A DNA stretch of 45,451 bases, taken from the NCBI GenBank assembly GCA_017354375.1, contig JAFMRC010000007.1:1-45451 (forward strand), given 5' to 3'. The notes under the pieces were generated by a model that saw only the letters and a program-made list of their open reading frames with translations, did no database searches and was not told the origin of the DNA. This DNA comes from Nocardiopsaceae bacterium. Its GTDB lineage: Bacteria > Actinomycetota > Actinomycetes > Streptosporangiales > Streptosporangiaceae. Made by a program: the position numbers and the translations under genes. Below are positions 1 to 45,451 of the stretch, in pieces; position 1 is the first letter of the stretch, and each line of letters starts with the position of its first letter.

Positions 1-2
1 GG

Positions 3-3000
3 GCGGGCGGGGAGCTGTCCTACGGGGAGCTGGATGAGCGGGCGAACCGGCTGGCTCGGTACCTGATCGGGCTGGGGGCGGGTCCGGAGCGGGTGGTGGC
101 GCTGGTGCTGCCCCGGGGCGTGACGGCGTGCGTGGCGCTGCTGGCGGTGGCGAAGTCGGGGGCGGCGTACCTGCCGGTGGATCCGGGGCTTCCGGCGGAG
201 CGGATCGCGTTCATGCTGGCGGACGCGGGGCCGGTGCTGGCGGTGACGGATGCGGCGGGCGCGGGCGTGCTCCCGGAGGAGCCCGGGGAGGCCCTGGCGC
301 TCCCGGCACGTGTGCTGGTGGATGATCCGGCCACGATGGCGGCGGTGTCGGAGTGCCCGGGGCGGAGCGTGACGGATGCGGACCGGGTGGCGCCGCTGCG
401 GGTGGGGCATCCGGCGTATGTGATCTATACGTCGGGGTCGACTGGTGCTCCGAAGGGGGTGGCGGTGACGCATGCCGGGCTGGCGGGGCTGGCCGCGGCG
501 GTGGGGGACGGGGTGGGTCCGGGGCACCGGGTGTCGCAGCTGGTGTCGCTGGGTTTCGACGCGTCCGTGCATGAACTGGTGATGGCGTGGTCGACGGGGG
601 CGTGCCTGGCGGTGCCGTCGCCGGATCGGCTGGCGGGGGAGGAACTGGCCGCGGAACTGGAGGCGCTGGGGGTGACGGACGCGGTTATCCCGCTCGCGGT
701 GCTGGCGGGGGTGCCCGCGGGGTCGTTGCCGGGGGTGCGGCGGCTGGTGGTCGGGGGTGAGGTGTGCCCGGCGGGTCTGGTGGAAGTGTGGGCGCCGGGC
801 CGTGTGATGGTGAACGAATACGGGCCGACCGAGGCGACGGTCCTCGCGACGATGACCGGACCATTGTCGGCAGGCAGGTCGGCGGACGGGCTCGGGGACG
901 GGGGTACTCCGCCTATCGGGCGGCCGATCGCGGGGGTGCGTGCGTATGTGCTGGATGAGCGGCTGCGCCCGGTGCCGCTGGGGGTGACGGGGGAACTGTA
1001 CCTGGCTGGACCGGGGCTGGCGCGAGGGTATGCGGGGCGTGCGGGTTCCGCGGCATCGCTGACGGCGGAGCGGTTCGTGGCGTGCCCCTTCTCTGGGGGG
1101 CCGGGGGTCGCCCCCCGGGCGGGTGGAGCCGTCGGCGGCGGGGAGCGGATGTACCGGACCGGTGACCTGGCCCGCTGGCGGGGTGACGGGCAGCTGGAGT
1201 TCGCGGGGCGGGCCGATGATCAGGTGAAGCTGCGCGGGTTCCGGATCGAGCTGGGCGAGGTGACCGCGGCGCTGTCGCGGGTCCCGGGTGTGGGCCGGGC
1301 GGCGGCAGTGCTGCGGGAGGACCGTCCGGGGGACAGGAGGCTGGTGGGGTACGTGGTCCCTGCCGGGGGCGGGCAGCCGGAGACCGGGGAACCCGTGACG
1401 GGCGGACGGGTGCGGGAGTGGGTGGCCGGGCGGTTGCCGGATTACATGGTGCCGTCGGCGGTGGTGGTGCTGGACGCCCTGCCGGTGACGGCCAACGGCA
1501 AGCTGGATAAGGACGCGCTGCCCGCCCCGGACTACCGGGCTGGCGGCGCCGGGGGCCACGTGGCGCCGAGGACGCCGAGGGAGGAGATCCTGGCGCAGTT
1601 GTTCGCCGAAGTCCTGGGGGTGGAGCGGCCCGGGGTGACCGATGGCTTCTTTGACCTGGGCGGCCATTCGCTGCTGGCTGCCAAGCTGGCGGGACGGGTC
1701 CGGTCGGTGCTGGGGGCCGAGGCGGGGATAGGGGATCTGTTCGAGGCTCCGACGGTAGCCGGGCTGGCGGGGCTGCTGGAGCGTCGGGGGGACGGGCATT
1801 CGCGGCCCGCGCTGATGGCGCGGCCGCGGCCGGATCGGGTGCCGCTGTCGCTGGCGCAGCGGCGGCTGTGGTTCCTCAACCGGCTGGAGGGCCAGGGGGC
1901 GGTCTACAACATTCCGGTAGCCGTGCGGCTGACCGGGCCGCTGGACCGGATGGCGCTGGAGCGGGCGCTGGCGGATGTGGTGGCCCGTCACGAGTCGCTG
2001 CGGACCGTGTTTCCCGAAGGAGACGGGTTCCCCGAGACGGGCGGCGCGCCGTGGCAGCGGATGCTGGATCCCGATACGGCGGCGCCGGGTCTGACGGTGG
2101 CAGTGGTCAGCGAGGAGAGGCTGCAGGCGGCCCTGGCGGAAGCGGCGGGAAGAGAGTTCGACCTGACCGTGGATCCGCCGGTGCGGGCGTGGCTGTATGA
2201 GACGGGCGTGGACGAGCATGTGCTGCTGCTGGTGGTGCACCATATCGCGGCCGATGGCTGGTCGATGGAGCCGCTCGGGCGGGATCTGGGCGAGGCGTAC
2301 GCGGCGCGACGCGAGGGCCGCGCCCCTGGGTGGGCGCCGCTGCCGGTGCAGTACGCGGACTACGCGCTGTGGCAGCGGGAGCTGCTAGGGGATGAGGATG
2401 ACCCGTCCAGCCTGGCGGCCGGGCAGCTCGGGTACTGGAGGAAGGCGCTGGAGGGGGTGCCGGAGGAACTCATCCTGCCGTCTGACCGGCCGCGTCCGGC
2501 GGTCGCCTCCTACCGGGGCGGGACGGTGGACTTTACCGTCCCGGCAGAAGTACACGCCGGGCTCGCGGAGGCGGCGCGCCGTCATGGGGTGACGGTGTTC
2601 ATGGTCGTGCAGGCGGCGGTGGCGGCGCTGCTGTCCCGGCTGGGCGCGGGGACCGACATCCCGCTGGGGGCGCCCGCGGCGGGCCGGGGCGATGAGGCGA
2701 CCGGGGATCTGGTCGGGTTCTTCGTGAACACGCTGGTGCTGCGGGCCGACGTGTCGGGGGATCCGGGGTTCGGCGAGCTGCTGGGCCGTGTCCGCCAGGT
2801 CGTGCTGGACGCCCTCGCGCATCAGGACGTGCCGTTCGAGCGGATCGTGGAGGCGGTGAACCCGGAGCGGTCGATGGCCCGTAACCCTCTGTTCCAGGTG
2901 ATGGTGAAGGCCGGCGAGGAGCCCGGCCTGGTGCTGGATCTGCCGGGTCTGGGATGCGCGGCCGAGCCGGTCCGGCTCGGGGTGGCCAAGTTCGACCTGG

Positions 3001-5261
3001 AATTCGACCTGGCCGAGACGCGGGCGGCCGGCGGTTTTCCGGGCGGGATCACCGGAAAGCTGCGGTTCGCCCAGGATCTCTTCGATGAGGCGACGGCGGA
3101 GACGATCGCGGCGCGGCTGACGCGGGTGCTGGAGGCGGTCGCCGCCGATCCGGGGCAGCGGGTCGGCGAACTGGATATCTTCCTGCCTGGGGAGCGGGAG
3201 CAGCTGCTGCGGGAGTCGAACGGCGCCGCCGCCCCGGTGCCGTCGGCCACGCTCCCTGAACTGCTGGGAGCGCAGGCGGCCCGGACGCCGGACGCGGTGG
3301 CGGTGATGAGCGGGGACGAGGTGCTGACCTACGGCGAGCTGGATGAGCGGGCGAACCGGCTGGCGCGGGTGCTGGCAGCCCGGGGGGCCGGGCCGGAGTC
3401 GGTGGTGGCGGTGGCGATGGGCTGGTCGGCGGGGCTGGTGACCGCGCTGCTGGCGGTGCTGAAGGCCGGCGCCGCCTACCTGCCGGTCGATCCGGGCTAC
3501 CCGGCGGAGCGGATCGCGTTCATGCTCGCCGACGCGCGCCCGGCGTGCGTGCTGACCACGTCCGGGGTCGCCCCGGGTCTCCCTGGGCTTGGAGGGGCGC
3601 CGGTGCTGGCCCTCGATGACCCCGCCCTGGCCGCCGAGGTGGCCGCCCAGCCGGGCGGCGGGTTGGACGACGGCGACCGGACGGCGGCGCTGTCGCGGGC
3701 GCACCCGGTGTACGTGATCTACACCTCGGGATCGACCGGACGGCCCAAGGGCGTGATGATCACGCATGACGGGCTGGCGGATTACCTGGCCTGGTGCTGG
3801 CGGGCGTATCCGGAGGTGGCCGGGACCACCGTGCTGCACGCGCCGGTGTCGTTCGACGCCTGGGTGACGCCGTTCTACGGCGCGCTGACCCGCGGCGGCC
3901 GGGTGATCCTGGCGGGGCTTGAGGACAGGCTGGCCGGGCGGGCGGAAGTGTCCTTCCTGAAGGTGACGCCGAGCCATCTGCCGCTGCTGGACGCGGTGGG
4001 GGGCGGGTGCACGGATGACGGGCTGCTGATGGTGGGCGCCGAGGCGCTCAGCGGCGAACAGCTGGCGGAGTGGCGGCGGGCACACCCGGGGATGGCTGTG
4101 GTCAACCACTACGGGCAGACCGAGACCTCGGTGGGCTGCGCGGATTACCGGATCGAGCCGGGGGCGCCCCTGCCGGCGGGTCCGGTCCCGGTCGGGCGGC
4201 CGATGGCCAACGTCGGGTGCTACGTGCTGGATGAGCGGCTGTGCCCGGTTCCGGCGGGGGTAGCGGGAGAACTGTATGTGGCCGGTCCGGGGCTGGCGCG
4301 GGGGTACCTCCGGCGGGCGGGGCTGACCGCCAGCCGGTTCGTGGCCTGCCCCTTCGGGGGTCCGGGTGAGCGGATGTACCGGACCGGGGACGTGGTGCGG
4401 TGGACGGTGCCCTCCGGGTCGGCCTCCCGGGCACCCGCGGCGGGGGTGCTGGAGTTCGTGGGCCGGACCGATGACCAGGTCAGTGTCCGCGGGTTCCGGA
4501 TCGAGCTGGGGGAGGTTCGGTCGGTGCTGGCACGGGCGCCCGGGGTGGGCCAGGCCGCGCTGCTGGTGCGCGAGGACCGGCCGGGCGACAAGCGACTGGT
4601 GGGATACGTGGTCCCGGCCCCGCCCGGGGAATCACCCGGGGAACCGTCCGGGGAATCACCCTGGGAACCGTCCGGGGAATCACCCGGGGAGCCGGCTGGG
4701 GAGCCGGTGACGGACGGCGGGATACGGGAGTGGGCGGCCGGAAGGCTGCCGGACTACATGGTGCCGTCGGCGATCGTAGTGCTGGACAGCCTGCCGCTGA
4801 CGGTCAACGGGAAGCTGGACAAGACCGCGCTGCCCGCCCCGGATTACGAGGCGGATGCCGCCGGGGGCTACGTGGCACCGCGGACGCCGGAGGAAGAGAC
4901 CCTGGTCCGGCTGTTCGCCGAAGTCCTGGGGGCGGAGCGGGTCGGGGTCAACGACAGCTTCTTCGACCTGGGCGGCCATTCGCTGCTGGCGGCCCGGCTG
5001 GTCGGCCGGATCCGGTCGGTGATGGGGGCGGAACTTCGGATCACGACGCTGTTCGAGTCGCCGACCCCCGCCGGGCTGGCCGCCAAGCTGGCCGAGTCGG
5101 CCGCCAAACCTGTCGCCCCGGGCTCCCCGGGCTCCCCAGGCGCGAAGCGGGCACGCCCCGCGCTGCGGCCGATGCGGAGGCCCCGTGCGGATCCGGGGCC
5201 GGATCAGGAGCCGGATCAGGAGCCGGATCCGGGGGCGGCCGGGGAGGGAAAGACCTCCTGA
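3..5261 (+). CDS. Nonribosomal peptide synthetase, A-T-C-A-T (5' end outside window)
   Basis: Cytoplasmic assembly-line enzyme that activates and condenses two amino acids. The frame is open from the first bases, so the N-terminus is missing; 1752 residues are visible. Order: adenylation domain 1 (A3 motif [12 protein letters not shown]10 NGKLDK), carrier 1 ([10 protein letters not shown], phosphopantetheine Ser about residue 556), condensation domain with intact HHIAADG (His at about 746, LCL-like start), adenylation 2 ([11 protein letters not shown]) and carrier 2 (Ser about 1660), then a Pro-rich charged tail. By alignment to GrsA in my head, the pocket residues are DAHVVGEVLK for A1 (no assignment) and DATKMGHVGK for A2, which resembles aspartate codes. 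No epimerase is present. The stop overlaps the start of the next synthetase by one base (TGATG), so the two are surely cotranslated. Domain calls are certain; substrates are inferred. Confidence 0.97.
4623..4706 (+). repeat. In-frame tandem repeat in the second adenylation domain
   Basis: Short units of about 24 bases built on 'ggggaatcaccc' and 'ggggaaccgtcc' repeat here and encode Gly-Glu-Ser-Pro / Gly-Glu-Pro-Ser units. They sit in the flexible C-terminal subdomain just before the conserved segment leading to the A10 motif. The frame is kept, so this is probably slippage expansion of a surface loop. A related Pro-Asp-Gln-Glu run lies at the end of the gene (about 5190-5235). Confidence 0.75.
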
Positions 5262-8200
5262 TGGTGCCCCTGTCGTTCGCCCAGCAGCGGCTGTGGTTCC
5301 TCAGCCGGCTGGAGGGCGTGGAGGCGACGTACAACATTCCTGTGGCGGTGCGGTTGTCCGGCCCGCTGGACCGGGTGGCGCTTGAACGGGCGCTGGCGGA
5401 TGTCGTCGATCGCCACGAGTCGTTGCGGACGGTGTTCCCCGAAACAGGCGGGGACGAAACAGGCGGGGACATGGCGGGCTCCGGGTCCGGTGGAGGACCG
5501 TCGCAGGAGGTGGTAGGCGGGGCGGCCGCGGCTCCGGAGCTGACGGTCATCCAGGTCGGCGAGCGGGAACTGCCCGGAGCGCTGGCGGAAGCGACGCGGG
5601 GAACGTTTGACCTGACCATGGACCTTCCGCTGCGGGCATGGCTTTTCGAGCTGGGCAGCGAAGAACACGTGCTGCTGCTGGTGATGCATCACATCGCCTC
5701 CGACGGCTGGTCGATGGGTCCGCTGGGCCGGGACCTGGGCGAGGCGTACGCGGCACGGCGGGAGGGCCGCGAGCCGGACTGGGAGCCGCTCCCGGTGCAG
5801 TACGCGGACTACGCGCTGTGGCAGCGGGAGCTGCTGGGCGACGAGGACGACCCCGACAGCCTGGCGGCCGAGCAGCTCGGGTACTGGAGCAAGGCGCTGG
5901 AGGGCGTGCCGGAGGAGCTGGCGCTGCCGTTTGACCGGCCGCGCCCGGCGGCCGCGTCCTACCGGGGCGGGACGGTGGACTTCACCGTCCCGGCTCAGGT
6001 GCACGCCGGGCTGGCGGAGGCGGCCCGCCGCCACGGCGCCACGATGTTCATGGTGGTGCAGGCGGCGGTGGCGGCGCTGCTGTCCCGGCTGGGCGCGGGA
6101 ACCGACATTCCGCTGGGGACCCCGGTGGCGGGGCGGGACGAAGAGGCGACCGGGGATCTGGTCGGGTTCTTCGTGAACACGCTGGTGATGCGGGCCGACG
6201 TGTCGGAGGACCCGCGGTTCGGTGAGCTGCTGGGCCGCGTCCGCGAGGTCGTTCTGGAAGCCCTCGAGCATCAGGATCTGCCCTTCGAGCGGATCGTGGA
6301 GGTTCTCAACCCGGTCCGGTCGCTGGCCCGTAACCCGCTTTTCCAGGTGATGGTGGCGATCGGCATCGAGGAGTCTGGGTCGAGGCTGGAGCTTCCGGGA
6401 CTGGCGTGCGAGGAGATGCAGATCAGGCTCGGGGTGGCGAAGTTCGACCTGTCGTTCGACATGCGTGAGGTGCGGGGCCCCGGCGGCGCCCCGCGCGGGA
6501 TCAAGGGCGAGCTGGAGTTCGCCTCGGATGTGTTCGACGAGGCGACGGCGGAGTCGATCGCGGCGCGGCTGACGGGCGTGCTGAAGGCGGTGGCGGCCGA
6601 TCCGCGTCGGCGGGTCAGCGACCTGGACATCTACCTTCCCGGGGAGCGGGAGCGGCTGCTGCGGGAATGGAGCGGCGCCACCGCGTCGGCGGCGTTGCCG
6701 GCGGCGCGGTCACAGACTCTGGCGGGGCTGTTCGAGGCGCAGGCGGCGCGGACGCCGGGTGCGGCGGCGCTGGCGTGGGCGGGCGGGGAGCTGTCCTACC
6801 GTGAGCTGAACGAGCGGGCGAACCGGCTGGCGCGGTACCTGATCGGGCTGGGGGCGGGCCCGGAACGGGTGGTGGCGGTGGCGCTGCCGCGAGGTGCGGC
6901 GGCGGTGACGGCGCTGCTGGCGGTGGCGAAATCGGGGGCGGCGTACATGCCGGTGGACCCGGGGCTTCCGGCGGAGCGGATCGCGTTCATGCTGGCCGAT
7001 GTCGCGCCGGTGCTGACGGTGACCGACGCGGCGACCTCGGCCCTGCTGCCGGAGACCGGGCCCACACGGGTGGTGGCGGATGATCCGGCGACGGCTAAGG
7101 CGGTGGCGGCGTGTCCGGGGCGGGACGTGACCGATGCCGACAGGACCGCCGGGCTGCGGCTGGCGCATGTCGCGTACCTGATCTACACGTCGGGGTCTAC
7201 AGGGACGCCGAAGGGGGTGGCGGTCACGCATGCCGGGCTGGGGAGCCTGGCGGCCACCGTGGGAAGGCTGGGGCTGGGGCCGGGCAGCCGGGTGTCGCAG
7301 CTGGCGGGGCTGGGGTTCGACGCGGTGGTGATGGAGGCGCTGATGGCCTGGCCGACGGGGGCATGCCTGGCGGTTCCGCCACCGGGGAAGCTGGCCGGGG
7401 AGCAGCTCGCGGGAGAGCTGGAGGCTCTCGGGGTCACGCATGTGTCGGTAACGCCCTCGGCACTGGCGGAAGTACCGGCCGGCAGGCTGCCGGGGGTGGA
7501 GTGCTTCCTGGTCGGGGGCGAGGCGTTCGTGCCGGGGCTGGCGCCGGTGTGGGCGGAGGGCCGGGTGCTGGTCAACGCGTACGGCCCGACGGAGTCGACG
7601 GTGATCGCGACGATGAGCGGCCCGCTGTCGGCGACCGGGGCGGTGACCGGGCCGGTTACAGGGTCCGCGACCGGGGCGGTAACCGGATCCGCGACCGGGG
7701 CGGCGAACAGCCCGGCGGGCGCCGTCACCCCGCCGGTCGGGCGGCCGGTCGCTCATACCCGCGTGTACGTGCTGGATGAACGGCTGCGCCCGGTGCCCCC
7801 GGGAGTGGCGGGTGAGGTGTACCTGGCGGGCGCGGGACTGGCCCGGGGATACGCGGGGCGTGCGGCGCTGACCGGGGAGCGGTTCGTGGCGTGCCCGTTC
7901 GGGGATCCCGGGGAGCGGATGTACCGGACCGGCGACCTGGCCCGGTGGAGGCGCGACGGGGACCTGGAGTGCCTGGGCCGGGTCGACGACCAGGTGAAGC
8001 TGCGGGGGATCCGGGTCGAGCTGGGCGAGGTGCGGTCGGCGCTGGCGCGGGTCCCGGGCGTGGGGCAGGCGGCGGTGGTGCTGCGTGAGGACCGGTCCGG
8101 CGATAAGAGGCTCGTGGGGTACGTGGTCCCGGCCGGCAGCGGGAAGAGGGGGGTATGGAGCGGGCAGAGTCACCTACGATCCGTTCGGGATACGGGGGAC

Positions 8201-10936
8201 GGGAAGCCGGGATCCGCGGAGCCCGGGAGACCCGACGAGCCCGTGACGGGCGGGGGGGTTCGGGAGTGGATGGCGGAAAGGCTGCCGGATTACCTGGTGC
8301 CGTCGGCGGTGGTGGTCCTTGACGCGCTGCCGCTGACGGCCAACGGCAAGCTGGACTCCGCCGCGCTGCCCGCCCCGGACTACGGAGCGGGTGCCGCCGG
8401 GGGGTATGTGGCGCCGCGGACGCCAGAGGAAGAGACCGTGGCGGGGGCGTTCGCCCGGGTGCTGGGGGCGGAACGGGCCGGGATACACGACAACTTCTTC
8501 GACCTGGGCGGGCACTCGCTGCTGGCGGCCCGGCTGGCGAACGAGCTGAAGAAGGCCTTCGGGGATGGCACGCGGCCGGTCGGCGTGATGGACGTTTTCA
8601 TGCACCCGACGCCTGCCGGGCTGGCGGAGCTGCTCGCCCGCGACCCCGGCGAGCGGGCGGCGGGACAGGCACTGCTGTATGAGCTGACCCCGCCGGTCGC
8701 GAAGCCGTCGCTGTCGGTGGTGTGCGCCCCGTACGGGGGCGGGAGCGCGAGCGTGTACCAGCCGCTGGCCAGGGCGCTCCCGCCCGGCTGCTCGCTGCAG
8801 GCGATCCAGCCGCCCGGTCACGATCCGGCGCTGGAGTCGCTGGAGTCGCTGGAGGATCCGGGAGAGGGGCAGCCTCCGATCGCGGAGGTGGCCGCGGCGT
8901 GTGCCGCCGAGATCGTCCGGAAGGTGACGGGACCGCTGGTCCTGTACGGGCACAGCGGTCCCGGTGTGGCGCTGGCGGTGGCGATCGCCCTGGAGCTCGA
9001 AGCGGCGGGCCGTCCGGCCGACGCCGTGTACCTGGGAGGCGTGTTCCCCTTCGCCCGGCCGGGCGGGAAGTTCCTGGGGCTGTTCGACGGCGACCGGCTG
9101 CGCGGCGATCGCAGCGTGGCGAACGAGATGATCGGCATGGGCGCCGAAGTCGGGGACCTGGACAAAGACCAGCTCCGGTTCGTGGTCCGGGCCGCCCGCG
9201 CCGACCGGATCGCGGCGCTGGACTACTTCACCGGGCTGCTGGCCTCGCGGCCGCCCGCGCTGCGGGCGCCGGTGATCACGGTGGCGGGCGGCCGGGACCC
9301 GGCCACGAACTACTACCAGGAGCGGTTCAGGGAGTGGGGTTTCCTGTCCGGGCAGGTGGCGGCCGTGGTGATCGACGAGGCGGGCCACTACTTCACCGGG
9401 CACAGAGCGGAGGAGCTGGCGGAGATCCTGACCCGGGTGCATCCGGCGATCGCCGCGGGCGCCGAGGGCAGCCTGACCCGGGAGGAACGCGGCCCCGAGG
9501 CGACGTGGTGGCTGCACGACAGCGTCACCATCCCCGCCGAGCCGACGGCCCGCTGCCGACAGCACGACCCCCAGCGGCAGGGATCCCAGGGATCCGGGAA
9601 CCATGGCCTGGCGCGGTTCCTGGCGGTCGCCCTCGGGCAGCTGGTGTCGGTGACCGGTTCGACGCTGACGGAGTTCGCGCTGCCGGTGTGGATCTACCTG
9701 CAGACCGGGGTGCTGCAGCAGTTCGGGCTGCTCGCGGCCGTCGGGGTGCTGCCCGGCCTGGCCATCGGGCCTTTGGCGGGGGCGATCACCGACCGCTGCG
9801 ACCGGCGGCTGGTCATGATCGCCAGCGGCCTGACCGCCGGGGCCGCCGAAATCGCCCTGCTCGGCCTGGACCAGGCCGGCGGGCTCCGGATCTGGAACAT
9901 CTACGTGCTCGTCGGCGTGCTGTCGGTCGCCGTGGCGTTCCAGCAGGCGGCATACGCCTCGGCGATCCCGCAGATCGTGCCCAAACGGTACCTGGGGCAC
10001 GCCAACGGCATGGTGCAGGCCGGGAACGGGTTCGGGCAGCTCGTGGCGCCGCTGGCCGGCGCCGGGCTGCTGGCGGTGATCGGGCTGAAGGGGATCCTGG
10101 CCGCGGACGTGGCCAGCTACGCCGTCGCGGTCGGCGTCCTGGCGTTCGTCCGGTTCCCGCCGCTGATGGCGCTGGTGCGCACAGAATCGCTGATGGCCGA
10201 ACTGGCGGGCGGTTACCGGTTCATCCTGCGGGACCGGGGCTTCCGTGCGATGATCGGGTTCCTGGCGGTCGGCAACCTGTTTCTCACGCCCTTTTTCATC
10301 CTGATCTCGCCGCTGGTGCTGACCTTCGCGCACCTGACCGACGTCGCGTACGCCACCGCGGCTGCCGGGGTCGGCGGCCTGCTGGCGGGCCTGGTGATGG
10401 GCGTGTGGGGCGGGCCGGGGCGCCGCATGGCCGGCGTCATCGCCTGCACCCTGGGCCTGGGCCTGTGCGCGGTGGTGACAGGGCTGCGGCCGGACCTGCC
10501 GCTGGTCATGACCGGCTGTTTCGGCATGGCCTTCGCGCTCGGCCTGGCCAACGGCATCACCGCGACCATCATCCAGACCAAGGTCCCCCAGCGGCTGCAC
10601 GGCCGCGTGTTCGCGATGAAGATGGCCATCTCCGGAGCGGCGATGCCCTTGGCCTTCGCGGTCATAGCGCCGTACGGGATCAAGGCCCTGACCCCGCTGG
10701 AGGGGCAGGGCAAGGCGATCGGGCTTTTCTACGTGGTCTTCGGCCTCGCCCTGGCGCTCCTCGCGCTCGCCGCCTGGCGGATCCCCGTCCTGGCCCGGTT
10801 CGACGACGCCGTACCCGACGCCCTCCCCGACGATCTCCTGGGCATTGAGGCGATCAAATCGGCGAACCAACCCCTATACCGAACGGATAGTCCTGACTCC
10901 CCAGCACCCCCGGGGCGCCAGGGGCGCTCACGGTAA
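5261..10936 (+). CDS. NRPS-thioesterase-MFS exporter fusion (C-A-T-TE-MFS)
   Basis: A 1891-residue terminal synthetase that adds one residue, releases the peptide and carries its own exporter. Start is the ATG overlapping the previous stop; the reading frame is open further upstream but that part is a shadow of the first synthetase. Order: condensation (HHIASDG near residue 142), adenylation (about 485-1040; YTSGSTGTPKG; pocket residues read as DAMSLGAVIK, a hydrophobic-looking pocket without firm assignment), carrier (Ser 1086), an alpha/beta-hydrolase thioesterase of GrsT type (nucleophile Ser 1232 in GHSGP, probable Asp 1346 and His 1376), then from about 1448 to 1850 an EntS/MFS_3-like permease with motif A around GPLAGAITDRCDRR. 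I see no stop, frameshift or start site between TE and permease. Its tail overlaps the convergent kinase gene by 83 bases. Confidence 0.95.
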   Translation: MVPLSFAQQRLWFLSRLEGVEATYNIPVAVRLSGPLDRVALERALADVVDRHESLRTVFPETGGDETGGDMAGSGSGGGPSQEVVGGAAAAPELTVIQVGERELPGALAEATRGTFDLTMDLPLRAWLFELGSEEHVLLLVMHHIASDGWSMGPLGRDLGEAYAARREGREPDWEPLPVQYADYALWQRELLGDEDDPDSLAAEQLGYWSKALEGVPEELALPFDRPRPAAASYRGGTVDFTVPAQVHAGLAEAARRHGATMFMVVQAAVAALLSRLGAGTDIPLGTPVAGRDEEATGDLVGFFVNTLVMRADVSEDPRFGELLGRVREVVLEALEHQDLPFERIVEVLNPVRSLARNPLFQVMVAIGIEESGSRLELPGLACEEMQIRLGVAKFDLSFDMREVRGPGGAPRGIKGELEFASDVFDEATAESIAARLTGVLKAVAADPRRRVSDLDIYLPGERERLLREWSGATASAALPAARSQTLAGLFEAQAARTPGAAALAWAGGELSYRELNERANRLARYLIGLGAGPERVVAVALPRGAAAVTALLAVAKSGAAYMPVDPGLPAERIAFMLADVAPVLTVTDAATSALLPETGPTRVVADDPATAKAVAACPGRDVTDADRTAGLRLAHVAYLIYTSGSTGTPKGVAVTHAGLGSLAATVGRLGLGPGSRVSQLAGLGFDAVVMEALMAWPTGACLAVPPPGKLAGEQLAGELEALGVTHVSVTPSALAEVPAGRLPGVECFLVGGEAFVPGLAPVWAEGRVLVNAYGPTESTVIATMSGPLSATGAVTGPVTGSATGAVTGSATGAANSPAGAVTPPVGRPVAHTRVYVLDERLRPVPPGVAGEVYLAGAGLARGYAGRAALTGERFVACPFGDPGERMYRTGDLARWRRDGDLECLGRVDDQVKLRGIRVELGEVRSALARVPGVGQAAVVLREDRSGDKRLVGYVVPAGSGKRGVWSGQSHLRSVRDTGDGKPGSAEPGRPDEPVTGGGVREWMAERLPDYLVPSAVVVLDALPLTANGKLDSAALPAPDYGAGAAGGYVAPRTPEEETVAGAFARVLGAERAGIHDNFFDLGGHSLLAARLANELKKAFGDGTRPVGVMDVFMHPTPAGLAELLARDPGERAAGQALLYELTPPVAKPSLSVVCAPYGGGSASVYQPLARALPPGCSLQAIQPPGHDPALESLESLEDPGEGQPPIAEVAAACAAEIVRKVTGPLVLYGHSGPGVALAVAIALELEAAGRPADAVYLGGVFPFARPGGKFLGLFDGDRLRGDRSVANEMIGMGAEVGDLDKDQLRFVVRAARADRIAALDYFTGLLASRPPALRAPVITVAGGRDPATNYYQERFREWGFLSGQVAAVVIDEAGHYFTGHRAEELAEILTRVHPAIAAGAEGSLTREERGPEATWWLHDSVTIPAEPTARCRQHDPQRQGSQGSGNHGLARFLAVALGQLVSVTGSTLTEFALPVWIYLQTGVLQQFGLLAAVGVLPGLAIGPLAGAITDRCDRRLVMIASGLTAGAAEIALLGLDQAGGLRIWNIYVLVGVLSVAVAFQQAAYASAIPQIVPKRYLGHANGMVQAGNGFGQLVAPLAGAGLLAVIGLKGILAADVASYAVAVGVLAFVRFPPLMALVRTESLMAELAGGYRFILRDRGFRAMIGFLAVGNLFLTPFFILISPLVLTFAHLTDVAYATAAAGVGGLLAGLVMGVWGGPGRRMAGVIACTLGLGLCAVVTGLRPDLPLVMTGCFGMAFALGLANGITATIIQTKVPQRLHGRVFAMKMAISGAAMPLAFAVIAPYGIKALTPLEGQGKAIGLFYVVFGLALALLALAAWRIPVLARFDDAVPDALPDDLLGIEAIKSANQPLYRTDSPDSPAPPGRQGRSR
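7631..7716 (+). repeat. In-frame repeat insertion in the third adenylation domain
   Basis: Units based on 'accggggcggt' and 'ggatccgcg' encode a Thr-Gly-Ala-Val / Thr-Gly-Ser-Ala stretch inserted between the conserved ATMSGPLS segment and the PVGRPV segment. The sister domain in the first synthetase has a different, shorter loop at the same place. The frame is preserved and the catalytic motifs on both sides are intact. Confidence 0.7.
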
Positions 10937-11837
10937 TCATGCTGGTCAGCGTGAGTCCCGCCTTTTCCAGGCGGTCGGCGCAGCGCTCGGCGCGGGCCTC
11001 GGTACCGGGGCGGCGGGGATCGAAGATGACCCCCGCCACGGTGCCGCTGTGGGCGACCTGAACACCGCACCCGCCACTGGAACCGCACGCATCCAGCAGG
11101 AACTCCAGCGCCGGGTTGGGCAGGAAGCGCTGGTTGATGAGCGCGCTGGCCGTCGCGACCCGGCCGACCCCGGCCGCGTCGCCGGAGGCCACGGCGGACC
11201 GGAGCTCGGACAACAGCACGGTGAAGGTTTCGACGTCGGCGGCAGTATAGGCGGCGGGCTCCAGCGCCAGCGTGTCGATGCCGCCGACGCCCGGGGCGGT
11301 CACGCAGCCGACCACGGTCAGCCATGGAAGCTGGAGGCCGAGCGTTTCCAGCACCACCCCCTCGCGCTGGGCGAACAAGACCGCGGCGTCGTCGATCATG
11401 ATGGGATCGGACGCGGTCTCGGCCCGGACAGCGATCCGGCCGATGTCGGCCGGTGAAGGCGTCAGGCCGTGATAGGCGGCGATGGCCCGGATCGCCGAGG
11501 TCACGTCCGCGGTGGAGGATCCCATGCCGATGCCCCTGGGCACCGTGGAGCTAACCTCGATGCGGCCGCCGGTCATCGGCGAGTGCGCACTGGCGAATTC
11601 TTCCATCGAGATGGCCGCGGCCCGCTGGGCCTTGGACATCCCGGGCAGGCAGAGTATCTCCGTGCGGGCGGCATCGGGGTAGAAGGTGGCGCGGCTGCCC
11701 CGTTCGGGGCAGGGAAGGGTGACAAGCGCCCGCCGCGGCGTGCCCTCGTGGTCACGGAAAGCCCCTTGCAGGATCTCGCCGTGATGGGCAGGGGCGGATC
11801 CCGTGCTGGGTGCGGGGCCCGCCGCGGTGGCCGTCAT
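10854..11837 (-). CDS. GHMP-family kinase, PduX/L-threonine kinase-like
   Basis: Probably phosphorylates a small hydroxy amino acid such as L-threonine or L-serine using ATP. The visible marks are an N-terminal HGEILQG motif, the GHMP glycine-rich ATP loop (PRGIGMGSSTAD) and a C-terminal AHSGTVAGVIF segment typical of PduX-like kinases. I chose the ATG at 11837 because it overlaps the stop of the upstream PLP gene as ATGA, giving 327 residues; a longer frame to 11897 would lie inside that gene. Pairing with a cysteine-synthase-like enzyme recalls the threonine kinase / PLP enzyme pair of 2,3-diaminobutyrate formation in pacidamycin-type clusters (from memory). Product assignment is inferred. 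The 3' end overlaps the NRPS tail on the other strand. Confidence 0.82.
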   Translation of the reverse strand: MTATAAGPAPSTGSAPAHHGEILQGAFRDHEGTPRRALVTLPCPERGSRATFYPDAARTEILCLPGMSKAQRAAAISMEEFASAHSPMTGGRIEVSSTVPRGIGMGSSTADVTSAIRAIAAYHGLTPSPADIGRIAVRAETASDPIMIDDAAVLFAQREGVVLETLGLQLPWLTVVGCVTAPGVGGIDTLALEPAAYTAADVETFTVLLSELRSAVASGDAAGVGRVATASALINQRFLPNPALEFLLDACGSSGGCGVQVAHSGTVAGVIFDPRRPGTEARAERCADRLEKAGLTLTSMITVSAPGAPGVLGSQDYPFGIGVGSPI

Positions 11838-12811
11838 GGCGTGGCGGCTCCGGCCTGGCCATGGACCTTGCGCGCCAGGACGTCCATGTTCTTCCAAGCC
11901 GTGTCTCCCGAGATCAGCAGGGTGTCACCGCGCAGCTCGCCCGATTCGGCGGCGCGCAGGGCCGCCGCGACAACCGCGTAGGTCTGCAGGCCGGTGAACA
12001 GGCCGGCCAGCGACAGATGCCGGGCGACGGCGACCGCCTCGCCTTCCGATACCTGGACGGAGGAATCAAAGACCTTGCGGGTAAATCCCTCGGCGATGAA
12101 CGGCGTCCGGTAGTCGCCGTCGACGAGCGACGCGGTACCCGGCAGCCGCGTGCCGGAGGCTGCCTCGACGGCGATCACCTTGATCTGGTCGTCGACACGC
12201 TTGAGATAGCGGCCGACGCCGAGCAGGGTGCCCCCGGACCCGACCGAGCCGACCACGGCCGTGAGCCCCGGCAACTGCGACAGGATCTCCGGCCCGGTTC
12301 CCATCTCATGAGCGATCGCGTTATTCGGGTTATGGAGCTGGTCGAGGAAATACCAGCGGGAAGGATCGGACCGGGCGATCTCGGCGCAATAACGGTTACC
12401 TTCGATGGTGAATTCACCTTGCGTCTCGACCGAGGCGCCGAAATACTCCATGAAGAATCGCTTTTCAGTTGTGAGTTTGCTTGAGCTCACAATAGTGACG
12501 CCGACACCGAGAATGCGTCCGAAGTACGCCAGGCTGCAGCCCATGTTGCCGCTGGAGGAATCGATGACAGACAGTGACGGATCCCATCCTGGATCGCTGA
12601 TCATCGCCCGGAGCATGGCAACGCAGGCCCGATCCTTGACGCTTCCGGTCGGATTGGTTCCTTCCAGCTTCACGAACAGGCGGCACGGCGAGCCAGCGGG
12701 AAGCGGGATCTGCCACAGCGGCGTGTTGCCTACCCACCCGGCCATGGCTTCAAAGCGCGTGACCGAACCGCTGGGAACATCGCCGAGGAGGGGGATTCCG
12801 GGTGTCTCCAT
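11834..12811 (-). CDS. Cysteine-synthase-like PLP enzyme (beta-replacement)
   Basis: Fold-type II PLP enzyme of 325 residues, close in outline to cysteine synthases and SbnA-like enzymes. Visible features are the PLP lysine in SVKDR preceded by KLEGTNPTG, the substrate loop SSGNMG, and the phosphate-binding GSVGSGGT. Such enzymes replace an activated beta-substituent (O-acetyl or O-phospho) by a nucleophile. With the coupled kinase downstream it would use an O-phosphoamino acid made by that kinase, giving a beta-substituted amino acid (for example 2,3-diaminobutyrate after loss of a carrier group) for the NRPS. It is divergent from the mbtH operon, with a shared intergenic region of about 180 bases. 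The reaction is inference; the family is clear. Confidence 0.85.
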   Translation of the reverse strand: METPGIPLLGDVPSGSVTRFEAMAGWVGNTPLWQIPLPAGSPCRLFVKLEGTNPTGSVKDRACVAMLRAMISDPGWDPSLSVIDSSSGNMGCSLAYFGRILGVGVTIVSSSKLTTEKRFFMEYFGASVETQGEFTIEGNRYCAEIARSDPSRWYFLDQLHNPNNAIAHEMGTGPEILSQLPGLTAVVGSVGSGGTLLGVGRYLKRVDDQIKVIAVEAASGTRLPGTASLVDGDYRTPFIAEGFTRKVFDSSVQVSEGEAVAVARHLSLAGLFTGLQTYAVVAAALRAAESGELRGDTLLISGDTAWKNMDVLARKVHGQAGAATP

Positions 12812-12916
12812 CGCAGCTCAGTATAGATGCTGCCGATGCTGGGCGGGCAGCCGAGGTTCCTGGTGCCTGAGATCGCTGCCATTGCTATCGATCACTCACC
12901 GTGACACCCGGTTCGG

Positions 12917-12944
12917 TTGCGCGGCCAGCGGGAAACGATATAAT
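12917..12944 (+). promoter_or_regulatory. Putative promoter of the mbtH-hmaS-hpgT operon
   Basis: A perfect TATAAT at 12939-12944 lies about 50 bases before the mbtH start, with a weak TTGCGC -35-like hexamer at 12917-12922 and a 16-base spacer. TATAAT is conspicuous in this GC-rich context. It lies in the divergent region between the PLP gene and mbtH. No operator is recognised. Confidence 0.4.
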
Positions 12945-12994
12945 TTCGGTTCCGGCTCTTGCCGTGAGTCGCAGGTGCAGTGAAAGGATGCGCG

Positions 12995-13252
12995 GTGGCA
13001 ACTAATCCTTTTGAAGATGAGAACGCCAAGTACTTCGTTCTCATCAACGATGAAGGCCAGCACTCGCTCTGGCCGATATCCACCGATGTGCCCGACGGCT
13101 GGACGGTAATCTTCGGCGAGGACGGGCGTCAGGAGTGCCTCGACTTCATCGAGAAGAACTGGACTGACATGCGGCCGAATAGCCTGATCAGGCAGATGGA
13201 AGCGGATGCCGCGGCTCGGCAAAACGGTGAATCCCGGTCCGCAGTTCGTTAG
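12995..13252 (+). CDS. mbtH: MbtH-like protein
   Basis: Small cytoplasmic partner that binds adenylation domains and is needed for folding or activity of many NRPSs. The 85-residue protein shows the family pattern: NPFEDE start, NDEGQHSLWP, PDGWTVIF, then CLDFIEKNWTDMRPNSL with the conserved tryptophans. I chose the GTG at 12995, which has AAAGGA six bases upstream; an upstream in-frame GTG at 12980 has no better site. It heads the operon with hmaS and hpgT, so it should serve this cluster's synthetases. It is separated from the visible NRPS genes by the divergent kinase/PLP pair. Confidence 0.95.
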   Translation: MATNPFEDENAKYFVLINDEGQHSLWPISTDVPDGWTVIFGEDGRQECLDFIEKNWTDMRPNSLIRQMEADAAARQNGESRSAVR

Positions 13253-13271
13253 CCGAGAGGGGATGTCTTCG

Positions 13272-14285
13272 ATGGCTGCTCAGAGCATCGAATACGTTGA
13301 GTTGTTCACGAGCGATGAGCATTCCATCGTCGAATATTTCGTATCGTCGTTTGGTTTTACGCAGACGGCGGAGTCCGTCAGCGACGGCAGCCATTCGTCG
13401 CTACTGCGGCAGGGTACGGTTCAGCTCATCGTCACGACCGGACGCGGGACTGAGGCCTTCCTCGAAGAGCACGGGGACGGGATCGCCGACATCGCCTTCG
13501 GATGCGACGATGCCGCAGGTACCTTCGATGCCGCGGTAGTCGCTGGCGCCCCGGTGATCAGCTCGATACCGGGCAGGCTGGTTGTCTCCGGATTCAGCGG
13601 CACACGTCATACCCTCGTCACCCGGTCAGTCGAATCCAGCCTGCCCGCCGACCGTACTTGGACGCCAATTCCGCCAGGCGGGCAGGGCTCCACGGGGCAC
13701 ATCCAATTGCTTGATCATGTGGCAGTCTGCGTCGAGAGCGGGACCCTGGCGGACTATGTTGATTTCTATGCCGACGCCTTCGGGCTTGCCGTCTACTCTC
13801 GTGAGTACATCGAGGTCGGCGATCAAGCGATGGACTCAATTGTTGTACGCAGCCCGTCGGGTGGCATCACATTCACCGTTCTAGAGCAAGACTCGACGAA
13901 GAAATCTGGACAGGTAGAATCATTCATTTCCAGGAATAACGGTCCCGGGGTTCAGCATCTCGCATTCCTTGTCGATGATATCGTTACCGCTGTCCGTGAA
14001 TATGGCGATCGAGGGGTATGGTTCTTGCGTACGCCTGACGCTTATTACGACATGCTTATCGAACGGATGCCGGGCCTACGACGTAAGGTGGCGGACCTGC
14101 GATCGACAAATGTCCTTGCCGATCGCGACGAATGGGGTTATCTTCTGCAGTTGTTCACGCGCTCCCCATACAAGCGGAACACGACATTTTATGAACTCGT
14201 CCAGCGGTGCGGCGCCCGCGGTTTCGGTAGCGCGAACATCAGGGCTCTTTATGAAGCTGTGGAGCACGACGGGCCGGTGGGCTGA
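13272..14285 (+). CDS. hmaS: 4-hydroxymandelate synthase (HPPD-superfamily dioxygenase)
   Basis: Non-heme iron enzyme converting 4-hydroxyphenylpyruvate to 4-hydroxymandelate, the first committed step to 4-hydroxyphenylglycine. The 337-residue protein has the two-half VOC fold of HPPD, with iron ligands expected at the His in LLDHVAV, the His in GVQHLAF and the Glu in TFYELVQR, followed by the family C-terminal GFGSANIRALYEA. HPPD itself is the alternative; HmaS is preferred because the next, overlapping gene is HpgT and an NRPS cluster surrounds it. ATG 13272 is chosen for its spacing from the AGAGGGG site (13256-13262); ATG 13263 is too close to it. It begins 19 bases after mbtH. Confidence 0.87.
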   Translation: MAAQSIEYVELFTSDEHSIVEYFVSSFGFTQTAESVSDGSHSSLLRQGTVQLIVTTGRGTEAFLEEHGDGIADIAFGCDDAAGTFDAAVVAGAPVISSIPGRLVVSGFSGTRHTLVTRSVESSLPADRTWTPIPPGGQGSTGHIQLLDHVAVCVESGTLADYVDFYADAFGLAVYSREYIEVGDQAMDSIVVRSPSGGITFTVLEQDSTKKSGQVESFISRNNGPGVQHLAFLVDDIVTAVREYGDRGVWFLRTPDAYYDMLIERMPGLRRKVADLRSTNVLADRDEWGYLLQLFTRSPYKRNTTFYELVQRCGARGFGSANIRALYEAVEHDGPVG

Positions 14286-15622
14286 TGGGCGGGCGAGCCG
14301 TGACGTCAGGATCCTCCATGATATCCAGGGAGGATCTACACGCGAGCGTGTCCGATCCTGTCTTGGACACGATGAACTTCCTCAACGAGATCACCCTCCG
14401 GTATCCGAAGGCCATCTCATTCGCTCCCGGTCGGCCTTATGATGGCTTCTTCGACACCGAGCAGATATTCACGCAAATCCGCGGCTATCTTGACCACCTA
14501 GCGCAATCCGGGTATTCCCCTGGTCAGATCCGCGATGCGATGTTCCAGTACGGCCCGACCGCGGGCCGGATCCGGGATCTGATCGCCGACTCCCTTCTCG
14601 CGGATGAAAACATCGACGTCCCGCCCGAGTCCATCGTGGTCACCGCTGGCTGCCAGGAAGCCATGTTCCTTGCCTTGCGGGCGCTAATCTCCGGACCCGA
14701 TGATGTGCTCCTGGTCTCTAGCCCATGCTATGTGGGGATCACCGGCGCGGCACGGTTGCTGGACATCAAGGTACTGGCCGTCGAAGAGGGTGAGGATGGC
14801 TTCCAGTGCACCGGTCTCGACGCTGCGATCGATGCCGAGCTGGCGCGTGGCCACCGCCCCCGCGCCTTCTACGTGGTGCCTGATCACTCCAATCCGGCGG
14901 GGACAACCATGTCCGTCGAGGCTCGTCGCCAGCTGCTGGATCTGGCCGCCCGTCGCGGCATCCTGATACTGGAGGACAGTCCGTACCGGATGGTCAGCCC
15001 CGGAACGCACCTTCCGACTCTCAAGTGCCTCGATCGCCACCGCAGCGTCGTCTATCTGGGCTCCTTCTCCAAGACGGCATTCCCCGGGGCAAGGGTCGGG
15101 TTCGCCGTGGCGAATCAGCCTGTCACCGATTCGGCGGGCCGGACCAGTCTACTGGCTGACGAGTTCGCCAAGATCAAGAGCATGGTGACGGTCAACACTT
15201 CGTCGCTGAGCCAGGCTGTCATAGCGGGCATGCTACTGACGTGCGAGGGGCGTGTTTCCGAGCTTAATACCGAGACGGCGGCCTACTACGGACAGGCCAT
15301 GCGGGCCACCCTCAGGCAGCTCGACCTGTCGTTCCCGGCCGAGCGGCGGGCTATTCTCCGGGTGCGCTGGAATGAGCCCGACGGAGGCTTTTTCCTGACG
15401 ATGCGCGTACCTTTCAGGGCAGACAACGCTGCTCTAGCGCGCTCCGCAGAAGATTTTGGGGTTATCTGGACGCCAATGTCATATTTTTACCCCGGCAACG
15501 GAGGCGGGGAACAGAGCATCCGGCTATCGGTCAGCTACCTGACCCAGGAAGACATTACCGAGGGAATCATGCGGCTAGCCGCCTTCATCGAGGCTGAAGT
15601 GAGTAGTCATCCGGCAGGATGA
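14285..15622 (+). CDS. hpgT: 4-hydroxyphenylglycine aminotransferase
   Basis: PLP aminotransferase (fold type I, MocR-like class I/II) that transaminates 4-hydroxyphenylglyoxylate to 4-hydroxyphenylglycine. The 445 residues match the HpgT pattern from the start (SREDLHASVSDPVLDTMNFL, SFAPGRPYDGFFDTE). PLP lysine is in GSFSKTAFPG, and DHSNPAGT and EDSPYR motifs are present. Its ATG overlaps the hmaS stop (TGATG), so the two are coupled. The oxidase Hmo that links HmaS to HpgT is not in the window; it must lie to the left or elsewhere in the genome. It marks the right end of the recognisable biosynthetic cluster. Confidence 0.9.
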   Translation: MGGRAVTSGSSMISREDLHASVSDPVLDTMNFLNEITLRYPKAISFAPGRPYDGFFDTEQIFTQIRGYLDHLAQSGYSPGQIRDAMFQYGPTAGRIRDLIADSLLADENIDVPPESIVVTAGCQEAMFLALRALISGPDDVLLVSSPCYVGITGAARLLDIKVLAVEEGEDGFQCTGLDAAIDAELARGHRPRAFYVVPDHSNPAGTTMSVEARRQLLDLAARRGILILEDSPYRMVSPGTHLPTLKCLDRHRSVVYLGSFSKTAFPGARVGFAVANQPVTDSAGRTSLLADEFAKIKSMVTVNTSSLSQAVIAGMLLTCEGRVSELNTETAAYYGQAMRATLRQLDLSFPAERRAILRVRWNEPDGGFFLTMRVPFRADNAALARSAEDFGVIWTPMSYFYPGNGGGEQSIRLSVSYLTQEDITEGIMRLAAFIEAEVSSHPAG

Positions 15623-15970
15623 GCGCATGCCCCACATCCTGTCCTGCGTGTCGCACGCACTCTCATCTGCCCGTGAGGTAGCTGTTCAGCAAGCGAAAAG
15701 CCACCTAAATCGAACTCTTTACCGACGGGCCAGCCGACCGGCGGCATCAACCGAACGCGCTCGGCATCATCACCAGAAGCGGCAAATAGGGCATTCTGGC
15801 CGCTGGCCTTTTTAACGAAAACTGAAGCGAAAAATAGCCGCCCACTCAGGCTGAATAGCTACCCCCGTGAGGCCCACCGCTCCCTAGACCGCCCGCTTGT
15901 GCGTCGCTAGCTCGTCCGCTTGCGTGCATCACGGTAAATCGAAAACCTAGTCACACGAGGGAATCTCGCG

Positions 15971-16040
15971 TGCCAGCATCTAGAACAGACTGCCACGTTT
16001 GCAAGGCAGATGCTCTGCCTGCTGAGCTACACAGGCTGGC
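15971..16040 (-). tRNA. Degenerate tRNA-like sequence, anticodon TGC position (Ala-like)
   Basis: On the minus strand the 5' half reads like a tRNA: GTAGCTC, an AGCAGGCA loop, GAGC, then a CTTGCAA loop with TGC in the anticodon place. The outer ends GCCAGC and GCTGGC pair over six bases. However, the anticodon stem is not canonical, there are extra bases before the D-arm, and the T-arm cannot form (TTCTAGA loop without a stem). I therefore read it as a decayed tRNA or integration remnant, not a working gene. It could still be chance similarity. Confidence 0.3.
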
Positions 16041-16044
16041 TGGA

Positions 16045-16206
16045 TCACGTCACCAAGCGACGCGGATCCCCTGCGAGGGTACCGGTTTCCGGCCCGGCTC
16101 GGGTAGCTGGTGGAGCGCTGCCTTCGAGCTGGGGCCAGCGCTCGCGTACCCGGGCGGCCAGCCGCTGGCGCAGCGAGGCCTTGGCCGATTCCGGTGGCTT
16201 GGCCAT
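16045..16206 (-). pseudogene. Truncated remnant of a small actinobacterial hypothetical protein
   Basis: A 53-codon frame begins MAKPPESAKASLRQRL followed by AARVRERWPQLEG. From memory this is the typical N-terminus of a widespread family of about 100-residue actinobacterial proteins often found near integrases and other mobile genes. After about 30 residues the similarity is lost and the frame stops early, so it is a broken copy. It is too short for a normal gene screen. It lies directly beside the tRNA-like sequence on the same strand. Confidence 0.35.
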
Positions 16207-16486
16207 GCGGCCATCATGCCTTGCCCGCCAGGCTGCATCATGAAGCCCGTGCCTTCCACCACCCCCTATCCGACGCCAGTGCGCCGCACGATGGAGTATC
16301 TCCGCTCCGAGTCATCACACTAAACACTAGACGAACAGTCCCGAATAGTGTCGTCCGTACATTAGTATTGCTGCGTGCTGTCTATAGGAAGGGCAAACCG
16401 ACCATGGTTCCGGCATGAGCAGTCGATATACACTGGAGGTACTAGAGGCACCATAAGCCAGGTCCTCGCAGGAAGGAAGAGCGGCG

Positions 16487-16780
16487 ATGACGATGGCAGA
16501 ACAGACTCCCCGCCAGGTCGCGGTCAAGGTCTCCCCCGAAGGCGACAAGCTGATCACCAGCGGAGCCAACTACCTGCACATGAGCAAGAAGGACCTCGTC
16601 GAGGCCGCGGTCGTCTTCTACCTCAACGCCAGGCGCGAGGAGATGCAGGCCGGAATGCGGGAACTGCTCCGCCAGCTCGACGGCAGCCGGGCCGCGCAGG
16701 TCGCGATGCTCGCCGGAATCACCCGAGAGGAACTCGACGCCGTCGGCGGCGTGGACGAAGAGGACGACTTACCACCATGA
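16487..16780 (+). CDS. Small ribbon-helix-helix-like protein, first gene of a two-gene module
   Basis: 97-residue acidic protein. An N-terminal beta-like QVAVKVS segment is followed by two helices (about residues 20-55, with SKKDLVEAAVVFYLN), reminiscent of CopG/RHH DNA-binding folds. The C-terminal part is helical and ends in a cluster of acidic residues (GVDEEDDLPP). GGAAGGA precedes the start by about ten bases. Its stop overlaps the start of the next gene (ATGA), so they form a coupled pair. By architecture (small DNA-binding-like protein then a larger partner) it could be an antitoxin/toxin or regulator/effector pair, but I recognise neither family. Confidence 0.65.
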   Translation: MTMAEQTPRQVAVKVSPEGDKLITSGANYLHMSKKDLVEAAVVFYLNARREEMQAGMRELLRQLDGSRAAQVAMLAGITREELDAVGGVDEEDDLPP

Positions 16781-17547
16781 CCCAGCGGGCAAGGCCAACC
16801 CTGCGCTGCCTGCGCGAGGATCTCGCGCAGGCAATACCCAGCGCCGACATCCCGCTGGACGAGATCGACCACCCGCTCCTGGCCAAGGCCACCGAACGGC
16901 TCGCTGACAGCCAGGCCGCCCAGGAGCGCATTGCCGCGATCGATGACCAGGTGTTCTTCAAGGTCAAGGTCCAGCGCTGGCGCGGGCCCGTCTGGACCGA
17001 GGACACCGAGACCCCGTGGTGGCTCATCGCGGCAGGACACCGGCAAGAAGGCTCCCCCGACGACTTCTACGCCGCCCTCGCCTCTCGGGGAAAGTCCGCC
17101 CGCCGCCGTTACAACGCCGAGCACTCTGCCCCGCACGGTCACGCGACCTACACCGCGGACCTGCTCCCCCAGCGCGAAGACCGCGCGCGCTGGGCAGCCG
17201 AGTCCGCAGTGCGCACCAGGCGACAGCTCAAGGCCGTCGTGCATACACTGGTACGCCGCTCCCTTCTCGACGGACATGAGCACTCCGCCATGCTCGACGG
17301 AGCAGCCCTCGGTATCCAGATCCTCGCCGATGACGGCCATGAGACCTACGCCGCGATCCGCATCATCGGATCAGTTCCCCGTGACCTCGTCGCGATCATC
17401 CTGGTTCTTATCCCCGGATGCGCGCCCGATGCCTGGATGTCCGACTACGCCATGCCCGAACGCTCCGTTGCCCCCGAGGAACAGATCTGGTCCAACATCA
17501 TGGACCCCGTCGCCGCGGCCAAGTTCCTCAACGAGGAGAAGGAATAA
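16777..17547 (+). CDS. Protein of unknown function, partner of the RHH-like gene
   Basis: 256 residues, translated from an ATG overlapping the upstream stop; the frame extends upstream but that part is antisense-like noise over the first gene. I do not recognise it. It has a charged N-terminal half containing KVKVQRWRGPVWTEDTETPWWL and an Arg/His-rich middle, a more hydrophobic segment near residues 190-215 (IRIIGSVPRDLVAIILVLIPG) too short and polar-flanked to call a membrane anchor, and an acidic end. No signal peptide or catalytic motif is evident. Codon use looks native. Confidence 0.6.
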   Translation: MTQRARPTLRCLREDLAQAIPSADIPLDEIDHPLLAKATERLADSQAAQERIAAIDDQVFFKVKVQRWRGPVWTEDTETPWWLIAAGHRQEGSPDDFYAALASRGKSARRRYNAEHSAPHGHATYTADLLPQREDRARWAAESAVRTRRQLKAVVHTLVRRSLLDGHEHSAMLDGAALGIQILADDGHETYAAIRIIGSVPRDLVAIILVLIPGCAPDAWMSDYAMPERSVAPEEQIWSNIMDPVAAAKFLNEEKE

Positions 17548-17664
17548 GGTGCCACCGGACCGGCCGAATTTCTAATGGGCGGCTGGGAGAAAACGGTCAA
17601 GACGAGCCGCAGGTCGATGACCTGCTCGGGATGGCCATGAGCACGCTCCCATAATCTGTCTCGG

Positions 17665-18087
17665 CTATCCGTTGTAGGGCTCTATATCGCAGTTGTCGAG
17701 CGTGTGTGCCCGGAGCACCTGCAGCGCTCGCTCGGAGATGACCGCCTGCCCGTTCACGAGCACTCCGAAATCGTCCTCACCCGGCCTGCCCACGACGACG
17801 AGCCACCGGAACGCGGGCACCTCGGAGGTCCCGAAGTCGGCCGCTCCCTCAGACAGGGTCACCCGCGCGGCGTCCAGCCTGAACCCGGTCAAGCGGGACG
17901 CTTCAAGATCGGCAGCGAGTCGCCGGGTCACAAGGTAACAGGGAAAACTCTCGATGATGTCGTCCCCGAGCCAGTCGGTGATCACGTAGTGGACGGCGGA
18001 CACGCACGGCGGATGGACACTGGTGTCCATGACCGTGCCCTCGCCGAGTTCCCCGGCTACCTCCGGTTCGATGGTGTAGTAATCCAT
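17665..18087 (-). CDS. Conserved hypothetical protein, immunity-like
   Basis: 140 residues from the ATG at 18087, which has GGAG about nine bases upstream; a GTG at 18093 is too near that site. The sequence (DYYTIEPEVAG, ESFPCYLVTRRLA, LTGFRLD, FRWLVVVGRPG, DDFGV) matches a family I remember as frequent in Streptomyces genomes. It is comparable in style to polymorphic-toxin immunity proteins and DUF1629-like proteins, but I see no toxin gene beside it. Function is unknown. It is cytosolic, with no signal peptide or membrane segment. Confidence 0.65.
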   Translation of the reverse strand: MDYYTIEPEVAGELGEGTVMDTSVHPPCVSAVHYVITDWLGDDIIESFPCYLVTRRLAADLEASRLTGFRLDAARVTLSEGAADFGTSEVPAFRWLVVVGRPGEDDFGVLVNGQAVISERALQVLRAHTLDNCDIEPYNG

Positions 18088-18207
18088 GCCCACCGCTCCG
18101 CTGCACAGCGATCAGGCTCGCGGGGCCGCGGAACACGACCACCGAGCGCATTCATGTACAGCATGGCCATAACTGCATAGGGTTTGGTACATCTGGGGGG
18201 TGTCCAA

Positions 18208-19149
18208 TCAGGATGACAGACTCCGGCCTGCCAGCCGCCTGTCGGCGAGCGAGAGCCAGTCGATAACGGTCGCGCAGCGCGCGGGGTCTTCGGTGAGGCC
18301 GAGGTCCAGGCCCCACAGCTGGTAGTCAACGGCCCGCAGCAGCGTCCAGCCGCGCGCCAGTTCCGCGTCGAGCCCGGCCTCGTCCACCAGGGCGTCGAAC
18401 CGTCGCCGCAGCCCGGCCGACCCGCCCGCCTCCTCCAGCCTGCGCCACAGCAGCGGTGCGAGGCCGAACTCAGCGTCGCCGAGCATCACCTTCGGATCGA
18501 TCACCAGCCAGGGCTCACGCTCCCCTGCCAGCACGTTCTGGTAGTGCATGTCCCGGTTGGCAAGCAACCCTCCGGCACTCGGGGCGAGCGCGGTGGCTAC
18601 TTCGACCGCCGCGTCCAGGTCGCGCTCCGGAAACGGCCGCCCCGTGGCCCGCCATAGCGCCGGCAGTTCCGCGGCCAGTTCCAGCGCCCACTGCCGGAGC
18701 CTGGGGACCGGGCGCGCGTGCCACTCCGCTGGCACGGGTACGGCCAGCCGCCGCAGCAATCGCCCGGCGACCGGCACGGCGACGCTCAGGTCCGCATCCG
18801 CCAGGCGGCGCTGCGGATCGAGCCATTCGAGCAGCAGCGCCCCCGCCGCGACGTCCGCGTCGAGGAGCCGCACGGCGCCGCCGCCATTCCACAGCGCAAG
18901 CACCGCCGCTTCGTTCACCGTCTCGTCGTCGACCCACGACACTTTGAGCGCACACCGGGCATCACCGTGAAGCACCGGCAGCACAAGCGCCATGTAGCCG
19001 TGCATAGGATCGCCGTTTACCCGCAGACCCCATCGCACGCACAGTTCGGCGACTAGCTCCGGAAGCCGCGCCAGCCATGGCCGGGCAGCCTCGCCTTCAC
19101 GGGTCAAGGTGTCGGCCGCGAATCTCTCCGGCACGCTGATGACGGTCAC
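18208..19149 (-). CDS. Aminoglycoside/hydroxyurea phosphotransferase family protein, APH(6)-like
   Basis: 313-residue kinase of the APH(6)/hydroxyurea phosphotransferase family (PF04655). These enzymes phosphorylate streptomycin-type antibiotics or unknown small molecules. Visible landmarks are the nucleotide-fold Lys in CALKVSW, LLEWLDP, and the catalytic loop NRDMHYQNVL with the metal motif VIDPK about 14 residues later. The loop has NRD where the family usually has HGD, so the first His is replaced by Asn. The GTG start has AGGAG four to five bases upstream, which overlaps the end of a nucleotidyltransferase remnant. Actual substrate unknown; resistance is only a possibility. Confidence 0.85.
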   Translation of the reverse strand: MTVISVPERFAADTLTREGEAARPWLARLPELVAELCVRWGLRVNGDPMHGYMALVLPVLHGDARCALKVSWVDDETVNEAAVLALWNGGGAVRLLDADVAAGALLLEWLDPQRRLADADLSVAVPVAGRLLRRLAVPVPAEWHARPVPRLRQWALELAAELPALWRATGRPFPERDLDAAVEVATALAPSAGGLLANRDMHYQNVLAGEREPWLVIDPKVMLGDAEFGLAPLLWRRLEEAGGSAGLRRRFDALVDEAGLDAELARGWTLLRAVDYQLWGLDLGLTEDPARCATVIDWLSLADRRLAGRSLSS

Positions 19150-19156
19150 AAGGCTC

Positions 19157-19342
19157 CTAAGCGCCGCTGGCCGGCCACTCCAGGACGGTCAGTTCGGGCC
19201 ACTGCTCGCGCCAGCGTCGCACCTTGGCCTCGTAGACCGACCGGGGGGCAAGCACGGGATTGGGCCGTACGACAAGGTTGAATACGTCGGACAGCCCATG
19301 AGGCGCGTAGATGCTCCACTGGCCATCTGGCTCTAGGCGGTT
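19157..19342 (-). pseudogene. C-terminal remnant of a nucleotidyltransferase family protein
   Basis: The minus-strand frame ending at the TAG (19159-19157) encodes RLEPDGQWSIYAPHGL, then SDVFNLVVRPNPVLAPRSVYE and an Arg/Trp-rich end with WPELTVLEWP. This is the C-terminus of actinobacterial nucleotidyltransferase-fold proteins (PF06042-like, from memory). The rest of the gene is missing: the frame is closed by a TGA at about 19375 and another gene occupies the upstream sequence. It ends eight bases before the APH-like gene, so the two were probably an operon before the deletion. Confidence 0.6.
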
Positions 19343-19797
19343 GCGGTGAAGACCGCGTGAACGTATTCGAGCTCAAGGAAAGCGACAACGGTGCCGACGT
19401 CGGCGGAGAGGACCACGATCGGCTCTTTTACGGCGGTGCGCAGCAGGCGCGTCCAGCCGGGTGCCTGGGCGCAGCTGATCCACGGACGGATGCTCAGATG
19501 GGTGGCTGCGTAGCAGTTACCCTCGATCCCGTGGCGTGCGAGTTGCTCCTCAGTCCACGCCGCTAGGGCATCCGGCTCGGCGTCATCTGAGATGACCGCA
19601 TCTGGTTCGGTCTCGATTTCCCAGAAGCGCGCGGTTGCCTCGGCGACCCAGGAGGGAGCCTCAGCCATCGTCGGCGCTCTGTCGGTCAGTACCGGGCCGA
19701 GCGCGTTCTCGATGGCCACCAGCTCTTTCCGCTCGCGAAAAATGCGAAGCTTGGCTTGGAGCTCGCTCTCCTTACCCACCACAGCTATCACCAGCAT
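19333..19797 (-). CDS. Hypothetical protein
   Basis: 154 residues, beginning MLVIAVVGKESELQ with a GGGGA site about seven bases upstream. The middle (WVAEATARFWEIE, WTEEQLARHG) is helical and the end is hydrophobic without being a membrane helix. I do not recognise the family. The 3' end runs directly into, and slightly overlaps, the nucleotidyltransferase remnant in another frame, so the C-terminus may itself have been created by the deletion. It is divergent from the SMI1/KNR4-like gene. Confidence 0.5.
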   Translation of the reverse strand: MLVIAVVGKESELQAKLRIFRERKELVAIENALGPVLTDRAPTMAEAPSWVAEATARFWEIETEPDAVISDDAEPDALAAWTEEQLARHGIEGNCYAATHLSIRPWISCAQAPGWTRLLRTAVKEPIVVLSADVGTVVAFLELEYVHAVFTATA

Positions 19798-19835
19798 CGA
19801 GGTCCCCAGCTGCGATCATCCGTAAACTCACGAAC

Positions 19836-20705
19836 GTGACCGCGATCGACGAGCTGATCCGCCTCGTGCCCCCGCCCGCCGCGCCAGTCCACGCACGCGG
19901 GGACTGGCAGCAGGTCGAATCCAGCCTGGGACTCGGGCTGCCTGCCGATTTCAAGCAGCTGATCGAGCACTACGGACTGGGACAGTTCGTCGACTTCATC
20001 ACGCCCCTGACGCCTTTCGGCCGGTACGACCTGCTGATGCGCGGCATACGCGATCTCCAGGAATCCGAGCGTGCCTTCCGCGCCTTCGGCACCGATGAGG
20101 ACCCGTACACCTCCGACCCCGATGCGAGCCCGTACGCCATCTACCCCGAACCCGGCGGCCTGCTGCAATGGGCCGGTACCGACAACGGAGACCTGCTGTG
20201 CTGGCTGACCGAGGGTGACCCCGACCAGTGGACGACCGTCGCCTGGAACCAGCGCGACCAGTGCCACGACGCTCACCCGGTCGGGGCCGTCGGCTTCCTC
20301 CACGGCTGGCTGACCGGCCGCATCGTTACCACGGTCTTCCGCTCCCGCGACCGCGACGAGCCCGCGCCCTGGTTCGAGCCCTACCGCGACCTCAGGCAGG
20401 TGTACGTCAGGCTCTCCGACAGCGCCGTCCCGTACGATGATCGCCTTCGGATCCTGCGGGACTCACTCGCCCCCACGGCCAGCCGCGGCGGCTACGAGCG
20501 CGACGGCTCCCGGCAAGACCACTTCGCCGCGACCGGGCGCGGATGGCGGCTGACGTATGAAACCGCCTACGGCCACCAGATCCGGATCGCCTTCCCGCCC
20601 GAGGACGAGAAGCAGGCCCGGTCCCTCCTGCTCGACGCCGTCGGCCGCATGGGCTGCACGGTAACGGCCATTACGACTGACCGCGGACAGCCCACCTGGA
20701 CCTGA
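19836..20705 (+). CDS. SMI1/KNR4-family protein
   Basis: 289-residue cytosolic protein. The first about 200 residues have the SUKH/SMI1-KNR4 layout: W-QQVESSLGLGLPADFKQLIEHYG, then YPEPGGLLQWAGTDNGDLLCWLT, DPDQWTTVAW and a helix with GFLHGWLTGR. This superfamily often provides immunity to contact-dependent or secreted nuclease toxins, though many members in actinomycetes have no known partner. The last 90 residues are a separate alpha/beta piece. GTG 19836 is selected because the conserved helix begins right after it; the upstream open frame is a shadow of the divergent gene. No toxin gene is next to it. Confidence 0.75.
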   Translation: MTAIDELIRLVPPPAAPVHARGDWQQVESSLGLGLPADFKQLIEHYGLGQFVDFITPLTPFGRYDLLMRGIRDLQESERAFRAFGTDEDPYTSDPDASPYAIYPEPGGLLQWAGTDNGDLLCWLTEGDPDQWTTVAWNQRDQCHDAHPVGAVGFLHGWLTGRIVTTVFRSRDRDEPAPWFEPYRDLRQVYVRLSDSAVPYDDRLRILRDSLAPTASRGGYERDGSRQDHFAATGRGWRLTYETAYGHQIRIAFPPEDEKQARSLLLDAVGRMGCTVTAITTDRGQPTWT

Positions 20706-20760
20706 GGCCCTGCCCGGCACAGCCTAGGGCGAAGGCCTACATCGCGCAGTGCGGGGATGG

Positions 20761-22665
20761 TCAGCGGGTGATGCCGGGGCTGGTGGTGTCCTCCATGCCC
20801 AGGTCCGTGTTGTTGACGGTGTATCCGGTTCCGAAGTGCAGGGTGGCCAGCTTGTCGATGTTGGTCTCCATCGCGGCCTCGTACTCCCCGTTGGGCTCGA
20901 TGGCGAGCGAGGGGCTGGTTCCGGCCTTCATCCCGGCGGTGGTGGTGAAGTTGGAACCACTGGACTTATACCCCGCGAGCAGGTTGTTGTTGGCGTTGAA
21001 CACCACCATGAAGGAGTTGTCGGACTGGACCGCGACCGCCGGGCTGGCGGTGGTGTCCATGCCGAGGTCGGTGGGGTTGACGGTGTAGCCGCTGCCAAAG
21101 TGGACCGTGGCCAGCTTGCCGGTGTTGGCCTGGATGGCGGCCTCATAGCCGCCGTCGGGCCTGGCCGCGATCGAGGGGCTGGTTCCGGCCTTCATCCCGG
21201 CGGTGGTGGTGAAGTTGGAGCCGCTGGACTTGTACCCGGCGAGCAGTCCGTTGTTGGCCTCGAACACGACGATGTAGGAGTTGTCGGACTGGACGGCGAT
21301 CGACGGGGACGTTCCGGGCATCATCCCCAGGTCGGTGTCGGTGGCCTTCTGGCTGGAGTTGTACAGCACCAGGTGGTTGTTGTTGGCCTGGAACGCCGCG
21401 ATCCAGCCGCCGCCGTGCAGGCCCGCGATCGCCGGGCTGCTGCCGGAGTCCATCCCCTCGTCGGTGTTCAGCGTGCCGCCGCCGAGGTGGCTCAGCCCTA
21501 GCTTGTCGTTGTTGGCCTCGAACGCGGACTCGAAGGTGCCGTCGGACAGCGTCGCGACCGACGGGGATGTCCCGGGCATCATCCCGAGCGTGGTGTTGAA
21601 GTTGGAACCGCTATCGCTGTATCCCGCCAGCGTGCTGGTGTTGGCCTGGAACACGACCTTGAACGCGAATGGCTTCGGAGGGTTGCCGCCAGGGATGGTC
21701 GGGCCGAAGGTGCTGCCGGGATCCGAGCTGTTGTGCGTGCCGGACGGGGCGCCGTTGATCGGGTCGTACTGGCCGGGGTCGGACAGGTTCGTGTTGGGAG
21801 TCTGGGCGTCCCCCAGGTAGTTCTTGTAGGTGCCGTCGTCGTAGGTGGTCCACGGCGAGAAGCCGCCGGCGGCGTCGTACTTGTTGACGGCCCCCTCGGC
21901 GTTGTTCCAGGGGTCAAGGAGCTGGTAGTCCTCGCCGAAGGTGCCGGGAACCGAGTCCCCGGGAGTGATCTGCCACAGGCCCCAGCCGGTCGTGGAGTAC
22001 GGCTGGCCCGCCTGGATGATGCCCGGCTCGAACGAGGACTCCGCGCCGGTGATCGCCTCCGAGGTAATGGCCGTCGATGACGGGCCGCCCGCCAGCTCCC
22101 AGTACCCGCCGATGGCCGCGGTGTTCAGGGTGCCGCTGGACGCCGCGGGCCGGATGCCCCGCGACGACGGCCCCGCCGGCGCGGGCTTGGCCGACGAGCC
22201 CGCGGGCTGTGGCGTCTCGTCAAAAGACAGGTTCCGCTTGAACCCGCTCGGTGTGGTACCGGTCACGTGCATCGTCAGCGTGGTGAACAGGGTCTTCCCG
22301 TTGGCCTGAACAGCTGGGTCGGACAGGGTGATGTCCGCGGTGGTGTGATCCTTCCGGGTGGCGCTGGCAGTGACTCCGGCCAGCCAGGAAACGGTCGAGG
22401 TCGCGCTCGCCTTCGTCGCGTTCCAGCTCTGCCAGTGCAGGTGGCCGGCGATCATCCCGTGATCGGCGCAGGTCAGTATCAGGCCGCTGGGCCGGGTCAG
22501 CGCCGTCCCCGTGCCGCAGTCCCTTACCGCCGGGCTCGCGGTGGTGCCCGCCGTGCTCGCGTTCGCGGGCATTCCCGCCGTCAGGGCGATCCCGCCGCCG
22601 GCCAGCGACACGGCCAGCATGGTCGTGAGCTTCCGTCTCAGCACTGTGTTTTTCCGTCTCAGCAT
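20761..22665 (-). CDS. Secreted lysozyme/transglycosylase-like protein with seven-repeat beta-propeller
   Basis: About 634 residues with an Arg-rich signal peptide (MLRRKN...AGMPANA). A N-terminal secreted domain is followed by a lysozyme-like domain (ITGAESSFEPGIIQ with the likely catalytic Glu, then TGWGLWQITPGDS). The C-terminal half is seven repeats of about 43-45 residues built on SPSIA - (I/Y)VVFEANNGLLAGY - GM(K/D)AGT, as expected for a seven-bladed PLL-like lectin propeller. It probably binds glycans or cell wall and cleaves peptidoglycan outside the cell. It is the last gene of the GH16-GH27 operon. Starts at TTG 22695, ATG 22683 or ATG 22665 are possible; 22665 has GAGG about ten bases upstream. 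The N-terminal part overlaps the run-on end of GH27. Confidence 0.82.
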   Translation of the reverse strand: MLRRKNTVLRRKLTTMLAVSLAGGGIALTAGMPANASTAGTTASPAVRDCGTGTALTRPSGLILTCADHGMIAGHLHWQSWNATKASATSTVSWLAGVTASATRKDHTTADITLSDPAVQANGKTLFTTLTMHVTGTTPSGFKRNLSFDETPQPAGSSAKPAPAGPSSRGIRPAASSGTLNTAAIGGYWELAGGPSSTAITSEAITGAESSFEPGIIQAGQPYSTTGWGLWQITPGDSVPGTFGEDYQLLDPWNNAEGAVNKYDAAGGFSPWTTYDDGTYKNYLGDAQTPNTNLSDPGQYDPINGAPSGTHNSSDPGSTFGPTIPGGNPPKPFAFKVVFQANTSTLAGYSDSGSNFNTTLGMMPGTSPSVATLSDGTFESAFEANNDKLGLSHLGGGTLNTDEGMDSGSSPAIAGLHGGGWIAAFQANNNHLVLYNSSQKATDTDLGMMPGTSPSIAVQSDNSYIVVFEANNGLLAGYKSSGSNFTTTAGMKAGTSPSIAARPDGGYEAAIQANTGKLATVHFGSGYTVNPTDLGMDTTASPAVAVQSDNSFMVVFNANNNLLAGYKSSGSNFTTTAGMKAGTSPSLAIEPNGEYEAAMETNIDKLATLHFGTGYTVNNTDLGMEDTTSPGITR

Positions 22666-24025
22666 TGTGCTGTGGCCTCGCATTCCCGGGTTCAATGGGC
22701 GTGGATGCTGAACTGCATAAGCTCACGGGCTTGATCACCATCGTTTCCGTCCCGCCCGGCGGAAGGGTGATGTGAATGCCGCTGAAGGTGGTGGTCTCGT
22801 TTTTCCAGACGTTGTAGCCGGTCGCCTCCGGCGCGCTGATCCCTAGCTGGGACAGCGTGAAGTCCTCGGTGCTCGAGGCGGTGGTGTTCAGGTTCGCGAA
22901 CAGGACCGCCGTGCCGCCGTCGGCCTGCTTGAATACCGCCTCGATGTTCCCGTCCGCGCTGGTCACGGACTTTGATGCCTGCGATCCGCTCTGGTCGATC
23001 GCGATGATGTTGGGGTTCTTCAGCGCAGCCAGTTCGTCCGGGGTCAGCGTGGTCAGGTCCGTGGAGATGAGCAGCGGGCTGGCCTCTTCCGCCCAGACGG
23101 AAAGCTGGCTCTCCTCGTCGGCGAGCGACCAGCCAAACGGGTGCGCCGAGACCGTGCCGGGCACCAGCATGTCGAGGTCGTTCCAGTGGCCGGGACGGGC
23201 GTAGCTGTACAGGGGCAGGTCCGAGGCGAGATGGCCGAGGATCGTGTCCGAGGCGGAGTCCGCGGGCGATTCGTCGTAGGCCACCCGCCACATGTTGGCG
23301 AAGGTGGACGAGGACTGGACGGACTGCGTGAAGCCGGGCTGCCCCATCACGTAGATGGGCAGTTCCTCGCTGTAGACGACGTTCGGGTTGGCCGCTCGCA
23401 GGTCCGCGCCGTACTCCTCGAACGAACTGGTCAGCGAGGCGAGGGTGGTGCCGGACGGGAGCCCGCCGCACTCGTCGATCTTCACGAAATCGACCCCCCA
23501 GTCCGCGAACGTCCGGGCATCTTGCGCGTAGTGGTTGCCCGCCGCGGTGGTTCCTCCGCTGCCGGGCAGGCCCTGGCAGGTCCGGGTGCCGATGGCCTCG
23601 TAGATCCCGAACTTGAGGCCGAGCGCGTGGATCTGGCTTGCCAGCCACGGGATGCCGTTCGGGTACCTGGTCGTGTTCCACGTCAGCGAGCCGTCGCTGG
23701 TACGCGAGGTCGCTGTCCAGCCGTCATCCAGGTTAACGGTGTCGTAGCCCGCGGCGGCGAGCCCGCTGCTCACCAGGTAGTCGGCCTGTGCCAGCACCTC
23801 GCTCTGGGTGGCCCCGGCACCGAACTGGTACCACGTGTTGTAGCCCATAACCGGGAGCTGCCCGAACGCCGACGATGCGGCGTCCAGGGCGTGCGCTGCA
23901 CCCGAGGGGCGCGCGGCACCCGGGGCGTTAAGGGCGGCGTGCGCGGCGGACGTGGTCATGGCCACGGCGACCGTCACGGCAGTGATCAGCGACCCGACGG
24001 CCGCCGCGATACGTATCCTCATCAT
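22220..24025 (-). CDS. Secreted GH27-family glycosidase with anomalous run-on C-terminus
   Basis: Alpha-galactosidase-type family 27 enzyme. Signal peptide ends ...TTSAAHA; then PVMGYNTWYQFG, YDTVNLDDGW, the nucleophile Asp in FVKIDECGG and a probable acid/base Asp in WRVAYDES. The catalytic barrel and the C-terminal beta domain end near TETMVIKPVS (about 22722). Beyond that the frame has no stop and continues about 165 codons, out of frame, through the start of the next gene, giving Arg/His-rich low-complexity protein. This tail is unlike any GH27 and suggests a lost stop or frameshift. ATG 24025 (GGGAG upstream) is chosen over ATG 24040, which abuts the GH16 stop. Acts outside the cell with its neighbours. 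Confidence 0.85.
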   Translation of the reverse strand: MMRIRIAAAVGSLITAVTVAVAMTTSAAHAALNAPGAARPSGAAHALDAASSAFGQLPVMGYNTWYQFGAGATQSEVLAQADYLVSSGLAAAGYDTVNLDDGWTATSRTSDGSLTWNTTRYPNGIPWLASQIHALGLKFGIYEAIGTRTCQGLPGSGGTTAAGNHYAQDARTFADWGVDFVKIDECGGLPSGTTLASLTSSFEEYGADLRAANPNVVYSEELPIYVMGQPGFTQSVQSSSTFANMWRVAYDESPADSASDTILGHLASDLPLYSYARPGHWNDLDMLVPGTVSAHPFGWSLADEESQLSVWAEEASPLLISTDLTTLTPDELAALKNPNIIAIDQSGSQASKSVTSADGNIEAVFKQADGGTAVLFANLNTTASSTEDFTLSQLGISAPEATGYNVWKNETTTFSGIHITLPPGGTETMVIKPVSLCSSASTPIEPGNARPQHNAETEKHSAETEAHDHAGRVAGRRRDRPDGGNAREREHGGHHREPGGKGLRHGDGADPAQRPDTDLRRSRDDRRPPALAELERDEGERDLDRFLAGRSHCQRHPEGSHHRGHHPVRPSCSGQREDPVHHADDARDRYHTERVQAEPVF

Positions 24026-24040
24026 CCGGCTCCCGGGCAT

Positions 24041-24865
24041 CTAACTCGCTGGCGGCAGGAATGCCCTGAGCCATTTGATCTGGATATTGCCGGGAACCCC
24101 GACGCCGAGAGTTCCGTTCTTAGCGCATTCGTTCGGGCCACTCGGATTGCTCGAGGTCTGGGCATCGCATGACCCATCGGAGAATGTGATCCACATCGGA
24201 TCATCCGTCGTGGCCGTGAGAGTCTCCGGAATTGTCACGTACGGCTGGCCGTCATAGAAAACCTGAATCCGGTTCCCGCCGAAGGCGATGTCTATGATGT
24301 GCCATCCCGGGGAAATGTTCGCGCTGGTCGGCGTGACTACCTGATCGTTCCACGACCCGGTCCCGATGGTGGAGTTGCCCGTCCCGTAGTGCCAGGTGAC
24401 GTAGTTGTTGTCCAGATTGGCCTCGACGGCGTCGATCTCCCCGTCTTGCGGCCAGTCGTTCCCGTACATCCAGAAGGAGGACCAGTTTTCCCACGTCGAG
24501 AAGTAGATGTCCGCCTCGTACACGTAACCGTCCGCGGTCGGGTACGTGTGGGGCGACTCGATCGACTCGCAGTCCCCCGCGTTGCCAGTGGTGTCGAGTT
24601 CCGCGTACCCGCTGGAGTTGATGTACGGCAGAGACGAGTTGACCGCGCAGTTGCCGGGCGCGTTGGAGGGGGTGCTCCACGGGCTGGTAGCCAGCTCGCT
24701 CGGATCCCACTCCTTGGCGAACGGGTGGTTCGCCAAGGCCGGCGGGTAGGGGACGGGCGTGGCCGCGCGCGCGGCCTGGGTAGTCCCCGCCAATCCGGCC
24801 ATCGTTGCCGTGAGCGTCGTGAGAAGCGCGACGATCACGTGCCGCCGCATCCGCCTGCCTTGCAT
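24041..24865 (-). CDS. Secreted GH16-family glycoside hydrolase
   Basis: Beta-glucanase/galactanase-type hydrolase of 274 residues. Signal peptide (MQGRRMRRHVIVALL to about ARA) then a jelly-roll domain with the diagnostic catalytic motif DGEIDAVEA (Glu-x-Asp-x-x-Glu), preceded by SSFWMYGNDWPQ and followed by the conserved WHYG. The start ATG at 24865 has AGGGAG seven bases upstream; the longer frame to 24916 lacks a signal peptide at its end. First gene of the secreted operon, transcribed from the AT-rich region to its right. Exact polysaccharide substrate not readable from the sequence. Confidence 0.88.
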   Translation of the reverse strand: MQGRRMRRHVIVALLTTLTATMAGLAGTTQAARAATPVPYPPALANHPFAKEWDPSELATSPWSTPSNAPGNCAVNSSLPYINSSGYAELDTTGNAGDCESIESPHTYPTADGYVYEADIYFSTWENWSSFWMYGNDWPQDGEIDAVEANLDNNYVTWHYGTGNSTIGTGSWNDQVVTPTSANISPGWHIIDIAFGGNRIQVFYDGQPYVTIPETLTATTDDPMWITFSDGSCDAQTSSNPSGPNECAKNGTLGVGVPGNIQIKWLRAFLPPAS

Positions 24866-24964
24866 GAAGACTCCCTGATCCCTGATCACTGAGCGCTCAT
24901 AACGCAGCGCGTCCAACGCGAAACAGAGATCGGGCCAGACGGCTGGCCCAACCCAGGTCCGGGA

Positions 24965-25045
24965 TCTAACCCGGGATGGTGATAATAAATCATATAATAT
25001 GGTAGAATTTCGCTCTAAGTCTACGTCAGCGTCGGAAAACTAAAA
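24965..25045. promoter_or_regulatory. AT-rich divergent regulatory region
   Basis: Between the GH16 operon (minus) and the PAS-type gene (plus), a strikingly AT-rich block includes GATAATAAATCATATAATATGG (24981-25002), with TATAAT at 24993-24998. Such base composition is rare in this DNA and marks the control region for one or both directions. I see no clear -35 element or known operator. Confidence 0.45.
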
Positions 25046-25115
25046 TCGCGCGTGTTCCGGCAGGAAACCTCGCCTGGAACAGGCTTTCGCACCAGGATCA
25101 CAAGGCAGGGACGCC

Positions 25116-26288
25116 GTGATAGGGGCAGCGACGGAGACCAGGGCCAGCCATAACAGATGGCTGCTAGTGGAGACCTTCAACGGCGACGGCCGCCAGCCGT
25201 CCGTCATCGCCAAAGGCCGGACCGCGATCTGGATGGTCCCGCTTTCCACGGTGATGAGCAAGAGCCGTTACGCCGACGAGGTGCGGGTGCTGGTCCTGCG
25301 CGCCGCGCGGGAAGGCGTCCCGCTCCAGGTTGCCTCAGGCGACGGGCAGCGGAAGCTAGCCGCTTCCCCGCTGAGCCCCGCCGACGGCCGTGTCCATGGG
25401 GTCTACGCGTGGATCGGCGGGCAGGCCGAGCATCCGCCCGTCCGCGCGACCGCTGCCGGAGCATGGTGCCTCAACCTGGCGTCCGGGCGCCTGCTCGCCT
25501 CCGGCGAGCTCTGCCAGCTCTACGGCATCAAGCCGGACGACCTGGCCAGGCCGCGGCTCGAGGCCGAGGCGTTCGAGCGCCTGCTGCCCTCCGCCGACGA
25601 GGGCCGTGCCCTGGGGGTTCTCGTGCGGGGACGGCCCGGGGACGAGTACCAGGGCACCTGGACCCTCCGCAGGGGCGACGGGCAGCTGCGCCAGGTAACG
25701 ATAAGCTGTCGCACGGTCACACGACCCCGGCCAGGCGGACGAGCGGACGTAGTGGTCCGGGGAATCACGCATGACACTGGCCAGTCCGGCACCGCACCCG
25801 CCCCCGGCCGACTGATGCTCGACCGGCAGGTCCTCATCGCCGAGCAGCGGCCCGGTACGCACAGGGTGATCGTGCACCCGCGGAACCTGCGCCCGCTGCG
25901 CTGGATCGACCCCCCGCCCGCCGACCTGGCCTGCACGGCCCGTGGCCCGCATGAACCAGGCATCCACCCCGGCGACCTGCCCGCGGCCAGGAGGATGGCC
26001 GAAGAAGTCACCGTCGGCGGCCGGGCGGAAGAGACGCTGCGACTGCGGGACAACGCCGGCGGATGGACTCGCGTCGGCGTAACCGCGAGCCAGGTGCTGC
26101 TAGACCCCGGCACCAGCGCCGCCCTGGTTACCCTGTCCCTCGCCCGGCAGGCCCCGGGCACCGGTTCAGCCGGTTCAGCCTCTTCAGCCGCGGGCTTTCG
26201 GGCGGACGGCCGGGGTCACGCCCATTCTCCGACCAGCGACGCGTGGGCGCGCAGGAACTCGTCGACCAGCGGTTCGGCCCGGGAGTAG
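25116..26288 (+). CDS. PAS/GAF-like signalling protein (DUF5593-type)
   Basis: 390 residues. The N-terminal part (NRWLLVETFNGDGRQPSVIAKG) matches the DUF5593/GAF-like proteins common in mycobacteria and other actinomycetes. A PAS-like domain follows near residues 110-210 (AGAWCLNLASGRLLASGELCQLYGI, WTLRRGDGQLRQVTI), then another regulatory domain to about 350. No output domain (kinase, HTH, GGDEF) is visible, so it may sense a small molecule and work through a partner. The GTG start has AGGG about ten bases upstream. Its Ser-rich 3' end overlaps the convergent GH4 gene by 73 bases, and that tail is unlikely to be structured. Confidence 0.75.
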   Translation: MIGAATETRASHNRWLLVETFNGDGRQPSVIAKGRTAIWMVPLSTVMSKSRYADEVRVLVLRAAREGVPLQVASGDGQRKLAASPLSPADGRVHGVYAWIGGQAEHPPVRATAAGAWCLNLASGRLLASGELCQLYGIKPDDLARPRLEAEAFERLLPSADEGRALGVLVRGRPGDEYQGTWTLRRGDGQLRQVTISCRTVTRPRPGGRADVVVRGITHDTGQSGTAPAPGRLMLDRQVLIAEQRPGTHRVIVHPRNLRPLRWIDPPPADLACTARGPHEPGIHPGDLPAARRMAEEVTVGGRAEETLRLRDNAGGWTRVGVTASQVLLDPGTSAALVTLSLARQAPGTGSAGSASSAAGFRADGRGHAHSPTSDAWARRNSSTSGSARE

Positions 26289-27628
26289 GACAACACCAGG
26301 GGATGCGCCATCAGCGCCCGCACCGCGCAGGCCCGGGAGCGAGTGCGAATCGCCTCAACCGTGAGCCGCTCATAGAGCTTCACCGCCCGGACGAGGGCAA
26401 GGTGCGAGGGCGGGATGGCCCCGAGCGGTACCGGGCGAACCCCATCGGCGTCGGCGATCGTGCTGACCTCGACCACGTCGTCGTCAGCAAGACCGCTTAT
26501 CGCGCCGGAGTTGGGCACGTTGACCGCCGTGTGGCAAGGGACGCCGGCGACAAGGGCCTCCATGAGCTCCAAGGCCACGCCCGCGTACCCCTCGGAACTC
26601 TCGGAGCCCTCAGAGCCGTCGGCCGACGGCGCGGACGGAACGGGCGGATCCCCGGCGGTCCCGGGTGCCGCGTAGTGCATGTAGGTAGAGCGCCGACCCT
26701 GCTCATAGGCACGGTACGCGGCCAGCGCCCCAGCGGGGTCGCGGTCCGGGTCAATGGCCCGGAGCTGGTCCAGGAGCGCGCGGTTGCGAGCGGCGACCTC
26801 TTCTCCCCGGGTCTGGCCCGCGGCGGTCAGGCGGGCCACGGCCTGATCGGCGAAGTAGTAATACCACAGGTACTCATTGGCCCAGGCGCCGATGAGGCTG
26901 GCGAGCGAGGGCGGGAAGAATCTCTGGCTGCTCCGGGCGCGGAAGTTCTCGTCGCCGAGCAGCGACGCGAGCAGTTCGGTGCCGTCGGGGCCGGTAACGG
27001 CCCGGGTCCACGACAGGTGGTTGAGCCCGTAGACCTCGGCCCGCAGGTCCCTTGGGTCACGGTCGAGGTAGGCCGCCACCGTGTACTGGGCCTGGTTGGC
27101 TCCGTCGCAGATGCCGATCGCGCGGGCATGTCCGGCGTCATGCAGCGCCTGAGCGACCAGGCCCGCCGGGTTGGTGAAGTTGAACAGCCACGCCTTCGGG
27201 CTGACCTCGGCCAGGAGGCCCGCGTACTCCAGGATCGCCGGGACGCTCCGCAACGCCATCGCGAAACCGCCAGGTCCCGTGGTCTCCTGCCCCAGCACCC
27301 CGTGTGACAGGGGGATCCGCTCGTCGGCGACGCGCCCGGCGTCACCTCCCACCCGGATGGCCGTGACCACGAAATCGGCGCCCTCCATCGCCGCCCGGGC
27401 GTCTGTCGTCATGGTGACCCGCGGCCCGCCGCTCTGTCTGGCGGAATACCGGCTCACGGCGCCAAGCAGGCTGAGCCTGTCGGTGTCGGTGTCGAACAGC
27501 GCGATTTCCTCAAGGCCGAGTGTGCCGGCCCGCCGCGAGGCTGCCTCCACGAACAGCGGTGTCCGCACGCCACCGCCGCCAATCAGGGTGAGCTTTCGCC
27601 GTCCCGCCAGGTCAATCAGGATGCCCAT
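26216..27628 (-). CDS. GH4-family glycosidase, 6-phospho-beta-glucosidase-like
   Basis: NAD- and Mn-dependent family 4 glycosidase of 470 residues. The N-terminal Rossmann loop (LTLIGGGGVRTPLF), TMTTDARAAMEGADFVVTA, FNFTNPAGLV, the metal Cys in IGICDGANQ and the His in GLNHLSW are all present. It would hydrolyse 6-phospho-beta-glucosides in the cytoplasm. I chose ATG 27628, directly before the Rossmann strand; a longer frame to 27757 lies in the small upstream gene. A short Ser/Glu-rich insertion (SADGSEGSESSEG) lies near residue 340. It may process sugars released by the nearby secreted hydrolases. Confidence 0.9.
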   Translation of the reverse strand: MGILIDLAGRRKLTLIGGGGVRTPLFVEAASRRAGTLGLEEIALFDTDTDRLSLLGAVSRYSARQSGGPRVTMTTDARAAMEGADFVVTAIRVGGDAGRVADERIPLSHGVLGQETTGPGGFAMALRSVPAILEYAGLLAEVSPKAWLFNFTNPAGLVAQALHDAGHARAIGICDGANQAQYTVAAYLDRDPRDLRAEVYGLNHLSWTRAVTGPDGTELLASLLGDENFRARSSQRFFPPSLASLIGAWANEYLWYYYFADQAVARLTAAGQTRGEEVAARNRALLDQLRAIDPDRDPAGALAAYRAYEQGRRSTYMHYAAPGTAGDPPVPSAPSADGSEGSESSEGYAGVALELMEALVAGVPCHTAVNVPNSGAISGLADDDVVEVSTIADADGVRPVPLGAIPPSHLALVRAVKLYERLTVEAIRTRSRACAVRALMAHPLVLSYSRAEPLVDEFLRAHASLVGEWA

Positions 27629-27888
27629 GTCGGCATTGTGCACCGGATTTGCGTCGTCCCGCTGCGAGCCGCCGGGATCCTTGTCAGGGGATTGGATGGG
27701 GGGACCACGTGCGTGAACGGCATGAAGAAGCTGTCCGCCTGGATCGGATCCCCGCAAAATCGGCAGACCGCCCGCAGGGGGTAATGCTGGAAGTTGAACA
27801 GGTCAGCGCTCTGACCGCCACGCGCGAGGATCGAGCCCTCCCGCGGCTCCGGCTCATGGGAACAGCCGAACTCCTCTACCTCTCCCAC
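27616..27888 (-). CDS. Small Cys-pair protein
   Basis: 90-residue protein starting at GTG 27888, which has a strong AGGGAGG site seven bases upstream. It contains HYPLRAVCRFCGDPIQ, a Cys-x-x-Cys knuckle followed by ADSFFMPFTHV. Similar small proteins of unknown role occur in actinomycetes. The stop overlaps the GH4 start by about 13 bases, suggesting coupling. The last 30 residues look like non-conserved read-out and may have been longer or shorter ancestrally. Metal binding is inferred from the single knuckle and a nearby His/Cys. Confidence 0.55.
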   Translation of the reverse strand: MGEVEEFGCSHEPEPREGSILARGGQSADLFNFQHYPLRAVCRFCGDPIQADSFFMPFTHVVPPSNPLTRIPAARSGTTQIRCTMPTWAS

Positions 27889-28032
27889 TAGCCCGCCTCC
27901 CTTCGCCGATAAACCCCGGAGGCTACCACTTGTCAGCATATTACCCATTATCCGGAAATTTGTAAAAAAGTTACTGTCGCGGTGTGATACGTCACCATAG
28001 CGACACGATACGGGGCGGCGCGGGGGGACGCG

Positions 28033-29148
28033 TCATCGGCGTAGGCCGCCCCGGACCGTGGCGACCTCGTACAGCGCGATCGACGCCGCCATGCCGGCGT
28101 TCAGCGACTCGGTGCCGGACACCATGGGTATGCGTACCAGCACGTCGCAGGCCTCGGCGACGATGCGCGAGAGCCCGCGGCCCTCGGACCCCACGACCAG
28201 CACCAGCGGGCCGTCGGCGACCGGCAACTCGTGGATGTCCGTGTCCCCGGACGCGTCCAGCCCGGCCACGAACAGCCCGCGCTCGGCAAACGCCTTCAGC
28301 GCCCGCGTCAGGTTCACCGCCCGCGCTACCGGCACCCGCGACAGCGCCCCCGCCGACGCCTTCCACGCGCCCGCGGTCACCCCCGCGCTGCGCCGCGACG
28401 GCACGACCACGCCGTCGGCCCCGAACGCGGCGGCGGAACGCACCACAGCGCCCAGATTGCGGGGGTCTGTTACCCCGTCCAGGGCCACGATGAGCGGAGC
28501 AGTCGCGGCGATCCGTTCGGAAGAATACAGATCCTCGGGGTGCGCGTAATCGTAGGGCCGCACCCGCAGTGCCACGCCCTGGTGGACCGCCCCGCCGGTC
28601 AGCCGGTCCAGCTCGGACATTCCCGCCTCAAGCACCGCGATCCCGGCGTCACCCGCGAGCCGAACCGCCTCCGCCACCCGCTCGTCGGCCTGCGCCCGGT
28701 CCGTGACGTACAGCGCCATCGCCGGCACTCCCGCGCGCAGCGACTCGGCCACCGGGTTCCTGCCCGCGATCATCTCCGGCCCGTCCGGGGTACCGCGGGG
28801 TGCGGAACCTACCCGTCCCACCGGGTTTACCCCGGAATATCCCGAACGGGTGGTAGCGACTCCCCCGCGCCTCTTGCCAGCCTTCGCGTCCCGGCCCGCC
28901 GCGCCGCGACTCCCCGTATCACTGCTAGTCGCGCCGCGGCCCGCTGCCGTGTCGCGTCCCGATGCGCCGCGGCCCGCCGTTGCCTGCCGCTCGGCGTGCC
29001 AGTGCCGCATGTTCGCGGGCGGGGTCGGGCCCTTGCCCTCAAGCCCGCGCTTGCGGTTGCCGCCGCTGCCCGGACGCGGCTTGCCGGACTTGGCGTAACC
29101 ACCGCCGCCCGGCGCCCGTCCATCGCTGCCGCCCTTTTTCCGCGTCAT
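28033..29148 (-). CDS. rlmB: 23S rRNA (guanosine-2'-O-)methyltransferase, TrmH/SpoU family
   Basis: SPOUT methyltransferase of 371 residues that 2'-O-methylates 23S rRNA (G2251 in E. coli numbering). An Arg/Gly-rich basic N-terminal extension typical of actinobacterial members comes first, then the substrate-binding domain (MIAGRNPVAESLRAG), LDGVTDPRNLGAVVRSA, and the knotted AdoMet motifs VVGSEGRGLS and IPMVSGTESLNAGMAASIALYE. ATG 29148 is chosen because MTRKKGG begins the known N-terminal pattern. Part of the conserved ispF-carD neighbourhood in actinomycetes, although here three accessory genes separate them. Confidence 0.92.
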   Translation of the reverse strand: MTRKKGGSDGRAPGGGGYAKSGKPRPGSGGNRKRGLEGKGPTPPANMRHWHAERQATAGRGASGRDTAAGRGATSSDTGSRGAAGRDAKAGKRRGGVATTRSGYSGVNPVGRVGSAPRGTPDGPEMIAGRNPVAESLRAGVPAMALYVTDRAQADERVAEAVRLAGDAGIAVLEAGMSELDRLTGGAVHQGVALRVRPYDYAHPEDLYSSERIAATAPLIVALDGVTDPRNLGAVVRSAAAFGADGVVVPSRRSAGVTAGAWKASAGALSRVPVARAVNLTRALKAFAERGLFVAGLDASGDTDIHELPVADGPLVLVVGSEGRGLSRIVAEACDVLVRIPMVSGTESLNAGMAASIALYEVATVRGGLRR

Positions 29149-29247
29149 GATGGCAGCGTACGGTATCCGCCACCCCCTCCCGCGCGGTTCCCGCTCCGCC
29201 CGCCCCCGCCCCCGATCGCCGCCCGTCCCGCCCGCGCCCCCGTACTT

Positions 29248-29315
29248 CTTTGTCGGAGTTCCGGCCACTTTCGCGCCCGTTTCGTGCCGTTTGCCCGTGC
29301 GGAACTCCGACAAAG
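29248..29315. repeat. 16-bp perfect inverted repeat
   Basis: CTTTGTCGGAGTTCCG (29248-29263) is exactly complementary to 29300-29315, with a 36-base spacer. It lies upstream of both the divergent rlmB and the DUF2637 gene. It may be a regulator site, a small mobile-element end (MITE-like) or a weak terminator; neither a T-run nor a target duplication is evident. Confidence 0.6.
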
Positions 29316-29340
29316 AGCCGGGAGAGACGCCGGAAGAGGC

Positions 29341-29410
29341 GCAACACGACTCGGGGCAGGAGGCGCGACACGATCCCGGCGGGCGGCGCGACACGACTCG
29401 GGGCAGGAGC
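29341..29410 (+). repeat. Direct repeat upstream of the DUF2637 gene
   Basis: The motif ACACGACTCGGGGCAGGAG occurs at about 29345-29363 and again at about 29392-29410, with a related CGCGACACGATCCCGG between them. Together with the inverted repeat just upstream it makes most of the 356-base gap repetitive. No gene is seen in this gap. Confidence 0.55.
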
Positions 29411-29503
29411 GGAAATCGTTCCAATGGGGCATCCGCATCGATAGCGTTGGCATTGCGCGATTAAGTGATTCATGTGATGTGCCGTTGGTTGGACTGATAC
29501 CCC

Positions 29504-30700
29504 GTGAAAGATCCGATTCCGGCGCGGCGCCGCGGGTGGCCGCGTTCCCTGGCGCTGCTGGCGGTCGTCGTGTTCCTGCTGGTGCTCGCGGTCGCGACGT
29601 TTACGCTGTCGTACAGCGGTATCCACGTGATCGCGCTGCGCGCGGGCATGTCGGCGCACCTGGCGCGCTTCTACCCTGGGCTGCTGGACGCGGCGCTCGT
29701 GATCGCCTGCCTGGCCGCCGTCTTGCTGCACGACGGCAGGTGGTGGGCGCGCTGGTACGCCTGGCTGGCGGTCATCCTGATCGTCGCGGTCGGCGGCGGG
29801 GCCAACGCGCTGCACGCGATGAACGTGACGCTCCCGCACCGGCAGACCGCGGGCGCGGTAGCGGCGGCGCCGTGGGTGCTGCTCCTGCTGGCGTTCAGCC
29901 TGTGGCTGACGATCCTCCGCCAGTCCCGCTCCCGGCGCGACGTCCCCAGGCAGGCGCGGGAGACGCCGCAAGCCCGGCAGACGCAGACGGTGCCCCTGGC
30001 CACGATGCTCCAAGACCCGGAACCCCGGGACCTGGAACCCCAAGCTCCTGCACCCCAGGACCCGGAACCCCGAGACCCAGACCCTCAAGCTCCGGAACCC
30101 CAGGCTCCGGAGCCTCAAGCTGTGGAACCCCAGGAAACAGGGTTCCACGACATACCGCCGCAGGAACCGGTGACTCGGGAAACGGTAGCCCTGAACGTAG
30201 CGCAAGCTCCCCCGGATCAAGCGCCCCATCCAGACCAAGCGTCCCAGGACACGGCACAGGTACTGGCGGCCCCGGTAGCGCCGCCCACGGTTCCGGTTAT
30301 AGAGCCGCCCCAGGCAGAATCGACAGAAACCCAGGTAACGGAAGCAGAGTCAGCAGAAGCAGCCGACGACGTTCCCGTCGGCGACGATGCGCCGATCGCG
30401 GACGCGACGCCGGTCGCGGATATAGCGCCAGTCATGGACCCGGCGCCGACCGTGGACGCGGTGACGGTCACGGACGCGGCGCCGGCCGACGAACAGGTCC
30501 CGGCGCCGGCCCCGTCGCGGCCACGTGATTACTGGGATATCGAGGATGGGGAAGAAGATCCTGGCGAGGGCTATTCGCCGAGCGATATCGCCCCCCAGGC
30601 GCCGCCGCTTCCCGACCCGCCGCCGCGACTGAACCGCCCGCGATCCACCCCCGTTCCCCCCGAGGAAGACGTTCTTCCCGAAGAAGACCCCGGACAATGA
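29504..30700 (+). CDS. DUF2637 membrane protein with Pro/Glu-rich tail
   Basis: 398 residues. Four membrane helices in the first about 140 residues (LLAVVVFLLVLAVATF; LLDAALVIACLAAVLL; WLAVILIVAVGGGANAL; APWVLLLLAFSLWLTIL) match the DUF2637 (SpdB-like) family found on actinomycete plasmids and integrative elements. The cytoplasmic remainder is low-complexity: Pro-Glu repeats (about residues 170-220), then Asp/Ala-rich repeats ending in a Pro-rich stretch. In related elements such proteins are linked to plasmid spread; here no transfer gene is close. GTG start at 29504 with no strong ribosome site. The gene ends at a strong hairpin. Confidence 0.75.
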   Translation: MKDPIPARRRGWPRSLALLAVVVFLLVLAVATFTLSYSGIHVIALRAGMSAHLARFYPGLLDAALVIACLAAVLLHDGRWWARWYAWLAVILIVAVGGGANALHAMNVTLPHRQTAGAVAAAPWVLLLLAFSLWLTILRQSRSRRDVPRQARETPQARQTQTVPLATMLQDPEPRDLEPQAPAPQDPEPRDPDPQAPEPQAPEPQAVEPQETGFHDIPPQEPVTRETVALNVAQAPPDQAPHPDQASQDTAQVLAAPVAPPTVPVIEPPQAESTETQVTEAESAEAADDVPVGDDAPIADATPVADIAPVMDPAPTVDAVTVTDAAPADEQVPAPAPSRPRDYWDIEDGEEDPGEGYSPSDIAPQAPPLPDPPPRLNRPRSTPVPPEEDVLPEEDPGQ

Positions 30701-31786
30701 AAGTTCGTGGAGTTTTCTTGCACTTATAGTGCAAGAAAACTCCACGAAGCGCACCATGCGTCCTCGGGCTAGCTCCGATCGCAACCTTCCTTGATTTCCG
30801 CCGCGAACTGGCGCCACGGAGCGACGCGGAACCCAAGCACGGTTCCCCCGCGATCCATGGTGTCCCGGACGAGGACCAGGCCACGCCGGTTCGGCGCGAC
30901 TTCCACGCAATTTCCGCCCTGCGAACCCGAGTAAGAGGACTTGATCCAGCATAGATCTCTGTTGACCATCGATCTCACTACCTATCAGGCGTATCAGTTG
31001 TCGCGAATCTCCTGCTGACAGCGCGGAAGCACGGATCAGGCTGACGACGGTCATGAGACCGGCGACCTCGACCCGGTCTTCTACTATTCTTCCGCCGCTG
31101 TAGCACTCCGTATAACACACACTGGGCGATTCCACAAATTCGTACACCGCTATAGGACCATCTGCTCCCGCGTGAGCGTCCGCGGAGAACGGCAGGACCT
31201 GGATCACGACGCCGGGGCTATCCGCCGCTTCCACCAGCCGGTCCAGTTGCTCGGCCATCACGGCGGGGCCGCCCACGACGTGCCGGAGCACGCCCTCGTC
31301 GAGCACGTACCACAGCAGCGGCGCGTTCTCGCTGGTCACGATCTCCTGGCGCTCCATTCGGGCCGCGACGAGCCGCTCGATCGTGTCGTCGCTGTCCTCG
31401 GGATGGCTGGACCTGATCAGCGCGCGCGCGTAGTCCTCGGTCTGCAGCAGGCCGGGGACCGCCCCGAGTTCCCAGCCGTGGATTCGCACAGCTTCACGCT
31501 CAAACGGAATAACAGGCGCGAAAAACGCCGGATAGGCCTCCCGGGCCACCAGCCCCTGGAGCGTCGTGAACGTGCCAGGCGTGTTGAAGACCTCGTCGCA
31601 ACGCGCGGCGAAATCGGCGGTGGGTGGCTTGTCCAGCGTCTCGACGCCGCTTACCAGCGACGACGAGTAACCGAGCTTCCCCCCCATCTCCACCTGGGTC
31701 CAGCCCATTCGCTGCCGCCACGACCGAAGCTGCGACGCGAACGCCGCCAGCGACGTGGTTTTCACGTAAGAACTATTCGGATTCAC
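30350..31786 (-). CDS. XRE-family regulator with DUF5753, run-on C-terminus
   Basis: DNA-binding regulator. HTH in residues 10-65 (LRSWRQRMGWTQVEMGGKLGYSSSLVSGVE), then the DUF5753 domain to about residue 265 (AVRIHGWELGAVPGLLQTEDYARA; VLDEGVLRHVVGG; VIQVLPFSADAHAG; VEVAGLMTVV). Normal members end shortly after the segment LSAGDSRQLIR, near 30990. Here the frame has no stop and runs about 210 codons across the DUF397 gene, the hairpin and the antisense strand of the DUF2637 gene. The tail is implausible protein; stop codons in the two other frames at 30985-30995 fit a lost stop or frameshift. GTG start. Regulates its own operon by family habit. Confidence 0.8.
   Translation of the reverse strand: MNPNSSYVKTTSLAAFASQLRSWRQRMGWTQVEMGGKLGYSSSLVSGVETLDKPPTADFAARCDEVFNTPGTFTTLQGLVAREAYPAFFAPVIPFEREAVRIHGWELGAVPGLLQTEDYARALIRSSHPEDSDDTIERLVAARMERQEIVTSENAPLLWYVLDEGVLRHVVGGPAVMAEQLDRLVEAADSPGVVIQVLPFSADAHAGADGPIAVYEFVESPSVCYTECYSGGRIVEDRVEVAGLMTVVSLIRASALSAGDSRQLIRLIGSEIDGQQRSMLDQVLLLGFAGRKLRGSRAEPAWPGPRPGHHGSRGNRAWVPRRSVAPVRGGNQGRLRSELARGRMVRFVEFSCTISARKLHELSLSGVFFGKNVFLGGNGGGSRAVQSRRRVGKRRRLGGDIARRIALARIFFPILDIPVITWPRRGRRRDLFVGRRRVRDRHRVHGRRRVHDWRYIRDRRRVRDRRIVADGNVVGCFC
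30704..30748. terminator. Bidirectional hairpin, 21-bp perfect stem
   Basis: TTCGTGGAGTTTTCTTGCACT (30704-30724) pairs perfectly with 30728-30748 around a three-base TAT loop. It begins four bases after the DUF2637 stop and lies 21 bases beyond the convergent DUF397 stop. The stem contains A and T runs that can serve as the U-tract in both directions. Confidence 0.8.
30769..30978 (-). CDS. DUF397 protein, partner of the XRE regulator
   Basis: 69 residues with the full DUF397 pattern: WIKSSYSGSQGGNCVEVA, LVLVRDTMDRGG, FRVAPWRQFAAEIKEG. DUF397 proteins are encoded directly after Scr1/WhiJ-type XRE-DUF5753 regulators and are thought to antagonise them, as in the BldB/AbaA-like systems of Streptomyces development. 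The start may be GTG 30978 or ATG 30969. The whole gene lies inside the abnormally long 3' extension of the XRE gene, in a different frame. Confidence 0.88.
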   Translation of the reverse strand: MRSMVNRDLCWIKSSYSGSQGGNCVEVAPNRRGLVLVRDTMDRGGTVLGFRVAPWRQFAAEIKEGCDRS

Positions 31787-31800
31787 CTGCCCCGACCCCC

Positions 31801-31830
31801 GTCACTTTCCGTGACACCACTCCAAGTGGT
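31801..31830. promoter_or_regulatory. Two adjacent dyads, putative operators
   Basis: GTCAC-TTTCC-GTGAC (31801-31815) is immediately followed by ACCACT-CCA-AGTGGT (31816-31830). Both lie 15-44 bases upstream of the XRE start and face the divergent gene at 31945. Adjacent dyads of this size are a likely binding site for the XRE regulator, suggesting autoregulation. Confidence 0.5.
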
Positions 31831-31944
31831 TCTGCACCAACGCAGCGTGCAGCCCGTTTGGCAACCAACCTTAGTGCGCAGCTGGCATGTTGACTATCAG
31901 AACCCCTCGGCTGCTATGACCAGACTCAACGAAAGCCCGCGATC

Positions 31945-32298
31945 GTGATCATGTACATCTGGACAGCACCAGGAAACGGTACCGCCAACTCCCACGAGGC
32001 CATCGGGATCAGCGACGACCAGCGCAGGGCACGAGAGGCCGCCGAGACCGCACTGCGCGCCGGGCAGGCAGACACCGCCTGCGTCGAGCGCGTCCGCACC
32101 ACCCTGAAGGCTCCGGCGCTCAGCCTGTGCTACATCCGCACCGGGACCGGATGGCAGGCGCGGCTCGGGAAGGCGGGTCACGTGGAGTGGATCCCCACAG
32201 ACTGGCGCTCAGGCGGCCTGCAGGTCAAGTCCTGCGGGTTAGGAGGAGGCCGCCTGAGCGCCCTGGCCTCAGCGCCCACTCTCCTCGCAGCTGGATGA
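31945..32298 (+). CDS. Small hypothetical protein
   Basis: 117 residues starting GTG (M-I-M-Y-I-W-T-A-P-G) or at the ATG two codons later. It has an N-terminal beta-like strand, a helical DDQRRAREAAETALRAGQAD, then Cys-containing beta strands. Similar short proteins are scattered in actinomycetes beside XRE/DUF397 loci, but I assign no function. It is divergent from the XRE gene and closed by a strong hairpin. Likely cytosolic. Confidence 0.55.
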   Translation: MIMYIWTAPGNGTANSHEAIGISDDQRRAREAAETALRAGQADTACVERVRTTLKAPALSLCYIRTGTGWQARLGKAGHVEWIPTDWRSGGLQVKSCGLGGGRLSALASAPTLLAAG

Positions 32299-32339
32299 AA
32301 GTGCCGTTGCTACGGCCAGGGCCGTAGCAACGGCACTTT
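32298..32339. terminator. Bidirectional hairpin terminator
   Basis: AAAGTGCCGTTGCTACGGCC (32298-32317) pairs perfectly with 32320-32339 around a two-base AG centre. It overlaps the last base of the upstream gene and lies 17 bases beyond the convergent ispF stop, with A and T runs at the ends. This fits a shared terminator. Confidence 0.8.
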
Positions 32340-32355
32340 GATGCGTGATCAACAG

Positions 32356-32838
32356 CTAGGGCCGGGGGTAGACCAGGGCAGTCGCCATCGCGGCGATGCC
32401 CTCGCCTCGCCCGGTCAGGCCCAGGCCGTCCGTGGTGGTCGCCGACAGGCTCACGGGCGCGCCGGACAGGGCCTCGCTGAGCACCGCCGCGGCCTCGGCC
32501 CGGCGGGGGCCGAGCTTCGGGCGGTTGCCGATCACGTACACGGCGACGTTGCCGATGGCGTACCCGGCCTCCGCGACCAGCCGGGAGGTCTCGCGCAGCA
32601 GCGCGATGCCGGATGCCCCGGCCCACTCGGGACTACAGGTGCCGAAGTGCGCGCCGAGATCGCCCAGGCCCGCGGCGGACAGCAGCGCGTCGCAAGCCGC
32701 GTGCGCCGCCGCGTCACCGTCGGAATGCCCGGCCAGGCCGGTCTCGCCGGGCCATGTCAGGCCCGCGAGATGCAGGGGACGACCCTGCTCGAACGGATGT
32801 ACATCGACGCCAAGTCCTACCCGCGGGACATCTTCCAC
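32356..32838 (-). CDS. ispF: 2-C-methyl-D-erythritol 2,4-cyclodiphosphate synthase
   Basis: Fifth enzyme of the MEP isoprenoid pathway, cyclising CDP-methylerythritol 2-phosphate with loss of CMP. The 160 residues show the metal-binding DVHPFE, the [10 protein letters not shown] segment, LGDLGAHFG and the C-terminal [18 protein letters not shown] start at 32838. It lies 33 bases downstream of carD; in many actinomycetes ispD is fused to it or sits between the two genes, but no ispD is present here, so it must be elsewhere. Confidence 0.97.
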
Positions 32839-32871
32839 CGCAGCAGGTTACCCGTTGCCCGTTGGGAGCCC

Positions 32872-33354
32872 TTAGTTGGCGAGCACCTCGTCGAGGAGCG
32901 CCTCGGCCTTGTCCTCGTTGGTCTTCTCGGCGAGGGCGAGCTCGCTGACCAGGATCTGGCGCGCCTTCGCCAGCATGCGCTTCTCGCCGGCGGACAGGCC
33001 ACGCTCCCTGTCGCGACGCCACAGGTCCCGGACGACCTCGGCGACCTTGTTGACGTCACCGGACGCGAGCTTCTCCAGGTTGGCCTTGTACCGCCGTGAC
33101 CAGTTCGTGGGCTCCTCGGTATGCGGCGCGCGAAGCACCTCGAACACCCGGTCCAGGCCTTCCTGGCCAACCACGTCCCGCACGCCAACGTCCTCCGCGT
33201 TCTCCGCGGGTACGCGCACGGTAAGGTCACCCTTATCGACCTTCAAGACAAGGTAGACCTTCTCCTCGCCCTTGATCGTGCGAGTCTCGATGGCTTCGAT
33301 GCGAGCAGCCCCATGATGGGGGTAAACGACGGTATCGCCGACCTTAAAAGACAT
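32872..33354 (-). CDS. carD: CarD-family transcriptional regulator
   Basis: RNA polymerase-binding factor that stabilises open complexes, mostly at rRNA promoters, and is essential in mycobacteria. 160 residues: the N-terminal RNAP-interacting Tudor-like domain ([40 protein letters not shown]) and a C-terminal helical DNA-binding domain containing [18 protein letters not shown] and the conserved Trp in [12 protein letters not shown]. The region upstream, to 33655, is about 300 bases without a gene; it includes a TAAGAT -10-like box (about 33384-33389, minus strand). Part of the conserved chromosomal block. Confidence 0.97.
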
Positions 33355-33655
33355 CTGGCAAGTACCCCTTCCGCTGAAGGCTATCTTACCACGACCAGCA
33401 CCTGCCGATAAACTGTCCAGTGGGCAAGAATGCAGGTCAGTACGCTATTTTCGAGCACACTAGAGGCATACTCGAAGGGCACTGCACCTCGTGCCGGAAA
33501 CCCGTCGTCGTTGACGTTGGTTAACCAGTCTACCTGAGGTAGCGGGCTACTCCCAGGAAACCGCACCGGGAGTCGGCGGCGGGGCCGGCGCTGGACCATA
33601 CTGGGAAGCGGAAAGCGCGGTCCGCGGCCCGTCGCCGCGGACGGGAGAGGTGCCC

Positions 33656-34222
33656 GTGAGCTTCGGCAGCGAACCGGGACGGGACGACGGCGGCCCGCCC
33701 CCGGCGAACATCGTCATTCCGGACGACGCCCGGGAACTAGCCCGCGACGTGCTCGCCTACCGCCGGGAGCAGCGGGCCAGGCGACGCCGCGAGTGGCTCA
33801 TGCGCCTGCTGCGGCCGGCCCGCTGGCGCGACCCGTTCCTCAGGCACGACCCGGGCCGCGGGGACGACCCGGGCGAGCACGGCCTGGGCGGGCACGGCGC
33901 CATCTTGCCGCTCATCGCGACCTGTGTCGCGCTATCCATGCTGGCGGGCGCGATGCTGTCGGTCATCACGATCACTCCCGCCTCCGCGCCCACGGTGCCC
34001 CGGAACGCCAGGCACCCGGCCTCATCCTGCGCCCCGACCCCCGCCCCGGCCACTGACCGGGACTCCCAGCGCCGGAACCCTCCGCGCCGGAACCCCCCGC
34101 GCCAGGGCGGAAATCCTCCCGGTATAGTCTCTACAGCCTGTAGTGGACCGGCAGGCCACCGGGCTCCCCACGGGAGTACGTTTCCCCTCCCGTCACATAC
34201 ACCGAGGAGGCATCAGCCGTGA
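33656..34222 (+). CDS. Single-span membrane protein, conserved hypothetical
   Basis: 188 residues from GTG 33656, with GGAGAGG (33644-33650) upstream; GTG 33650 is within this site. A basic cytosolic N-terminal half (IPDDARELARDVLAYRREQRARRRR) is followed by one helix (ILPLIATCVALSMLAGAMLSVITI). The Pro-rich outside tail is low-complexity. Proteins of this pattern lie beside carD in other actinomycetes (from memory), without known role. The stop overlaps the next start (GTGA), indicating coupling to the lipoprotein. Confidence 0.7.
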   Translation: MSFGSEPGRDDGGPPPANIVIPDDARELARDVLAYRREQRARRRREWLMRLLRPARWRDPFLRHDPGRGDDPGEHGLGGHGAILPLIATCVALSMLAGAMLSVITITPASAPTVPRNARHPASSCAPTPAPATDRDSQRRNPPRRNPPRQGGNPPGIVSTACSGPAGHRAPHGSTFPLPSHTPRRHQP

Positions 34223-34887
34223 TCCGCGCCAGCTTCGGCAAGTCCGTGGCTCGCAGCACGATGATCGGTGGCCTAGCCCTGCTGGCCGTCCCGGCTGTCG
34301 CCGGGTGCGAGGCCGGGCTGAACGCCCCGACACTTGAGTTCCATCCCGCATCGGGGGGCGCGCACGCCAACTTCAACGGGATCTCGATCAACGACGCGTT
34401 CGTGCTCGCCGCGCCCTCGGGCTCGGCGGTGCCGGCCGGCGGTTCGGCCAGCCTGTTCGTCGGCATGTACAACAACGGCCCGGCCCACGACAAGCTGCTC
34501 GCGGTCTCCGCGCCGAAGGCCGCCAAGACCGTCACGATCAAGGGCGGCGGCGTCGTCCTCCCGGCGTCAAGCGCCGCCAACCTGACCGGCCCGGAGCCGA
34601 CGCTCGTGCTCAGCCACCTGACCAGGCCGCTCTCCGCCGGGCAGGACGTCGCGGTCACGTTCGACTTCGCGCGCGCCGGCGCGACGACGATCGAAGTCCC
34701 GGTGGAGCCGCGATCCGACTACTACTCGACCTATTCCCCGCCGCCGACGGCGGCACCGACGGGAACGGCCACCGCGACGCCGGCTGGCTCGCCTACCGCG
34801 ACGCCGGCTGGCTCGGCATCGCCGACGGCTACCCCGTCGACCACGCCGTCGAAGTCGCCAGCTCCGTCGAAGTCGCCGTCGAAGTAG
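34219..34887 (+). CDS. Lipoprotein, PCu(A)C copper-chaperone-like
   Basis: 222-residue lipoprotein: a signal peptide with lipobox AVAGC, then a beta-sandwich region whose layout (FNGISINDAFVLAAPSGSAVPAGGSASLFVGMYNNGPAHDKLLAVSAPKA) resembles PCu(A)C/DUF461 proteins that hand copper to cytochrome oxidase. I do not see the classical His/Met copper motif clearly, so metal binding is uncertain. The C-terminus is a Thr/Pro/Ser-rich repeat (SPTATPAGS, SKSPAPSKSPSK), probably a wall linker. GAGGAGG lies about ten bases before the GTG start. Confidence 0.75.
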   Translation: MIRASFGKSVARSTMIGGLALLAVPAVAGCEAGLNAPTLEFHPASGGAHANFNGISINDAFVLAAPSGSAVPAGGSASLFVGMYNNGPAHDKLLAVSAPKAAKTVTIKGGGVVLPASSAANLTGPEPTLVLSHLTRPLSAGQDVAVTFDFARAGATTIEVPVEPRSDYYSTYSPPPTAAPTGTATATPAGSPTATPAGSASPTATPSTTPSKSPAPSKSPSK

Positions 34888-34991
34888 TCCCGTTACGGGA
34901 GCGGGCGAGAAGGGGGCGCGGGGCAGTCGCCGTTATCCGTTCGGCACAATGAGGACTCTGCGGGGCGACCAACCGCGCCCCGGCCGCGGCC

Positions 34992-35678
34992 TCAGCCCGC
35001 CGACTCGAATTTGTACCCGAGTCCCCGGACGGTGACGATGTGCCGCGGCTTGGCCGGGTCGGCCTCGATCTTCGCGCGCAGCCGCTTGACGTGCACGTCC
35101 AGCGTCTTGGTGTCGCCGACGTAGTCCGCGCCCCACACCCGGTCGATGAGCTGCATCCGCGTCAGCACCCGGTCGGCGTTGCGGAGCAGCACCTGCAGCA
35201 GCTCGAACTCCTTCAGTGGCAGCTGCACGGACTCGCCGCGCACGCTGACCACGTGCCGCTCCACGTCCATCCGGACCGGGCCGGCCTCCAGCGTGGAGTC
35301 GGTCACCTGCTCCGCGTCGCCGCGGCGGCGCAGCACGGCGCGCATCCGGGCGATCAGCTCCCGGGTGGAGAACGGCTTCGTCACGTAGTCGTCCGCGCCG
35401 AGCTCAAGGCCCACGACCTTGTCGATCTCGCTGTCCTTCGCGGTCAGCATGATCACCGGCACGCTGGAGCGCTCGCGCAGCGACCGGCAGACCTCGCTGC
35501 CCGGCAGCCCCGGCAGCATCAGGTCGAGCAGCACCAGGTCCGCCCCGGTGCGGTCGAACGACTCGAGCGCGTCCGGGCCGGTCGCGCAGACCGCCACCTC
35601 GAACCCCTCGCGCCGGAGGTTGTACGAGAGCGCGTCGCTGAACGATTCCTCATCCTCGACCACGAGCACGCGTGTCAC
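34992..35678 (-). CDS. phoP: OmpR-family response regulator, PhoP/RegX3 type
   Basis: 228-residue DNA-binding response regulator controlling phosphate-starvation genes. Receiver domain with acidic pocket (VVEDEE), phospho-acceptor Asp in LVLLDLMLPG, Thr in MLTAKD and Lys in YVTKPF; winged-helix domain at residues 130-228 with LPLKEFELLQVLL and DTKTLDVHVKRLRAKIE, ending VRGLGYKFE. It is directly downstream of its kinase gene (33-base gap) and co-oriented, as in other actinomycetes. Confidence 0.93.
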   Translation of the reverse strand: MTRVLVVEDEESFSDALSYNLRREGFEVAVCATGPDALESFDRTGADLVLLDLMLPGLPGSEVCRSLRERSSVPVIMLTAKDSEIDKVVGLELGADDYVTKPFSTRELIARMRAVLRRRGDAEQVTDSTLEAGPVRMDVERHVVSVRGESVQLPLKEFELLQVLLRNADRVLTRMQLIDRVWGADYVGDTKTLDVHVKRLRAKIEADPAKPRHIVTVRGLGYKFESAG

Positions 35679-35711
35679 TGGGTTCCTCCTGACAACATCC
35701 GGGGGTATCGG

Positions 35712-36794
35712 CTAAGCCCGGTCGCCCCGCAGTGGTAGCCACATGGTAAACGTGGATCCGGCGCCCTCAACGCTGCGCACCGTCACCCGGCCGCCGTGCG
35801 CGGCCGCCGCGTGCTTCACGATGGCGAGCCCGAGGCCGGTTCCGCCGGTGGCCCGGGAGCGGGCCGGATCCACCCGGTAGAAGCGTTCGAAGATCCGTTC
35901 CAGGTCCCGTTCCGGGATCCCGATGCCCTGGTCGGCGACGCTGATCTCCACGCCGCCGTCTCCCGGCTTCTTGACGCAGACGACGACGCGGGTGCGCTCG
36001 GGGCTGTAGACCACGGCGTTCTCCAGCAGATTACGGAGTGCGGTCGCGAGGAGATCTCCCTCGCCGAACACGGACAGGCCGCGCACGCCGACCGACGCGA
36101 GCGTGATGCCGCGGGCCTGGGCCTTCATCCGGGTACGGTCGAGGGCCTCGGCGACGACCGTGTCCACGTCGACCGTCTGGGGGTCGGGGATCGGCTCGGC
36201 GGCCTGGATCCGGTTCAGCGTGATGAGGTCCTGGACCAGGAACGTCAGGCGCGCCGCCTCCTGCCGCATCCGGCCGGCGAACCGCCGCACCGCCTCGGCG
36301 TCGTCGGCCGCGTCCTCGATCGTCTCCGCGAGCAGCGCCAGGGCCCCGACGGGCGTCTTCAGCTCGTGCGACACGTTGGCGACGAAGTCCCGCCGCACTT
36401 CCTCGACGCGGCGCGACTCGGTCTGGTCCTCGGCGAGCACCAGCACGAGGCCGCCGCCGCCGACCCCACCGGACAGCGGGGCGACCCGGACCGCGAAGCT
36501 CGTGGTCCGGCCGCCGAACCGCGGTACCGGCACCTCGACCTCGCCCTCGCGGATCTCCCCGTCGCGGCGGACCTGGCGGGCGAGCGCGAGCAGCTCGCTC
36601 ACCACCAGCCGGTCGCCCTTCACGAGCCCGTACGTACGCGCCGCCGTGGACGCGCGCAGCACGTGGTCCTCGCTGTCCAGCACCACGGCCGACGACGAGA
36701 GCACGGAAAGGACAGACGCGATACCCTGGGGCAGCCGCACGGGCTGCTGCGCGGCCCGCGGCTTCCCGCTGGTACGGGACGACTGGGCGCTCAC
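35712..36794 (-). CDS. phoR: Sensor histidine kinase, PhoR/SenX3 type, without visible membrane segment
   Basis: 360 residues from GTG 36794 (394 from the earlier ATG at 36896). A PAS-like domain ([23 protein letters not shown]) leads to the phospho-His box [22 protein letters not shown] and the ATPase N, G1 and G2 boxes ([33 protein letters not shown]). Usual PhoR/SenX3 kinases begin with one or two membrane helices just before this PAS-like domain; neither start gives a hydrophobic stretch and none is encoded upstream. It may be cytosolic or anchored through another protein. Partner of the downstream phoP. Confidence 0.92.
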
Positions 36795-36924
36795 GTCTTC
36801 GATGGTACGTGGCCCTGCCAGGGCCGCACCAATCCACCGGTTACCGGAAATTTCACTCTTTTCCCGAAGTTCACGTCCCGGTTTCCGGTTCGCCACGTCC
36901 GGTTCGCACAGGATTCGCCGTTCG

Positions 36925-36970
36925 GCGCCCCTGGCTGCTTCAGCGCCCCTGGCTGCTTCAGCGCCCCTGG
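36925..36970. repeat. 18-bp tandem repeat containing the gpmA stop
   Basis: GCGCCCCTGGCTGCTTCA is present at 36925-36942 and exactly again at 36943-36960; a third partial copy (36961-36970) is the true gpmA 3' end. On the minus strand the unit carries the CAG-GGG-CGC-TGA end of the gene, so the last codons and stop have been duplicated twice downstream. Confidence 0.85.
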
Positions 36971-37701
36971 TTCTTGACCGCCTCGGCCGCGGCCGCCGCC
37001 GCCTCCGGGTCCAGGTAGCGCCCGCCGGGCGTCACCGGCTTGAACCCCGCGTCCAGCTCGTACAGGAGCGGAATGCCGGTCGGGATGTTGAGCTGCGCGA
37101 TGTCGGAATCGCTGATCCCGTCCAGGTGCTTGACCAGGGCGCGCAGCGAGTTGCCGTGCGCGACCACCAGCACGGTCTTGCCGTCCGCCAGGTCCGGGAC
37201 TATCGAGTCGTACCAGTACGGCAGCAACCGGGCGACCACGTCGCGCAGGCACTCGGTGCGCGGCATCAGCTCCGGCGGCAACAGCGCGTACCGCGGGTCG
37301 CCCGCCTGCGACAGCGGGTCGTCGTCGGCGACCGGCGGCGGCGGCACGTCGTAGGACCGGCGCCAGAGCATGAACTGCTCGTCCCCGAACTCCTCGCGGG
37401 TCTGCGCCTTGTCCTTGCCCTGCAGCGCGCCGTAGTGCCGCTCGTTCAGCCGCCAGGACCGCCTGACCGGAAGCCAGCTGAGCCCGGCCGACTCCAGGGC
37501 CTCGTTAGCGGTCTGGATGGCGCGGGTCAGCACGGACGTGTGCACGATGCCCGGGACGATCCCGGCGTCGGCCAGCATTCGCCCGGCGGCCTCCGCCTCC
37601 TGACGGCCCTTGCCCGCGAGCCCGACGTCCACCCACCCGGTGAACAGGCCCTTCGCGTTCCAGTCGCTCTCACCATGCCTCAGCAACACAAGCGTCCTCA
37701 T
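36958..37701 (-). CDS. gpmA: 2,3-bisphosphoglycerate-dependent phosphoglycerate mutase
   Basis: Glycolytic mutase interconverting 3- and 2-phosphoglycerate, 247 residues. Catalytic phospho-His in [10 protein letters not shown], the dPGM signature [27 protein letters not shown] with the catalytic Glu, and the second His in [15 protein letters not shown]. Conserved neighbour of phoPR and mshA in actinomycetes. phoU, often between gpmA and phoR, is not found. The 3' end is tandemly repeated (see the repeat entry). Confidence 0.97.
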
Positions 37702-37825
37702 GCCGGCCAGGTTATCGATGTCCCGGCGCCTGCCAACAGGGGGCTATCAGTCAAACCCGTTTTGCCGAACGGATCGTGGTGCCTGCCCATGACTCCCCTT
37801 CTGTTGACCTTTATCCGGGAGCGTG

Positions 37826-39148
37826 ATGGTTTATCGGGGAACACGCTGGGCCTTCCCGGGGTTGGTTACATCTGTGTCTACGGTGCCCATGCGCGTCCCG
37901 CGGCGGATCGCGACCATCAGCGTGCACACATCGCCACTCGACCAGCCCGGCACCGGTGACGCCGGCGGCCTGAACGTCTACGTCGTGGAGACGGCCAGGC
38001 TCCTCGCCGCCCGCGGCACCGAAGTAGAGATCTTCACCCGCGCGGTCTGCCGGGACACTCCCCCGCTGGTCGAGCTGGAGCCGGGGGTTCTGGTGCGCAG
38101 CGTGGTGGCCGGACCGTTCGAGGAGCTGGACAAGGCGTCGCTGCCGGAGCAGGTGTGCCCGTTCACCCTGGAAGTGCTGCGGGCCGAGGCGGCATCGGAG
38201 CCGGGCCGGTACGACCTTGTCCACGCGCACTACTGGCTGTCGGGGAAGGTCGGCATGGCCGTCTCCGCACGCTGGGGCGTGCCGCTGGTGCAGTCCATGC
38301 ACACGCTCGGGGCGGTGAAGAACGCGTCGCTGGCGGCCGGCGACACCGCCGAGCCGACGTCGCGGATCCGCGAGGAGCGCGACGTGATCGCCTCGGCCGA
38401 CCGCATGATCGCGAATACCGCCGAGGAGGCGCGGCAGCTCGTCCGGTACTACGGGGCCGACCCGGAGCGGGTGCGGGTCGTCAATCCGGGGGTGAACCTG
38501 TCGGTGTTCCGCCCCGGGGGCGACGCCAGGGCCAGGCTCGGGATCGCGCCGGGCGCGGTGGTCCTCATGTTCGCCGGCCGGGTGCAGCCCCTGAAGGGAC
38601 CGGACGTGTTCCTGAAGACGGTGGCCCGGCTGGTTACGGAGGCGCCGTCGCTGCGGGACCGGCTGGTGGCCGTCATGGTCGGCGGGCCGAGCGGGAGCGC
38701 CTCCCGCGCGGATCCGGACCGGATGCTCCAACTGGCCGCGTCGCTCGGCATCCGGGACCTCGTGCGGTTCGAGCCGCCGTGCCCGCAACCGGCGCTGGCG
38801 GACTGGTACCGCGCGGCAACGCTGGTGCTGACGCCGTCGCACTCGGAGTCGTTCGGCCTGGTAGCGCTGGAGGCGCAGGCCTGCGGCACGCCGGTGGTCG
38901 CGACCGCGGCTGGCGGGCTGCGCACGGCCGTGCGGGACGGGTATTCGGGGGTACTCGTGGACGGCCATGACCCGGGTTCGTGGGCGGGCGCGGTGCGGTC
39001 GCTGCTGTCGTCACCGGGCCGGCTGGCCGCGCTGTCGGCGGGGGCCGCGCGGCACGCGACGGCGTTCGGATGGTCCGCGACCGTGGACCGGCTGGCCACG
39101 GTGTATACCAGTGTCATGCGAGAAGCCGATGCCAGGGTCGGGGCGTAA
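37826..39148 (+). CDS. mshA: D-inositol-3-phosphate glycosyltransferase (mycothiol)
   Basis: GT4 glycosyltransferase that joins N-acetylglucosamine to inositol-3-phosphate, the first step of mycothiol biosynthesis. About 440 residues: N-terminal acceptor domain (ATISVHTSPLDQPGTGDAGGLNVYV, DLVHAHYWLSGKVG) and UDP-GlcNAc domain (MFAGRVQPLKGPD; LVLTPSHSESFGLVALEAQACGTPVVA). The start is uncertain: ATG 37826 has GGGAG close upstream, while ATG 37889 would begin right at the conserved domain. First of a five-gene tightly packed run. Confidence 0.95.
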   Translation: MVYRGTRWAFPGLVTSVSTVPMRVPRRIATISVHTSPLDQPGTGDAGGLNVYVVETARLLAARGTEVEIFTRAVCRDTPPLVELEPGVLVRSVVAGPFEELDKASLPEQVCPFTLEVLRAEAASEPGRYDLVHAHYWLSGKVGMAVSARWGVPLVQSMHTLGAVKNASLAAGDTAEPTSRIREERDVIASADRMIANTAEEARQLVRYYGADPERVRVVNPGVNLSVFRPGGDARARLGIAPGAVVLMFAGRVQPLKGPDVFLKTVARLVTEAPSLRDRLVAVMVGGPSGSASRADPDRMLQLAASLGIRDLVRFEPPCPQPALADWYRAATLVLTPSHSESFGLVALEAQACGTPVVATAAGGLRTAVRDGYSGVLVDGHDPGSWAGAVRSLLSSPGRLAALSAGAARHATAFGWSATVDRLATVYTSVMREADARVGA

Positions 39149-39153
39149 CGGCG

Positions 39154-39663
39154 ATGCCAGCGGGAAACGGCGAGGCGCCGGGAGAGGCGCTGGGGAGGGC
39201 GCTCGACGCGCTCGGCGTCTCCTACGAGAACCCGGAACCGGGCGCGTACATGGTGCGCCTGACCGGGACGCACAAGCTCGCGACGCCCACCTGGCTGATC
39301 GCCAAGGAGCACAGCCTGCACGTGGAGGCGTTCTTCTGCCGCCAGCCGGACGAGAATCACGTAGGCCTGTACCGGTTCCTGCTGGAGCGCAACGGCCGGA
39401 TGTACGGCGTGCGTTTCGCGCTCGACACGACCGGGGACGTGTACCTCACCGGCCGGCTGCCGGTGACGTGCATCAGCGCTGACGAGATCGACCGGCTGCT
39501 CGGCTGCGTGCTCAGCTACGCCGACGAGGCTTTCGACACCGCGCTCCGGCTGGGGTTCGGATCCGCTATCAAGCGGGAGTGGGCGTGGCGGGCCTCCCGC
39601 GGGGAGTCGCTCGCCAACCTGGCGGCCTTCGCTGACTTCGTGCGAGGAGACGGCTCCGCATGA
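39154..39663 (+). CDS. YbjN-domain protein
   Basis: 169-residue cytosolic protein of the YbjN/type III chaperone-like fold. Landmarks are the N-terminal helix ALGRALDALGVSYE, TWLIAKEHSLHVEAFFCRQPDE, and VYLTGRLPVTCISADEIDRLLG then a C-terminal helix. ATG 39154 follows the mshA stop by five bases; the long upstream frame is a shadow inside mshA. It is the usual neighbour of mshA in actinomycetes. Its biochemical role is unknown. The stop overlaps the next start (ATGA). Confidence 0.85.
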   Translation: MPAGNGEAPGEALGRALDALGVSYENPEPGAYMVRLTGTHKLATPTWLIAKEHSLHVEAFFCRQPDENHVGLYRFLLERNGRMYGVRFALDTTGDVYLTGRLPVTCISADEIDRLLGCVLSYADEAFDTALRLGFGSAIKREWAWRASRGESLANLAAFADFVRGDGSA

Positions 39664-40562
39664 TCTGCGTGCTATTCGCCCTGCTGACCGCCGTCAGCAA
39701 CGCCACGGCTTCGGTGCTGCAGCGCAAGGCCGCTGCCCGGGTACCGCCGTCGCGCTCCATGCACGTGTCGCTCCTCGGCGACCTGGTGCGGCGACGGATC
39801 TGGCTCGCCGGGATCGCGATGGTGGCCGCGGCCGCCCTGTTCCAGGCCGCGGCCCTGGCCACCGGGCCGATCGCCCTGGTCCAGCCGATCTTCATCATCG
39901 AGTTGCCGGCCACGCTGCTGCTGGCGGTTATCGTCAACCGCGACCTGGGCAAGCTCCCGCGGCTGCCGTGGCGCGCGATAGCGGTGACCACGATCGCGCT
40001 GGGCGGCGGCCTGGCGATCGCGAACCCGGGCGGTGCGATCGACCGCGCGCAGGACAGCAGCTGGATGATCGCCCTGGTCGTCACGGCCGCCTTCGAGGCG
40101 ATCCTGATCGGCATGGCGGTCGGCGTGCGGGGCGAGCCGCGGGCCGCGCTGCTCGGGCTGGCGGCGGCCTGCGGCTACGCGCTGACCGCCGCGTTGATGA
40201 AGAACGCGATGGCCGACCTCAACGTGAGCGTGACGGCGTTCTTCACCAGCTGGCATGTGTACGCCACGGCGGTGGCCGGGGTTGGGGCGCTGTTCTTGCT
40301 CCAGAACGCGCTGCAGGCCGGCTCCCTGGTCGCGTCCCAGCCGATGCTGACCGTGGGCGACGCGCTGATCAGCATCGGCTACGGGGTCACGCTGTACAGC
40401 GAGCAGTTGCGGGCCGGCTGGTGGCTGGTGCCGCAGATCGCCGCGCTCGCCTTGATCATCTACGGATGCGTGCAGGTTTCGAAGTCTCCCCTGGCAGCGG
40501 AAACGGCGCAAGGGACCAGTGGTGGCAGCGGTGACCCCCACGACGGTAAGGTTATGGCGTGA
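39660..40562 (+). CDS. DMT-family (EamA-like) membrane transporter
   Basis: 300 residues with about nine to ten hydrophobic segments (ICVLFALLTAVSNATASVLQ; WLAGIAMVAAAALFQAAALATG; FIIELPATLLLAVIV; ALLGLAAACGYALTAALM; AVAGVGALFLLQNALQ; and others), in the pattern of small DMT exporters. The substrate is unknown. ATGA overlap with the YbjN gene and GTGA overlap with the BlaI-like gene show a coupled operon. The last 25 residues are polar low-complexity. Confidence 0.82.
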   Translation: MICVLFALLTAVSNATASVLQRKAAARVPPSRSMHVSLLGDLVRRRIWLAGIAMVAAAALFQAAALATGPIALVQPIFIIELPATLLLAVIVNRDLGKLPRLPWRAIAVTTIALGGGLAIANPGGAIDRAQDSSWMIALVVTAAFEAILIGMAVGVRGEPRAALLGLAAACGYALTAALMKNAMADLNVSVTAFFTSWHVYATAVAGVGALFLLQNALQAGSLVASQPMLTVGDALISIGYGVTLYSEQLRAGWWLVPQIAALALIIYGCVQVSKSPLAAETAQGTSGGSGDPHDGKVMA

Positions 40563-41377
40563 ACAGGCTGGGCGAGCTCGAGCGGGCTATCATGGAGGTC
40601 CTCTGGCGGACCGAGGTTCCCCTCACCGTGAGAGAGGTCAGCAACGGGCTGAGCCAGCGCAATCTGGCCCACACCACCGTGATGACGGTGCTCGACCGGC
40701 TTGCGAAGAAAGGATTCGCGCGCAGGCAGCGAGACGGCCGCGCCTGGAGGTATCGTCCTGCTGAGACGCGCGAGGCATACGTGGCGGAACTTATGCTGAC
40801 CGCACTGGAGCAGACCGGCGATCGTGACGCGGCGCTCGCGAGGTTCGCGCGGAGCGTGTCCGGACCCGAGGCGATCGTGTTGCGCGAGGCTCTCGCTGAG
40901 CTCGACGCTTCAGCCGATGGCGTGGTTCCGGGCACCGCGGTTCCTGGCACCGTGATGCGATCGCAGACCGAGGGAGATACCGGGATTCAGTTATGGGGAG
41001 CCTGGCCGACGCGACTTTGCTCGCCGTGCTCGCCATCGGAAGCCTGCGGGGCGCTGCCGCGCTGCTGCGCGCCCGATGGCCGCTACGCGCTCCGGCGACC
41101 GCGATCCTGCTGTGGCAGGCCCTGGGCCTGGCCGGCGGCCTCGCGACGGTGGGTGCGCTACTGGCGGTCGGTGCCGATGGAGCCGGGGTCGCCGGGATCG
41201 GGGTCGGCGAGGCCGGGACCGCTCGCCCAGGGGTCGTGGGCGAGCTGGCGTCGCTGGCCCAGCGGCCTGCCGGGCAGCTGGCGGGCTCCCGGGAGCCAGT
41301 TCTCCTCATCCTGGTCCGGGTTGGGTGCCTGCTCGCCGGGATCGCGCTGTTCGCGGTGCTGTGCTGGGTGCTGGTGA
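40559..41377 (+). CDS. BlaI/MecI/CopY-type repressor with run-on C-terminus
   Basis: Winged-helix repressor that normally is cleaved by, or responds with, a membrane M56 peptidase. Residues 1-130 are family-typical (GELERAIMEVLWRTEVPLTVREVSNGL; LAHTTVMTVLDRLAKKGFARRQRDGRAWRYRP; ALARFARSVSGPEAIVLREALAEL). The family ends here, near 40950. Instead the frame stays open for about 130 further codons, mostly inside the M56 gene in another frame, giving Trp/Cys/Pro-rich nonsense; a TGA in the +1 frame at about 40951 fits a lost stop or frameshift. GTG start overlaps the DMT stop. A 15-base duplication lies just at the normal end (40925-40954). Confidence 0.85.
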   Translation: MNRLGELERAIMEVLWRTEVPLTVREVSNGLSQRNLAHTTVMTVLDRLAKKGFARRQRDGRAWRYRPAETREAYVAELMLTALEQTGDRDAALARFARSVSGPEAIVLREALAELDASADGVVPGTAVPGTVMRSQTEGDTGIQLWGAWPTRLCSPCSPSEACGALPRCCAPDGRYALRRPRSCCGRPWAWPAASRRWVRYWRSVPMEPGSPGSGSARPGPLAQGSWASWRRWPSGLPGSWRAPGSQFSSSWSGLGACSPGSRCSRCCAGCW

Positions 41378-42006
41378 TGGCGTTCGTCACGGCCGTGCAG
41401 GCGCGGCACCGCCAGCGGGAACTGCTCGCGCTGCTCGCGCACGGCGACCCGAAGGCACCAGGCGCGCTCGTCGTCGATTACCCGGCCGCCGCCGCGTACT
41501 GCCTGCCCGGCATCAAGTCCCAGATCGTGGTCAGCGCCGGCACCCTGGACCTGCTCGCTCCCGCCGAGCTGGCCGCGGTGCTCGCGCACGAGCGCGCCCA
41601 TGTCCGCGCCCGGCACGACCTCGTGCTGATCCCGTTCACCTCACTGCGCCGGGCGTTTCCGCGATCGCGGGTGATCCGCCAGGCGCAGGGGACGGTCGCA
41701 TTGCTGGTGGAGATGATGGCCGACGACCGGGCGCTCCGCGTCCCGGCCAGGGGTACTCACGCCGAGGGAAGGACCCTGCTGGCGCGGGAACTGGCGACCG
41801 CCCTGTTGCGGTTCGGCACCGCCTCTTCCGGCAACGCCCCCGCGCCGGCCGGCGCGCTCGCGATCGCGGCCGAGGGTGACCTCACCGCCCGGGTGAACCG
41901 CCTGCTCGCCCCGCCGCGACCGCTGTCCCGCGCGGTCCGGGCGACGGTCGTCCTGGGCGCGGCCCTCCTGGTCGTGCTCCCCTTCCTCCTCCTGACCGCC
42001 CCGTAA
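40993..42006 (+). CDS. M56-family membrane metallopeptidase (BlaR1/MecR1-like sensor)
   Basis: 337 residues; partner of the BlaI-like repressor. Several hydrophobic segments, the zinc motif HERAH in LAAVLAHERAHVRARHD, a downstream Glu/Asp in MMADDRALR, a DYPAAAAYCLPG motif before it and a C-terminal anchor (VVLGAALLVVLPFLLLT). No beta-lactam-sensing domain is seen, as in the short actinomycete members. It would cleave the repressor or an unknown protein at the membrane. A large part of the 5' end overlaps the abnormal BlaI tail. Confidence 0.88.
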   Translation: MGSLADATLLAVLAIGSLRGAAALLRARWPLRAPATAILLWQALGLAGGLATVGALLAVGADGAGVAGIGVGEAGTARPGVVGELASLAQRPAGQLAGSREPVLLILVRVGCLLAGIALFAVLCWVLVMAFVTAVQARHRQRELLALLAHGDPKAPGALVVDYPAAAAYCLPGIKSQIVVSAGTLDLLAPAELAAVLAHERAHVRARHDLVLIPFTSLRRAFPRSRVIRQAQGTVALLVEMMADDRALRVPARGTHAEGRTLLARELATALLRFGTASSGNAPAPAGALAIAAEGDLTARVNRLLAPPRPLSRAVRATVVLGAALLVVLPFLLLTAP

Positions 42007-42020
42007 GCCCGAGTACAGAG

Positions 42021-42072
42021 AAGATCTTGGAGGATTTCCGGTAGCGGGGTACTGGTTCCACACCAAGATCTT
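42021..42072. terminator. Inverted repeat between convergent genes, probable terminator
   Basis: AAGATCTTGG (42021-42030) pairs with CCAAGATCTT (42063-42072) and the inner GGA/TCC bases extend it with a small bulge; the loop is large (about 32 bases). It lies between the M56 stop and the convergent DUF2516 stop. Confidence 0.5.
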
Positions 42073-42088
42073 TGCAGCCTGCTGCCGG

Positions 42089-42436
42089 TTACCAGGGGCC
42101 GTAGGGGCCGTTGCTGCCGCCGCGGCCGTTGCGGAATTCCCTCACCTTGGGGCGGACATCGACCAGGTAGATCGCGGCCGCGACGAACGCGGCGACCGCC
42201 AGGATGTCCACGGGGGACGTCCCGTACGCGGCACCGTAGGCGCCGATGACGAAGGCGACGCCGAGGATGAGCAGCCAGATCTTCTTGGTCTGCTTGCCCG
42301 CCGCGGCGAACGCCTGAGCCGGCCGGGTAATCGCGTCGATGAAGGCCCACGTCTCCACCACGAACGCGGCCAGCGTGAGAGCTAGGAAGAAGTATGCGAG
42401 CGGGGCGTACGCTCCGCCACCGAGAAGTCCGACCAC
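42089..42436 (-). CDS. DUF2516 small membrane protein
   Basis: 115 residues with three hydrophobic segments (YFFLALTLAAFVVETWAFIDAI; IWLLILGVAFVIGAYGAAYG; DILAVAAFVAAAIYLVDVRP) and the DUF2516 hallmarks (FIDAITRP, KKIWLLILG, VDVRPKVRE). The function is unknown; it is common in actinomycetes next to a small XRE regulator, as here. The C-terminus is Gly/Asn-rich. Confidence 0.85.
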   Translation of the reverse strand: MVGLLGGGAYAPLAYFFLALTLAAFVVETWAFIDAITRPAQAFAAAGKQTKKIWLLILGVAFVIGAYGAAYGTSPVDILAVAAFVAAAIYLVDVRPKVREFRNGRGGSNGPYGPW

Positions 42437-42484
42437 GACATCACGCTACCTTCTGCGACGGCCTACGACGGCCTACGACGACGA

Positions 42485-42931
42485 TCAAGAGAGGTCATCG
42501 GGCCCTGGGGAATCCGTAGGCGCCTCCGGCTCAGAGGGCTCGGATGACTCGGAGGACTCAGAGGACTCGCGTATCACCGACACGACCTCGGCGGTCGTCG
42601 CCGTGGGCCCGCTCTCCCGCCTGAACGACTCGTAGATCTCGATCAGCACCTGCTTCTGCCGCTCGGACAGCTGCGGGTCCGACATCAGCGCCGACCGGAC
42701 GCCCGAGTCGGCCGGCCGGTCATCCAGGATGCCGGCCTGCACGTACAGCGCCTCCGAGGAGATGCGCAGGCCCTTCGCGATCTGCTGCAGGATGTCGGCA
42801 CTCGGCTTGCGGAGCCCGCGCTCGATCTGGCTCAGGTACGGGTTCGAGACACCGGCCTGCTCGGCGAGCTGGCGCAGCGAGATCTTCGCCTGCTCGCGCT
42901 GCTCCTTGATGTAGTCCCCGATGCCGCTCAT
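42485..42931 (-). CDS. XRE-type helix-turn-helix regulator
   Basis: 148 residues. HTH_3 in residues 5-62 (GDYIKEQREQAKISLRQLAEQAGVSNPYLSQIERGLRKPS), then DILQQIAKGLRISSEALYVQAGI, a middle segment on metal-free helices and an acidic Ser/Glu tail (SESSESSEPSEPEAP). It is a family conserved beside DUF2516 in actinomycetes; target genes unknown. Probably cotranscribed with DUF2516 (gap about 48 bases). Confidence 0.9.
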   Translation of the reverse strand: MSGIGDYIKEQREQAKISLRQLAEQAGVSNPYLSQIERGLRKPSADILQQIAKGLRISSEALYVQAGILDDRPADSGVRSALMSDPQLSERQKQVLIEIYESFRRESGPTATTAEVVSVIRESSESSESSEPSEPEAPTDSPGPDDLS

Positions 42932-43007
42932 GGTTCCATCCTAGTCCGGGTGCTTGCAATAGCAAATCATCAAGCAAGCATGAGCCCGGCTCGGGATTCA
43001 GAACTCG

Positions 43008-43099
43008 AGGCTGGGGTTCGGGGTTCAAGGCTGGGGTTCAGGGCACAAGGCTGGGCTCGGGGCTCCGGGGCTGGGACTCGGGGCTCGGGCTCGGGGCTC
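43008..43099. repeat. Degenerate G-rich repeat of about 20 bases
   Basis: Five imperfect units around GGCTGGGGTTC-GGG and GGCTCGGGGCT follow each other in the gap between the XRE regulator and the kce-like gene; the last touches its stop. They give long G runs on one strand. Nothing else is seen in this gap. Confidence 0.7.
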
Positions 43100-43919
43100 A
43101 GCGAGCGATGCCGAGGAACTCGCGGGCTTCGGCCGTGTTCATGGGGGGCCGCTGGGCGAGCTCGGCCGCCCGCGCCGCCCGCTGGACCAGTTCGGCGTTG
43201 GACGCGACGGGGCGGCCCTTCGCGTAGCTGAGCGTATCCTCCATGCCGACCCGCAGGTGGCCACCCGCCGCCAGCGCGCCCAGCAGCACGGGCAGCGTGG
43301 TGCGGCCCACCCCGGTCGCCGACCACGTCGCGCCCTCCGGCAGCGCCGCCACCGCCGCCACCAGGGTAGGCACGTCTCCCGGCATGCCGCCGGGGACTCC
43401 CATTACCAGGTCGCAGTGCACGTGCCCGCCGGCTGGCGGCCCGAACTCGCGGAGCAGCCGGCGCAGCGTCGCGACGTGCCCGAGGTCGAACAGCTCGAAC
43501 TCCGGCACCACGCCACGTTCCTGGGTGAGCTGGTACAGGTCCTTGATGAACCCCCACGGGTTGGCGAACACGTCGTCGCCGAAGTTCACCGTCCCGCAGG
43601 TCAGGGAGCACGCGTCGGGCGCGGCGTCGAGGACGGCCAGCCGGGTTTCGAAGCCGTCGGTCACCGCGCCGCCGGTGGACAGCTGGACGATCAGGTCCGT
43701 CTTGGCGCGCAGCGCGGCGACCGTGTCCTTGAGCCGCCCGACGTCCAGCGTCGGCCTGGCGTCGTCGTCCCTGATGTGCACGTGGATGACCGCCGCGCCC
43801 GAAGCCTCGCAGGCCACTGCCGTTTCGGCCAGCTCGTCCAGGGTCACCGGGAGGGCCGGGACCGATGCCTTGTCCGCCTCCGCGCCGGTAGCCGCAACCG
43901 TGATCAGGGTGCCCGTCAT
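43098..43919 (-). CDS. BKACE-family protein (3-keto-5-aminohexanoate cleavage enzyme-like)
   Basis: 273 residues of the DUF849/BKACE fold. These zinc enzymes condense a beta-keto acid with acetyl-CoA to give acetoacetate and a CoA ester. Family marks are the N-terminal TVAATGAE, AAVIHVHIRDD (metal His pair), IVQLSTGG, PEFELFDLGH, and HCDLVMGVPGG. KCE itself acts in lysine fermentation; most actinomycete relatives have other substrates, so only the family is called. ATG at 43919 has AAGGAG eight bases upstream. Confidence 0.88.
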   Translation of the reverse strand: MTGTLITVAATGAEADKASVPALPVTLDELAETAVACEASGAAVIHVHIRDDDARPTLDVGRLKDTVAALRAKTDLIVQLSTGGAVTDGFETRLAVLDAAPDACSLTCGTVNFGDDVFANPWGFIKDLYQLTQERGVVPEFELFDLGHVATLRRLLREFGPPAGGHVHCDLVMGVPGGMPGDVPTLVAAVAALPEGATWSATGVGRTTLPVLLGALAAGGHLRVGMEDTLSYAKGRPVASNAELVQRAARAAELAQRPPMNTAEAREFLGIAR

Positions 43920-44033
43920 CGCGTCGCTCCTTCTCGTCTCGTGCCGCTCAGCCTCATGCGGCTCATCGCGCTCGTGCCGTCACCTGGCCGCCGTCACCCC
44001 GCCGCCACCGGGCTCGCCGTCACTTGGTCGCCG

Positions 44034-44855
44034 TCACCGGGCCGCCGTGACCTGGGCCAGGTGCTCTCTGGCGAACGCCAGGGATTCCGCGAGGTCGGCG
44101 AGCCGGGCCTCCCGCGTCAGGGCCCGGCGGGTATTCACCTCGGCGACCACCGCGCCCCGGTAGCCGGTCGCGGCCAGCCCGCGCAGCAGTTCGGCGCAGG
44201 GCTGCTTGCCCCGGCCGGGCACGAGGTGCTCATCGGGCACCGGGCCGCTCGACACCCCGGTCCCGTCGGCGAGGTGGACGTGCGAGAGCCGGCCGCCGAG
44301 GTCGTTGGCCATGGAGATCGCGTCCGAGGCGGACGCGGCGGTGTGCGACAGGTCGAGGGTGACGGTCGGGACATCGAGATCCACCGGGTTCCAGTGCGGC
44401 GCGTACCCGGAGACCTCCGCGGTGCCCGCCCTGATCGGGAACATGTTCTCCACCGCGAACGTGACGCTGGTCTCCTCAGCGATCTTCGCCATGCCCCGCT
44501 CGAACCCGCGCACGAACTCGCGCTGCCAGCGGAACGGCGGGTGCAGCACGACGGTTCTCGCGCCAAGCCGCTCGGCCAGCTCGCTGGCCTTGACCAGCTT
44601 GCCCCACGGCTCGCGGCCCCACACCAGCTGAGTGAGCAGCAAGCTCGGCGTGTGCACGGCGAGCACCGGTACCTGGTGGTAATCGACCAGCCGCTCCAGG
44701 GCCTCGGCGCTCTGACTGACGGGATCCGTGTAGACCATGACCTCGATGCCGTCATAGCCCAGCCGGCTAGCCGCCTCGAAGGCGTCCGGAGTGCGCTCGG
44801 GGTAGACGGACGAGGTGGACAGCACGACGGGAATCGCGGGTAGCCCGGCCAACAC
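44034..44855 (-). CDS. Sugar phosphate isomerase/epimerase-like TIM-barrel protein
   Basis: 273 residues of the xylose-isomerase-like TIM barrel (AP_endonuc_2). It shows [30 protein letters not shown], an HTPSLLL loop, [18 protein letters not shown] (metal Glu), LDLSHTA, and HVHLADGTG (metal His pair), followed by VPGRGKQP. The substrate is unknown. GTG 44855 or the adjacent TTG 44852 could start; GGAGGGAGG is just upstream. It runs in the same direction as the kce-like gene with a 115-base gap containing GGCCGCCGTCAC-type repeats. Confidence 0.85.
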
Positions 44856-44870
44856 GCCTCCCTCCGCTAT

Positions 44871-44917
44871 TTCCTCCCCAGCTTATGTGCTCCCTGACCG
44901 TTCCTCCCCAGCTTATG
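44871..44917. repeat. Two exact 17-base direct repeats
   Basis: TTCCTCCCCAGCTTATG is present at 44871-44887 and 44901-44917, a 30-base period. It lies between the epimerase-like gene and the IS66 end. It looks like a small duplication near an insertion, not a CRISPR array. Confidence 0.7.
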
Positions 44918-44962
44918 CGGGGCACCGTCGTTCGCGTGGAGGATAAGTGCTGCATACCGTAA

Positions 44963-45451
44963 CTATTCAGCCTGAGTGTGGACCCGTTTCTGCTGGCAGG
45001 CATGCGTGAAGCGCGCATGGTGGTGACGGGGCGGGCTGGCTGCGGCTAAGCCGGGGCAGGCGGACGGGGGGAGCCAGGGGCCGCTGGTGAACAGGCGGGT
45101 GAGGGCATCGAGGGGCTGGATGCCCCACTTGGCGGCGGTGGAGAGGTAGGAGCGGACGATCGCGTAGTCGGCGAGGCCCAGGAGGGTGCGCCAGTGGCCG
45201 CCGGAGGCGTGCATCTGGACCTTGGCGTGGCGCAGGTCGCGCTCGGCCTGGTTGCTGGTGAACGGGACGGCCAGGTCGGTGATGAAGCGGAGGATCATGT
45301 CCTCGCTGCGGCTGAACCGCGTCGCCAGGCTCAGCCCGTCGGAGGCGAGCCTTCCCTTCCGGCCCTGGTTCGCAGCGATGCCGTCGCGGGCCGCGGCGCG
45401 GCAGGCGGCGCGGATGGCCTCCTGCTCCTGCCCGCCGAGCCTGGCCTGGCC
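44963..45451 (-). mobile_element. IS66-family transposase, C-terminal part (cut by window edge)
   Basis: About 162 residues in view, entering from the right edge, in frame without a start in the window. The C-terminal DDE region shows ILRFITDLAVPFTSNQAERDLRHAKVQ (catalytic Glu in QAERD), SGGHWRTLLGLADYAIVRSYLSTAAKWG and the PLDALTRLFTSGPWLPP ending typical of IS66 transposases. The last about 35 residues are divergent. A GTAACTATTCAG sequence at 44959-44970 resembles the terminal inverted repeat of such elements, so the element probably ends there. The rest lies outside the window; integrity is unknown. Confidence 0.85.

Follow-up and report, generated by a model that had tools for sequence, protein, structure and literature searches.

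An NRPS termination module and an MFS permease are encoded as one open frame in the window analyzed here (a stretch of DNA of 45,451 nucleotides from a Nocardiopsaceae bacterium), and comparison with homologous sequences indicates that this thioesterase (TE)-MFS fusion is real, old, conserved, and common in Streptosporangiales. We consider it likely that the protein is a membrane-anchored termination module that releases its peptide beside its own exporter, both being parts of one translated polypeptide. Export is usually regarded as a separate step following peptide synthesis. A covalent synthetase-exporter that has long been kept, in about two fifths of the surveyed Streptosporangiales genomes, makes a coupling of release to export for self-protection testable.

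Organization of the fusion gene and its protein

The fusion gene comprises a single open frame of 1,891 amino acids at positions 5261 to 10936 of the forward strand, from the ATG at 5261 to the TAA at 10936. The frame's start at 4730 is merely mechanical, and residues are numbered from the ATG at 5261. This ATG shares bases (TGATG) with the stop codon of an upstream NRPS gene (3..5261, forward strand) that is truncated by the contig start. The upstream gene has the Pfam architecture A-PCP-C-A-PCP, and the code of its second A domain is DATKMGHVG-, which is Asp-like. Further condensation domains were identified on other contigs of the same genome (C285, C435, C520, C542, and C524).

Pfam searches at curated cut-offs revealed the following order of domains along the chain, all on the forward strand: condensation (residues 1-467, 5261..6661; PF00668, 298 bits), adenylation (residues 491-970, 6731..8170; PF00501 at 491-864), carrier (residues 1059-1125, 8435..8635; PF00550), thioesterase (residues 1153-1390, 8717..9430; PF00975), and MFS permease (residues 1452-1837, 9614..10771; PF07690, 84 bits, at 1457-1795, with hydropathy and fold in agreement). 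With its C, A, carrier, and TE domains in one chain, the protein contains an NRPS termination module with a type I TE, while the MFS_1 profile, 12 segments, motif A, and an MFS fold identify its C-terminal part as an MFS permease. The 10-residue code of the A domain, obtained by alignment, is DAMSLGAVIK, which yielded no substrate assignment. The carrier Ser1086 (8516-8518), the TE triad Ser1232/Asp1346/His1376 with the elbow GHSGPG, and motif A (GAITDRCDRR at 1507-1516) are located where an earlier note, made from the sequence of this DNA, had placed them, and the full permease that it described is borne out by twelve hydrophobic segments between 1449 and 1837 in the hydropathy profile. A C-terminal tail (10772..10933, forward strand) carries an RFDDxVPDAxPDDL-type motif that is common in the main fused clade.

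The claim that neither a stop nor a start separates the TE from the permease also holds. The frame is open, GC3 is 0.89-0.97 in the fusion frame and stays high across the TE-permease junction, and no convincing internal start preceded by a good ribosome-binding site was detected near the junction in the window. An internal translation start for the window's permease was thus rejected. In many relatives, an in-frame ATG is located immediately ahead of TM1 (PSMRRF), with a weak AGGAGG match upstream, so that some separate permease could arise there; this ATG is absent from the window. The linker between the two domains (residues 1391-1451, 61 amino acids; 9431..9613, forward strand) contains a recurrent TWWL-type motif at 1415-1418, and a strand is present at 1416-1423 in the predicted structure. 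Among fused relatives the linker is 21-134 amino acids long and poorly conserved, although a TWWL-like segment is often present, as is a short motif preceding TM1. In close pairs of sequences, dN/dS of the permease (0.07-0.28) resembles that of the TE and A domains and that of the linker is 0.26-0.85; purifying selection acts on the permease and is looser on the linker.

The permease model adopts a full MFS fold of the antiporter type (matches of up to Z 38.7 across 367 residues). One predicted structure recovers the TE and MFS folds together (pLDDT 84); its list of structure matches is taken up by those to the permease and is hardly informative about the TE. A sequence search of solved structures with the permease part alone as query returned no match. 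In profile searches, PF00975 and the generic MFS_1 (PF07690) both exceeded their cut-offs on the one protein, whereas MFS_3 (PF05977; 21.9 versus 27 bits) and the H+ antiporter family TIGR00900 (175.3 versus 319.6 bits) fell below theirs, and no specific transporter family was reached at cut-off. The permease had been called EntS-like, a term that is acceptable only loosely.

Distribution and origin of the fusion

Permease homologs at E<=1e-40 were identified in 144 of 347 Streptosporangiales genomes, where almost all of the listed frames were 1,700-4,463 amino acids long, and in 23 of 395 genomes drawn evenly across the class. Matches to the permease query among relatives shared ~45-56% identity and nearly all resided in frames of at least 1,700 amino acids. 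Below these came some fused forms at 37-40% and then separate frames of ~450 amino acids at ~30%. Full-length homologs with permease identity of ~44% or more have the architecture C-A-PCP-TE-MFS in one frame. Fusions were detected in Streptosporangiaceae, Trebonia, Micromonosporaceae (Dactylosporangium and Micromonospora), Streptomyces, and Embleya, including single-contig assemblies and the complete chromosome of Dactylosporangium vinaceum. Of the few shorter frames inspected among the matches listed, two were cut by contig ends, one had a frameshift in its C part, and one was a decayed half permease.

This distribution bears on whether two genes were fused by an assembly or sequencing error. 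The source genome is an 87%-complete assembly in 580 contigs, which would favor such an error, and the earlier note had itself named a sequencing error that hid a stop or frameshift as something that would overturn its reading of one polypeptide. However, dozens of independent genomes, complete ones among them, hold the same TE-MFS fusion. Because of this recurrence the fusion is not a sequencing accident, and we regard the chance of an assembly error as negligible; the homologs rule it out.

In the permease tree, all fused forms fall to one side of a single branch (SH-aLRT 98) and separate permeases fall to the other. The tree was computed with a quick method and is unrooted; the fused or separate state changes once on it. 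Most of the separate permease relatives examined adjoin NRPS genes, as on plasmid C of Trichormus, where the relative lies 15 bases downstream of an NRPS gene. The single branch and the location of separate relatives beside NRPS genes suggest that the fusion probably arose once, when a cluster exporter became attached to a terminal module, and that it has persisted since. Since the tree is unrooted, we infer rather than observe that the change proceeded from separate to fused.

Thioesterase type, products, and neighboring genes

The TE had been described as GrsT-like, a label that our comparisons do not uphold. GrsT and type II enzymes are separate and act in trans, whereas this TE is in cis, and its nearest solved relative is ObiF1 (6n8e; E 4.5e-24), which outscores RifR and the surfactin type II enzyme by a wide margin. 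ObiF1 also ranked first, and SulM third, among fold matches to the modeled TE. By its closest sequence and fold neighbors the TE is thus ObiF/SulM-like, although its nucleophile is Ser1232 rather than the Cys of that type. Among 40 fused sequences, 38 have a Cys nucleophile, mostly within GHCGxG; Ser occurs in the window and in one relative (L086). Across 11 genomes, every one of the 24 strong TE matches (E<1e-39) lay inside a permease fusion, and weaker, separate TE matches began at E 4e-31.

ObiF1, which forms a beta-lactone, is reported to use a catalytic Cys and to have its Asp on strand 6, like RifR; a Cys-to-Ser exchange leaves an enzyme that mainly hydrolyzes (PMC6668435). By analogy, peptide release by the Ser enzyme of the window may differ from that by its Cys relatives. 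The combination of a GHCGxG ObiF-like thioesterase with an MFS permease provides a sequence handle for clusters with unusual release chemistry.

Terminal A domains of relatives have the codes DFTKIGHVGK, DVWHxSLxDK, and DLYNxSLIWK, which by the usual code we take to specify Asp, Ser, and Cys, respectively. Because these codes differ among relatives, the fusion is not restricted to a single product, and a permease that accompanies such varied terminal residues would need to accept varied products. In one sub-clade (L093, L096, and L110-L114), the architecture is C-A-PCP-TE-MFS-APH, with a kinase of the aminoglycoside phosphotransferase family following the permease in the same frame. Our guess is that this attached kinase might mask the product ahead of export.

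Downstream of the fusion gene, a convergent GHMP kinase gene (10854-11834, reverse strand) overlaps its 3' end by 83 bases. The gene at 11834-12811 (reverse strand) encodes a PALP enzyme whose relatives include cysteine synthase and SbnA; together with the kinase it may supply an unusual amino acid. Between 13206 and 15622 (forward strand), a 4HPPD-family gene overlaps a class I/II aminotransferase gene. The former could be a hydroxymandelate synthase, and a role of the pair in hydroxyphenylglycine supply is possible. The window also contains an APH(6)/hydroxyurea-type kinase gene that scores under the APH_6 equivalog cut-off (18208-19149, reverse strand) and a tRNA-Arg (ccg) gene (30017-30094, reverse strand).

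Proposed coupling of release and export, and comparison with known systems

The most economical reading of the domain arrangement is that release and export would be carried out by the same membrane-tethered protein. The chain would stay intact in the cell, reside in the membrane, and export the product of its own assembly line. The 12-helix permease, probably an H+ antiporter, would anchor the last NRPS module at the membrane, the thioesterase would free the completed peptide close to where the exporter opens to the cytoplasm, and the exporter would then pump it out, which would lessen intracellular exposure to the product. Direct hand-over from the TE to the pump is conceivable, though we put this forward more cautiously.

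Alternatively, the permease might serve mainly as a membrane anchor or scaffold that gathers the NRPS proteins of the line, with another pump exporting the product. A structural anchor would also be under purifying selection, and the cluster is truncated at the contig start, so that other exporters may be missing. Nevertheless, the permease retains a complete fold of the antiporter type, together with motif A and its twelve hydrophobic segments. Among the downstream ORFs covered by Pfam scans, no second transporter turned up, and the separate relatives beside NRPS genes resemble ordinary cluster exporters; these findings make a mere anchor unlikely. Cleavage of the translated chain in the TE-MFS linker, so that a soluble synthetase parts from an exporter and the fusion sets only their ratio, would suit a linker with poor conservation and a variable, often considerable length, but we consider it quite improbable: the recurrent TWWL-type segment and the motif preceding TM1 suggest that the joint matters, as does the finding that no intact split gene was seen in the main clade. 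An intact, membrane-anchored module that releases its peptide beside its own exporter is thus our preferred reading. A broader and rather doubtful extension is that the fusions form a lineage of such modules in which ObiF-type Cys thioesterases make strained or reactive products that are handed to the attached exporter and that, in the sub-clade with the attached kinase, could be masked before export.

NRPS/MFS product names exist in databases. Our search of open-access literature returned no paper on an NRPS-MFS or TE-MFS fusion like that of the window and no experimental account of one; in the papers it did return, TE-MFS appears only in fungal domain listings (PMC9495618; PMC11057048).

Several known systems resemble parts of the fusion. 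DHA3-type drug-H+ antiporters of the MefA and EntS kind (TIGR00900) are the best specific match to the permease and share motif A and 12 segments, but the score is under the cut-off and the window's permease is fused to an NRPS. On plasmid C of Trichormus variabilis a homologous permease comes straight after an NRPS gene; there, however, two genes are involved and the TE has the ordinary Ser-type motif GWSMGG. The TE of SulM, which forms the beta-lactam of sulfazecin and belongs to the Cys-type TE class (PMC11298585), matches the window TE in fold, whereas no permease is reported for SulM and its Gln-Cys-Asn motif is absent from the window protein. ObiF1, the obafluorin NRPS, is similar in that its triad Asp and His align with those of the fusion TE and in that its TE, too, has an extra domain C-terminal to it in the same chain (PMC6668435). 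It differs in its nucleophile, Cys as opposed to the Ser of the window protein, and in the extra domain itself, which is MbtH-like in ObiF1 and a permease here.
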